NCBI RefSeq assembly: GCF_009856865.1
Contig: NZ_WVUD01000035.1
Span: 1 to 41,191 of the forward strand
Origin: Solidesulfovibrio aerotolerans
GTDB taxonomy: Bacteria > Desulfobacterota > Desulfovibrionia > Desulfovibrionales > Desulfovibrionaceae
DNA: 41,191 nucleotides
Direction of reading: 5' to 3'
Shown here: positions 1-41,191 of the stretch, piece by piece
Layout of the letters: the number at the start of each line of letters is the position of its first letter
Position numbering within the stretch: position 1 is the stretch's first letter
Position numbers and translations under genes: made by a program
The notes under the pieces: generated by a model
Database searches by the model: none
Told to the model about the DNA's origin: nothing
What the model saw: the letters and a program-made list of their open reading frames with translations, nothing else

Positions 1-72
1 GGCTGGTGCAACGAAATCTGTTTCAGCAATGTGAAATTCTCGACCTCATTGACCCGCGACGGCAACGCTTAA
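1..72 (+). CDS. 3' end of an unidentified gene (partial)
   Basis: The first 23 codons of the window in frame 1 are open and end in TAA at 70-72 (C-terminus ...SLTRDGNA). Third codon positions are mostly G or C, as in the genes of this genome and unlike the AT-rich DNA that follows, which suggests this is the tail of a real gene entering from the left. No family can be recognised from so few residues. Frame 3 is also open to a TAG at 108-110 but has much weaker third-position GC bias. Confidence 0.3.
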   Translation, partial: GWCNEICFSNVKFSTSLTRDGNA

Positions 73-106
73 AACCAAACAATTCTAGCAGGCTATCTCT
101 TCTAAA

Positions 107-667
107 TTAGCCGGACAGAAATGATTGTTGATCTAAATCTAAATTAGGACCCAATACCATATTAACTCCAAGCGTGCGAAGCTGGGTAGCTAATACTTGG
201 CCAGCCATCGAAATAAGTTTCCCGTTTACCATGGACAAGGCAAGTGGCTCTATCGGGGGATGTATAATGCCAGTTAATGAATTAATTCCTGGTGTTTCAA
301 AATCGCCAGCGATAAAAAGAGGCACAGGGTTCTTATTTTGTGCTGCTTCAATCTGAAGGTAGTTATGAAATGAAATAATTTTGTTGATCTTTGCTTCGTG
401 TGAATATTTAGAGGAACTTCTGTAGTTATAGTTTGTAACGTAAAATCCCCCCACGTGAAGCTCTGTAATCATTTTTTTTATATCATCATATCTCTCGACC
501 TCTTCAAATGAAGCCGGTAATCCGACCAGAAGCACCTGTCCAACACACTCTTCAAGTGACATATTTGCGACGAAGGCGTCAATTTCATTCTTCAAATGGT
601 TAGTACCCGCAAGAGCAGCACAGGCGGGGAAAAGCAAAAAAATAATAAACAAGTTGAAGTATTTCAT
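107..667 (-). pseudogene. Truncated glycoside hydrolase family 3 (NagZ-like) protein
   Basis: The 186-residue product begins with a signal peptide (about residues 1-20) and continues with the N-terminal part of a GH3 barrel: the early VGQVLLVG strand, HVGGFYV, and the PLFIAGDFETPG region that in NagZ-type beta-N-acetylhexosaminidases precedes the substrate pocket. It stops after GPNLDLD, where family members of more than 300 residues go on to the RSFG segment and the catalytic residues. I find no continuation in another frame of the next 106 bases, so this is probably a remnant rather than a frameshift. The ATG at 665-667 has a good GAGGAA Shine-Dalgarno. The DNA is visibly AT-rich compared with everything to its right, pointing to acquired DNA. 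A short functional secreted protein cannot be fully excluded. Confidence 0.6.
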
Positions 668-691
668 AAGTTCCTCGTTAATATTAATTAA

Positions 692-720
692 TAAGTATTA
701 TATGTTTTTTCAAATGTCAA
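692..720 (-). promoter_or_regulatory. Candidate promoter of the GH3 fragment
   Basis: On the minus strand a perfect TTGACA (715-720) is followed after 17 bases by TACTTA (692-697), about 25 bases before the start codon. An alternative TATAAT lies too close to the -35 box (12 bases). The AT-rich setting makes chance matches more likely. Confidence 0.35.
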
Positions 721-726
721 GACGTG

Positions 727-1599
727 TTAAAGGCCTCGCTGCACCCCCAACCCCGCCAGAATCAGCCCCAGCCCGACCACGGTGGACGGCAATATGGCCT
801 CCCCCACGAAGAAATGGATCAGCAGCAGCGAGCAAAACGGTGAGAGAAAAATCAGATTCGCCACTCGCGCGGCGTTTTCGGCGCATTTAAGCGCGGTCAG
901 CCACGTCACAAAGGCCAGCCCCATCTCGAAGACGCCGACGTAGGCTGCGCCGGCCAGCCCCTGCCAGGAGTCGGGCCAGAGGTTGGAGAAGCACAGGACG
1001 GCCAAAAGCGTGAGCGGCAGGCTGCACAGGAAATTGGCGAGCAGCCCGACGACCGGATCGCGGTCGTCTTTGGTGCCGAGAATCCAGTAGAGCGCCCAGA
1101 CCACCGTGGAGACAAGCGCCAGGACCACGCCGGACGGGCTGGCAAAGTGCAGGCCCAGCACGTCGCCGTGGGTGGCGATGACCACCACGCCGGCATAGCT
1201 CACCACCAGCGCCGCAACATCCCGGCCGCGCAGCTTCTGGCCGAGCATGGGCACGGCGAGCAGTGACAGGGTGATGGCCCAGGTGTAGTTGAGCGGCTGG
1301 GCCTCCTGGGCCGGCAGCAGATCGTAGGCGGCAAAAAGGATCGTATAATAAAGGAACGGATTGAGCGCGCCCAAAAGAAACGAGCGCCGCCATTGGGCGC
1401 GGCTGAGCGCGCGCACCAGCCCGAGCCGGCCGGTTGCGGCCAGGATGGCGGCCAGGGTCAGGCACGAAGCCAGACTGGCGAAAAAGAGCAATTGCAGCGG
1501 GGTCAAGTGGGCCAGGGACAGCTTAAAGGCCGAGGCCACCGTGGACCACATGGCGACGGTAGCCAGGGCATAGCGCGTGGCCCGTTTTTGATCCTTCAT
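727..1599 (-). CDS. DMT-superfamily (EamA) inner-membrane transporter
   Basis: This 290-residue protein is almost entirely hydrophobic and fits the ten-helix, two-EamA-repeat layout of drug/metabolite transporters (repeats at about residues 8-140 and 150-285). The first helix carries the MWSTVASAFK segment typical of repeat one, and the GVVVI segment before the mid-protein loop closes that repeat. Members export amino acids, purines or other small metabolites by exchange or proton coupling; the substrate cannot be read from sequence. The ATG at 1597-1599 follows a GGAG Shine-Dalgarno at a good distance. The gene stands alone, divergent from the helicase at 1918. The codon use is typical of the main genome, so the boundary of the AT-rich island lies near position 720. 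Confidence 0.88.
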   Translation of the reverse strand: MKDQKRATRYALATVAMWSTVASAFKLSLAHLTPLQLLFFASLASCLTLAAILAATGRLGLVRALSRAQWRRSFLLGALNPFLYYTILFAAYDLLPAQEAQPLNYTWAITLSLLAVPMLGQKLRGRDVAALVVSYAGVVVIATHGDVLGLHFASPSGVVLALVSTVVWALYWILGTKDDRDPVVGLLANFLCSLPLTLLAVLCFSNLWPDSWQGLAGAAYVGVFEMGLAFVTWLTALKCAENAARVANLIFLSPFCSLLLIHFFVGEAILPSTVVGLGLILAGLGVQRGL

Positions 1600-1670
1600 G
1601 GAAACTCCGGTGTTTGCAGCTGTTTACCCTCGGTCGGGACAAAAACCAAGGCTATTTCCGAGCTGCCTGG

Positions 1671-1698
1671 TTGACAACCGTCGCAAAATCCGTATTCT
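1671..1698 (+). promoter_or_regulatory. Promoter of the DEAD-box helicase, with a long 5' leader
   Basis: TTGACA (1671-1676) and TATTCT (1693-1698) are separated by 16 bases, giving a start site near 1705. The chosen start codon is at 1918, so the leader would be about 210 nucleotides. Long leaders are known from cold-induced DEAD-box helicase mRNAs, but no cold-shock element can be identified by eye here. Confidence 0.55.
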
Positions 1699-1917
1699 GA
1701 CGTTTTGGCATTCATCGGTCCAGGGCACCGTTCCCGTGACGTGGTCTCGCTGCAAACTCGTCACTCCCACCCGGAACGCCTTATCCCCCCGATGGCCACT
1801 GGCCCCGATCTTCCGATTCCTGACGCGGCCCGCAGCTTCCGTTTCTCGCATCGCCGATCGCCCCCGCGCGCGAATTTTACAGTTGCGCGGATACACGTCT
1901 TGCCAAAGGATATCCTT

Positions 1918-3384
1918 TTGAGCTTCGATTCTTTTTGCCTCCACGCTTCCCTTGTCGCCAATATCAAGCGCATCGGCTACGAAAACCCCACCCCCATCCA
2001 GACCGAATCCATCCCGCAGATTCTGGAAGGACGCGATCTGATGGGTCTGGCCCAGACCGGCACCGGCAAAACCGCTGCCTTCGTACTGCCGATCCTGCAC
2101 CGTTTGCTGACCACCCCGGCCAAGTCCCGCTCGCCGCGCACCCTGATCCTGGCCCCGACCCGCGAGCTGGCCGAACAGATTTTCCGCTCCGTCCTTGACT
2201 TCATGCGCGGCACGCGTCTGCGCGCCACGGTCATCTACGGCGGCGTCGGCATGTTCCCGCAAACCCGGGCTTTGCGCCAGGGCGTGGACATCATCGTCGC
2301 CTGCCCGGGCCGTCTGCTTGACCACATGAACCAGGGCAACGTCCGTTTCGACGGCCTGGAGACGCTGGTTCTCGACGAAGCCGACCACATGTTCGACATG
2401 GGCTTTTTGCCCGATATCAAGCGCATCCTGTCCGCTCTGCCGGCCAGCCGCCAGACGCTGCTGTTCTCCGCCACCATGCCTTCGGCCATCTCCGGCCTGG
2501 CTGGCGAGACGCTGACCGATCCGGTCACCGTGCGTATCGGCCATCTGGCCCCCCTGTCCACGGTGGAACATGCCATCTACCCGGTGTCCCACAACCAGAA
2601 GGCCCCGCTGCTCCTGCATCTGCTGGGCGAGGCCGGAAAGTCGTCGGTCATCGTTTTCACCCGCACCAAGCACCGGGCCAAGAATCTGGCCCTGCAACTG
2701 TGCCGCTCCGGCCATAAGGCCACCTGCCTGCAGGGCAACCTGTCCCAGCGCCAGCGCCAGATCGCCATGGAAGGCTTCCGTCGCGGTTCGTTCCAGGTGC
2801 TGGTGGCGACCGACATCGCCGCCCGGGGCATTGACGTTTCCGAGGTGGGCCACGTCATCAACTTCGATATCCCGGACACCGCCGAGGCCTACACCCACCG
2901 CATCGGCCGCACCGGCCGGGCCGAACATGACGGTCAGGCCCACACCTTCGTCACCGGCGAAGACGTCGGCATGGTCCGCGCCATCGAGTCCCATATGAAA
3001 AAGCCCCTGCCGCGTCGCGAGCTGGCCGGCTTTGAGCCCGAGCCCGGCGAATTCCGCCGCTCGGCTGCGCCTTCGCGCTACCCGACCCGTCGCCCCAGCT
3101 ACGGCGACCGGGGCCGCCAGGGCGACCGTCCCTACGGCAATCGTCCCTCGGGCGACCGCTCCTACGGTGATCGCAATGCCCGTCCGGCCCACGCCGCTTC
3201 GGCCCAGGGCGACCGCCCGCGCGACGACCGCCCCCAGGGCGACCGTCCCCGCGCCGACCGTCCCCAGGGTGAGCGTCCCCGTACCGACCGGCCGCGCACC
3301 GACGACCGCCGCCCCTCCTTCGGCGCTTCCGCCGACGGCGGCAGCCAGCGTCCCCGCCGGCCCCAGAGCGCTTCCGCCGCGTAG
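1918..3384 (+). CDS. DEAD-box ATP-dependent RNA helicase (RhlE/DeaD type)
   Basis: The 488-residue protein has the full helicase motif set: Q motif (FDSF...PTPIQ, residues 3-28), Walker A AQTGTGKT (45-52), PTRELAEQ, DEAD (153-156), SAT (184-186), the ATDIAARG motif and HRIGRTGR (near 328). Family members unwind structured RNA in ribosome assembly and mRNA decay. Residues from about 376 to the end form a low-complexity basic tail of GDRP-type repeats, a usual RNA-binding extension. I chose the TTG at 1918 because it starts the Q-motif segment directly and has an AAAGGA Shine-Dalgarno seven bases upstream. The longer open frame to 1705 would begin at the predicted transcription start and reads as non-protein-like sequence. 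A strong terminator follows. Confidence 0.92.
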   Translation: MSFDSFCLHASLVANIKRIGYENPTPIQTESIPQILEGRDLMGLAQTGTGKTAAFVLPILHRLLTTPAKSRSPRTLILAPTRELAEQIFRSVLDFMRGTRLRATVIYGGVGMFPQTRALRQGVDIIVACPGRLLDHMNQGNVRFDGLETLVLDEADHMFDMGFLPDIKRILSALPASRQTLLFSATMPSAISGLAGETLTDPVTVRIGHLAPLSTVEHAIYPVSHNQKAPLLLHLLGEAGKSSVIVFTRTKHRAKNLALQLCRSGHKATCLQGNLSQRQRQIAMEGFRRGSFQVLVATDIAARGIDVSEVGHVINFDIPDTAEAYTHRIGRTGRAEHDGQAHTFVTGEDVGMVRAIESHMKKPLPRRELAGFEPEPGEFRRSAAPSRYPTRRPSYGDRGRQGDRPYGNRPSGDRSYGDRNARPAHAASAQGDRPRDDRPQGDRPRADRPQGERPRTDRPRTDDRRPSFGASADGGSQRPRRPQSASAA

Positions 3385-3404
3385 GCCTGCCTCCATATGA
3401 TGCC

Positions 3405-3439
3405 AAAAGGCCGCTCCGACTCGTCGGGGCGGCCTTTTT
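3405..3439 (+). terminator. Rho-independent terminator after the helicase
   Basis: A stem of AAGGCCGC paired with GCGGCCTT, extended inward by TCCGA/TCGG, is followed by a run of T. The A-run on the other side could let it work in both directions. Confidence 0.85.
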
Positions 3440-3528
3440 CAGATACATAGACAAGGGGCAGGCTTATGGCTACATGCTAGGCCGTGCCACCTGCGGGCCG
3501 CCAGAAAAAAAGTCCAGGAACACCGTGC

Positions 3529-4218
3529 ATGAGCAGCCACAAAGAGTACCGTCTCGACCTCGACCGCATCGAGGAATCCCTGCGCGCCGTGCAGGCCGGT
3601 TTCGAGCGCATAAGCGAACATCTGCTCATGCGCCGTGAGCCGCTCACCGACCAGATCATCGCCAATCTGCTCTTGGGCTACGCCTACGTGGACCAGTTGC
3701 TGGAAGACGGGGTGGAGGTCTTTTCGCCTTCGGGCCTCGACCATATCCTGGAACTCAACCACATCGTGCTGTGCGGCGATAACGACAGCGTGCGCCTGGA
3801 ATACGGCTCCCATCTGCTGGAAACCCGCCACCGGTTCGCCAACGGCATTGGCGAGATCGCCGACTGGTACGAGGCCAAGCGCCACAAGTCCGCTGTGCGC
3901 CGGGCAGCCGGGGTCTATGTGCTGGGTGTCAGCCAGCCGCAGCTTTTTCTCGAAGGCAACCACCGCACCGGGGCGCTGGTGGCCAGCTACATCCTGGTCC
4001 AGGAGGGCCTGCCGCCCTTTGTCCTGACCCCGAAAAATGCCGTGGCCTATTTTAACCCTTCGACCATGATCAAATACCGCGACAAGCAAAAGTTTTTTGA
4101 TCGCCAATACTATCTCAAGAAATACCGGCGGGTGTTGCAGAACTTTTTCGAGGAGACCCTGGACAAGCGCTTTCGCCGATCCCTGCGTCTGGACAAAGAA
4201 AAGACCGAGCGCCGCTAA
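3529..4218 (+). CDS. Fic/Doc-like domain protein with a degenerate catalytic motif
   Basis: This 229-residue, mostly helical protein carries QLFLEGNHRTGA at residues 138-149. That matches the Fic signature HxFx(D/E)GNxRxxR in spacing and in F140, E142, G143, N144 and R146, but the catalytic His is Gln138 and the last Arg is Ala149. Active Fic enzymes transfer AMP or another phosphate-linked group to a target hydroxyl using that His, so this protein may be non-enzymatic or use different chemistry. The C-terminus is strongly basic (about 180-229). The ATG at 3529 is preceded by AGGA ten bases upstream; an earlier in-frame GTG at 3484 adds 15 unlikely residues. It precedes an ABC exporter by 78 bases, possibly as one transcript. 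Assignment to the Fic fold rests on this motif and is an inference. Confidence 0.55.
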   Translation: MSSHKEYRLDLDRIEESLRAVQAGFERISEHLLMRREPLTDQIIANLLLGYAYVDQLLEDGVEVFSPSGLDHILELNHIVLCGDNDSVRLEYGSHLLETRHRFANGIGEIADWYEAKRHKSAVRRAAGVYVLGVSQPQLFLEGNHRTGALVASYILVQEGLPPFVLTPKNAVAYFNPSTMIKYRDKQKFFDRQYYLKKYRRVLQNFFEETLDKRFRRSLRLDKEKTERR

Positions 4219-4296
4219 AGGCCGGTCTGCGCCATCGCGGTGCCCAGCCCCAAAAACCCTCTGGCAGACTGCCGCGTCCTGGCGTAGAGGATGCTC

Positions 4297-5220
4297 ATGG
4301 AGATTACCGACGAGCAACCGGTTCTGTCTGTCGCGGCGGCGCACAAGACCTACGGCACGTTTACGGCTGTGGACAGCGTGAGCTTTGCCGTGCGCCGGGG
4401 CGAATGCTTCGGCCTGCTTGGTCCCAACGGGGCCGGCAAGACCACCACCATCCGCATGATCTACGGCTTTTCCCCCGCAACCGGCGGCACCATCCAGGTC
4501 TTTGGCCAGGACATACGCACCGGTTTTCGGCGCATCCGGGCCAGACTCGGGGTCTGCCAGCAGGGCAACACCCTGGACCCGGATTTGAGCGTCCTGGAAA
4601 ACCTGCTGGTTTTTGCCAGCTATTTCGGCATCAAAAGGCGCGAGGCCGAGGTCCGGGCCGCCGAACTGCTGGCCTTTTTCGCCCTGGAAGCCAAAAAGCG
4701 CTTCCAATACGACGAACTCTCCGGCGGCATGGCGCGGCGCCTCATGCTGGCCCGGGCCATTATCAACCGCCCGGACCTGCTCATCCTCGACGAACCGACC
4801 ACCGGCCTTGATCCCCAGTCGCGAAACACCCTCTGGGACCGGCTGCTCGATCTCAAACGCCAGGGGATGACCATCCTTTTGACCACCCACGCCATGGAGG
4901 AGGCCGAGCGGTTTTGCGACCGGCTGTGCATCATCGATCATGGCCGGGTGGCGGCCGAGGGCGTGCCGGCAGCCCTGGTGGCCGCCCGGGCCGGGTGCTA
5001 CGCCCTGGAGGTGGAGTCCCCGGAAGAGGCCATGGCCGAGCATCTGCACGAAGCGGGCATCCGCTTTGACCGCTCGGGGCGGCGTCTTATTGTCTATGGG
5101 GACGACAAGGCGGCGCTTATTGCTTTGCGGGAGCGCTTTTGCGCCGAAGCGGGCTTTATCCGGGCCGCCACCCTGGAAGACGTGTTTTTGCGCTTAACCG
5201 GCAGGGAGCTTCGGGAATGA
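4297..5220 (+). CDS. ABC transporter ATP-binding protein (NodI/DrrA type)
   Basis: The ATPase subunit of an ABC-2-type exporter, about 307 residues. Visible motifs are Walker A GPNGAGKT (42-49), the Q-loop CQQGNTLDPDL, the signature LSGGM, Walker B LLILDEPTTGLDP and the switch histidine in TTHAMEEAE, followed by the roughly 90-residue C-terminal domain typical of NodI/DrrA proteins. It powers the permease encoded next, whose ATG overlaps this stop codon. Two ATGs lie at 4291 and 4297; the GAGG Shine-Dalgarno at 4287-4290 sits directly against the first and six bases before the second, so I prefer 4297. The substrate is unknown; NodI exports lipo-oligosaccharide and DrrA exports drugs. Confidence 0.92.
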   Translation: MEITDEQPVLSVAAAHKTYGTFTAVDSVSFAVRRGECFGLLGPNGAGKTTTIRMIYGFSPATGGTIQVFGQDIRTGFRRIRARLGVCQQGNTLDPDLSVLENLLVFASYFGIKRREAEVRAAELLAFFALEAKKRFQYDELSGGMARRLMLARAIINRPDLLILDEPTTGLDPQSRNTLWDRLLDLKRQGMTILLTTHAMEEAERFCDRLCIIDHGRVAAEGVPAALVAARAGCYALEVESPEEAMAEHLHEAGIRFDRSGRRLIVYGDDKAALIALRERFCAEAGFIRAATLEDVFLRLTGRELRE

Positions 5221-6002
5221 TCACGGACGCACGCTTTTCCTGGCTTTTCCTGGCGGTCTGGCGGCGCAATCTGCGGGTCTATCGCCGCATCTGGGTGATC
5301 AATTTCCTGCCGCCCATGCTCGAGCCGCTGTTTTATCTGCTGGCCTTTGGCCTGGGTTTTTCAGGGCTTATCAGCGAGGTCGTCTGGCACGGCCGGGCCA
5401 TGAGCTACACCGACTTTTTCGCCCCGTCCATGCTGGCGGCCACGGTCATGTGGCAGGCCTTTTTGGAAACATCGTACAGTTCGTTTGTGCGCATGTTTTA
5501 CCAAAAAACCTACGATTCCCTGCTGGCAACGCCGCTCACCGTTGACGAGATCATCGTGGCCGAAATCGTCTGGGGGGCCACCCGGGCGGTCATTGCCGCC
5601 GCAGCCATGCTGGCTGTCGTGGCTGCCCTGGGCTATGCGCCGAGCTGGCAGGCCCTGGCTGTGCTGCCCATCGCCTTTCTCGGCGGGCTGACCTTTGGGG
5701 CCATGGGCATGGCCTTCACCAGTGTCACGTCCTCCATCGACATGTTCAACATTCCGGTCTTTCTGGTCATCACCCCTATGTTTCTTTTCTCCGGCACCTT
5801 TTTCCCCCTGACCGGCCTGCCGGCCTGGGCGGCCGGGCTGGCTTCGACGTTGCCGCTCTATCATCTGGCCGAGTTGACGCGCTCGGCCTGCCTGGGCCTC
5901 CTTGGTCCGGCTTCCCTGGGCAGCGCTGCCGTGCTGGCCGCCTTTGCTGCGGTTTTTATCCCGCTCTCCCTGGTCGGCATGCGCCGGCGTCTCGTCAAAT
6001 AA
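5217..6002 (+). CDS. ABC-2 type permease (NodJ family)
   Basis: A 261-residue inner-membrane protein with about six hydrophobic helices and the ABC-2 family segment around FLFSGTFFPLTGLP before the last membrane region. It is the membrane partner of the upstream ATPase: the ATG at 5217 overlaps the TGA of that gene (ATGA), a classic sign of translational coupling. Together they form an exporter of the NodIJ/DrrAB kind. The next gene is a TetR regulator 71 bases downstream in the same direction, but none of the TetR operators found here lies in front of the ATPase gene, so regulation of the exporter by that protein is not shown. Confidence 0.9.
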   Translation: MITDARFSWLFLAVWRRNLRVYRRIWVINFLPPMLEPLFYLLAFGLGFSGLISEVVWHGRAMSYTDFFAPSMLAATVMWQAFLETSYSSFVRMFYQKTYDSLLATPLTVDEIIVAEIVWGATRAVIAAAAMLAVVAALGYAPSWQALAVLPIAFLGGLTFGAMGMAFTSVTSSIDMFNIPVFLVITPMFLFSGTFFPLTGLPAWAAGLASTLPLYHLAELTRSACLGLLGPASLGSAAVLAAFAAVFIPLSLVGMRRRLVK

Positions 6003-6037
6003 ATCCCTGCCCCTGGCGCGTGGGCCGGAGAAACCCG

Positions 6038-6061
6038 TTGACAATGTCACTTGCCGGTGAC
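6038..6061 (+). promoter_or_regulatory. tetR promoter region with TetR operator site 1
   Basis: A perfect TTGACA (6038-6043) is followed by the inverted repeat GTCAC-N6-GTGAC at 6046-6061, which fills the promoter spacer. The -10 box is weak (around 6061-6066). The same inverted repeat occurs twice after the tetR gene, so this copy is most simply an autoregulatory operator. Confidence 0.7.
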
Positions 6062-6073
6062 TAAGACGCAGCC

Positions 6074-6718
6074 ATGGCTGTCGCCCGTTCCCCCAAAAAT
6101 GCCCCAGGCCTGCCAAAAGACCGCGAGGCCACCAAACGCCGGCTCATTGCCGCTGTTGGGCGGGTACTGGCCCGGCAAGGCTTCCGGGCCGTCGGGGTCA
6201 ATGCCGTGGCCCGCGAGGCCGGGGTGGATAAGGTGCTTATCTACCGCTACTTCGACGGGTTGCCCGGGCTGGTGGCCGCCTTTTCCCGGGAGGGCGACTT
6301 CTGGCCCGATGTGGACGAACTGGCCGGCGGCGACAGGCAGGCTTTTTTGGCCCTGTCCTTCACTGAACGGATGGTGGCGGCGGCCCGCAACTATCTGCGC
6401 GCCATCCGGACGCGGCCGTTGACCCAGGAGATTCTGTCCTGGCGGTTTCTCGAACACAATGAGCTGACCGAGGCCCTGGATACCACCCGGGCCGAGGTAG
6501 GGCAGGACTTCCTGGAACTGGTCTCCGCCGGCGTGGCCTTGCCGCCGGTGGACCTCACCGCTTTCAACGCCCTGATCGGTGCGGCCATCCACCATCTGGT
6601 CGTGCGGGAACTGCACGAACCAAACTTTGTTGGCCTGCCGCTGGATAACCCGGCCAGTTGGGATCGCCTGGAGGCCATGATCGGGTGCATCATCCGCGGG
6701 GTGCTGGACCAGGGTTGA
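6074..6718 (+). CDS. TetR-family transcriptional regulator
   Basis: A 214-residue protein whose N-terminus has the TetR helix-turn-helix (about residues 22-66, including GVNAVAREAGVDKVLIYRYF, with the diagnostic YRYF end of the recognition helix). The C-terminal helical part, which would bind ligand and dimerise, is not assignable to a subfamily. The gene is framed by three copies of GTCAC-N6-GTGAC: one in its own promoter and two between it and the outer-membrane protein gene. This strongly suggests it represses itself and its downstream neighbour. The ATG at 6074 has only a weak Shine-Dalgarno. Confidence 0.9.
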   Translation: MAVARSPKNAPGLPKDREATKRRLIAAVGRVLARQGFRAVGVNAVAREAGVDKVLIYRYFDGLPGLVAAFSREGDFWPDVDELAGGDRQAFLALSFTERMVAAARNYLRAIRTRPLTQEILSWRFLEHNELTEALDTTRAEVGQDFLELVSAGVALPPVDLTAFNALIGAAIHHLVVRELHEPNFVGLPLDNPASWDRLEAMIGCIIRGVLDQG

Positions 6719-6745
6719 GGCGCGGCCTTTTTTTGGGCAAATTGT

Positions 6746-6761
6746 GTCACTGCAAAGTGAC
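6746..6761 (+). promoter_or_regulatory. TetR operator site 2
   Basis: GTCAC-TGCAAA-GTGAC, flanked by TT on the left and AA on the right, lies 27 bases after the tetR stop codon. It shares the last five spacer bases (GCAAA) with site 3, as well as both arms. Confidence 0.75.
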
Positions 6762-6858
6762 AACAGAGTCGGGCAAGCTGCTCCGGCCACCGTTGGCCGC
6801 TGTCGGTCGTCGGCGGTCGTCGTTGGTCAGGGGATCAAGCCGGAGCGTATTTTGGGTT

Positions 6859-6880
6859 TATAATGTCACCGCAAAGTGAC
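6859..6880 (+). promoter_or_regulatory. Promoter -10 box with TetR operator site 3
   Basis: A perfect TATAAT (6859-6864) directly abuts GTCAC-CGCAAA-GTGAC (6865-6880). A repressor bound here would cover the transcription start, expected near 6871. I see no good -35 box at the usual distance, so the promoter may need help or be weak. Confidence 0.7.
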
Positions 6881-6935
6881 AAACGCCACCCAGCTAGTCG
6901 GCAAGGTGGTCGTCCAACCAGTCAAGGAGGTTTGT

Positions 6936-7955
6936 ATGAACCGTTTGTGGCATTACTGCCGGCCCCTGGCCGGCGACTCCCCGCGCGCCAGGATCGTGCA
7001 GCAAGTCGTGTTTGGGTTGGGGTTGCTGGCGGCAGCCTTGCTGCTGGCCGCCATCAGCGAGGCCCGGGCCGCCGAAGGGGAAGGCGTGGAAGTGGAAGAG
7101 GCGCTTGGCACCATGGGTGCGGCCGCCGCCCGCCAGGACGGCGCGACAAAGCCTGCCTGGGGCGAGGGCCTGGGCCTGTCGGGCGAGGGTAGTTACGTGG
7201 CCCCGGCCAAAGTGTCGGGGGCTTCAATGTCGGTGTGGCAGGAGGAGGCCAAGATCACCTACGACACCGGAACGGTGGGGGTGGATCTGGGCTATGTGAC
7301 CGGACAGTATGCTTTTTCCAACGTGGGCCGGTTGCCGTTCGCCGGCCAGGCACCCTTTGAGCGCCTCTCCCGTCTGGAGGCCGGTCTGACGGTGCAGGGC
7401 GGGTTGTGGGACGACATCAGTGGCTTTGTCGGACTGCGCGGCACGATGGGCTATGAAAAGGCGCTCACCGCCAGGGGCCTTGGCGGCACGGCCCTGGCCG
7501 GCCTGAGCCTGCCTCTGGGCCGGCAGTGGCGTATGACCGTGGGCGGAGGCGTTTCCCTGACGCCTGTGGCGGTGCAGGCCGTGCCGCTGCTCTCGTTTCG
7601 CTACGCACCGGACTCCCTGCCGGAGTTGACCGCCGAACTGGGTTTCCCGCGCACGGAAGTGGCCTGGCGCGGCGGTTCCTGGTGGGGCCTGCGTCTGACC
7701 GGCGGCATCGAAGGCGGCCAGTATCGACTGGCCGAGGACAATCCGGCGGCCCCGGACGGCGTGGCCGATCTTTTTTCAGCCCGGGTCGGTGCCTGGGTGG
7801 ACGTCTACCCGGCCCGGGGGCTGGGGATCAGCCTCGGGGCGCTCTACGCCCTGCCGGGTACCATGACGCTGTACCGGGAAAGCGGCTCGCGGCTGAAAAC
7901 CTATGACACAGGCGGCGCACCGGGCGGCGCGCTGCGGCTGCGTTACGACTTCTAG
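6936..7955 (+). CDS. Outer-membrane beta-barrel protein (unknown substrate)
   Basis: A 339-residue protein with an N-terminal signal sequence: a basic start, a hydrophobic stretch at about 24-40 and a likely cleavage after SEARA near residue 45. The mature part alternates glycine/aromatic-rich amphipathic strands and ends in LRYDF, the C-terminal phenylalanine signature recognised by the BAM assembly machinery. No enzymatic motif is visible. The ATG at 6936 has a perfect AAGGAGG Shine-Dalgarno at 6924-6930. Placement just after tetR, behind two TetR operators, suggests inducible expression, perhaps as an outer-membrane channel or envelope-stress protein. The precise family cannot be named from sequence alone. 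Confidence 0.8.
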   Translation: MNRLWHYCRPLAGDSPRARIVQQVVFGLGLLAAALLLAAISEARAAEGEGVEVEEALGTMGAAAARQDGATKPAWGEGLGLSGEGSYVAPAKVSGASMSVWQEEAKITYDTGTVGVDLGYVTGQYAFSNVGRLPFAGQAPFERLSRLEAGLTVQGGLWDDISGFVGLRGTMGYEKALTARGLGGTALAGLSLPLGRQWRMTVGGGVSLTPVAVQAVPLLSFRYAPDSLPELTAELGFPRTEVAWRGGSWWGLRLTGGIEGGQYRLAEDNPAAPDGVADLFSARVGAWVDVYPARGLGISLGALYALPGTMTLYRESGSRLKTYDTGGAPGGALRLRYDF

Positions 7956-8009
7956 TGTCGCGTTCGGCAATTGTCCCATGCCACACGAGCATCAACGGCC
8001 GTCAGGCGC

Positions 8010-8597
8010 TTAACCGGCGGCCAGGGTGTCGATGGCTCCGAGCAGCGAATCAAACGACGAGAGGCTGAAGATGATGAGCACCTCGCCGTCAATGAGGTGG
8101 TCTTTCATGCTGAACTGGGTGCTGGCCACCAGGATCATGCCGGTGCCGGTGCCGATGATGGAGGCGATGTCGGATTCGAGGTAGTCCGGGGGCGAATAGC
8201 GCAAAGGTTCGCGCAGGATATTGGCGATGGAGCCCATGACGCCGTTGAGCACGATATTGCCCACTTCCTGCAAGGTGGCCGTGCGCATGCCTTCGTCTTC
8301 GGGCATGGCTCCCTGGCCGAGCACCACGCGCACGAGCTTGGAGGCGGAATCGGGCGGAAAAATGAGCGCGCTTATGCCGGCGAATTCGCCGGTAAACGAG
8401 AGCTGTACGGCAGAAAAGATCGAATTGGACCGGGCGGCATACTGGTCGGCCAATTGCCCGGGGGTCAAGACCCGCAGGACCGGCACCTGGAGCTGGATGT
8501 GGGTGTTGACCATCTGGTTGAGCATGCCGGCGGCCCGGCCGACCCCGATATTGATCAATTCCTGGATGATGTCGAGCTGCAAGGAGGTAAGCGGCAT
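8010..8597 (-). CDS. CheC-like chemotaxis phosphatase
   Basis: This 195-residue protein has two copies of the CheC/CheX phosphatase motif ExxN: the first in D9-xxx-E13-xx-N16, the second in LQEVGN near residue 108. Between and after them lies the CheC alpha/beta core. Such proteins remove phosphate from CheY-type receivers. The gene lies 19 bases downstream of a CheY-like gene in the same direction, so its likely substrate is that receiver. The ATG at 8595-8597 begins the family-typical MPLTSLQLDIIQE segment; the frame is open farther upstream but overlaps the receiver gene and reads as nonsense there. Confidence 0.85.
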   Translation of the reverse strand: MPLTSLQLDIIQELINIGVGRAAGMLNQMVNTHIQLQVPVLRVLTPGQLADQYAARSNSIFSAVQLSFTGEFAGISALIFPPDSASKLVRVVLGQGAMPEDEGMRTATLQEVGNIVLNGVMGSIANILREPLRYSPPDYLESDIASIIGTGTGMILVASTQFSMKDHLIDGEVLIIFSLSSFDSLLGAIDTLAAG

Positions 8598-8616
8598 GGC
8601 AGTGTGGGCCTTTTCG

Positions 8617-8970
8617 CTAGACAAGGGCTGCAAGGGTTTGGCGCAAGACGCCCATATCGACGGGTTTATTGAGGAACACGCAGGCCCCGAGTTCCATGCA
8701 GCGCGCCCGGGTGGTCTCCTGGATGTCGGCCGTAACCACGCAGATACGGATGCCCGGCAGTTCCCGGGACAAGACTTCCATGACCGCGATGCCACCCGGA
8801 TCAGGCATGTTGAGGTCCAGGAGCAGGGCGTCGGGACGGTGTTCCCGCACGATGCGCAGGCACTCTTCGCCGTCCTTGGCCTCAAGGACGGTGAAGCCGG
8901 CCTCTTTGGCTATTTTTGACGCCTGAAAACGCTGGAACATGGAATCGTCGGCAATGAGCAGGGTGGGCAT
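8617..8970 (-). CDS. CheY-like single-domain response regulator
   Basis: A 117-residue receiver domain with no output domain. The acidic pair D8-D9, the phospho-acceptor D52 (LLLDLNMP), T80 (VVTAD) and K102 (LNKPVD) are all in place. It lies 79 bases after a hybrid kinase and 19 bases before a CheC-type phosphatase, all on the minus strand. The set reads as kinase, receiver and phosphatase: the HPt domain of the kinase is a plausible phosphate donor for this receiver. Lacking an output domain, it would act by protein contact, as CheY does on the flagellar motor. Confidence 0.9.
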   Translation of the reverse strand: MPTLLIADDSMFQRFQASKIAKEAGFTVLEAKDGEECLRIVREHRPDALLLDLNMPDPGGIAVMEVLSRELPGIRICVVTADIQETTRARCMELGACVFLNKPVDMGVLRQTLAALV

Positions 8971-9049
8971 GGCGGTTTTCCTGTACCAGCCGTCGGGGGC
9001 TGGAGTGGGCGCAAAGGGTTGACGGTTTGGGCACGGCGTCCAGGCGGCG

Positions 9050-12000
9050 TCACATCTGGCCGCAGCAAACGTGGACGGCGTGAAAAGCTTGTATGAGTTG
9101 GCGCAACAACAGTTCTGCCTGTTCGTTTTGTCGCGTGTTGCCGGCGCGTTCCAGGGCGGCGGCCAGTTCCTGGCACCGGGCAGCACCGATGGTGGCGGCC
9201 GCCGACTTCATGGTGTGGGCGTGCAGGGCCAGGCCGGCCATGTCGTGCCCTGCCAGGGCGTGGCCGGCCGCCTCCAGGCGTTTTTCAAACTCCACCAGGG
9301 AGATGGAAAGGATGGGGGCAAACGTCGCCTGATCGACGCCCAGGCGCGTGAGGGCCCATTCCACATCCAGCACCCCCTGGGGGCCGGGAGGGCAGGCCGG
9401 TTCTGTGTGTGGCGGCGGTGTCCGGGCTGGTTCAGGCGAAGTGTCCCCGGGCGATGCGTCCCCGGTCTGGGCTGCCGGTCGGGCCAGGCGTTCGATTGTC
9501 AGGGCTAACTCCTCGAGATTGATCGGTTTGCCGAGATACGCGTTCATCCCGGCTTCGACGCAGGCCTGGCGCACCTCTGTGGAGACATGGGCGGTGACGG
9601 CCACGATGGGTACCTGCGGATTGAACACCGGCGCATCAATGCGGCCGCCGGCCCGGATGAGCCGGGCGGCGGTAAGACCGTCCATGGACGGCATCTCAAT
9701 GTCCATGAGCACGAGATCGAAGTCGGTATCGGCCAGGGCCGCCAGGGCGGCCTCGCCGGAGGTGGCGGCCACGGCCTCGTGCCCGAGCTTATGCAGATGG
9801 ATGTCCATAAGCTTGATATTGACCGGGTTGTCCTCGGCCAACAGCACCTTAAGGCCCCGTCTGGCGGGCTTGGGCGCTTGGAGGTGGTCGGCCGTATCGT
9901 TGGTCTGGCAGCCCGCGACCAGGGGAACGGACAGGGTGAAGCGGCTGCCCTTGCCCGGGGTGGAGGCCACCCGGATCTCGCCGCCCATGAGCCGGGCCAG
10001 ATCGCGGCTGATGGCCAGCCCCAGGCCTGAGCCGCCGAAGTGCCTGGCCGTGGAATTGTCGGCTTGGCGGAAGCTCTCGAAAATGATGTCGCTAAGTTCC
10101 GGCTCGATGCCGATGCCGGTGTCGGCCACGGAAAATTCCAGCCGGGCGATGCCGTCCGGGGCAGGGCAGGCATGGCAGGCCCGCAGGGACACACCGCCGC
10201 TGGCGGTAAATTTGACGGCATTGCCCACGAGATTGACCAGAATCTGGCGAACCTTGCCCGGATCGCCGCAGACCTGATGGGGAACACCCGGGGTGATATC
10301 CAGGCTGAGCCACAGGCCTTTGTCCCGGGCCGAGACCTCCAGGGTCTTGACCACGGCGCGCAGCACCGCATGCAGATCGTAATCCACCAGCTCCAATTCC
10401 ATCTGGCGGGCCTCGATCTTCGAGAAATCCAGAACATCGTTTAAGATGCCCAGCAGATGCCGGGCCGCTTCGTGGACGGTCTCCAGATAATCGCGTTGTT
10501 CCGGCGAAAGCGCGGTGCCAAGCGTCAGGTCGGTCAGGCCCAGGATGGCGTTCATGGGCGTGCGGATTTCATGGCTCATGCTGGCCAGGAAGCGGCTTTT
10601 GGCCTGGTTGGCCCGGTCGGCCTCCTCCTTGGCCGCGTGCAGGGCGGCCAGATTGCGGCGGCGTTCCACGCCAAGGGCGAGCTGCTCGGCCACGGACAGG
10701 AGCAGTTCCGCCTCCTTTTTGCCGAACTGGGCCGGATTGGAATAATGGCGCACCGCCATGACCCCGAGCACTTCCTGGCGCACCCGGATGGGAACCCCCA
10801 GCCAGATTTCAGGGGTGCGTCCGGGACAGGTCAAGCCGGTCAGCCGCATCACCCGGCGGGTGACCAGCAGGGGGTGGGCCGTGCGCATGACCTCGACCAG
10901 GACGCTGGATTCCTTGAAGTCGCTGAAATTGTCTTTGGTCAGGGGGATGATCCGGTTGTTCAGGCCGGTGATGGGCGGCGGCTGGGACTCGGATTGGCTG
11001 GTAAACAGGGCGTAGTCCAGGCAGTCGCGTTCCCGGTCGGCCAGGGCAATGCAGAATTCCCGGACATCGAGGGCCTCGCCCAGGATGTTGCGGATGGCCG
11101 CGAACAGGCTGTCCATGTCCTCTTCCGTGGCCACGGCGCTGGAGACCCGATACAAAAGGGAAGTGGTCTTTTCGCTTTCCCGCAATTCCTCCACGGCCAG
11201 CCGCGTGTCGGTCAGATCGCGGGCGCTGACCACCACGCAGCGCAGATCGGGGTTTTCCTCGGACCAGGGCGAATAATGGATGGACAGATAGCGGCGGCCC
11301 AGGGCCGGCAGCGTCACCCAGCGGTCGAAATGGACGTTTTTCCCGTTCATGCACTCGGTCAGACGCGGGAGCAGCACTTGTTTGACATAGTCCGGGTCGA
11401 GGAACTCCGCCACGTTGTGCCCGATAATGGCCTCGCGCGGCCGGCCAAAGACGCGCACATAGGCGTCGTTGACGAACAGATAGACGCCCTGCGGGTCCAT
11501 CAGGCTCACCAAGTCTGAGGAGGCGGCAATGATGCGGGCATAGCGGCGCAGATATTGTTCGGCGCTGTCTATGGCCGAGCAGTCCTGCACGAAATGTTCG
11601 AAATGAAGCGTTTCGCCCTGGGGGTCGCAAACGGCGCGCACTTCCCGCCGGGTGGCCAACTCTGTCCCGTCACGCTGGCGCATGACTGTCTCGAATCGTT
11701 CCAGCCGGCCGGTCTCGGCCAGTTGCCGTTCCAACTCGTGGCGCCGAACAGGATCGGCATACAGCTGGCCGCCGATGTCCGTGACGGTCTGCATCAGCTC
11801 TTGCGGCGAATCATAGCCGTACAGGCTGGCCAGGGCGGCATTGGCTTGCAGATAACGCCCCTGGGGCGTGCTGAGGGCAATGCCTAGCGGGGCATGGTCA
11901 AACACGGCGCGATAGCGGCCCTCCCGCAGCGCCAGATCGGTATTTTCCCGGTTCAGGCGTTCAATGGCCCGCTCCAGCCGGACCGTCCGCTCGCGCACCC

Positions 12001-12637
12001 GGCGATCAACCAGCGCGGCCTCGGTGCGGACCATGCGCTCCAGGCGGTACGGCTCGGACACGTCCACAAGCACGCCCGTGCCCATCACGTCCTCGCGGTC
12101 CTTGCCCACAAGCTCCAGCACCAGACTGCCGTGCCGCGTTTCGCCGTTGTGGCGGCAAAACAGCACACCCAGGGCCTGGCGGTCGCCAGGAGCGGCCAGG
12201 GCGGCCCAGGCCGCCCTGGCCGCATCGAGACTTTGGGGAAACACCCCTTCAAAAAAAGTCAACGCCGCTTCCTGGCGCGCCTTGCCGCCATGGCCAAGCA
12301 GCCGCCGCAACGACGCCGCCGCGCGGATCAGGTCGCTGCCCAGCCGCCAGGAAAACACCCCCAGCCGGGCATGGGCCGCAGCCCAGTCGATGGAGGCGTC
12401 CAACGCGTCTTTCTCGCCCCGGCCAAAAAGAAACAGCACCGCCGGGTCCACTTCCAGGGCCAGACAAAAGGCCTCAATGACGGCCAAAGACGGTGCGGCC
12501 GCCCCGCGCTCCACTTTGTTGCAATGTTCCAAGGAGATGCCGGACCGCTCAGCCAGCGTGGCCTGGGTCAGGCCGCGCAACCGTCGCAGATGCCGCAATC
12601 TGCGGCCGAGAATATGGCTGAAATCAGTCCGGTCCAT
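9050..12637 (-). CDS. Hybrid histidine kinase with N-terminal XRE DNA-binding domain
   Basis: A 1195-residue soluble protein. An XRE/Cro helix-turn-helix occupies about residues 8-68 ([15 protein letters not shown] then VERGAAAPS). A weak PAS-like region (about 85-195) and a coiled coil (196-238) follow, then PAS at 239-355, PAS at 362-480 and GAF at about 490-655. The kinase core has HisKA with His689 in SHEIRTPMN and a HATPase ([19 protein letters not shown]). It ends in a receiver with acceptor D979 and an HPt domain with His1141 in HTMKSAA. No membrane helix is seen, so it senses a cytoplasmic signal. It probably starts the operon with the CheY- and CheC-like genes. A perfect palindrome sits 43 bases before the start codon, where the protein's own XRE domain could bind. 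The ATG at 12637 has an AAGGA Shine-Dalgarno. Confidence 0.93.
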
Positions 12638-12679
12638 ACGTCCTTCCCGCGGGCAGCCCCGCGCCTGGATGTATTAAAA

Positions 12680-12700
12680 ACACGTAACGACATTACGTGT
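12680..12700. promoter_or_regulatory. Perfect palindrome upstream of the XRE hybrid kinase
   Basis: ACACGTAA-N5-TTACGTGT, two 8-base arms with no mismatch. Read on the minus strand it fills the space between a TTTACA and a TTTAAT, a possible promoter for the kinase operon. It also lies within 150 bases of the divergent binding-protein gene at 12830, so it could control either or both. Confidence 0.7.
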
Positions 12701-12768
12701 AAAGCCTTTCTGACCCGTCGCGGCTGCTCGCCAAAAATAACATAAATACCTGTTTATGAAGGAAATTG

Positions 12769-12804
12769 TTGACATCGGTTGACATGGATGCTGTAGAATA
12801 TATG
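12769..12804 (+). promoter_or_regulatory. Candidate promoter(s) of the TupA-like gene
   Basis: Two TTGACA boxes lie ten bases apart (12769-12774 and 12779-12784), with TAGAAT (12794-12799) and TATGAA (12801-12806) downstream. Spacings are 19 for the first pair and 16 for the second, so the active combination is unclear. Confidence 0.45.
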
Positions 12805-12829
12805 AAAATAGTATTCCGGAGGACTCGCC

Positions 12830-13675
12830 ATGCGCCTGCTCAGTCTCGTGACCCTGGCCCTGTGTCTGCTCACCGCCACCGCCCAGGCCGGCCCCAAGGC
12901 CGAAGAAAGTTATGGTCCCGGCCCCCAGACCTTCACCCTGGCCACCGGCAGCCCCGGTGAACTCGGACTGCTCAAAGTCCTCGGCGAAAGCTACTGCACC
13001 CCCAAAGGCTGCCGCCTGGACTGGGTCAAAGCCGGTTCCGGGCAATCCCTTGATCTGCTCAAAAGCGGCGAAGTGGACATGATCATGGTCCATGCCCCGG
13101 CCGCCGAGAAAAAAGCCGTGGCCGACGGCTGGGCCGGTTGCGCAACACTCATAGGCTCCAATGAATTCTTTATCGTCGGGCCGGCCAGCGACCCGGCCGG
13201 CATCGCCAAAGCCACCACCGCCGCCGACGCCTACAACAAGATCGCCAAAGCCCAGGCCAAATTCTTCTCGCGCGGCGACAACTCCGGTACCCACAAAAAA
13301 GAAATGGATACCTGGAAAGATGCCGGTCTCGAACCTGCCGGCGACTGGTACGTGGTCACCAAAGCCTTCATGACCGCCACACTCAAACGCGCCAACGACG
13401 AAGGCGGCTACTTCATGACCGACAGCAGCACCTGGGCCGCTGAAAAAAACAATACCCCCAAACTGGCAATCCTCTTTTCCGGCGACAAAAAACTCGTCAA
13501 TACCTACCACGCCCTGTGCCGCCAAACCGACGGCAAACCAGCCTCCGAACTGGCCACAGGATTTATAGCCTTCGTCGCTTCCCCCCAAGGCCAGAAAATA
13601 ATCAATACCTTCGGCAAAGACGCCCACGGCGAAGCCCTCTACAACGACGCCGCCTACGCCAAAAAATACGAGTAA
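12830..13675 (+). CDS. TupA-like periplasmic oxyanion-binding protein (orphan)
   Basis: A 281-residue exported protein with a signal peptide ending in TAQA (residue 20). The body matches the tungstate-binding TupA family: VHAPAAEKKAV, NEFFIVGPASDPAGI and SRGDNSGTHKKE are family landmarks. The usual TTTST-type anion-binding loop near the N-terminus is replaced here by ATGSPGELG, and a Cys pair (CTPKGC) has been inserted nearby, so the ligand may differ from tungstate. No permease or ATPase gene is adjacent, which is unusual for a binding-protein-dependent importer; it may serve a transporter encoded elsewhere or act as a sensor. The ATG at 12830 has a GGAGGA Shine-Dalgarno. A tandem palindromic repeat begins five bases after the stop. 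Confidence 0.8.
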   Translation: MRLLSLVTLALCLLTATAQAGPKAEESYGPGPQTFTLATGSPGELGLLKVLGESYCTPKGCRLDWVKAGSGQSLDLLKSGEVDMIMVHAPAAEKKAVADGWAGCATLIGSNEFFIVGPASDPAGIAKATTAADAYNKIAKAQAKFFSRGDNSGTHKKEMDTWKDAGLEPAGDWYVVTKAFMTATLKRANDEGGYFMTDSSTWAAEKNNTPKLAILFSGDKKLVNTYHALCRQTDGKPASELATGFIAFVASPQGQKIINTFGKDAHGEALYNDAAYAKKYE

Positions 13676-13680
13676 GGCTA

Positions 13681-13835
13681 CCGGGGCGTTGCCCCGGCCC
13701 CCTACCGGGGCGTTGCCCCGGCCCCCTACCGGGGCGTTGCCCCGGACCCCACCGGGACGCCGTCCCGGACCCTGCCAGGGCGCTGCCCTGGACCTGCCGG
13801 GGGGCGACGGCCCCCCGGACCCCCTGGTGGGGTAG
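13681..13835. repeat. Six tandem palindromes (REP-like array)
   Basis: Six GC-rich palindromes start at 13681, 13705, 13729, 13752, 13775 and 13797, with a period of 23-24 bases. The first three are identical (CCGGGGCGTTGCCCCGG). Units 4 to 6 differ, but both arms of each changed together (GGGACG/CGTCCC; AGGGC/GCCCT; GGGGGG/CCCCCC), so every unit still folds. Each is followed by a short C-rich linker resembling that of other copies in this window. It follows the TupA-like gene directly and may stop transcription or protect its mRNA. Confidence 0.9.
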
Positions 13836-13919
13836 AGATTGGACGGGGTAAGGGGCTGGGGCGGACGCGGGGGTGCGGGAAGACTGTTGGCGCGGGAGCG
13901 CTTGGCGGCTGCGCCGCAT

Positions 13920-13993
13920 GGGCTGTCGCAATGTGGGCTGCCGACCCTCACCGCGAAGCGCGGCGAGCACGGCAGCCCGCATTGCGACAGCCC
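13920..13993. repeat. Long hairpin: 23-bp stem with 28-base loop
   Basis: The left arm 13920-13942 (GGGCTGTCGCAATG...) and right arm 13971-13993 (...CATTGCGACAGCCC) pair over 23 positions with a single T-G exception, which would be a wobble pair in RNA. Apart from this hairpin and the REP array, the 399-base gap between the TupA-like and CobD-CobQ genes shows no gene that I can support; no tRNA fold was seen. Confidence 0.75.
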
Positions 13994-14074
13994 GGTTCGC
14001 CCGGGAAAGGCAGAAGCATCAGAGCCTGCGGCGCAGGGGATTGCGCCCTATTGTGCCGACCCTAGACGGCGGCT

Positions 14075-16666
14075 CTACAGCCCAAGGAGCCGGCGCACGG
14101 TGGTGAGGCCCAGGCTGGCTTCGATGACGTCGGCCAGCCGGTCGAGTGCCGGTTCCAGGTCATAGGTCGTCACGCGCTCCACCGTCTCCAGCCCCCGCCG
14201 CTGGCGCAGGCCGTTGCAAAAGGCCCGGCGATAGGCGTTGGCGTCGAAAATCCCGTGCAGATAGGCCCCCCAGACCGGGAGGTCGGACCGGGCGTAGCCG
14301 ATGGGTTCGCCGTCGGCGCGGCGCACGGCCACAGCCAGGCCGTCCCCGGGCGTGGTCCGGCCGTGGTGGATCTCGTAGCCGGAAAGGGCCAAGCCGGTCG
14401 GTTCGTGGACGGCGTTGGTCAGGGCCAGGGTTTTTTCGGCGGCCAGGGTGGTCCCCAACGGCAAAAGTGCCAGCCCTGCCGCCTCGCCGCGCCCGGATTC
14501 CAGGCCCAGCGGATCGCCCACTGTCGCGCCCAGCATCTGCAAGCCGGCGCAAAGTCCCACCACCTCGGTCTTCCCCGTGCCGGCCAAGGCCAAAATGGCG
14601 TCGGCCAGTCCCGTTTCCCGCAACCAGGCCAGATCGGCCAGGGTGTTTTTGCTGCCGGGAATGACCACGGCGTCGGGCTGGCCCAGGAGTTGGGCCGTGG
14701 TCACCCGGCGCGCCCGGACATCGGCCTCCACGGCAAAGGCGTCCAGGTCGGTGAAATTGGACCCGTGGGGCAGATCGATGACCGCGATGTCCAGGAGGTC
14801 GGCCCGCTCAGGCGGCGTTTCGGGCAGGGCGCCGCCATCTTTAAAAGTCACCGAATCCTCTTCCGGCAACCCCAGATCGGGCAGAAACGGCACGACAGCC
14901 AGTACGTCGCGTCCGGTGCGTGCTTGTAAAAAGGCGTTGGCCGGGGCGAGCAGCGTGGCGTCACCCCGGAAGCGGTTGAGCACATAGCCGGCAACCAAAG
15001 CCCGCTCATCCTCGGGCAGGCATTCCATGGTCCCGAGCAAGCCGGCATAGGCTCCGCCCCGGTCGATATCGGCGGCAAGGAGTACCCGCGCCCCGGCATG
15101 GCGGGCCATGGCCATGTTGACGATGTCGTGGGCCTTTAAATTGACTTCGGCCGGGCTGCCCGCACCCTCGATGACCATGACGTCGGCGGTGGCGGCCAGG
15201 GCGTCGTAGGCAGCAACGGCGGCGGCAAAGGCGGTGGGTTTATAATTGATGTACTCGCCCACCCGCATGGTTCCGACCGGTTTGCCAAGGACAATGACCT
15301 GGGAGCCGAGATCGGAGGTGGGTTTGAGAAGTATGGGGTTCATGCGCACATCCGGGGCCAGCCGGCAGGCCCTGGCCTGGACGATTTGCGCCCGGCCCAT
15401 TTCCAGGCCGTCAGCCGTGACCCCGGAATTGAGCGACATGTTTTGGGATTTAAACGGGGCCACGGTATAGCCGGCCCGGGTGAGCAGGCGGCAGATACCG
15501 GCGGTCAGCACGGATTTGCCGGCGTTGGAGGTCGTGCCCTGGAGCATGAGTGCCGGGGCGCGGCGTTGGGGCCGAGAGGCCGGCAGGGGGCAGGCGTTAA
15601 GAACCTGGGCCAGACCGTTGACGATGCGCTCGGTTTCGGCCTCGGGACGCACGGCCAGACGCAGATAGCGGTCGGAGAGGCCGGAAAAATTGGAGCAGTC
15701 GCGAAGGGCCACGCCGTGCTCGACCAGCATACGCTGGCAGACTTCCGGGGCGTTGGGGCCGGTCAGGGAAAGCCGGGCCAGCAGGAAATTGGCTGCGCCG
15801 GCAAAGACCGTCAGGCCCAGGGAGGTGAGGCCAGCGGCCAAGGCGTCGCGCAGGGGCGGCAGCGCCCGGCGGGTGGCGGCCAGATAGTCGGCGTCGGCCA
15901 GGGCGCGCGCGCCAACCGCCTGGGCCAGGGAACCCACCGACCAAGGGGGCAGGGTGCGGCGCACCCAGTCGGCCAGATCGGGGCTGGCGGCCAAAAGGCC
16001 CAGGCGCAGGCCCGGGATGGCAAAGCTTTTGGTCAGCGAGAGCAGTACGGCCACGTTATGGGGCCGGGTGCCGGCCAGACTGTGAAAATCGGGGACGAAA
16101 TCGGCAAAGGCCTCGTCCACCACAAAAAGGCTCTGGGGATGGCGGCCGGCCATGTCCACGATGGCGGCGGCATCGGCCACAAGGCCTGTGGGGTTGGCCG
16201 GGCTGGCGATGATGACCAGGGACGGCGAGCGCAGGACCGCTTCGATGCGCTCGGTGTGCAGGGCAAAGCCGTCGAGTTCCGAACCGGGCAGGCGGCGCAC
16301 GTCCATGCCGGCCTTGTGGCAGGCCACGGCGTAGTCGGCGTAGGCCGGGGAGGGGATGACCGCCCGGGCCAGACCGGTGCAGCGGGGCAGGGCGAAAAGG
16401 AGCTCGCTGGTGCCGTTGCCGGCCACGAAATGCGAGGCTGGCGCGCCGTAGCGGGCGACGGCGGCGGCAATAAGCTCGGTTGCTTCCGGGTCGGGATAAT
16501 GGACCAGTTCGGCCACGCCGGCGCTTAACACGTCGCGCAGCCAAGGGGGCGGCCCCAGCGGATTGATGCTGGCCGAGGCGTCGATGATCCCGGCAGGGGG
16601 GCGGCCGCTGGCAGCGGCCAGGGCGCGCAGGTTGCCGCCGTGGGGAGAGGGCTGGTTGTTGTTCAC
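14075..16666 (-). CDS. cobQ: CobD-CobQ fusion: threonine-phosphate decarboxylase / cobyric acid synthase
   Basis: One 863-residue protein joins two steps of cobalamin synthesis. Residues 1 to about 365 are a PLP enzyme of the CobD/HisC aminotransferase fold (substrate part [13 protein letters not shown] lysine K213 in [13 protein letters not shown]), expected to make aminopropanol phosphate from threonine phosphate. Residues 370 to the end are CobQ, which amidates adenosylcobyrinic diamide to cobyric acid: the ATP-binding GTTSNAGKS loop (377-385), then [10 protein letters not shown], and a class I glutamine amidotransferase domain with Cys706 (GLCAGLQ) and His804 (YLHGIF). The start is the GTG at 16666, whose GTGA overlaps the stop codon of the upstream Cache gene. 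No cobalamin riboswitch is visible upstream of the gene group. Confidence 0.92.
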
Positions 16667-17733
16667 CGGACCGCCTTTTGCGGCACGGCGAGGACCAGAT
16701 ACCAGCCGGTGGTGCGAAGTCTGGCGGCCAGCACCAGCTCCTTGCCGTGCTCAAAGGCCATGGGCCAGTTTTTTTCCGTCTCGGCCCGTTCGATGACAGC
16801 TTCGCCAACAGCGTTGACCGTTTCATCCGGCGAGTTCATCCCTTTTTCCAGGCCCATGGCGGCCAGTCCCCGATCCGCCCGGAAATAGACGACCGCGTCG
16901 CCGGCCTTGCCGTTTTCGGCGTCAATAAAGGCGGCCAGCGTTGGGTCGCTGGCGGCGATGGCTTTGCCGCGCCGATTGATGAGAAAGGCCCTGGCCCCGG
17001 GAATGATGGTCAGATCGGCCAGGACGCGTTTGGAGAGCTGGCCGATGGTCACGTCGCGTGAGGCGACGGCCAACAGTGTCTCGCCGTCAAAGACCGGGCA
17101 GGAGACCGTGACCATCATGCCGTCGCCGGCCAGATCGAGATAGGGCGATTCCCAGCCGCAGGCTTTGCCGGCAACATCGGCTATGGTGTAAAAGCCTTTT
17201 TCCGTGGGCTTGTAATTATTGACGGCCTCGGCCAGGGGCAGATGAGGATAGATGGCGAAGCTTTGCCCTGGTGTGGTCAGATAGACCCAGGAATAGGGCA
17301 GGGACTCGTAGGCGGCGGCCATGGCCGGGGCCAGCCGGGTCAGGGTGGCCATCTCGCGAAAGGTCTGGTCGGTGAAATTTTCGCCGTCGTAGAAAAAAAG
17401 CGACTGGCACAGGGCCTTGGCTGCCGGCTCGGGGCCGCAGGGGCCGGCTAAATCGCGAAAGGCCACGGTCCCGTCTTTTAAGGCGTAGCTTAGAAGCGCC
17501 CGGCTGCGTTCTTCCGGGGGTGGTGCCGGGGTGTCGCGGGCCAGATCGCGGTAGGCCGTGCCGAGCCCCCTGGCGCTTTGTTCCACAGCGGTCAGGGCGT
17601 CGTCCAGGCGGGCGGCGGTTGCTGCGGCCAGGGCGACGGCCAGACGCGATGAAGCGTTGGCCGCCTGGGCCGGGACCGGCAGGGCCAGACTGACGGCCAC
17701 AAGCGCCAGAAAAAGCATGGACGCTGGTCGCAT
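16663..17733 (-). CDS. Secreted Cache-domain (dCache-like) protein
   Basis: A 356-residue exported protein with a signal peptide ending in PAQA near residue 23. The body resembles the extracytoplasmic double-Cache sensor modules of chemoreceptors and kinases: a long N-terminal helix (roughly 25-60), the [13 protein letters not shown] segment, and the [21 protein letters not shown] strand motif that ends a Cache lobe. No transmembrane helix or signalling domain follows, so it is probably a free periplasmic ligand-binding protein. The ATG at 17731-17733 has a GGAGGAG Shine-Dalgarno; the longer frame upstream overlaps the DUF202 gene. It is translationally coupled to the CobD-CobQ gene (GTGA overlap), an unexpected partner for a sensor module. 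Confidence 0.75.
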
Positions 17734-17756
17734 GGCGACTCCTCCCCTGCGCAGGG

Positions 17757-18191
17757 TTACTGGAGAATCAGATGCCAGAAGACCGAAGTCAGGCCGACAA
17801 TCAGGCCGACCACGGCCACGGTGAAAATGATGTCCGGGGTCGGGGTAAAGGCCTTGGCTCCGGTATTGATGCAGCGTCGGATGTACCAGAAGCGCCACAC
17901 CGCCACAACCATGACCAAAACGCCTGCCGCAAAGGTGGACAGGGTGACGGCCTCGGTGTGCAGATGCTTTTGGGCCATGCCCTCGAACATGGGTACGTTT
18001 TGCAATTGGCGGATAAAGAAATCAAAGCGTTCGATGACGAAGCTGAAGCCGAAAAGGGCCAGCCCCGTGCGGCACCAGGCCAAAAAAGTGCGTTCATTGG
18101 CTAAGTGGTTGCGCTGCCAGGCGAGAAGCACCTGGGGGTTATTGAGGTCGTAGGGGTGGTTGGTCTGGTCGTTGGGCGTGGCGTCGGGCAT
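17757..18191 (-). CDS. DUF202 / YidH-family small membrane protein
   Basis: A 144-residue protein with three predicted membrane helices (about 40-58, 84-103 and 120-140). The [20 protein letters not shown] segment is the hallmark of the DUF202 family, whose biochemical role is not established. The ATG at 18189-18191 has an AAGGAG Shine-Dalgarno followed by TCGCC, nearly the same ribosome-binding context as the next gene. It lies 23 bases upstream of the Cache-domain gene and probably starts the transcript that also carries CobD-CobQ. Confidence 0.85.
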
Positions 18192-18218
18192 GGCGACTCC
18201 TTAAGCTGAGGCTGCCCT

Positions 18219-18248
18219 GGGATAGCCCGGCGGGGCGTGGCTGGTCAA
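18219..18248 (-). promoter_or_regulatory. Candidate promoter of the DUF202-Cache-cobDQ group
   Basis: On the minus strand TTGACC (18243-18248) and TATCCC (18219-18224) are separated by 18 bases, about 30 bases before the DUF202 start codon. Confidence 0.4.
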
Positions 18249-18324
18249 CGGGGAGGGGGGGCGCGGGGTGTGGTGGAGACGGGGAGGAATATGGCTTGCA
18301 CCGGTCACGCAGAGGGGAAAAACG

Positions 18325-18359
18325 CAAAAAAGGGGGCCGCGCAGCGCGCGGCCCCCTTG
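18325..18359 (-). terminator. Rho-independent terminator of groESL
   Basis: Read on the minus strand, a GC-rich stem (AGGGGGCCGCGC with its complement, three-base loop) is followed by a run of T. It lies 25 bases after the groEL stop. Confidence 0.85.
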
Positions 18360-18384
18360 ACGGTAACCTGGAGGAAACGGTCGG

Positions 18385-20025
<1,641 letters not shown>

Positions 20026-20081
20026 GTATACTCTCCTTGCGCTAAAATTCTAAAAAAAGAAAAAGGGAAAGGCGCGGGGCC

Positions 20082-20372
20082 TTAGGCTTCGATGACGGCC
20101 AGGATGTCGTCTTCGCGCATGACGAGGAAATCTTCGTCATCAACCTTGATCTCGGTGCCGGCGTACTTGTTGAAAAGGACGAGGTCACCCTTCTCGACGT
20201 GCATCTTCTGGTGCTTGCCATCGTCGGCGATCTTGCCCGGACCCACGGCGATGATCTCGCCTTTCATGGGCTTTTCCTTGGCAGAGTCGGGGATGATGAT
20301 GCCGCCCTTGGTGACTTCTTCCTGTTCCAAACGCTTAACCAGCACGCGATCGCCTAAGGGTTTAAGCTTCAT
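20082..20372 (-). CDS. groS: Co-chaperonin GroES (Hsp10)
   Basis: A 96-residue protein with the family start [16 protein letters not shown], the mobile-loop region with the [13 protein letters not shown] segment, and the ending DDILAVIEA. It caps the GroEL cage. The ATG at 20370-20372 is preceded by GGAGG on the minus strand. It is the first gene of the groESL operon, with a CIRCE element 40 to 66 bases upstream, so repression by HrcA and induction by heat are expected. Confidence 0.98.
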
Positions 20373-20411
20373 ACAATAACCTCCATGGTTTTTGGCTGAT
20401 GAGCCGTGCTG

Positions 20412-20438
20412 CTGGCACTCGCAGGGTGTGAGTGCTAA
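20412..20438. promoter_or_regulatory. CIRCE element (HrcA operator) of groESL
   Basis: CTGGCACTC-N9-GAGTGCTAA fits the CIRCE consensus TTAGCACTC-N9-GAGTGCTAA with a perfect right arm and two changes at the outer end of the left arm. The nine-base spacing is exact. Confidence 0.93.
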
Positions 20439-20453
20439 CGGCAGGCGGGAAAA

Positions 20454-20481
20454 TATCTAAACACATTGGCGTGAAAGGCAA
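20454..20481 (-). promoter_or_regulatory. groESL promoter
   Basis: On the minus strand TTGCCT (20476-20481) and TAGATA (20454-20459) are 16 bases apart, with the CIRCE element starting about 15 bases downstream of the -10 box. This is the usual layout for HrcA repression. Confidence 0.6.
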
Positions 20482-20636
20482 GGGGTTGGAGCGAAAAAAA
20501 AGGGGTGGGGCCTGATTTTTTCATCCTTTTGTAACATCCTGAAATTGTGCAAAATTTAATTTGGCGCCGGGCAAGGGGGAGCGCCGGACTGCTCTTTGCG
20601 ACGCGAACAGGCCGGTTTTCCAGGGAAAGGAACCCT

Positions 20637-20652
20637 TGTGAAAGGAATCACG
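20637..20652. promoter_or_regulatory. CRP/FNR-family binding site upstream of ech
   Basis: TGTGA-N6-TCACG matches the CRP/FNR-type consensus TGTGA-N6-TCACA at nine of ten positions. Its centre lies about 83 bases upstream of the start site predicted from the -10 box at 20716, a distance at which CRP-family proteins commonly activate. Which of the family members in this organism would use it is unknown. Confidence 0.5.
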
Positions 20653-20692
20653 CTATTGCACCGGGTAGAATTTTCTCGTAAGACGCCTAAAC

Positions 20693-20721
20693 TTGACGCT
20701 CTTCCCCCAGGGGCCTAAAAA
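20693..20721 (+). promoter_or_regulatory. Candidate promoter of the ech operon
   Basis: TTGACG (20693-20698) and TAAAAA (20716-20721) are separated by 17 bases. The start site would be near 20728, giving a leader of about 100 bases before echA. Confidence 0.5.
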
Positions 20722-20762
20722 CAATCCGAAAGCAGGCGGTCACTTTGCTTGCGGATTGTTTT
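20717..20762. repeat. Inverted repeat in the ech leader
   Basis: AAAACAATCCG followed by AAAGCA (left arm, 20717-20734) is mirrored by TGCTTG followed by CGGATTGTTTT (20745-20762). The left arm overlaps the predicted -10 box, so it could be an operator or, if transcription starts farther upstream, an RNA hairpin about 60 bases before echA. The rest of the 453-base gap between groES and echA (20453-20636) shows no gene. Confidence 0.6.
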
Positions 20763-20825
20763 GCCCGGCGGCGGGGGCAGAACGTGTGTCCCAGGCGGTC
20801 CCCTAACTTTTTTATCGAGGTGCCT

Positions 20826-22745
20826 ATGCTCGACACGCTGGTCTTTGTGACGGTGCTGTTGCCATTTTTGGTGGCAGCCGTGTTGCTCGTTTTGCGAGAG
20901 CAAAACGTGCGCAAGGTCATCCTGGTCGCCACGGCGGGAGTGCTTGCACTCGCGTCGCTGGCCATGCTGCGAGGCGGAGCGTTTATCATGTCGCCAGCGC
21001 CACTGTATGACACCCTTATCACCCTGGGTGATTTTGTCATACTATTTGTGGTGCTGTTCGTCGGTATCAAACGCAAAAACCAGATTATTATCTGGCTCTC
21101 CGTCGCGCAGATCATCGGCCTCATCATTCTCGACTTCTTCATGGTGAAGGAGCACGGGAACATTCCGGCCTTTTTTGCGGATGATTTAAGCCTTGTCATG
21201 GTGCTGATCATCTCCATCGTCGGTTCGCTGATCGCCGTCTACGGTATCGGCTATATGAAGGAACACGAAGAGCACCTGCATCTGACCAAGTCGAAACAGC
21301 CTCAGTTTTTCTTTTTCATCGTGCTTTTCCTGGGGGCCATGAACGGCCTGGTTTTGGCCAACAATCTGCTGTGGATGTATTTCTTCTGGGAATGCACCAC
21401 CTTGTGCTCGTTTATGCTCATCGGGCATGACGACACCGAGATTGCCCGCAAAAACGCCGAACGCGCCCTGTGGATGAACGTCCTGGGCGGCACGGCCTTT
21501 TTGTTCGGCATCATCCTGCTGCAAAAGGTGGTTGGCACCCTGTCGCTGCAAGAGATCCTGGCGCGCGGCCCCGAATTCGCCGTGGCCGGCGGTGCCATCC
21601 TGGTGCCCATGTTCCTGCTGGTGTTCGCCGGCATGACCAAGGCCGCCCAGGCCCCGTTCCAGAGCTGGCTGACCGGTGCCATGGTCGCACCCACCCCGGT
21701 CTCGGCCTTGCTCCACTCGTCCACCATGGTCAAGGCCGGCGTCTACATCATCGTGCGCCTGGCCCCGGTCTACGCCGGAACCTACTTCAGCAACTTCGTG
21801 GCCCTTTTCGGGGCCTTTGTTTTTCTGGCCACGGCCTGTCTGGCCGCCGGACAGTCCAACGGCAAGAAAATCCTGGCGTATTCCACCATCTCCAACCTGG
21901 CGCTGATCATTGCCTGCGCCGGCATCAACACCCCGGCGGCCATCACGGCGGCCATCCTGCTCATCCTCTTCCACGCCATCTCCAAGGCGCTTATGTTCTT
22001 GTGCGTGGGAGCCATTGAGCAAAAGATCGGTTCCCGCGACATCGAGGACATGCGCGGCCTGTTCGCGGTCATGCCCCGTACGGCACTCGTCGCCATCATC
22101 GGCATCATGACCATGATGCTGCCGCCCTTTGGCATGCTCATGGCCAAGTGGATGGCCATTGAGTCCGCCCACGGGCAGTTCCTGCTGATGATCATGCTGG
22201 CCCTGGGTTCGGGCGTTACGGTGCTGTTCTGGTGCCGTTGGGCCGGACTCATGCTGGGCACCCCGGTGGCCAAGGCCAAGCCTGAGGCCCAGGACATCAC
22301 CGTGCGTGCGCCGCTCTACATCCTGGCCGGGCTGGCCCTGGTGGTCAGCTTCTTCTCGCCGGTGGTCTACAACAGCTTGGTGGCCCCGGTCGTAAAAATG
22401 TATTACAAGGCCGCGCCGTACGCCCTCCCATACGGCAACTTTGATTCCCCGGTCGGCATCTTCCTGGTCTACCCGCTGTTTCTCCTCTTGGGCCTTGGCT
22501 TCTACTTTGCCCTCAAGCAGGCGCGCAAGGTGACCGCCGCCCAGTGCTCCCAGCCCTATATGTGCGGCGAGCAACAAACGGTTGACGGCAAGCCCGGCTT
22601 CCTCGGTCCCCTGGGGCTGCATGTGCCTGTCCAGTCCGGCAACTACTATCTGGAGCAGTTCTTCGGCGAGACCATGCTCTCCAAATGGATCAACGTCATC
22701 GCGCTCGCCGTGCTGGTGATCATGCTTTTCGGAGGCGCCCTGTGA
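20826..22745 (+). CDS. echA: Ech hydrogenase subunit EchA (NuoL-like antiporter subunit)
   Basis: A 639-residue membrane protein with about sixteen hydrophobic helices, homologous to the ion-translocating NuoL/MrpA subunits of complex I. Visible landmarks are the conserved glutamate of a membrane helix in FFWECTTL, and the family core from GMTKAAQAPFQSWL through PTPVSALLHSSTMVKAG, with the lysines and histidine of the proton channel. It should move H+ or Na+ across the inner membrane, driven by electron flow between ferredoxin and H+. The ATG at 20826 has a GAGG Shine-Dalgarno; the frame extends upstream but through the inverted repeat of the leader. Its TGA overlaps the GTG start of echB. 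Confidence 0.95.
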   Translation: MLDTLVFVTVLLPFLVAAVLLVLREQNVRKVILVATAGVLALASLAMLRGGAFIMSPAPLYDTLITLGDFVILFVVLFVGIKRKNQIIIWLSVAQIIGLIILDFFMVKEHGNIPAFFADDLSLVMVLIISIVGSLIAVYGIGYMKEHEEHLHLTKSKQPQFFFFIVLFLGAMNGLVLANNLLWMYFFWECTTLCSFMLIGHDDTEIARKNAERALWMNVLGGTAFLFGIILLQKVVGTLSLQEILARGPEFAVAGGAILVPMFLLVFAGMTKAAQAPFQSWLTGAMVAPTPVSALLHSSTMVKAGVYIIVRLAPVYAGTYFSNFVALFGAFVFLATACLAAGQSNGKKILAYSTISNLALIIACAGINTPAAITAAILLILFHAISKALMFLCVGAIEQKIGSRDIEDMRGLFAVMPRTALVAIIGIMTMMLPPFGMLMAKWMAIESAHGQFLLMIMLALGSGVTVLFWCRWAGLMLGTPVAKAKPEAQDITVRAPLYILAGLALVVSFFSPVVYNSLVAPVVKMYYKAAPYALPYGNFDSPVGIFLVYPLFLLLGLGFYFALKQARKVTAAQCSQPYMCGEQQTVDGKPGFLGPLGLHVPVQSGNYYLEQFFGETMLSKWINVIALAVLVIMLFGGAL

Positions 22746-23593
22746 TTACCAAAATCATACTCGCCATTTTGGCTCTGGTTGCCGCGCCGCTCTTGGGGGC
22801 GCTCATCACCGGCGTGGACCGCCGGATCACCGCCTGGTTGCAGTCGCGCTATGGTCCGCCGATCCTCCAGCCCATCTATGATGTGCTCAAACTCTTGGGC
22901 AAAGAGCCCATGGTCACCAACACCTGGCAGGCCCTTTGCGCCTATGTCTATATTGTTGGCGCGGCCCTGTCGGTGGTGCTGCTGTTTACCGGCTCCGACC
23001 TGCTGCTGATCTTTTTCGTGCTGACGGTCGGCGCGGTCTTCCTGGTCATGGGCGCCCTGGCCTCGCCCTCGCCCTACAGCCAGATCGGCGGCCAGCGCGA
23101 GCTGCTGCAGATGCTGGCCTACGAACCGCTTCTGATCCTTGTCTTTGCCGCCATCGCCATGGTGACCGGCAGCTTCAAGGTCAGCGCGGTGTTTGAACAG
23201 ACCCGGCCGCTGCTCTACGACCTGCCGCTGATGTACATCGTTTTGGGCTATGCGCTCACGATTAAGCTGCGCAAATCCCCCTTTGACATCTCGGCCAGCG
23301 CCCACGCCCACCAGGAACTGGTGCGCGGCGTCTATACCGAATACTCCGGTCCGTTTCTGGCCATGATCGAAATCGCCCACTGGTATGAGGTCATCCTCGT
23401 GCTCGGGCTGTGCGCCCTTTTCTGGTCGACCAGCGTTGTGGGCATGGTTGTGCTTGTGGCGGTGACCTACCTGGCCGAAATCATCGTGGACAACGTCACG
23501 GCGCGCCTGACCTGGCGCTTCATGCTCAAGTCCGCTGTCGGCATGGGGCTGGTCCTCACCCTCGTCAACATGCTTTGGCTGTATGCCCAATAA
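22742..23593 (+). CDS. echB: Ech hydrogenase subunit EchB (NuoH-like)
   Basis: A 283-residue membrane protein of about eight helices, the NuoH/HyfC-type subunit that anchors the soluble hydrogenase arm to the ion channel. Family landmarks are the N-terminal SRYGPPILQPIYDVLKLLGKE and the KSPFDISASAHAHQELVRG loop, the cytoplasmic region carrying acidic residues important for coupling. Translation begins at the GTG at 22742, which shares bases with the echA stop (GTGA), so the two are translationally coupled. The next gene begins 30 bases after the stop. Confidence 0.95.
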   Translation: MITKIILAILALVAAPLLGALITGVDRRITAWLQSRYGPPILQPIYDVLKLLGKEPMVTNTWQALCAYVYIVGAALSVVLLFTGSDLLLIFFVLTVGAVFLVMGALASPSPYSQIGGQRELLQMLAYEPLLILVFAAIAMVTGSFKVSAVFEQTRPLLYDLPLMYIVLGYALTIKLRKSPFDISASAHAHQELVRGVYTEYSGPFLAMIEIAHWYEVILVLGLCALFWSTSVVGMVVLVAVTYLAEIIVDNVTARLTWRFMLKSAVGMGLVLTLVNMLWLYAQ

Positions 23594-23623
23594 CGTTTGC
23601 CAAGCCAAAAAAGAGAGCACGCC

Positions 23624-24067
23624 ATGTTAGGCAATTTGATCAATCAGGGACGCATCAAATCCCCGTGGGTGGTCCACTTCGATTGCGGCAGCTGCAACGG
23701 CTGCGACATCGAGGTGCTGGCCTGCCTCACGCCCATCTACGACATTGAACGCTTCGGCATTTTAAACATCGGCAATCCCAAGCACGCCGACGTGTTGCTC
23801 GTGACCGGCACCGTCAATCACCGCAACAAGCATGTGCTCAAAAACATCTACGATCAGATGCCCGGACCCAAGGCCGTTATTGCCATCGGGGCCTGCGGCT
23901 GCTCCGGGGGCGTGTTCCGCGAGGCCTACAACGTGGTTGGCGGCGTGGACAAGGTCATCCCCGTGGATGTCTATGTGCCCGGCTGCCCGGCCCGGCCCGA
24001 AGCCATCATCGATGGCGTGGTGGCGGCCCTGGAGAAGGTCAAGACGCTGCTGGGCATGACGGCCTAG
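23624..24067 (+). CDS. echC: Ech hydrogenase small subunit EchC (NuoB-like)
   Basis: A 147-residue [4Fe-4S] protein, the [NiFe]-hydrogenase small subunit homologous to NuoB. Cysteines lie at 21, 24 and 27 (CGSCNGCD), 91 and 93 (GACGCSGG) and 121 (VPGCPARPE). Four of these hold the proximal cluster that passes electrons to or from the [NiFe] site in EchE. The start is the ATG at 23624, preceded by a purine-rich AAGAGAG. It lies at the membrane interface on the cytoplasmic side. Confidence 0.95.
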   Translation: MLGNLINQGRIKSPWVVHFDCGSCNGCDIEVLACLTPIYDIERFGILNIGNPKHADVLLVTGTVNHRNKHVLKNIYDQMPGPKAVIAIGACGCSGGVFREAYNVVGGVDKVIPVDVYVPGCPARPEAIIDGVVAALEKVKTLLGMTA

Positions 24068-24118
24068 CTGCAACCTGCGACGCAACCGGGGTCCGACCCC
24101 GAAGGCCAGGAGAATATT

Positions 24119-24484
24119 GTGCTGGAAACGATTCCTCTTTCCCTCGACGAAGTCGTCGCCGTGGCCAAAGAGCACTTTGACGGCGGCTGGCGGTTGGTCA
24201 CCATGACCGCTGTGGATGTCGGTGAGGCCGGTTTTGAGATCTTTTACCACTATGACAAAGACTTGGTCATGAAGCATTATCGGCTCTCCATCCCCAAGGA
24301 GACCGTGGTGCCGAGCATCTCCCCCGTCTACTTTGCCGCGTTGCTCGTGGAAAACGAGAGCCGCGATCAGTTCGGCATCTGCTTCTCCGACATCGTTCTC
24401 GATTTCGGCGGGCACCTGTACCTTGAAGCTGAAGTCCGCGCCATGCCGTTTTGCAAAGTCAGCGTGGCTCAAAAACAGTCCTAG
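24119..24484 (+). CDS. echD: Ech hydrogenase subunit EchD (NuoC-like)
   Basis: A 121-residue soluble subunit corresponding to NuoC, a structural part of the hydrogenase arm that carries no cofactor. The ENESRDQFGICFSDIVLDFGG segment near residues 78-98 recalls the NuoC signature around its conserved E-R-E/D motif. The start is a GTG at 24119 with an AGGAG Shine-Dalgarno. It sits between echC and echE, as in other ech operons. Confidence 0.9.
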   Translation: MLETIPLSLDEVVAVAKEHFDGGWRLVTMTAVDVGEAGFEIFYHYDKDLVMKHYRLSIPKETVVPSISPVYFAALLVENESRDQFGICFSDIVLDFGGHLYLEAEVRAMPFCKVSVAQKQS

Positions 24485-24496
24485 AGAGGGAAGCGT

Positions 24497-25723
24497 ATGG
24501 CCCGTACTATATTGCCTTTCGGTCCGCAGCATCCGGTGCTGCCGGAACCCCTGCATCTCAAACTCACCATCGAGGACGAAATCGTCGTCGAGGCCCTGCC
24601 CACCCTCGGTTATGTTCACCGGGGACTGGAAAAACTGTGTGAAGTCCGTGATTTCAACCAGATGGTCCAGATCGTCGAGCGGGTCTGCGGCATCTGCTCC
24701 TGTCTGCACGCCCTGTGCTACTGCGAAGGCATCGAGCAGATCATGGGCGTCGAAGTCCCCAGGCGCGCCAAGTATCTGCGCACCATCTGGGGTGAGCTCC
24801 ACCGCGTCCACTCCCACCTGCTGTGGCTGGGCCTTTTTGCCGACGCGTTCGGCTTTGAAAGCCTTTTCATGCAGTTCTGGCGGGTGCGCGAGCGCATCAT
24901 GGACATCATGGAAGCCACTTGCGGCAACCGCGTGGTGGTCTCGGTCAACGTCGTTGGCGGCGTGCGGCGCGACCTTTCCCCGGAACAATGCCAGTGGATC
25001 GAGCAGCAGCTCATCATCTCCGAGAAAGAAATCCGTCAGCTTCAGACCACGATCTTAAATGATTACACGGTCAAAAAGCGTTGTTGCGGCAAGGGCGTGC
25101 TGACCAAGGAGCAGGCCTACCAGCTCGGCGCGGTCGGTCCCATGCTGCGCGGTTCCGGATGGGCCCAGGACGCCCGCCAGACCGGTTACGCCGCCTTTGG
25201 CGAACTGGGCTTTGAGCCGATCGTGGAATACGACGGCGACTCCTATGCCCGTTGCGCCGTGCGTTTCCGCGAAACCCTCCAGTCCTTTGACATCGTGCGT
25301 CTGGCCATTGCCCGGATGCCGGCCGGCGAAACCGCGGCCAATGTCGAAGGGGCCAACGAAGACGACACGCCCAGGATTATCAGCGGCAATCGCGGTGGCA
25401 TCATGCAGTCGTATAACCGCGACAAGCACCACAGCATCACGGCCGCGCCACCCCCGGACCTGGATATCCCGGCCGGCTCCCTGGCCGCCAAGGTCAAGGG
25501 CAAGCCGGACGGTGAAGCCGTTACCCGCGTGGAACAGCCCCGGGGCGAACTCATGTACTACCTTAAGGGCGTGGGTTCCAAGAATATGGACCGGGTGCGC
25601 ATCCGCACGCCGACATTCGCCAATATCCCGCCGCTTCTGGCCATTCTGCCGGGCTGCGAATTGGCCGACGTGCCGGTCATCGTGCTCTCCATTGACCCCT
25701 GCATCAGCTGCACCGAACGGTAA
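24497..25723 (+). CDS. echE: Ech hydrogenase large subunit EchE ([NiFe] catalytic, NuoD-like)
   Basis: The 408-residue catalytic subunit. The [NiFe] ligands are present: RVCGICSCLH gives Cys64 and Cys67, and the C-terminal DPCISCTER gives Cys402 and Cys405. The protein ends three residues after the last ligand cysteine, so no C-terminal extension remains to be cleaved during maturation, as in other Ech enzymes. It evolves or consumes H2, exchanging electrons with ferredoxin through EchC and EchF. Residues about 279-322 (TAANVEG... to ...APPPDL) appear to be extra compared with the EchE of methanogens as I remember it. The ATG at 24497 follows GAGAGGGAAG. Confidence 0.95.
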   Translation: MARTILPFGPQHPVLPEPLHLKLTIEDEIVVEALPTLGYVHRGLEKLCEVRDFNQMVQIVERVCGICSCLHALCYCEGIEQIMGVEVPRRAKYLRTIWGELHRVHSHLLWLGLFADAFGFESLFMQFWRVRERIMDIMEATCGNRVVVSVNVVGGVRRDLSPEQCQWIEQQLIISEKEIRQLQTTILNDYTVKKRCCGKGVLTKEQAYQLGAVGPMLRGSGWAQDARQTGYAAFGELGFEPIVEYDGDSYARCAVRFRETLQSFDIVRLAIARMPAGETAANVEGANEDDTPRIISGNRGGIMQSYNRDKHHSITAAPPPDLDIPAGSLAAKVKGKPDGEAVTRVEQPRGELMYYLKGVGSKNMDRVRIRTPTFANIPPLLAILPGCELADVPVIVLSIDPCISCTER

Positions 25724-25740
25724 AAAAGGAGCGCGTTTCC

Positions 25741-26103
25741 ATGTTCAACATGACCAAAAACGTCGTTGCGAACCTCTTCGCCAAAAGCTCGACAAGGCTC
25801 TATCCGTTTGCCGTGCGGGGCCATTTCGAAGGGTTTCGGGGGACGTTGCACATTAATATCGATGAGTGCATCTTCTGCCGCACCTGTCAGATCAAATGCC
25901 CGTCCCAGTGCATCGCCGTGGACAACAAGGCCGGCACCTGGACCTGTGAAGCCATGAGCTGCGTGTATTGCGGCGTGTGCGTGGATGTCTGCCCCACCAG
26001 CTGCCTGTCCATGAGCAAGGAACACCGCCAGGTGGCCACGGAAAAACAGACCATGGCCTACCAGGGCGTGCCCAAGAAAAAGAAAAAGGAAGCCGCCGAA
26101 TAG
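25741..26103 (+). CDS. echF: Ech hydrogenase ferredoxin-like subunit EchF (NuoI-like)
   Basis: A 120-residue protein with two [4Fe-4S] motifs: Cys43, 46, 49 and 53 (CIFCRTCQIKC) and Cys74, 77, 80 and 84 (CVYCGVCVDVC). It is the NuoI-type subunit that accepts electrons from soluble ferredoxin and hands them to EchC. The C-terminus is a basic PKKKKK stretch. It is the last gene of the operon, followed 27 bases later by a stable hairpin. Gene order A-B-C-D-E-F matches the standard ech operon. Confidence 0.95.
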   Translation: MFNMTKNVVANLFAKSSTRLYPFAVRGHFEGFRGTLHINIDECIFCRTCQIKCPSQCIAVDNKAGTWTCEAMSCVYCGVCVDVCPTSCLSMSKEHRQVATEKQTMAYQGVPKKKKKEAAE

Positions 26104-26130
26104 CCGCTTCCTGAACATTCACCTGTTTCC

Positions 26131-26167
26131 CAGCGCCCGCCCGTCGGTTTCCGACAGGCGGGCGCTG
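26131..26167 (+). terminator. Hairpin at the end of the ech operon
   Basis: CAGCGCCCGCC pairs perfectly with GGCGGGCGCTG, and an inner GTCGG/CCGAC stem with a three-base loop continues it. The following T-run is poor (GTCGTTTG), so it may protect the mRNA end as much as stop transcription. From 26168 to 26350 I see no gene. Confidence 0.65.
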
Positions 26168-26350
26168 GTCGTTTGCGCCCGGTCCGGGTCTTGCGGGGGC
26201 AGGCATTTCCACCGTCCGTCTGATCAGAGGTCTGGCTCCCGACAGGACCGAGGGGTGCCTGGCCTTACGGTCAACGCGTTTCGGAGCAGGACGTTATTGC
26301 AGCCACTCAGGGCTGGCTGCTTCTGCGATGGATTCTCAGGGATGCGGCGA

Positions 26351-27217
26351 CTACCCGCGAAGCCATAAGTAGGCCCGCGTGGCCAGGCGATCCAGCACCA
26401 CCGCCGGATTGACCGAGGCAATGAGCGCTTCCTGGCACTCGGCCAAAAGGATGTCCAGACGCCGGGGCACGTCCGCATCGCCGCAGACCGACAAGCGGGC
26501 CGAAAGCGGCGTGTCCGAGCGACCCGCCAAAAATGCAGCCAATTCCCGCGACAACTCGGTCAGCACCCGCTCGGCCGTCAGCCGCGACGGCCGACCCTTG
26601 ACCCCGGTAAACCAGCCCCGGCCCGAACGCCAGAAACCGGCCAAAGCGTCGAGGATGGGCCAGGGATCGTCCTCGCCGCCGGCCGGCAAGGGCAGGCTGG
26701 CATCCGGCCAGGCCAGGGTCATGACAAATGAGCGCGACACCAGTGTCGGGAAAAGCCGCTCCCGCTGGGGCGAAAGCAACACGAACACGTTGCCCGGACG
26801 CGGTTCCTCCATGGCCTTTAAAAGCGCATTGGCCGCTTCGTCCGTAAGCCCTTGCGCTTCGGCCAAAATCACCACCCGCCAGCCCGACCCGCGCGGCGGC
26901 TCGCCCACCAGGGCGCGCACCTCGCGCATATCCGCCACTTTGATGGTTTCCGCGCCACCGTCGAAATACTGCAAATCCAAAAATACTTTGTCGCGAAGCT
27001 GGATGCAGACCGGACACAGGCCGCAAGGGGGGGACGCGTCCCGGCAATTAAGCCGCGCCGCCAGCCACATGGCCATGGCCGCGCGCTCATCGGCCGTGCC
27101 GCCCTCCAGGATCAGCGCCTGGGGGATGGCCCGGGCCAAGGCGTCAAGGCCGGCGAGCACATGGGACTGGCGCTCGGGGACGCCAAAGGGAAAGGGGGAT
27201 TCGTTTACGGAGCGCAT
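26351..27217 (-). CDS. holB: DNA polymerase III delta-prime subunit
   Basis: A 288-residue clamp-loader protein. It has the four-cysteine zinc module of the family (Cys58, 65, 68 and 71, in a CRDASPPCGLCPVC arrangement), the IKVADMREVRALV segment, and VVILAEAQGLTDEAANALLKAMEEP, a well-conserved AAA+ Walker B and sensor region. Like typical delta-prime subunits it lacks a working P-loop (ILEGGTADE in its place). It helps load the beta clamp on DNA. I chose the ATG at 27217, which precedes the family-like start; the frame is open farther upstream but reaches into the hairpin region. The Shine-Dalgarno is weak. It lies about 300 bases after purA on the same strand. Confidence 0.88.
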   Translation of the reverse strand: MRSVNESPFPFGVPERQSHVLAGLDALARAIPQALILEGGTADERAAMAMWLAARLNCRDASPPCGLCPVCIQLRDKVFLDLQYFDGGAETIKVADMREVRALVGEPPRGSGWRVVILAEAQGLTDEAANALLKAMEEPRPGNVFVLLSPQRERLFPTLVSRSFVMTLAWPDASLPLPAGGEDDPWPILDALAGFWRSGRGWFTGVKGRPSRLTAERVLTELSRELAAFLAGRSDTPLSARLSVCGDADVPRRLDILLAECQEALIASVNPAVVLDRLATRAYLWLRG

Positions 27218-27319
27218 AAGTGGATACAGCGTCTCCAGTGGTTCTTGGCAATGCGCCGCATTGCCTATGGAAAATTTTCCTGCAAACCTTTCGGCCCCGT
27301 CTTCGGGGCCGAGGGCAGG

Positions 27320-27391
27320 TGGGGGGCGCAATTTTCCTGGCTGGCCCAGCCGTTCCTGCGGCTGGGCCAGCCAGGAAAATTGCGCCCCCCA
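27320..27391. repeat. Perfect 33-bp inverted repeat with 6-base loop
   Basis: Left arm 27320-27352 (TGGGGGGCGCAATTTTCC...) and right arm 27359-27391 pair without a mismatch around the loop TTCCTG. It lies between purA and holB, 126 bases after the purA stop on the minus strand. No T-run follows in either direction, so it is not a standard terminator. Confidence 0.9.
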
Positions 27392-27430
27392 TCAGAGACG
27401 GCTTCCCGCCGCCGACCATCCCACCAACCG

Positions 27431-27496
27431 CTGCCCGAACTCCCGCCCCCCTTTCGGGGGGGCCGGGGGGATCATCCCCCCGGCGGGTTCGGGCAG
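27431..27496. repeat. Branched palindromic repeat (REP-like)
   Basis: An outer imperfect stem (27431-27445 with 27484-27496, CTGCCCGAAC with its complement) encloses two hairpins: CCCCCC-TTT-CGGGGGG at 27446-27461 and CCGGGGGG-ATCAT-CCCCCCGG at 27463-27483. The second is nearly identical to the hairpins at 30647 and 30791. Confidence 0.75.
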
Positions 27497-27516
27497 AGCC
27501 CGATCTGATATCTTTC

Positions 27517-28833
<1,317 letters not shown>

Positions 28834-28845
28834 TTATGACTCCCC

Positions 28846-29184
28846 TCAATCCTTGGGCCGAAAGGCCAGGACTTTACCCTTGTTTTGGCGTTTGGGGCCG
28901 GCCTTTTTCCCGCTCGTTTCCATGGCGTCGCCAAGGGGCGTGGCCAGGATCGGCGCGGGTGTGGCGGGCTGTCCCGGCTGTTGGCCTTCGGCCCAGTGAT
29001 GATTGAACAATTGATTTTTAAAACGCATGCCCTGGATCATGGCCAGGACCAGAACGGCTTCCTCCCAACGCTGGGACGGCTCGAAACGCGACACCGTTTC
29101 GCTGTATTTGTCCCACAGCGCCATGAGCGAGGCCTCGTCAAAGGCCCGAAGCTGTCTGGCCATCTTTAACAAAACCTGTTCCAC
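28846..29184 (-). CDS. Conserved-looking hypothetical protein upstream of purA
   Basis: A 112-residue protein I do not recognise. The first 60 residues are helical (MARQLRAFDEASLMALWDKY, then RWEEAVLVLAMIQGMRFKNQ). The middle is Pro/Ala-rich, and the last 25 residues are very basic (GKKAGPKRQNKGKVLAFRPKD), which could contact nucleic acid. I chose the GTG at 29184 because an AAGGGAG Shine-Dalgarno precedes it by five bases; the frame is open further upstream but without one. It is probably co-transcribed with purA. Confidence 0.65.
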   Translation of the reverse strand: MEQVLLKMARQLRAFDEASLMALWDKYSETVSRFEPSQRWEEAVLVLAMIQGMRFKNQLFNHHWAEGQQPGQPATPAPILATPLGDAMETSGKKAGPKRQNKGKVLAFRPKD

Positions 29185-29333
29185 GACAACTCCCTTGCCC
29201 CGATAACTGCAGCGACGCGCGCTGCGGACAGGCCTTGTTAGCAGAATTGGCCGGGCCTTCCAAATGCAATTTGCCCCCATGCCCCGGCTGTGCTAGGCAC
29301 GCTTGCACGAATGCGACAAGGAGCGGTGACGCC

Positions 29334-30611
29334 ATGAGCGATCTTAAAAAAATGTACACCACCATGGTGGACGATCCTTTCCCGGCCGAACTGGTCATTC
29401 GCCTGGGCGATGCCGAACTGGCCTTTGCCAAGCGCACCTGGACCATCGACGGCCAGGAAAAAGGTTTGCGCTATGGGGAAAACCCGGATCAGCCGGCTGC
29501 CCTGTACGCCCCGGTGTCCGGCCGATTGACCCTTGGCGGCGTGACCTTTCGTGGTCCGGGCGATGGGCTGGTGTGCGCCGCCACGGAAGAGCATCTGCTG
29601 CAATCGGGCAAACATCCCGGTAAGACCAATCTCACCGACGTGGACAACGGCGTCAACATCCTCCAGTACCTGACCGCCAAACCGGCCGCCGTGATCCTTA
29701 AGCACAATAATCCCTGCGGCGCAGCCTGGTCCGATGCCGGCCTGTGCGCCGCCTTTACGGCCGCTTTTTCCTCGGACCGCATTGCCGCTTTCGGCGGGGC
29801 CATCGTGGTCAACCGCACCCTCGACGTGGCCACGGCCGAGCAGATCAACGCCGTCTATTTTGAAGTGGTGGCCGCCCCGGACTACGAGCCGGCGGCACTG
29901 GAAATCCTTAAATCCAAAAAGAATCTGCGCATCTTCAAGCTGCCCGGTCTGGCCCAGCTCGACAAGCTGGTGGGTCAGCCTTTTCTGGATGTCAAATCCC
30001 TGGCCGATGGCGGGCTGGTGCTGCAGTTTTCCTTCCGAAACAAGATTCTCTCCACGGGCGATTTCCTGCCGGCCCAGGCGACGGACAAGGCCGGAACCAC
30101 GGTCGTTGCCCGCGCGCCCACACCCCAGGAAGCCGAAGATCTGCTGTTTGCCTGGGCCATCGAGGCCGGGGTCACCTCCAACTCGGTCATATTCGTCAAA
30201 GACGGGGCCACGGTCGCCATCGGCACCGGCGAACAGGACCGGGTCGGAGTGGTGGAACTGACCATTTTCAAGGCCAAGACCAAGTACGCCGACAGTCTGG
30301 CCTTTGCCGCCCACAAGCTGTCGCTGTATGAACTGACCCAGAAAGCCGCAACCGATCCCGAAGCCCTGGCCAGCCTGACCGGCATCAAAGCCCGCACCGA
30401 GGCAACCTGCGGCGGATTGGTCGGGACGGTGGTGGTGTCTGACGGCTTTTTTCCGTTTCGCGACGGCGTGGATCTGTGCATCGCGGCCGGGGTCACGGCC
30501 GTGGCCCAGCCCGGCGGCTCCATCCGCGACACGGAAGTCATCACAGCTTGCAACGAGGCCTCGCCCCAAGTGGCCATGGTCTACACCGGCCAGCGGTCGT
30601 TTAGACATTAA
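29334..30611 (+). CDS. purH: Stand-alone AICAR transformylase (PurH C-terminal domain)
   Basis: A 425-residue protein that corresponds only to the formyltransferase domain of bifunctional PurH: RYGENPDQPAALY, the catalytic-site KHNNPCG (residues 123-129), SSDRIAAFGGAI, the VTSNSVIFVKDGATVAIGTG region and a C-terminal FPFRDGVD / GGSIRD. It transfers a formyl group from 10-formyl-THF to AICAR. The roughly 200-residue IMP cyclohydrolase domain that normally sits at the N-terminus is missing, so ring closure to IMP must be done by another protein. The ATG at 29334 has an AAGGAG Shine-Dalgarno; the upstream frame reads as intergenic sequence. A terminator follows. Confidence 0.9.
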   Translation: MSDLKKMYTTMVDDPFPAELVIRLGDAELAFAKRTWTIDGQEKGLRYGENPDQPAALYAPVSGRLTLGGVTFRGPGDGLVCAATEEHLLQSGKHPGKTNLTDVDNGVNILQYLTAKPAAVILKHNNPCGAAWSDAGLCAAFTAAFSSDRIAAFGGAIVVNRTLDVATAEQINAVYFEVVAAPDYEPAALEILKSKKNLRIFKLPGLAQLDKLVGQPFLDVKSLADGGLVLQFSFRNKILSTGDFLPAQATDKAGTTVVARAPTPQEAEDLLFAWAIEAGVTSNSVIFVKDGATVAIGTGEQDRVGVVELTIFKAKTKYADSLAFAAHKLSLYELTQKAATDPEALASLTGIKARTEATCGGLVGTVVVSDGFFPFRDGVDLCIAAGVTAVAQPGGSIRDTEVITACNEASPQVAMVYTGQRSFRH

Positions 30612-30635
30612 GAGAGGAAGCGAAGGCAGAAGATG

Positions 30636-30670
30636 CCTCCGGCGGCCGGGGGGGATAATCCCCCCCGGAC
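30636..30670 (+). repeat. REP-like palindromic repeat, forward copy
   Basis: GCCTCCGGCGGCC, then the hairpin CCGGGGGGG-ATAA-TCCCCCCGG (30647-30668) and AC. It lies 25 bases after the AICAR transformylase stop and is mirrored by the copy at 30786-30822. Confidence 0.8.
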
Positions 30671-30702
30671 CCCCTTGATTAGAAAGTCTTTCAAGGGGTT
30701 TT
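30671..30702 (+). terminator. Terminator after the AICAR transformylase gene
   Basis: CCCCTTGA (30671-30678) pairs with TCAAGGGG (30691-30698), followed by TTTT. It directly adjoins the REP-like repeat. Confidence 0.65.
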
Positions 30703-30785
30703 GGGCGTTGGCTGGCAAGCTGGTCGGCTGTGGCGGCCGGGCAATGCCACTCCAACGCTCACATATAAAAAATTTTCTCGTTGCA

Positions 30786-30822
30786 GGGGTCCGGGGGGAT
30801 CATCCCCCCGGCCGCCGGAGGC
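30786..30822 (-). repeat. REP-like palindromic repeat, inverted copy
   Basis: Read on the minus strand it gives GCCTCCGGCGGCC, the hairpin CCGGGGGG-ATGAT-CCCCCCGG and ACCCC, nearly the same as the copy at 30636. The two are head to head about 115 bases apart. The sequence between them (30703-30785) shows no gene. Confidence 0.8.
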
Positions 30823-30887
30823 GTCTTCGTTTCTTTATTTCCTCCGGCGGCGTTGGCCGTCTTGGGCGCGGAGCAGAAGGACTAGAA

Positions 30888-32999
30888 ATGGCGTTGGAAC
30901 GGTATGCCGGGCCGGGTTGTCTGGTGGAGTTTATGCAGGGCAACCAGAGTCAGGTGGCCTGGGTGCTGGAAGAGTCTTCGGGCCGGTTGCGGGTCTATAC
31001 GCTCACCCATCGCGAGGAGAAGATGGCGGCCTCGCGGGTGTTGCCGTGGATGGGACCGCTCTATGACGGACCGCGCGACCGCAGCCAGATTTCCGAGATT
31101 CTTTCCACCCATCAGGCCCGGCGCGAGGCCGGGGCCAAGGCCATCGCCCCGCTGGAACTCTGGGAGTTGGCCCAGGGCGAGGTGCGCGAGGAATCGGCGC
31201 AATGGTTTGCCGGGCTGGTCGGCGAAACCCCGGACGTGGACGCCGTGGCGGCCATGGGCCGGGCGCTTTTGGGCTGCAAGACCCATTTCAAGTTCCATCC
31301 GCCCAAATTCGAAGTCTATTCGGCCGAGGTGGTCGAACGCCGGCTGACCGAATCGGCGGCGGCCGAGGAGCGCGAGAAAGTCGTGGTGGCCGGCCAGACC
31401 TTTTTCAAGGAACTGTGGCAGGGCTGGGCCGCAGGGGATCGCAAACGCGGCGCGTCCCTGGCTGCCAAGCTCGATCCCGAGGCGGCCGCGAAGCTGGCCG
31501 GGCTGTTGCGCCGGGTCATTGCCGACGCCGACGACCCGGAAATGGCCACCTTGTGGGCCATGCTGCGCAAGGGTCTGCCCGAGCATCCTTTTTTGCCGCT
31601 GATTTTGGCCAGCCAGTGGGGCATCGTCTCGCCGCACCACAATTTCCATTTGGATCAGGCCGACTACGACGCGGGCAACGACTGGCACAAGCCCTTTGCC
31701 GCCGAGATTGAGGCCCGCCGGGCGGGCCTTGCCGCCCTGGCCCGCGAACCCGAGCCGATTCCCTTTGTCAGCATCGATTCGCCAACGACCCGGGATATCG
31801 ACGACGCCTTCTACGCCGAGACCCTGCCCGGCGGCGGGGTGCGGTTGTACCTGGCCCTGGCCGACCCGGCCCTGGACTGGGACTTCGGCGGCCCGCTGGA
31901 TACCGCCGTGGCCCACCGGGCCTCGAGCCTGTATCTGCCCGAAGGGGTCAGCCACATGCTGCCCGAGAGCCTGGGAACCGATCTTTACAGCCTGCGGGCC
32001 GGCGAGGTGCGGCCTTCGCTGCTTATGGAATGGGACTTTGCCGCAGACGGCGAAATCGTTGGGTTCGCCATGCGAAAGACCTTTGTCCGGGTGGCGGAAA
32101 ACACCTGCTATTCGGTCGTCGAAGCAGCCCTGGAGCGGGGTGACGCTGCCCCGCATCTGGTTCTTGGCTGGAAACTGGCTGTCCTTTTGCGCGATAAACG
32201 CCTGGAGCGCGGGGCGGTCATCATCGAGCGGCCCGAGCCGGAAATTATTTTGGCCGGCTACCCCGACGACGCCCAGGTGACGATGGCCGTGTGCCCGAGC
32301 TATCCCAAGGCCCAGTTGCTGGTCAGTGAATTTATGATTCTGGGCAATACTGCCGCCGCCGAATACGCCGTGTCCCATGGCGCGGCCATGCTCTTTCGCA
32401 CCCAGGACGCGCGGCTGCCGCCGGAAGTCCGGGGCGTGCACAGCGATCCGCCGGCCATCCAGCGGGCGGTGCGCGAGTTGCCCCCGACCCTGACCGAGCC
32501 GGACCCCCGGCCCCATGCCACCTTGGCCGCCCCGGCCTATGCCCCGGTCACTTCGCCGCTGCGGCGCTATGCCGATCTGATCAATCTGGCCCAGCTGGAA
32601 AGCCTGTTGCGCACCGGCGCGCCGCGCTGGAGCCGGGGGGAGCTGGAGGCCCGGATGCCGGCGCTGTCGTCGCGCATCGAGGCCGTGGGCCGGGTGCAGC
32701 GGTTTCGGCCGCGCTATTGGAAGCTGCTTTTTCTCCAGCGCACGTGCAAGGAGCGCACCTTCGAGGGTGTGGTGGTGGACTGCGGTGGACCCTTTGTCTC
32801 CCTGTCCCTGCCCGACATCCAGATCTATGTCCGGGCCACCAAGGATACGCTTGGCGACACGATTTACACCGGCCAGCGCTATGCGCTACGGTTGGGGCGC
32901 ATCGATCCGCTGACCAATGAGTTGCGGGTGTTTGGCGCGGAAGAGATTCCGGCCAGCCTGCCCGACGAACAGTTGTTTATGGACGCTGGCGCGTCCTGA
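30888..32999 (+). CDS. RNase II/R-family (RNB domain) exoribonuclease
   Basis: A 703-residue protein with the RNB catalytic domain. The active-site cluster lies at residues 295-306 (SIDSPTTRDIDD, with D297, D303, D305 and D306 as metal ligands), and the RNB C-terminal signature TSPLRRYADLINLAQLE is clear. Such enzymes degrade RNA from the 3' end. The N-terminal 280 residues do not show the cold-shock domains of classical RNase R; they begin with a small beta barrel-like region (MALERYAGPGCLVEFMQG) and are otherwise unassigned. The C-terminus is short, without the basic tail of RNase R. The ATG at 30888 has an AAGGA Shine-Dalgarno. plsY starts 31 bases after the stop. Confidence 0.88.
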   Translation: MALERYAGPGCLVEFMQGNQSQVAWVLEESSGRLRVYTLTHREEKMAASRVLPWMGPLYDGPRDRSQISEILSTHQARREAGAKAIAPLELWELAQGEVREESAQWFAGLVGETPDVDAVAAMGRALLGCKTHFKFHPPKFEVYSAEVVERRLTESAAAEEREKVVVAGQTFFKELWQGWAAGDRKRGASLAAKLDPEAAAKLAGLLRRVIADADDPEMATLWAMLRKGLPEHPFLPLILASQWGIVSPHHNFHLDQADYDAGNDWHKPFAAEIEARRAGLAALAREPEPIPFVSIDSPTTRDIDDAFYAETLPGGGVRLYLALADPALDWDFGGPLDTAVAHRASSLYLPEGVSHMLPESLGTDLYSLRAGEVRPSLLMEWDFAADGEIVGFAMRKTFVRVAENTCYSVVEAALERGDAAPHLVLGWKLAVLLRDKRLERGAVIIERPEPEIILAGYPDDAQVTMAVCPSYPKAQLLVSEFMILGNTAAAEYAVSHGAAMLFRTQDARLPPEVRGVHSDPPAIQRAVRELPPTLTEPDPRPHATLAAPAYAPVTSPLRRYADLINLAQLESLLRTGAPRWSRGELEARMPALSSRIEAVGRVQRFRPRYWKLLFLQRTCKERTFEGVVVDCGGPFVSLSLPDIQIYVRATKDTLGDTIYTGQRYALRLGRIDPLTNELRVFGAEEIPASLPDEQLFMDAGAS

Positions 33000-33030
33000 T
33001 CCGACAAGCCGACAAAGAGCGAGGGACTCC

Positions 33031-33633
33031 ATGGCCGCTATCGGTTTCATTCTGTTGACCTATCTGGTTGCCTCTTTCCCGTTTGGTCTGCTCGTGGCCC
33101 TGGTTGGCTGCGGCATCGATCCGCGTCGGGCCGGCAGTTTGAACACCGGGGCCACCAACGTGGCCCGGCTGTGCGGCACCCGGCTGGGTGTATTGACGCT
33201 GCTGCTGGACCTGGCCAAGGGGCTGGTGCCGGTGCTGTGCGCCCGGGCCATGACCGATTCGGTGGTGTTTGTGTCCCTGGTTCTGGTGGCGGCTGTGGTC
33301 GGGCACATGTTTTCGGTGTTTCTCTACGGCCGGGGCGGCAAGGGCGTGGCCACCGCCATCGGGGTTTTTCTGGCGGCGGCTCCTGCCGTGGCCTTGCTGG
33401 CAGTGGCCGCCTGCGTGGCGGTGATCCGCGTATCGGGCTATGTTTCGGCCGGCTCCCTGGTTTTGGCCGTGGCCGTGCCGGTCTTGTGCGCGTTTTTAGG
33501 CCAGCCGGCCCTGGTGCCGGCCGGGGTGGTGGTGGCCGGGCTTATTATTTACAAGCATCGCGACAATATCGCCCGTCTGCGCGCCGGCCAGGAGAAATCC
33601 TGGCGCAAGAGCCCGGCCCCGGCGGCCGGCTGA
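33031..33633 (+). CDS. plsY: Acyl-phosphate:glycerol-3-phosphate acyltransferase PlsY
   Basis: A 200-residue inner-membrane protein with five or so helices. The three PlsY motifs are present: SFPFGLLV, GSLNTGATNVAR (usual form GSGNIGATN), and the phosphate-binding FLYGRGGKGVATAIG, followed by the C-terminal YKHRDNIARLRAG. It adds the first acyl chain to glycerol-3-phosphate using acyl-phosphate, starting phospholipid synthesis. The ATG at 33031 has a GAGGGA Shine-Dalgarno. Co-transcription with the RNase gene upstream is likely from the spacing; a strong bidirectional terminator follows. Confidence 0.93.
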   Translation: MAAIGFILLTYLVASFPFGLLVALVGCGIDPRRAGSLNTGATNVARLCGTRLGVLTLLLDLAKGLVPVLCARAMTDSVVFVSLVLVAAVVGHMFSVFLYGRGGKGVATAIGVFLAAAPAVALLAVAACVAVIRVSGYVSAGSLVLAVAVPVLCAFLGQPALVPAGVVVAGLIIYKHRDNIARLRAGQEKSWRKSPAPAAG

Positions 33634-33668
33634 GCCACGTTCCAACTGCTTGTTTCGGCTTTGTCCGC

Positions 33669-33707
33669 AAAAAAGCCCGGCTGCCAAGGTGCAGGCCGGG
33701 CTTTTTT
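33669..33707. terminator. Bidirectional terminator between plsY and the XRE-PAS gene
   Basis: AAAAAAGCCCGGC pairs with GCCGGGCTTTTTT around a short inner stem. The A-run on the left and T-run on the right let it serve both the plus-strand plsY and the convergent minus-strand gene ending at 33732. Confidence 0.92.
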
Positions 33708-33731
33708 ATGGCGCTGGTCCTGTGGGGCCAT

Positions 33732-35903
33732 TTAAGGCTGACTGTGGTCAGCGCGGGAGGTGCCGAGCAGCGGCCGGGGATCGGCTTCGTTTAACGTGAG
33801 CAGCATCCGTCCGTCAGGCAGGGCCACGGTATTAAAATCGATCCAACGCGAGCGGCCGTCGCCGCAACGCACCGGATAGATGCGGTGGCAGGGACGGCCC
33901 TGGATGGACTGCCAATCGGCCGCCACCCGGGCGCGCAGGTTGGGGTCGGGATAGGCCTTGGGCATCCACTCGACCACAGAGGGAATGTCATCCAGCGTGT
34001 AGCCCACCAGATCCGTAAAGCGCTGGTTGACATAGAGGGTGCGCCCATCGGCCGCTGCCAGCAGGGTGGCATAGGGGACATGCTCCAGAATGGTGCGCAG
34101 GGTTTCCGCGGTGCGGTGCAGATCGTCCCGCATGCGGGCCAGGGCGGTGATTTCCTCGGCGTGCAGCATCACCGTGTCCGGCGCAACGAAAACGAAGGTC
34201 ATGTCGAACAGGCCGGCGTCTTCAGCTCCGGGCACACGCAGGGACAGGCGGCGACGACCGGTGCATCGGCCCTCGAAGGCGCTCCACAACGCCAGATACA
34301 CGTCCGGGGACGCCTCGAAAATGGTTTCAGCCGGGCTGCCCAGGCAGCCACCGATGCGTCCCCGGGAAAGGGCTTCGGCCGCCTTGTTGGCGTTGGCCAG
34401 GACAAACTGGCGGTCGCTCAGGGCAAAGGTGAAGGTGGGCAGGGGGAAATTGCGCAGATGGGTTTGCAGGCGTTCTTCGCTGGCGGCCAGTTCGGCTTGG
34501 ACCTGCTGGCGCTCGGTAATGTCCTCGATAAAACCTTCGATAACGCGCTCCCCGTCGGCCTCCACGGACAGCCGGGCGTGGAGATTGCCGATAAACATCG
34601 AGCCGTCCTTGCGCCGGTAGGGATTTTCAAAGTTGAGCAGCCCCTCCTTGTTGGCCAGCCGGTGGACGACTTCCCTGCGCCGTTGCGGATCCTGGTAAAG
34701 CGTATTGGTATCGCCGCCGGCCTGGGCCAGCATTTCTTCTGCACTGGCGTAGCCGAAAAGCCGGGCGAGGGCCGGATTGGCTGACAGCAGCCGGCCGTCC
34801 TGGGTGGCCCGGAAGATACCGAGCACGGCGTCGTTTATAATCCGTTGGCAGCGGGCTTCGGCGGCGGCCAGGGAGTCGGCGGCGTGGTGCAGGTCGCTGA
34901 CGTCGCGGCCGTAGATATTGGCCTGGCCTGAGGCGGGCAGGGGCACGACGGTCAGGCGCTGGACGCCTGCGCCCACCGCCATGTCAATTTCCTGGGAAGT
35001 GGCGCTGGTGAGTGCCGCCTGCACGGCGTCCAGAATCGGCGAACCCACCGGCTCGCCCACGGCCAGCCCGGCAGCGTCCAGAAGCGGGCTGCTGGCCCGG
35101 TTGGCAAAGGCAAGCCGGCCGTCCCGGCCCACACGCAGCACCGGGTTGGGATTGTCTTCGGGAAACTGGGCCACGGCGCGCAGATCTTCAAGCGCCTGGC
35201 GTTCGGTGGTGACATCCTGCACCGTGCCGAGAATGCGCCGGGCCCGGCCATCGGCGTCGTATTGGCAGCGGGCCACGGCCTTGGCCTGCCGCCACAGGCC
35301 ATCGCCGCGTTTGAACCGATACGCGTAGTGGATGGGTTCGCCTCCGGCAGCCATCCGGTGCCGGACGCTCATGACGGCCTGCCGGTCGTCGGGATGGACC
35401 AGCTCCATGAAGGCGGCAAAGTCCGGGGCAGGGCTGCCGGCCGGCAGGCCGAAGATGCGGAAAAATTCCTCGCTCCAGAAATCCTCGCCGGTTTGCAGAT
35501 CGCGCACGAAGCTGCCCACCCGGGCCAGATGCTGGGATTCGCGGTAGCAATCCCAGAACTGGGGGGGCGTGTTGCGCGCATCCGGCCCCAGCCAGTCCGG
35601 CTGCTCCAGGGCGCGCACCAGCGGCAAGAGCCGCTGCGGGGCGTTTAAGAGGATACGCCGCACGTCGCCCGGGAGTTTGCCGGTTAAAACGCACAGGATA
35701 TCGGGATCATCATTCAGTTCCCGGGCCAGGGCCTGCAGATGTTCCTCGGACAGGCTCGGGATGGCGCCGCGCTCCAGGCGGCTTAAATAGGACGGCTGGA
35801 TGCCCAGGCGGGCGGCCAGTTGGCGCAGGGTGAACCGGGGGTCGTTGGCCAGAAGGGCCAGACGTTTGGCCCGGATGCGTTCGCCGAAAGAAAGTGCAGC
35901 CAT
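33732..35903 (-). CDS. XRE-family regulator with five PAS domains and no output domain
   Basis: A 723-residue soluble protein. Residues 5-72 form an XRE/Cro helix-turn-helix (FTLRQLAARLGIQPSYLSRLERG). Five PAS-type modules follow at about 125-235, 240-345, 360-480, 485-600 and 605-715. The first has the PAS/PAC form FRIFGLPAG...VHPDDR...GTVQDVT, the third NALARLFGY-like and RRKDGSMFIGN segments, and the last VNQRFTDLVGYTLDDIP. There is no histidine kinase, GGDEF, EAL or other catalytic domain, so the likely action is signal-dependent DNA binding. I prefer the ATG at 35903; a GTG ten codons upstream lies within a palindrome. It shares its XRE-then-PAS design with the kinase at 9050-12637. Confidence 0.88.
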   Translation of the reverse strand: MAALSFGERIRAKRLALLANDPRFTLRQLAARLGIQPSYLSRLERGAIPSLSEEHLQALARELNDDPDILCVLTGKLPGDVRRILLNAPQRLLPLVRALEQPDWLGPDARNTPPQFWDCYRESQHLARVGSFVRDLQTGEDFWSEEFFRIFGLPAGSPAPDFAAFMELVHPDDRQAVMSVRHRMAAGGEPIHYAYRFKRGDGLWRQAKAVARCQYDADGRARRILGTVQDVTTERQALEDLRAVAQFPEDNPNPVLRVGRDGRLAFANRASSPLLDAAGLAVGEPVGSPILDAVQAALTSATSQEIDMAVGAGVQRLTVVPLPASGQANIYGRDVSDLHHAADSLAAAEARCQRIINDAVLGIFRATQDGRLLSANPALARLFGYASAEEMLAQAGGDTNTLYQDPQRRREVVHRLANKEGLLNFENPYRRKDGSMFIGNLHARLSVEADGERVIEGFIEDITERQQVQAELAASEERLQTHLRNFPLPTFTFALSDRQFVLANANKAAEALSRGRIGGCLGSPAETIFEASPDVYLALWSAFEGRCTGRRRLSLRVPGAEDAGLFDMTFVFVAPDTVMLHAEEITALARMRDDLHRTAETLRTILEHVPYATLLAAADGRTLYVNQRFTDLVGYTLDDIPSVVEWMPKAYPDPNLRARVAADWQSIQGRPCHRIYPVRCGDGRSRWIDFNTVALPDGRMLLTLNEADPRPLLGTSRADHSQP

Positions 35904-35920
35904 AGTCCGTGTACCATAGC

Positions 35921-35933
35921 GTGCACGGTGCAC
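35921..35933. promoter_or_regulatory. Palindrome upstream of the XRE-PAS gene
   Basis: GTGCAC-G-GTGCAC reads as an inverted repeat, six-base self-complementary arms around one base. It lies 17 bases before the ATG, in the predicted transcript leader, and is a possible operator for the XRE protein itself. GTGCAC is itself a palindrome, so it may be chance. Confidence 0.4.
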
Positions 35934-35952
35934 AGAGGCAACTGCGAGGCTT

Positions 35953-35995
35953 GTGCTATTTTTTGTATTATATGGAAATTATTGGTGTTAACAAC
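35953..35995 (-). promoter_or_regulatory. AT-rich promoter box of the XRE-PAS gene (shared copy 1)
   Basis: On the minus strand TTGTTA and TATAAT (35967-35972) are 16 bases apart. The segment contains CCAATAATTTC and AAAAAATAGC, both repeated exactly and in the same order at 38001-38040, upstream of the HDOD gene. Confidence 0.6.
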
Positions 35996-36007
35996 AGTTT
36001 CTGGCCA

Positions 36008-36559
36008 TCAGGCCGTGCCGTGGTCCGGCAGCAGGCCCATGGCCCGGGCCGAGCGTTCCAGGGTCAGGCGCAGGCCCGGGTAACTGGCAACATCCGCTGT
36101 TTCGAGCTTGTCGGCGATGCGCCGGGCCAGGGCGGTCAGATCGGCCCGCTCGGGATCGTCAAAGGCCTGCAACGCGGCCATGGCTTTTTCCGTCTTGCCC
36201 AGGGCCAAAAGCGTCAGGCCAAGGCCCAGGCGGGCAAACACATCCTTGCCGTCGGTTAAGCGCAGCACATGCTCAAATTCCACCCGGGCCTGGATGAACT
36301 GCCCCAGTTCGTAGAGGCAATGGCCCAGACGGTTGCGCACCGCCGGATTGGACAGATCCCCCCGCGCCGACTCCCGGTAGGCGGCCATGGCCGCCGGATA
36401 ATCGGCCGCCGCGTAGGCGGCGTCGCCAGCGGCATGGGGAGAGGCTGCCTGCCCGGCGGCGGGAGTGGCGTCTGGCGGCGATTCGGTGGGAATTTCCCGG
36501 CCAAGCAGGGCGCGAAAGAGATGGCGGCGGGGAATGTTGCGCGGCGTGTCAGCGGTCAT
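36008..36559 (-). CDS. TPR-repeat protein paired with the HDOD gene
   Basis: A 183-residue protein. After a basic, low-complexity N-terminus (1-45) come about three tetratricopeptide-like helix pairs: GDAAYAAADYPAAMAAYRES, NRLGHCLYELGQFIQARVEFEH, and LGLTLLALGKTEKAMAALQA. Such repeats mediate protein binding. Its ATG at 36559 overlaps the stop of the HDOD gene (ATGA), so the two are translationally coupled and their products probably act together. No signal peptide or membrane segment is seen. Confidence 0.8.
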   Translation of the reverse strand: MTADTPRNIPRRHLFRALLGREIPTESPPDATPAAGQAASPHAAGDAAYAAADYPAAMAAYRESARGDLSNPAVRNRLGHCLYELGQFIQARVEFEHVLRLTDGKDVFARLGLGLTLLALGKTEKAMAALQAFDDPERADLTALARRIADKLETADVASYPGLRLTLERSARAMGLLPDHGTA

Positions 36560-37854
36560 GAGCGACTCCTGCGTTGGGTGGGCTGGGGGCTGGCCCCAAA
36601 AAACAGCGACTCAATCTCGGCAATACGGGCGTCGCCGGCGGCCGCCACTTCGGCCAGGACCGTTTCGGCCAGTCCCAGACTGCGCCAGGCCGCTTCGCTT
36701 GCTCCGGGCGTGGGTGGGCCGGGAAAGGCCGGCCAGACCCAGGCCTGGGCCAGGATGTCGGCAATGTGGACGATGGCCGTTTCCCGGGACTGGGGCTGGC
36801 CGTCGGGGGCATGGTGGTCGGCGACCATGGCGGTCAGCGCCGGCGGGAAGTTCCAGTTGGTCATTAAGGCCCGGCCAACGGCTGCGTGGTCGAAACCGAG
36901 CACGGCGATTTCGGCTTCACTGGCCGGCAGCCCCTCCACCCGCGACAGAAGCAACGCCCGGCCGGCAGCGGCCGGCAACTTGCGCAGGATCACCAACTGG
37001 CCGAGATCGTGGAGCAGCCCGCCCACAAAGACCCGGTCCGCAGCGACTCCGGGCACGGTCTGGGCCAACAGCGAGGCATAGACGGCGCAGGCGGCGGCAT
37101 GCCGCCAGAACATCCGCATGTCGTACAGGCCCGGAGCGATATCGGAAAAGGCGGACAGGGCGGCCAGACCCGTGACCAGGGTGGTGAGTTCTTTCTGGCC
37201 GGCCATGGCCACGGCCCGGCCAATGGAGTCCACCGGGGTGCGCGAACCAAAAAGAGGGCTGTTGACGAGTTTCAAGAGCTTGGCCGTCAGGCTCGGGTCA
37301 CGCCCGACGATGCCGGCCAGATCGGCGTCCGAGGTTTTTTCGCCGTCTTCCAAAACCGCCAGCAGGCGCACGTACACCTCGGGCAGCGTGGCCAGTTCCA
37401 CGTCGCCTGAGACCAGACTGGCCGGGTCCACGGCACCCTCGGCGAAAAGCTGCTGTTCCGGCGGCAGGCCGGCCAGGGCCGGGCCGTCGGCCACGGCGTC
37501 GAGGTCGAGTCCCTGGGCCACGGCCAGGGTTGCGGCCCGGCTGACGGCCAGATCGAACACGGCCCGGCCAAACGGGCTCTCCAGGTCCAGGGTCTGGAAG
37601 CGGGGTGTGAGCAGGTGGCGGCAACGCCTTTGCGCGACGGCCAGCCGGTCTGCTGCCGCATCGGTTTCCGGGGTGGTGTCATCGCCGTCGCTTGCTGCGA
37701 CATCCGCGACGCGCACGCCGTAAGCGCGCATGCGCCGCAGATGCTCTTCGGAAAGCATGGTGCCGCGCGGAACCAGCAAGGCTCCATCCTGGCCAATGAT
37801 ATCCCTGCCGGCCACCATGCCGGGAATGACGTCTTCTATGCTGTGCTTCGCCAC
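36556..37854 (-). CDS. HDOD-domain signalling protein
   Basis: A 432-residue protein. An N-terminal segment (1-50: IPGMVAGRDIIGQDGALLVPRGTMLSEEHL) looks like the small module seen ahead of some HD-type proteins. The HDOD domain lies at about 165-360, with LPEVYVRLLAVLED, IVGRDPSLTAKLLKLVNSPLFG and VGGLLHDLGQLVI. HDOD proteins resemble HD phosphohydrolases but usually lack the full metal site; they act in signalling, often with cyclic-di-GMP or chemotaxis systems. The GTG at 37854 has a GAGGA nine bases upstream. The gene is coupled to the TPR gene and shares an upstream AT-rich box with the XRE-PAS gene. Confidence 0.87.
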   Translation of the reverse strand: MAKHSIEDVIPGMVAGRDIIGQDGALLVPRGTMLSEEHLRRMRAYGVRVADVAASDGDDTTPETDAAADRLAVAQRRCRHLLTPRFQTLDLESPFGRAVFDLAVSRAATLAVAQGLDLDAVADGPALAGLPPEQQLFAEGAVDPASLVSGDVELATLPEVYVRLLAVLEDGEKTSDADLAGIVGRDPSLTAKLLKLVNSPLFGSRTPVDSIGRAVAMAGQKELTTLVTGLAALSAFSDIAPGLYDMRMFWRHAAACAVYASLLAQTVPGVAADRVFVGGLLHDLGQLVILRKLPAAAGRALLLSRVEGLPASEAEIAVLGFDHAAVGRALMTNWNFPPALTAMVADHHAPDGQPQSRETAIVHIADILAQAWVWPAFPGPPTPGASEAAWRSLGLAETVLAEVAAAGDARIAEIESLFFGASPQPTQRRSRS

Positions 37855-38000
37855 TGCCTGTGATCCTCCGGTCGCTCCTGGCCCGGGGCCATCGATTGGA
37901 GCGGGAAATGTTCGGGCCGCAGGTTAAGATTGTAAAAAAGCTAACCGAAAGGAAAGGTATCTTTGGTCATTTGCCCTGCCGGTCCCGGTCGTTGTCCAGA

Positions 38001-38040
38001 GCGCTATTTTTTATGCTTTGAAATTATTGGTTAAAAAAAC
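38001..38040 (-). promoter_or_regulatory. AT-rich box upstream of the HDOD gene (shared copy 2)
   Basis: On the minus strand it contains CCAATAATTTC and AAAAAATAGC, each identical to a segment at 35953-35995, separated by seven bases rather than nine. It lies about 150 bases upstream of the HDOD start codon and about 260 bases upstream of the plus-strand gene at 38298. The surrounding DNA is GC-rich, so the match stands out. Confidence 0.5.
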
Positions 38041-38188
38041 AATGCATCGCTGGATCAATATTGGCCTTGGATTTGCATTTCAAAAAATCAAAGCGGACGG
38101 TCTACCTACACCGATCCCGCTCCAAATCAACTGGCCGTGGCGGTCACCCCCTAGCCTCCTCCCCCAACACGCCACCACGGCCTTTTCA

Positions 38189-38228
38189 GGAAGCCGCTTG
38201 GGCCACTCCCTGGGCCTGGGCGGCTTCC
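38189..38228. other. Hairpin in the 37855-38297 gap
   Basis: GGAAGCCGC (38189-38197) pairs with GCGGCTTCC (38220-38228), followed on the plus strand by GCTTTT. It resembles a terminator, but no plus-strand gene lies upstream of it. Nothing else in this 443-base gap can be called a gene. Confidence 0.4.
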
Positions 38229-38297
38229 GCTTTTGGAGCAGCCCTGCTTTTCGGTCCTTTGGGGGTTGATGGCCAGGCAGTTCGTGATTATAGCCCG

Positions 38298-38573
38298 ATG
38301 ACACCGCCATTGCCGGCCGACGTCACGGGCGTAGTCCCACGCGCATCGACGCCCAGCCGGCGGCACTGTGGGAGCTGCCTTTTGGATAGCAAGGAACCCG
38401 GACCCCAGGCCTTTCTCGATTTCATCAGCCAGCGGCTGGCCAAACGCCAGCGTGAGCTCGATAGCGCTGTAAAATTCTCCAGCCATTACGCCCAGGTGGA
38501 AAGCATCATCCTGGAACTCAAGGCTGTCCGCACCAAATTCATGACGCTCATGCGCCGCGAGGGACTGTTATGA
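38298..38573 (+). CDS. Small hypothetical protein with helical C-terminus
   Basis: A 91-residue protein, not recognised. Residues 1-30 are Pro/Ala-rich, a CGSC pair follows, and residues 43-91 form a charged helix (QRLAKRQRELDSAV, then ILELKAVRTKFMTLM). I place the start at the ATG at 38298, which has no clear Shine-Dalgarno but overlaps the stop of a ten-codon reading frame (ATG 38269) as ATGA, so re-initiation is possible. The frame is open farther upstream, but that part does not look like protein. Its own stop overlaps the next start (ATGA), which supports it being real. Confidence 0.5.
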   Translation: MTPPLPADVTGVVPRASTPSRRHCGSCLLDSKEPGPQAFLDFISQRLAKRQRELDSAVKFSSHYAQVESIILELKAVRTKFMTLMRREGLL

Positions 38574-38944
38574 TCCATCTGACGCGCCTCTCCGTGATCC
38601 TGCTGGCCACCCTTTGGCTGGGACTGGCCGTCCCGGCCCAGGCCCAACAGGACGCCGGTATCGTCGGCACCTGGTCGGCTGCGGTCCTTGGCCAGGAGGT
38701 CACAGCCAACTTCACCCGCCAGGGTGACATGATTTACGGCGTGGTGGTTCTCCCGGACATAAGCGGCAAAACCAACACCTACCATCTGGCCGGCGTGATC
38801 GTGGGGGCTGATTTCGCAGCCCAGCACGGCAGCGGCCATCTGCTCAAGGGCCGGCTCACCGGGCCGAATACGGCCGAAGCCGTCTTTACCCTCAAATCAG
38901 GACCAGCCGTGCCGCTGCATCTGGTCCGCCGGACCGGGCCGTAA
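38570..38944 (+). CDS. Small exported hypothetical protein
   Basis: A 124-residue protein with a clear signal peptide (MIHLTRLSVILLATLWLGLA..., cleavage after AQA near residue 25). The mature part looks like a small beta barrel (GIVGTWSAAVLGQEV, MIYGVVVLPD, HLLKGRLTG) reminiscent of lipocalin-like periplasmic proteins, but no family is claimed. The ATG overlaps the stop of the preceding gene, so the two are coupled. Its last ten codons are the first part of a 70-base tandem repeat that continues past the stop. Confidence 0.7.
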   Translation: MIHLTRLSVILLATLWLGLAVPAQAQQDAGIVGTWSAAVLGQEVTANFTRQGDMIYGVVVLPDISGKTNTYHLAGVIVGADFAAQHGSGHLLKGRLTGPNTAEAVFTLKSGPAVPLHLVRRTGP

Positions 38945-39150
38945 GGCCGCATGGCCGGCTGGCCGCTTGCAGCGCCCGGGCGGGCTGCATCTGATCCGCC
39001 GGACCGGGCCGTCGGGCCGTACGGCCGGCTGGCCCTTTTGCGTCTGGCCAGACTGCATCTGATCTGCCGGCCCGGGGTGTCGGGCCGCACAGCCGGCTGG
39101 CCGCTTGTAGCGCCTGACCAGGCTGCTTTTGATCCGCCGGCCCGGGCCGT
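38916..39150. repeat. About 70-bp tandem repeat, 3.4 copies
   Basis: Units begin with TGCATCTG or a close variant at 38916, 38986, 39054 and 39124. Each contains CCGCCGG, then a C-rich run, GGGCCG and GGCCGGCTGGCC. The first unit includes the last codons and the stop of the exported protein, so the array seems to have grown from the 3' end of that gene. The rest of the gap to 39285 shows nothing else. Confidence 0.85.
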
Positions 39151-39285
39151 AGCCGCATCCGGCCTCCCGAACCCGGGCCGGCCCGGGTTGCCCGCAATCC
39201 TTGCGCAACGGGCTTGCCACGCCGCACCCCGATGCGCTGCGAGATTGCACCCGCAAACAAAGGACTCCTGTTTTGCCCGCGCGCT

Positions 39286-39501
39286 CTAAGCCCCGGTGCT
39301 TTTGGACCCCGGCGGCGTCACCGGCACCCGTTCGTCCTTGGCCCGGTCGGTCCAGGCCCGCTTGAGCGCGTCCACCTCTTCGGGCGGCAGGGTGGCCTCG
39401 ATGGCGTCAAAGGTCCGGTTGCGGAAAAAAACGAGATCCTGATAGCTTGGGGCCTGCCGGATCAGTTCCATATAATAGGCCAGATTTTGTTCCTGCTCCA
39501 T
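39286..39501 (-). CDS. Small hypothetical protein
   Basis: A 71-residue, charged and mostly helical protein (MEQEQNLAYYMELIRQAPSY, then FRNRTFDAIEATLPPEEVDAL). Not recognised. The ATG at 39501 is preceded by GGGGA at a workable distance; a GTG seven codons upstream (39522) is an alternative start. It lies 94 bases downstream of a zinc-ribbon gene on the same strand. Confidence 0.6.
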   Translation of the reverse strand: MEQEQNLAYYMELIRQAPSYQDLVFFRNRTFDAIEATLPPEEVDALKRAWTDRAKDERVPVTPPGSKSTGA

Positions 39502-39595
39502 GGCGACGCCATCCCCCGTCACGCCTCGTTATCGTACAAACGGTTTAGCCGAGGCTGGCGGCGGCTGCAACGCCCTTGTCCGGTAAAATTTCGGG

Positions 39596-39790
39596 TTACC
39601 CTTCCGGTGTATTGAAAGAGCCGCATTTTTCGCAGACAAACCCGGCGTATTCCGGTCGGCCGTCCTGATCGAGCCACACCTCGACCTCGTTTTGCTCGGA
39701 ACAGTTGGCGCAATAGATGGTGGCGATATGCGTTTGCGGGTCGTAGTCGCATTCCATGCCGCCAAGAACGATGGTTTGTGCGTCGGTCAT
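39596..39790 (-). CDS. Small zinc-ribbon protein
   Basis: A 64-residue protein with two CxxC knuckles: Cys27-Cys30 (YCANC) and Cys53-Cys56 (VCEKC). These should bind one zinc in a rubredoxin-like or zinc-ribbon fold. No catalytic part is present, so a binding or regulatory role is likely. The ATG at 39788-39790 has an excellent AAGGAGG Shine-Dalgarno, which settles the start despite a longer open frame. Confidence 0.75.
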   Translation of the reverse strand: MTDAQTIVLGGMECDYDPQTHIATIYCANCSEQNEVEVWLDQDGRPEYAGFVCEKCGSFNTPEG

Positions 39791-39976
39791 GGCCGCCTCC
39801 TTGGGGGATGTTCGTTCTGACTTTCCTTTGTAGCACTGTTTTGGAGGGGCGCAAGGCCCTTCGGCCAGCCTGGGGTGCGTCCAGGGATTGCCAGCCGCCT
39901 CCGGCCGGGCTATCGCAGGGCGGCAAAACCACGCGGGAGCCGCCGCTTTTCCCAATCTTGGCCAGGAGGCAGAAGA

Positions 39977-40014
39977 GCCTCCGGTGGCCAAAGGGCTGAG
40001 CCCTTTGGAATCCC
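39977..40014 (+). repeat. REP-like palindromic repeat with different arms
   Basis: GCCTCCGGTGGCC followed by the hairpin CCAAAGGGC-TGA-GCCCTTTGG (39988-40008) and AATCCC. It has the same layout as the copies at 30636 and 40131, but different, still complementary arms. Confidence 0.75.
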
Positions 40015-40130
40015 TCCTAGAAGGCAAGGGGTTAAGGGGGAACGGCGTTGCCGCGAAGGGGAATGGGGCAAAAATGCACTACCATCGGACGAGCGCATGT
40101 CGCAGCGCAAGCTTGACGGATACCACCGTT

Positions 40131-40168
40131 GCTCCGGCGGCCGGGAGGGGGTAACCCCCTCCCGGACC
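40131..40168 (+). repeat. REP-like palindromic repeat
   Basis: GCTCCGGCGG, then the hairpin CCGGGAGGGGG-TAA-CCCCCTCCCGG (40141-40165) and ACC. Between the zinc-ribbon gene and the next gene (39791-40244, 454 bases) I see only this, the copy at 39977 and a weak reverse copy near 39845-39875. Confidence 0.75.
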
Positions 40169-40244
40169 TTCCCTGCTCGGGGGCAAGGGGGGGTAAACTG
40201 GTTTCAAGCCGGGCTTGGTTTCAACATACGAGAGGAAAGAAAGC

Positions 40245-40517
40245 ATGAAAGATACGTTGGGTCTCTATTACTATCCCAATCCCGCCGAGAAACGGGTGCG
40301 TATGTATGTGCGCGTCAGCTTCGGGCAGGTGGAATTCCGCCTCTGGAACAGCGAGCACGCTGCGATCTGGGAACGCCATGACTGGATTCCCTATGCCGAC
40401 ATTGAAGCGGCGGCCGCAGAATACAAAAAGCGCGGCACCGGGACGGATCCGTTGGAACTGTATGACTTAAACGTTGCCAAGCGCCTGCTGGCCGACGAGG
40501 GCGTCCCATGCCCGTAG
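40245..40517 (+). CDS. Small hypothetical protein
   Basis: A 90-residue protein (MKDTLGLYYYPNPAEKRVRM, then FGQVEFRLWNSEHAAIWERH). The first half looks like beta strands, the second like helices (DIEAAAAEYKKRG, VAKRLLADEG). Not recognised. The ATG at 40245 has an AGAGGAAAG Shine-Dalgarno. The gene overlaps the next one by ten bases. Confidence 0.65.
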   Translation: MKDTLGLYYYPNPAEKRVRMYVRVSFGQVEFRLWNSEHAAIWERHDWIPYADIEAAAAEYKKRGTGTDPLELYDLNVAKRLLADEGVPCP

Positions 40518-40840
40518 GCCCGGATCTGCGCGTGTACGGCGAGGTGCGCGGCCTGACCGCTGCGGCCTGGGCGGGCCTCGCCGGTCAATGTCCCTTTGAG
40601 ACGGCGGAGTACACCGACGGAACGCTGGCCCTGGAGCACGAGGGGCGTTGGGTGGATGCCGAGGAGTTCCTTGCCGCCCTGGCCGGCGTCGCGGGCGCAG
40701 ACAGTGCCGGCCACTGCGATGTCATCGACAACGAGGCCTGGACGATCACCCGCTGGGTTCTGGATGGTGGAAAATGGTCGTCGCAAACATTCGGTATTAA
40801 TGATGTTTTAGAAAATACGGTCAAGGACGGCAACATTTGA
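40508..40840 (+). CDS. Small hypothetical protein
   Basis: A 110-residue acidic protein (segments EGRWVDAEEFLAALAG and DNEAWTITRWVLDGGKW). Not recognised. The ATG at 40508 lies inside the end of the preceding gene, suggesting the two are translated together. Its stop codon is directly followed by the first of the strong promoters at 40842. Confidence 0.65.
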   Translation: MPVGPDLRVYGEVRGLTAAAWAGLAGQCPFETAEYTDGTLALEHEGRWVDAEEFLAALAGVAGADSAGHCDVIDNEAWTITRWVLDGGKWSSQTFGINDVLENTVKDGNI

Positions 40841-40841
40841 C

Positions 40842-40870
40842 TTGACGGGAGCGGCCGGCGCGCCTAGATA
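40842..40870 (+). promoter_or_regulatory. Tandem strong promoter P1
   Basis: TTGACG, exactly 17 bases, TAGATA. The predicted 5' end carries CCCGC-TG-CGGG followed by AAA. Confidence 0.75.
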
Positions 40871-40945
40871 GCCTCTCCCGCTGCGGGAAACCGGGGTGGG
40901 CAGGCCTGGGATCGAAAGAAACCTGGCAATGATTGAAAAAACGAG

Positions 40946-40974
40946 TTGACAGGCATCGCAAGCGCGGCTATTTA
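40946..40974 (+). promoter_or_regulatory. Tandem strong promoter P2
   Basis: TTGACA, exactly 17 bases, TATTTA. An A-run (GAAAAAAC) just upstream resembles an UP element. The early transcript carries CCCGC-TGC-GG then AAAG. Confidence 0.8.
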
Positions 40975-41046
40975 GTTCAGCCCGCTGCGGAAAGCCGCAA
41001 CGCGGATCGAAGGGCAACGGCACTTCGAGTTGAGTGAAAAAAAACG

Positions 41047-41075
41047 TTGACGGGCCGGGTGGATGAGCGTAGAAG
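41047..41075 (+). promoter_or_regulatory. Tandem strong promoter P3
   Basis: TTGACG, exactly 17 bases, TAGAAG, preceded by an eight-base A-run. The GCTCACCTCCGC after the -10 box is shared with P4, and a GC-rich discriminator of this type is usual for stable-RNA promoters. Confidence 0.78.
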
Positions 41076-41144
41076 CTCACCTCCGCTTCGGGAAACCGGA
41101 AACGGACGGGTCGCTGGAAAGCGAAACGAAGTTGAAAAAAAGTG

Positions 41145-41173
41145 TTGACGGTGCTGGCGGGGAAGCGTAGAAG
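41145..41173 (+). promoter_or_regulatory. Tandem strong promoter P4
   Basis: TTGACG, exactly 17 bases, TAGAAG, preceded by GAAAAAAAG. It is identical to P3 from the last two spacer bases through the first bases of the transcript. The window ends 18 bases after the -10 box. Confidence 0.78.
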
Positions 41174-41191
41174 CTCACCTCCGCAAGCGAA

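Follow-up and report, generated by a model that had tools for sequence, protein, structure and literature searches.

Gene content of the locus and architecture of the kinase

The window, by which we mean the whole stretch of 41,191 nucleotides of Solidesulfovibrio aerotolerans DNA that was analysed (contig NZ_WVUD01000035.1), contains in its interval 8010-12700 a gene for a large histidine kinase with an N-terminal XRE domain, two further genes on the same strand as the kinase and a palindrome upstream of the kinase start codon. The features of this locus, including the divergent neighbour, are as follows.

8010..8597, minus strand: CheC/CheX-like phosphatase, 195 aa (Pfam CheC and CheX)
8617..8970, minus strand: stand-alone CheY-like receiver, 117 aa, without a DNA-binding domain (domain search)
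9050..12637, minus strand: XRE-PAS-hybrid histidine kinase, 1195 aa (open reading frame with ATG start, Pfam domains)
11918..12367, minus strand: N-terminal PAS domain (about residues 91-194) and long helix (194-239) of the kinase (AlphaFold2 model)
12425..12637, minus strand: XRE DNA-binding domain of the kinase, residues 1-71, with the recognition helix at about residues 36-43 (LEHCNKVE)
12680-12700, strandless: candidate operator palindrome, ACACGTAA-N5-TTACGTGT (window and genome pattern searches, cross-genome conservation)
12830..13675, plus strand: divergent TupA-like periplasmic binding protein, 281 aa (Pfam PBP_like_2)

A preliminary description of this DNA had placed XRE, PAS, GAF, HisKA, HATPase, receiver and HPt domains in one chain, and this was borne out by Pfam. 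The domains follow each other in the order XRE-PAS-PAS-PAS-GAF-HisKA-HATPase-REC-HPt. Pfam matched HTH_31 (residues 10-67), HTH_3 (14-67), PAS in two stretches and GAF (507-655), followed by HisKA (679-743), HATPase_c (791-906), Response_reg (931-1048) and Hpt (1109-1185). The kinase motifs are intact: the core carries the H-box SHEIRTPMN at 688, an N-box at 802 and DTGIGI at 839, the receiver carries LVLMDIEMP at 975 and YLGKP at 1034, and the HPt domain carries HAHTMKSA at 1139. The protein thus has the HisKA, HATPase and receiver domains of a hybrid histidine kinase, with what we take to be the catalytic residues in these motifs. A scan of the kinase with 19-residue mean hydropathies revealed no transmembrane-like stretch; the maximum, 1.92, was reached at residues 53-71, within the XRE domain. 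Judged from its sequence, the protein is most likely a soluble, cytoplasmic hybrid histidine kinase. Named relatives occur in Solidesulfovibrio magneticus assemblies and in Desulfovibrio sp. DV.

The N-terminal domain had been proposed to be of the XRE type. Both the Pfam match and an AlphaFold2 model of the kinase head (mean pLDDT 91.6) agree with this proposal, and a five-helix XRE fold with a helix-turn-helix was found. Residues 91-194 matched PAS/LOV in a fold comparison, although Pfam did not call a PAS domain there, and the modelled helix of residues 194-239 probably forms a coiled coil.

The receiver gene and the CheC/CheX-like gene lie downstream of the kinase gene in all 11 loci of the genus that were of sufficient length (13 loci were fetched, two of which end at contig edges). 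With the NCBIfam CheC model the CheC/CheX-like protein scored 56.7 bits, under the cut-off of 250. The sole NCBIfam match of the divergent protein was NF041772 (TupA) with 125.8 bits; since this is below the equivalog cut-off of 400, the protein was not assigned as TupA.

A palindrome upstream of the kinase gene

The palindrome reads ACACGTAA-CGACA-TTACGTGT in the window. It was confirmed as perfect, and it ends 42 nt before the kinase start codon, rather than the 43 given previously; 129 nt separate it from the divergent ATG at 12830. Allowing up to three mismatches, it was the single match in the window, and 100 shuffled windows gave none. A search of the whole genome, which had been suggested earlier, found no second copy within two mismatches. 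At three mismatches two more places appeared, for a total of 3 compared with 10 per strand for a reversed-pattern control. A scan of 12600-12900 for sigma-70 promoters gave no consensus match, so an overlap of the palindrome with a promoter is an assumption here.

In the preliminary description, absence of the palindrome upstream of close orthologues was to count against its being the target of the XRE head. With up to two mismatches allowed, each of the 14 genomes of the genus has the palindrome ahead of the kinase, and the kinase N-terminus was found in the same 14 (in one of them, G006, it is cut by a contig end). The distance from the palindrome to the kinase start is 38-42 nt across the genus. 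When the 14 sites were aligned and conservation was expressed as the mean share of the commonest base, the values were 100% and 98% for the two arms, 61% for the spacer and 57-58% for the flanks.

The palindrome might alternatively act in RNA, as an intrinsic terminator or attenuator on the kinase strand. A terminator scan does call it terminator-like, with nine pairs, a loop of three and a T-rich tail, and it found one such structure against 0.3 expected in shuffles. However, only three of the pairs are G-C, and the T-run past the palindrome is absent in G115 and G049 and, on the kinase strand, in G114. Moreover, the arms are fixed in sequence throughout the genus, and their sole change (in G010) breaks a pair and is not compensated. 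We therefore regard a function in RNA as extremely unlikely.

Across 348 genomes of the order, a search with at most one mismatch returned the palindrome in 16 genomes, once in each, whereas the reversed control pattern was present in 10 of the 348. The 16 comprise the 14 genomes of the genus together with G114 and G115, and in every one of them the site precedes an XRE-PAS gene of the SLEH recognition-helix class. At two mismatches, G012 has one extra place, which does not adjoin an XRE-PAS gene. The earlier idea that the XRE head targets a palindrome at its own promoter is supported by these comparisons (14 of 14 in the genus, 16 of 16 in the order).

Association of the palindrome with the XRE-PAS head

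The palindrome lies in a control region shared by two divergent genes, and a close tupA relative is found at the locus in 13 of the 14 genomes of the genus. Its position would thus also suit an operator through which some other regulator, for example one responding to tungstate or molybdate, controls the tupA-like gene, with the kinase merely sharing the region. Three observations argue against this. G004 has no close tupA relative (the best match, 2.8e-44, lies elsewhere and none stands beside the kinase), yet it keeps both the kinase and a perfect site. In four genomes from two other genera, G114 and G115 (exact site) and G055 and G049 (14/16 positions), the divergent neighbour of the SLEH-type gene is LivJ-like. 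Finally, 10 tupA relatives from outside the genus were examined, and the 250 nt in front of each lack the core ACGTAA-N5-TTACGT. We accordingly consider it very unlikely that the divergent gene is controlled from this site by a separate regulator. A site for a tungstate regulator of the TunR/ModE type, considered for the divergent gene, was dropped on the same three observations.

The kinase itself might bind the palindrome in order to control the divergent transport gene, with autoregulation being incidental. The LivJ-like neighbours fit this reading, because in the four genomes outside the genus with a site of at least 14/16 positions the gene also faces one for a substrate-binding protein. 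The site lies 129-137 nt before the tupA ATG in 7 of 13 genus loci, namely those where the scripted scan matched that ATG. On the other hand, the site is kept in G004, which lacks that neighbour, and the spacing between site and kinase start hardly varies either. Spacing is uninformative on which gene is served, as the site stands at an almost constant distance from the tupA-like start, too, where this could be read. Control of the transport gene as the main function appears unlikely to us, but less so than the two readings considered above. The comparison supports the view that the palindrome tracks the XRE head and not the divergent gene; the tupA-like gene, which shares the control region with the kinase, is a possible second target.

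A profile built from the XRE-PAS head matched in 103 of the 307 genomes of the order that were searched with it, in many of them in the PAS part only. The fetched loci yielded 73 distinct heads, identical XRE sequences being counted once. Among 18 relatives scanned with Pfam, a kinase ATPase domain was detected in 8 and not shown in 10, where weak kinase matches could have escaped owing to the cut-offs used (E ≤ 1e-4 or E ≤ 1e-6). Three relatives (L184, L189 and L191) are proteins of about 220 aa that consist of the XRE-PAS head alone. In G114 and G115 the protein consists of XRE and PAS domains alone; its helix is again SLEH, and the operator before its gene is exact. Because these kinase-less genes carry the exact site, the operator is independent of the kinase part, and the head of such relatives would therefore seem to work as a one-component regulator; in the window protein a kinase is joined to such a head. 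At E ≤ 1e-40, a strict cut applied to at most seven candidates per genome, the XRE-PAS family was found in at least 4 of 394 sampled genomes of the phylum; all four belong to the window's own family, and one is the window's genome.

The arms of the palindrome appear to differ between classes of the recognition helix. Of 18 heads with an SLE helix, 17 agree with the window palindrome at no fewer than 14 of its 16 positions; 13 of the 18 come from the genus, and the class received its name only once the sites were known. The exception, L109, has a best match of 11/16. None of the 55 heads with other helices exceeds 11/16. Some paralogues with other helices have the same 8-N5-8 geometry with differing arms, as in AAACAAAC/GTTTGTTT (TMQY class), ACCCGAAC/GTTCGTGT (TEEY class), AAACAACC/GGTTGTTT (SLQY class) and AAACAAGA/TCTTGTTT (TKQH class), all with a 5-nt spacer; these examples are illustrative, since the motif that picked them was trained on those sequences. 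Two of the four exact sites with the TKQH-class AAACAAGA arms in the 307 genomes precede XRE-PAS genes.

The survey for palindromes before XRE-PAS genes that had been proposed earlier gave a divided answer. We used a test that was not trained on any motif, with 29 clusters (formed at 60% identity, each represented by its first member and with 180 nt or more of upstream sequence) and 174 GC-matched, non-coding control windows in which XRE-PAS loci were fully masked. Spacer-5 dyads of at least 7/8 occurred before 10 of the 29 clusters compared with 14 of the 174 controls (Fisher p 3.9e-4), and perfect ones before 4 of 29 compared with 0 of 174 (Fisher p 3.5e-4), both p values being uncorrected for the 12 spacers tried. 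The next-highest counts were 7/29 at spacers 1, 3 and 10, with 14, 14 and 21 of 174 in the controls; dyads at spacers 1 and 3 can have the same centre as spacer-5 dyads. Many other XRE-PAS clusters are not preceded by a clear palindrome. A family-wide motif at spacer 5 reached a modest cross-validated AUC of 0.69, compared with 0.49-0.64 at four other spacers. The motif search scored 49.9 at spacer 5 and 10-21 in eight mononucleotide shuffles; we give this score no weight because nine other spacers scored nearly as high (41-47). Taken together, the order-wide and class-wise comparisons support the view that the palindrome and the XRE head belong together as a specificity pair, apparently with one site per genome.

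Proposed mechanism and comparison with known systems

The computed support consists of the domains, the predicted fold, the intact kinase motifs, the conservation of the operon and the association of the site with the XRE class. From these we infer DNA binding, dimerisation, autorepression, signal and phosphate route. Since the palindrome follows the XRE head between species, direct control of the sensor gene by its own product is very probable, as far as sequence comparison can tell. The explanation that we consider likely is a soluble kinase whose XRE head binds the palindrome and autoregulates the kinase-receiver-CheC operon. A kinase dimer, held together by its PAS, coiled-coil and HisKA segments, would occupy the one 8-N5-8 palindrome, which ends 42 nt before the start codon of the kinase gene, and would in the bound state regulate this operon. 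We guess that the sign of autoregulation is repression; this seems the likelier one given that the site closely precedes the start codon, at a position where one would look for a promoter. An effect of the bound kinase on the divergent tupA-like gene is possible as well. Signal input to DNA binding would come from the PAS domain adjoining the XRE domain, and the same input is assumed for the kinase-less XRE-PAS relatives. In a parallel route, phosphate from the kinase would pass to its own receiver and HPt domain as well as to the CheY-like receiver, from which CheC would remove it again.

More tentatively, and with considerable doubt on our part, XRE-PAS one-component regulators of this order may have been joined to histidine kinases. 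The kinase would then be a transcription factor whose occupancy of a single operator is gated by the PAS signal that drives the phosphorelay or by autophosphorylation, and one molecule would read the signal, reset its own gene dose and phosphorylate the CheY-like receiver. One-component and two-component signalling are usually treated as separate designs; as the family spans XRE-PAS, XRE-PAS-PAS and full XRE-PAS-hybrid kinase proteins, the step between them is testable. The recognition-helix classes, with differing arms and a common geometry, offer a natural specificity series. If the kinase stays on its own promoter, sensor dose would be tied to sensor state.

A literature search of titles and the starts of abstracts, with few subscription journals covered, brought up no paper that we recognised as describing binding of an XRE-PAS histidine kinase to the promoter of its own gene; the architecture itself may well be listed in domain databases. 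The restriction-modification controller proteins C.AhdI and C.Esp1396I differ from the window kinase in being single small domains without sensor or kinase. The MmyB/MltR family (PDB 3pxp), which was among the matches in the fold search with the kinase head, is closer: an N-terminal XRE domain is followed by a PAS-like ligand-binding domain, the protein is a dimer in the crystal, and pseudo-palindromic sites are suggested for MmyB (PMC3406030). An N-terminal XRE domain followed by a PAS-type domain is thus common to both. MmyB/MltR proteins have no kinase (PMC3406030), carry extra helices in the PAS-like domain and occur mainly in actinomycetes, whereas kinase domains are present in the window protein. 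The hybrid two-component systems (HTCS) of Bacteroides are single chains that unite a sensor with a histidine kinase, a receiver and a DNA-binding domain (PMC3878776), and the window kinase likewise joins these four elements. In HTCS the sensor is periplasmic, a C-terminal AraC-type domain stands behind the receiver (PMC3878776) and the sites are direct repeats. By Pfam order and hydropathy, neither a C-terminal AraC domain behind the receiver nor a periplasmic sensor was found in the window kinase; its DNA-binding domain is instead of the XRE type, lies at the N-terminus and adjoins a PAS domain, in a chain in which no transmembrane-like stretch was seen.

A second element between the palindrome and tupA

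Between the palindrome of the kinase promoter and the divergent tupA-like gene, a further element was found in the shared control region:

window 12730-12770, kinase strand: second element, resembling TTATGTCA

It is partially conserved across the genomes of the genus that carry tupA and was not seen in G004, the genus genome without tupA. Among tupA relatives from outside the genus, TATGTC or GACATA occurs upstream in three of ten. The element is a possible candidate for a separate control site for tupA.

Surroundings of the tupA-like gene and a second palindrome in G012

14075-16666, minus strand: aminotransferase-CbiA-glutamine amidotransferase fusion, the next scanned gene past the tupA-like gene

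Because this is the next scanned gene, no transporter partner gene was identified adjoining the tupA-like gene (window 12830-16666). Tandem-like GC-rich repeats with units resembling ctaccggggcgttgccccgg lie directly 3′ of the tupA-like gene (window 13680-13800).

L118:4235-4255: second palindrome in the genome G012, arms ACACATAACACTGTTATGTGT

Its geometry equals that of the window's palindrome, with slightly different arms; no XRE-PAS head is listed for this locus.

Binding-protein genes beside SLEH-type regulators

L107:3770-4975: LivJ-like substrate-binding-protein gene
L110:3851-5098: LivJ-like substrate-binding-protein gene
L150 and L152, upstream of the XRE gene: LivJ-like substrate-binding-protein genes

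The SLEH regulator class, defined by its recognition helix, is recurrently linked with binding-protein genes, both in the window and in G055, G049, G114 and G115, where SLEH-type XRE-PAS genes are divergent from LivJ-like genes, the same placement as that of the window's tupA-like gene.
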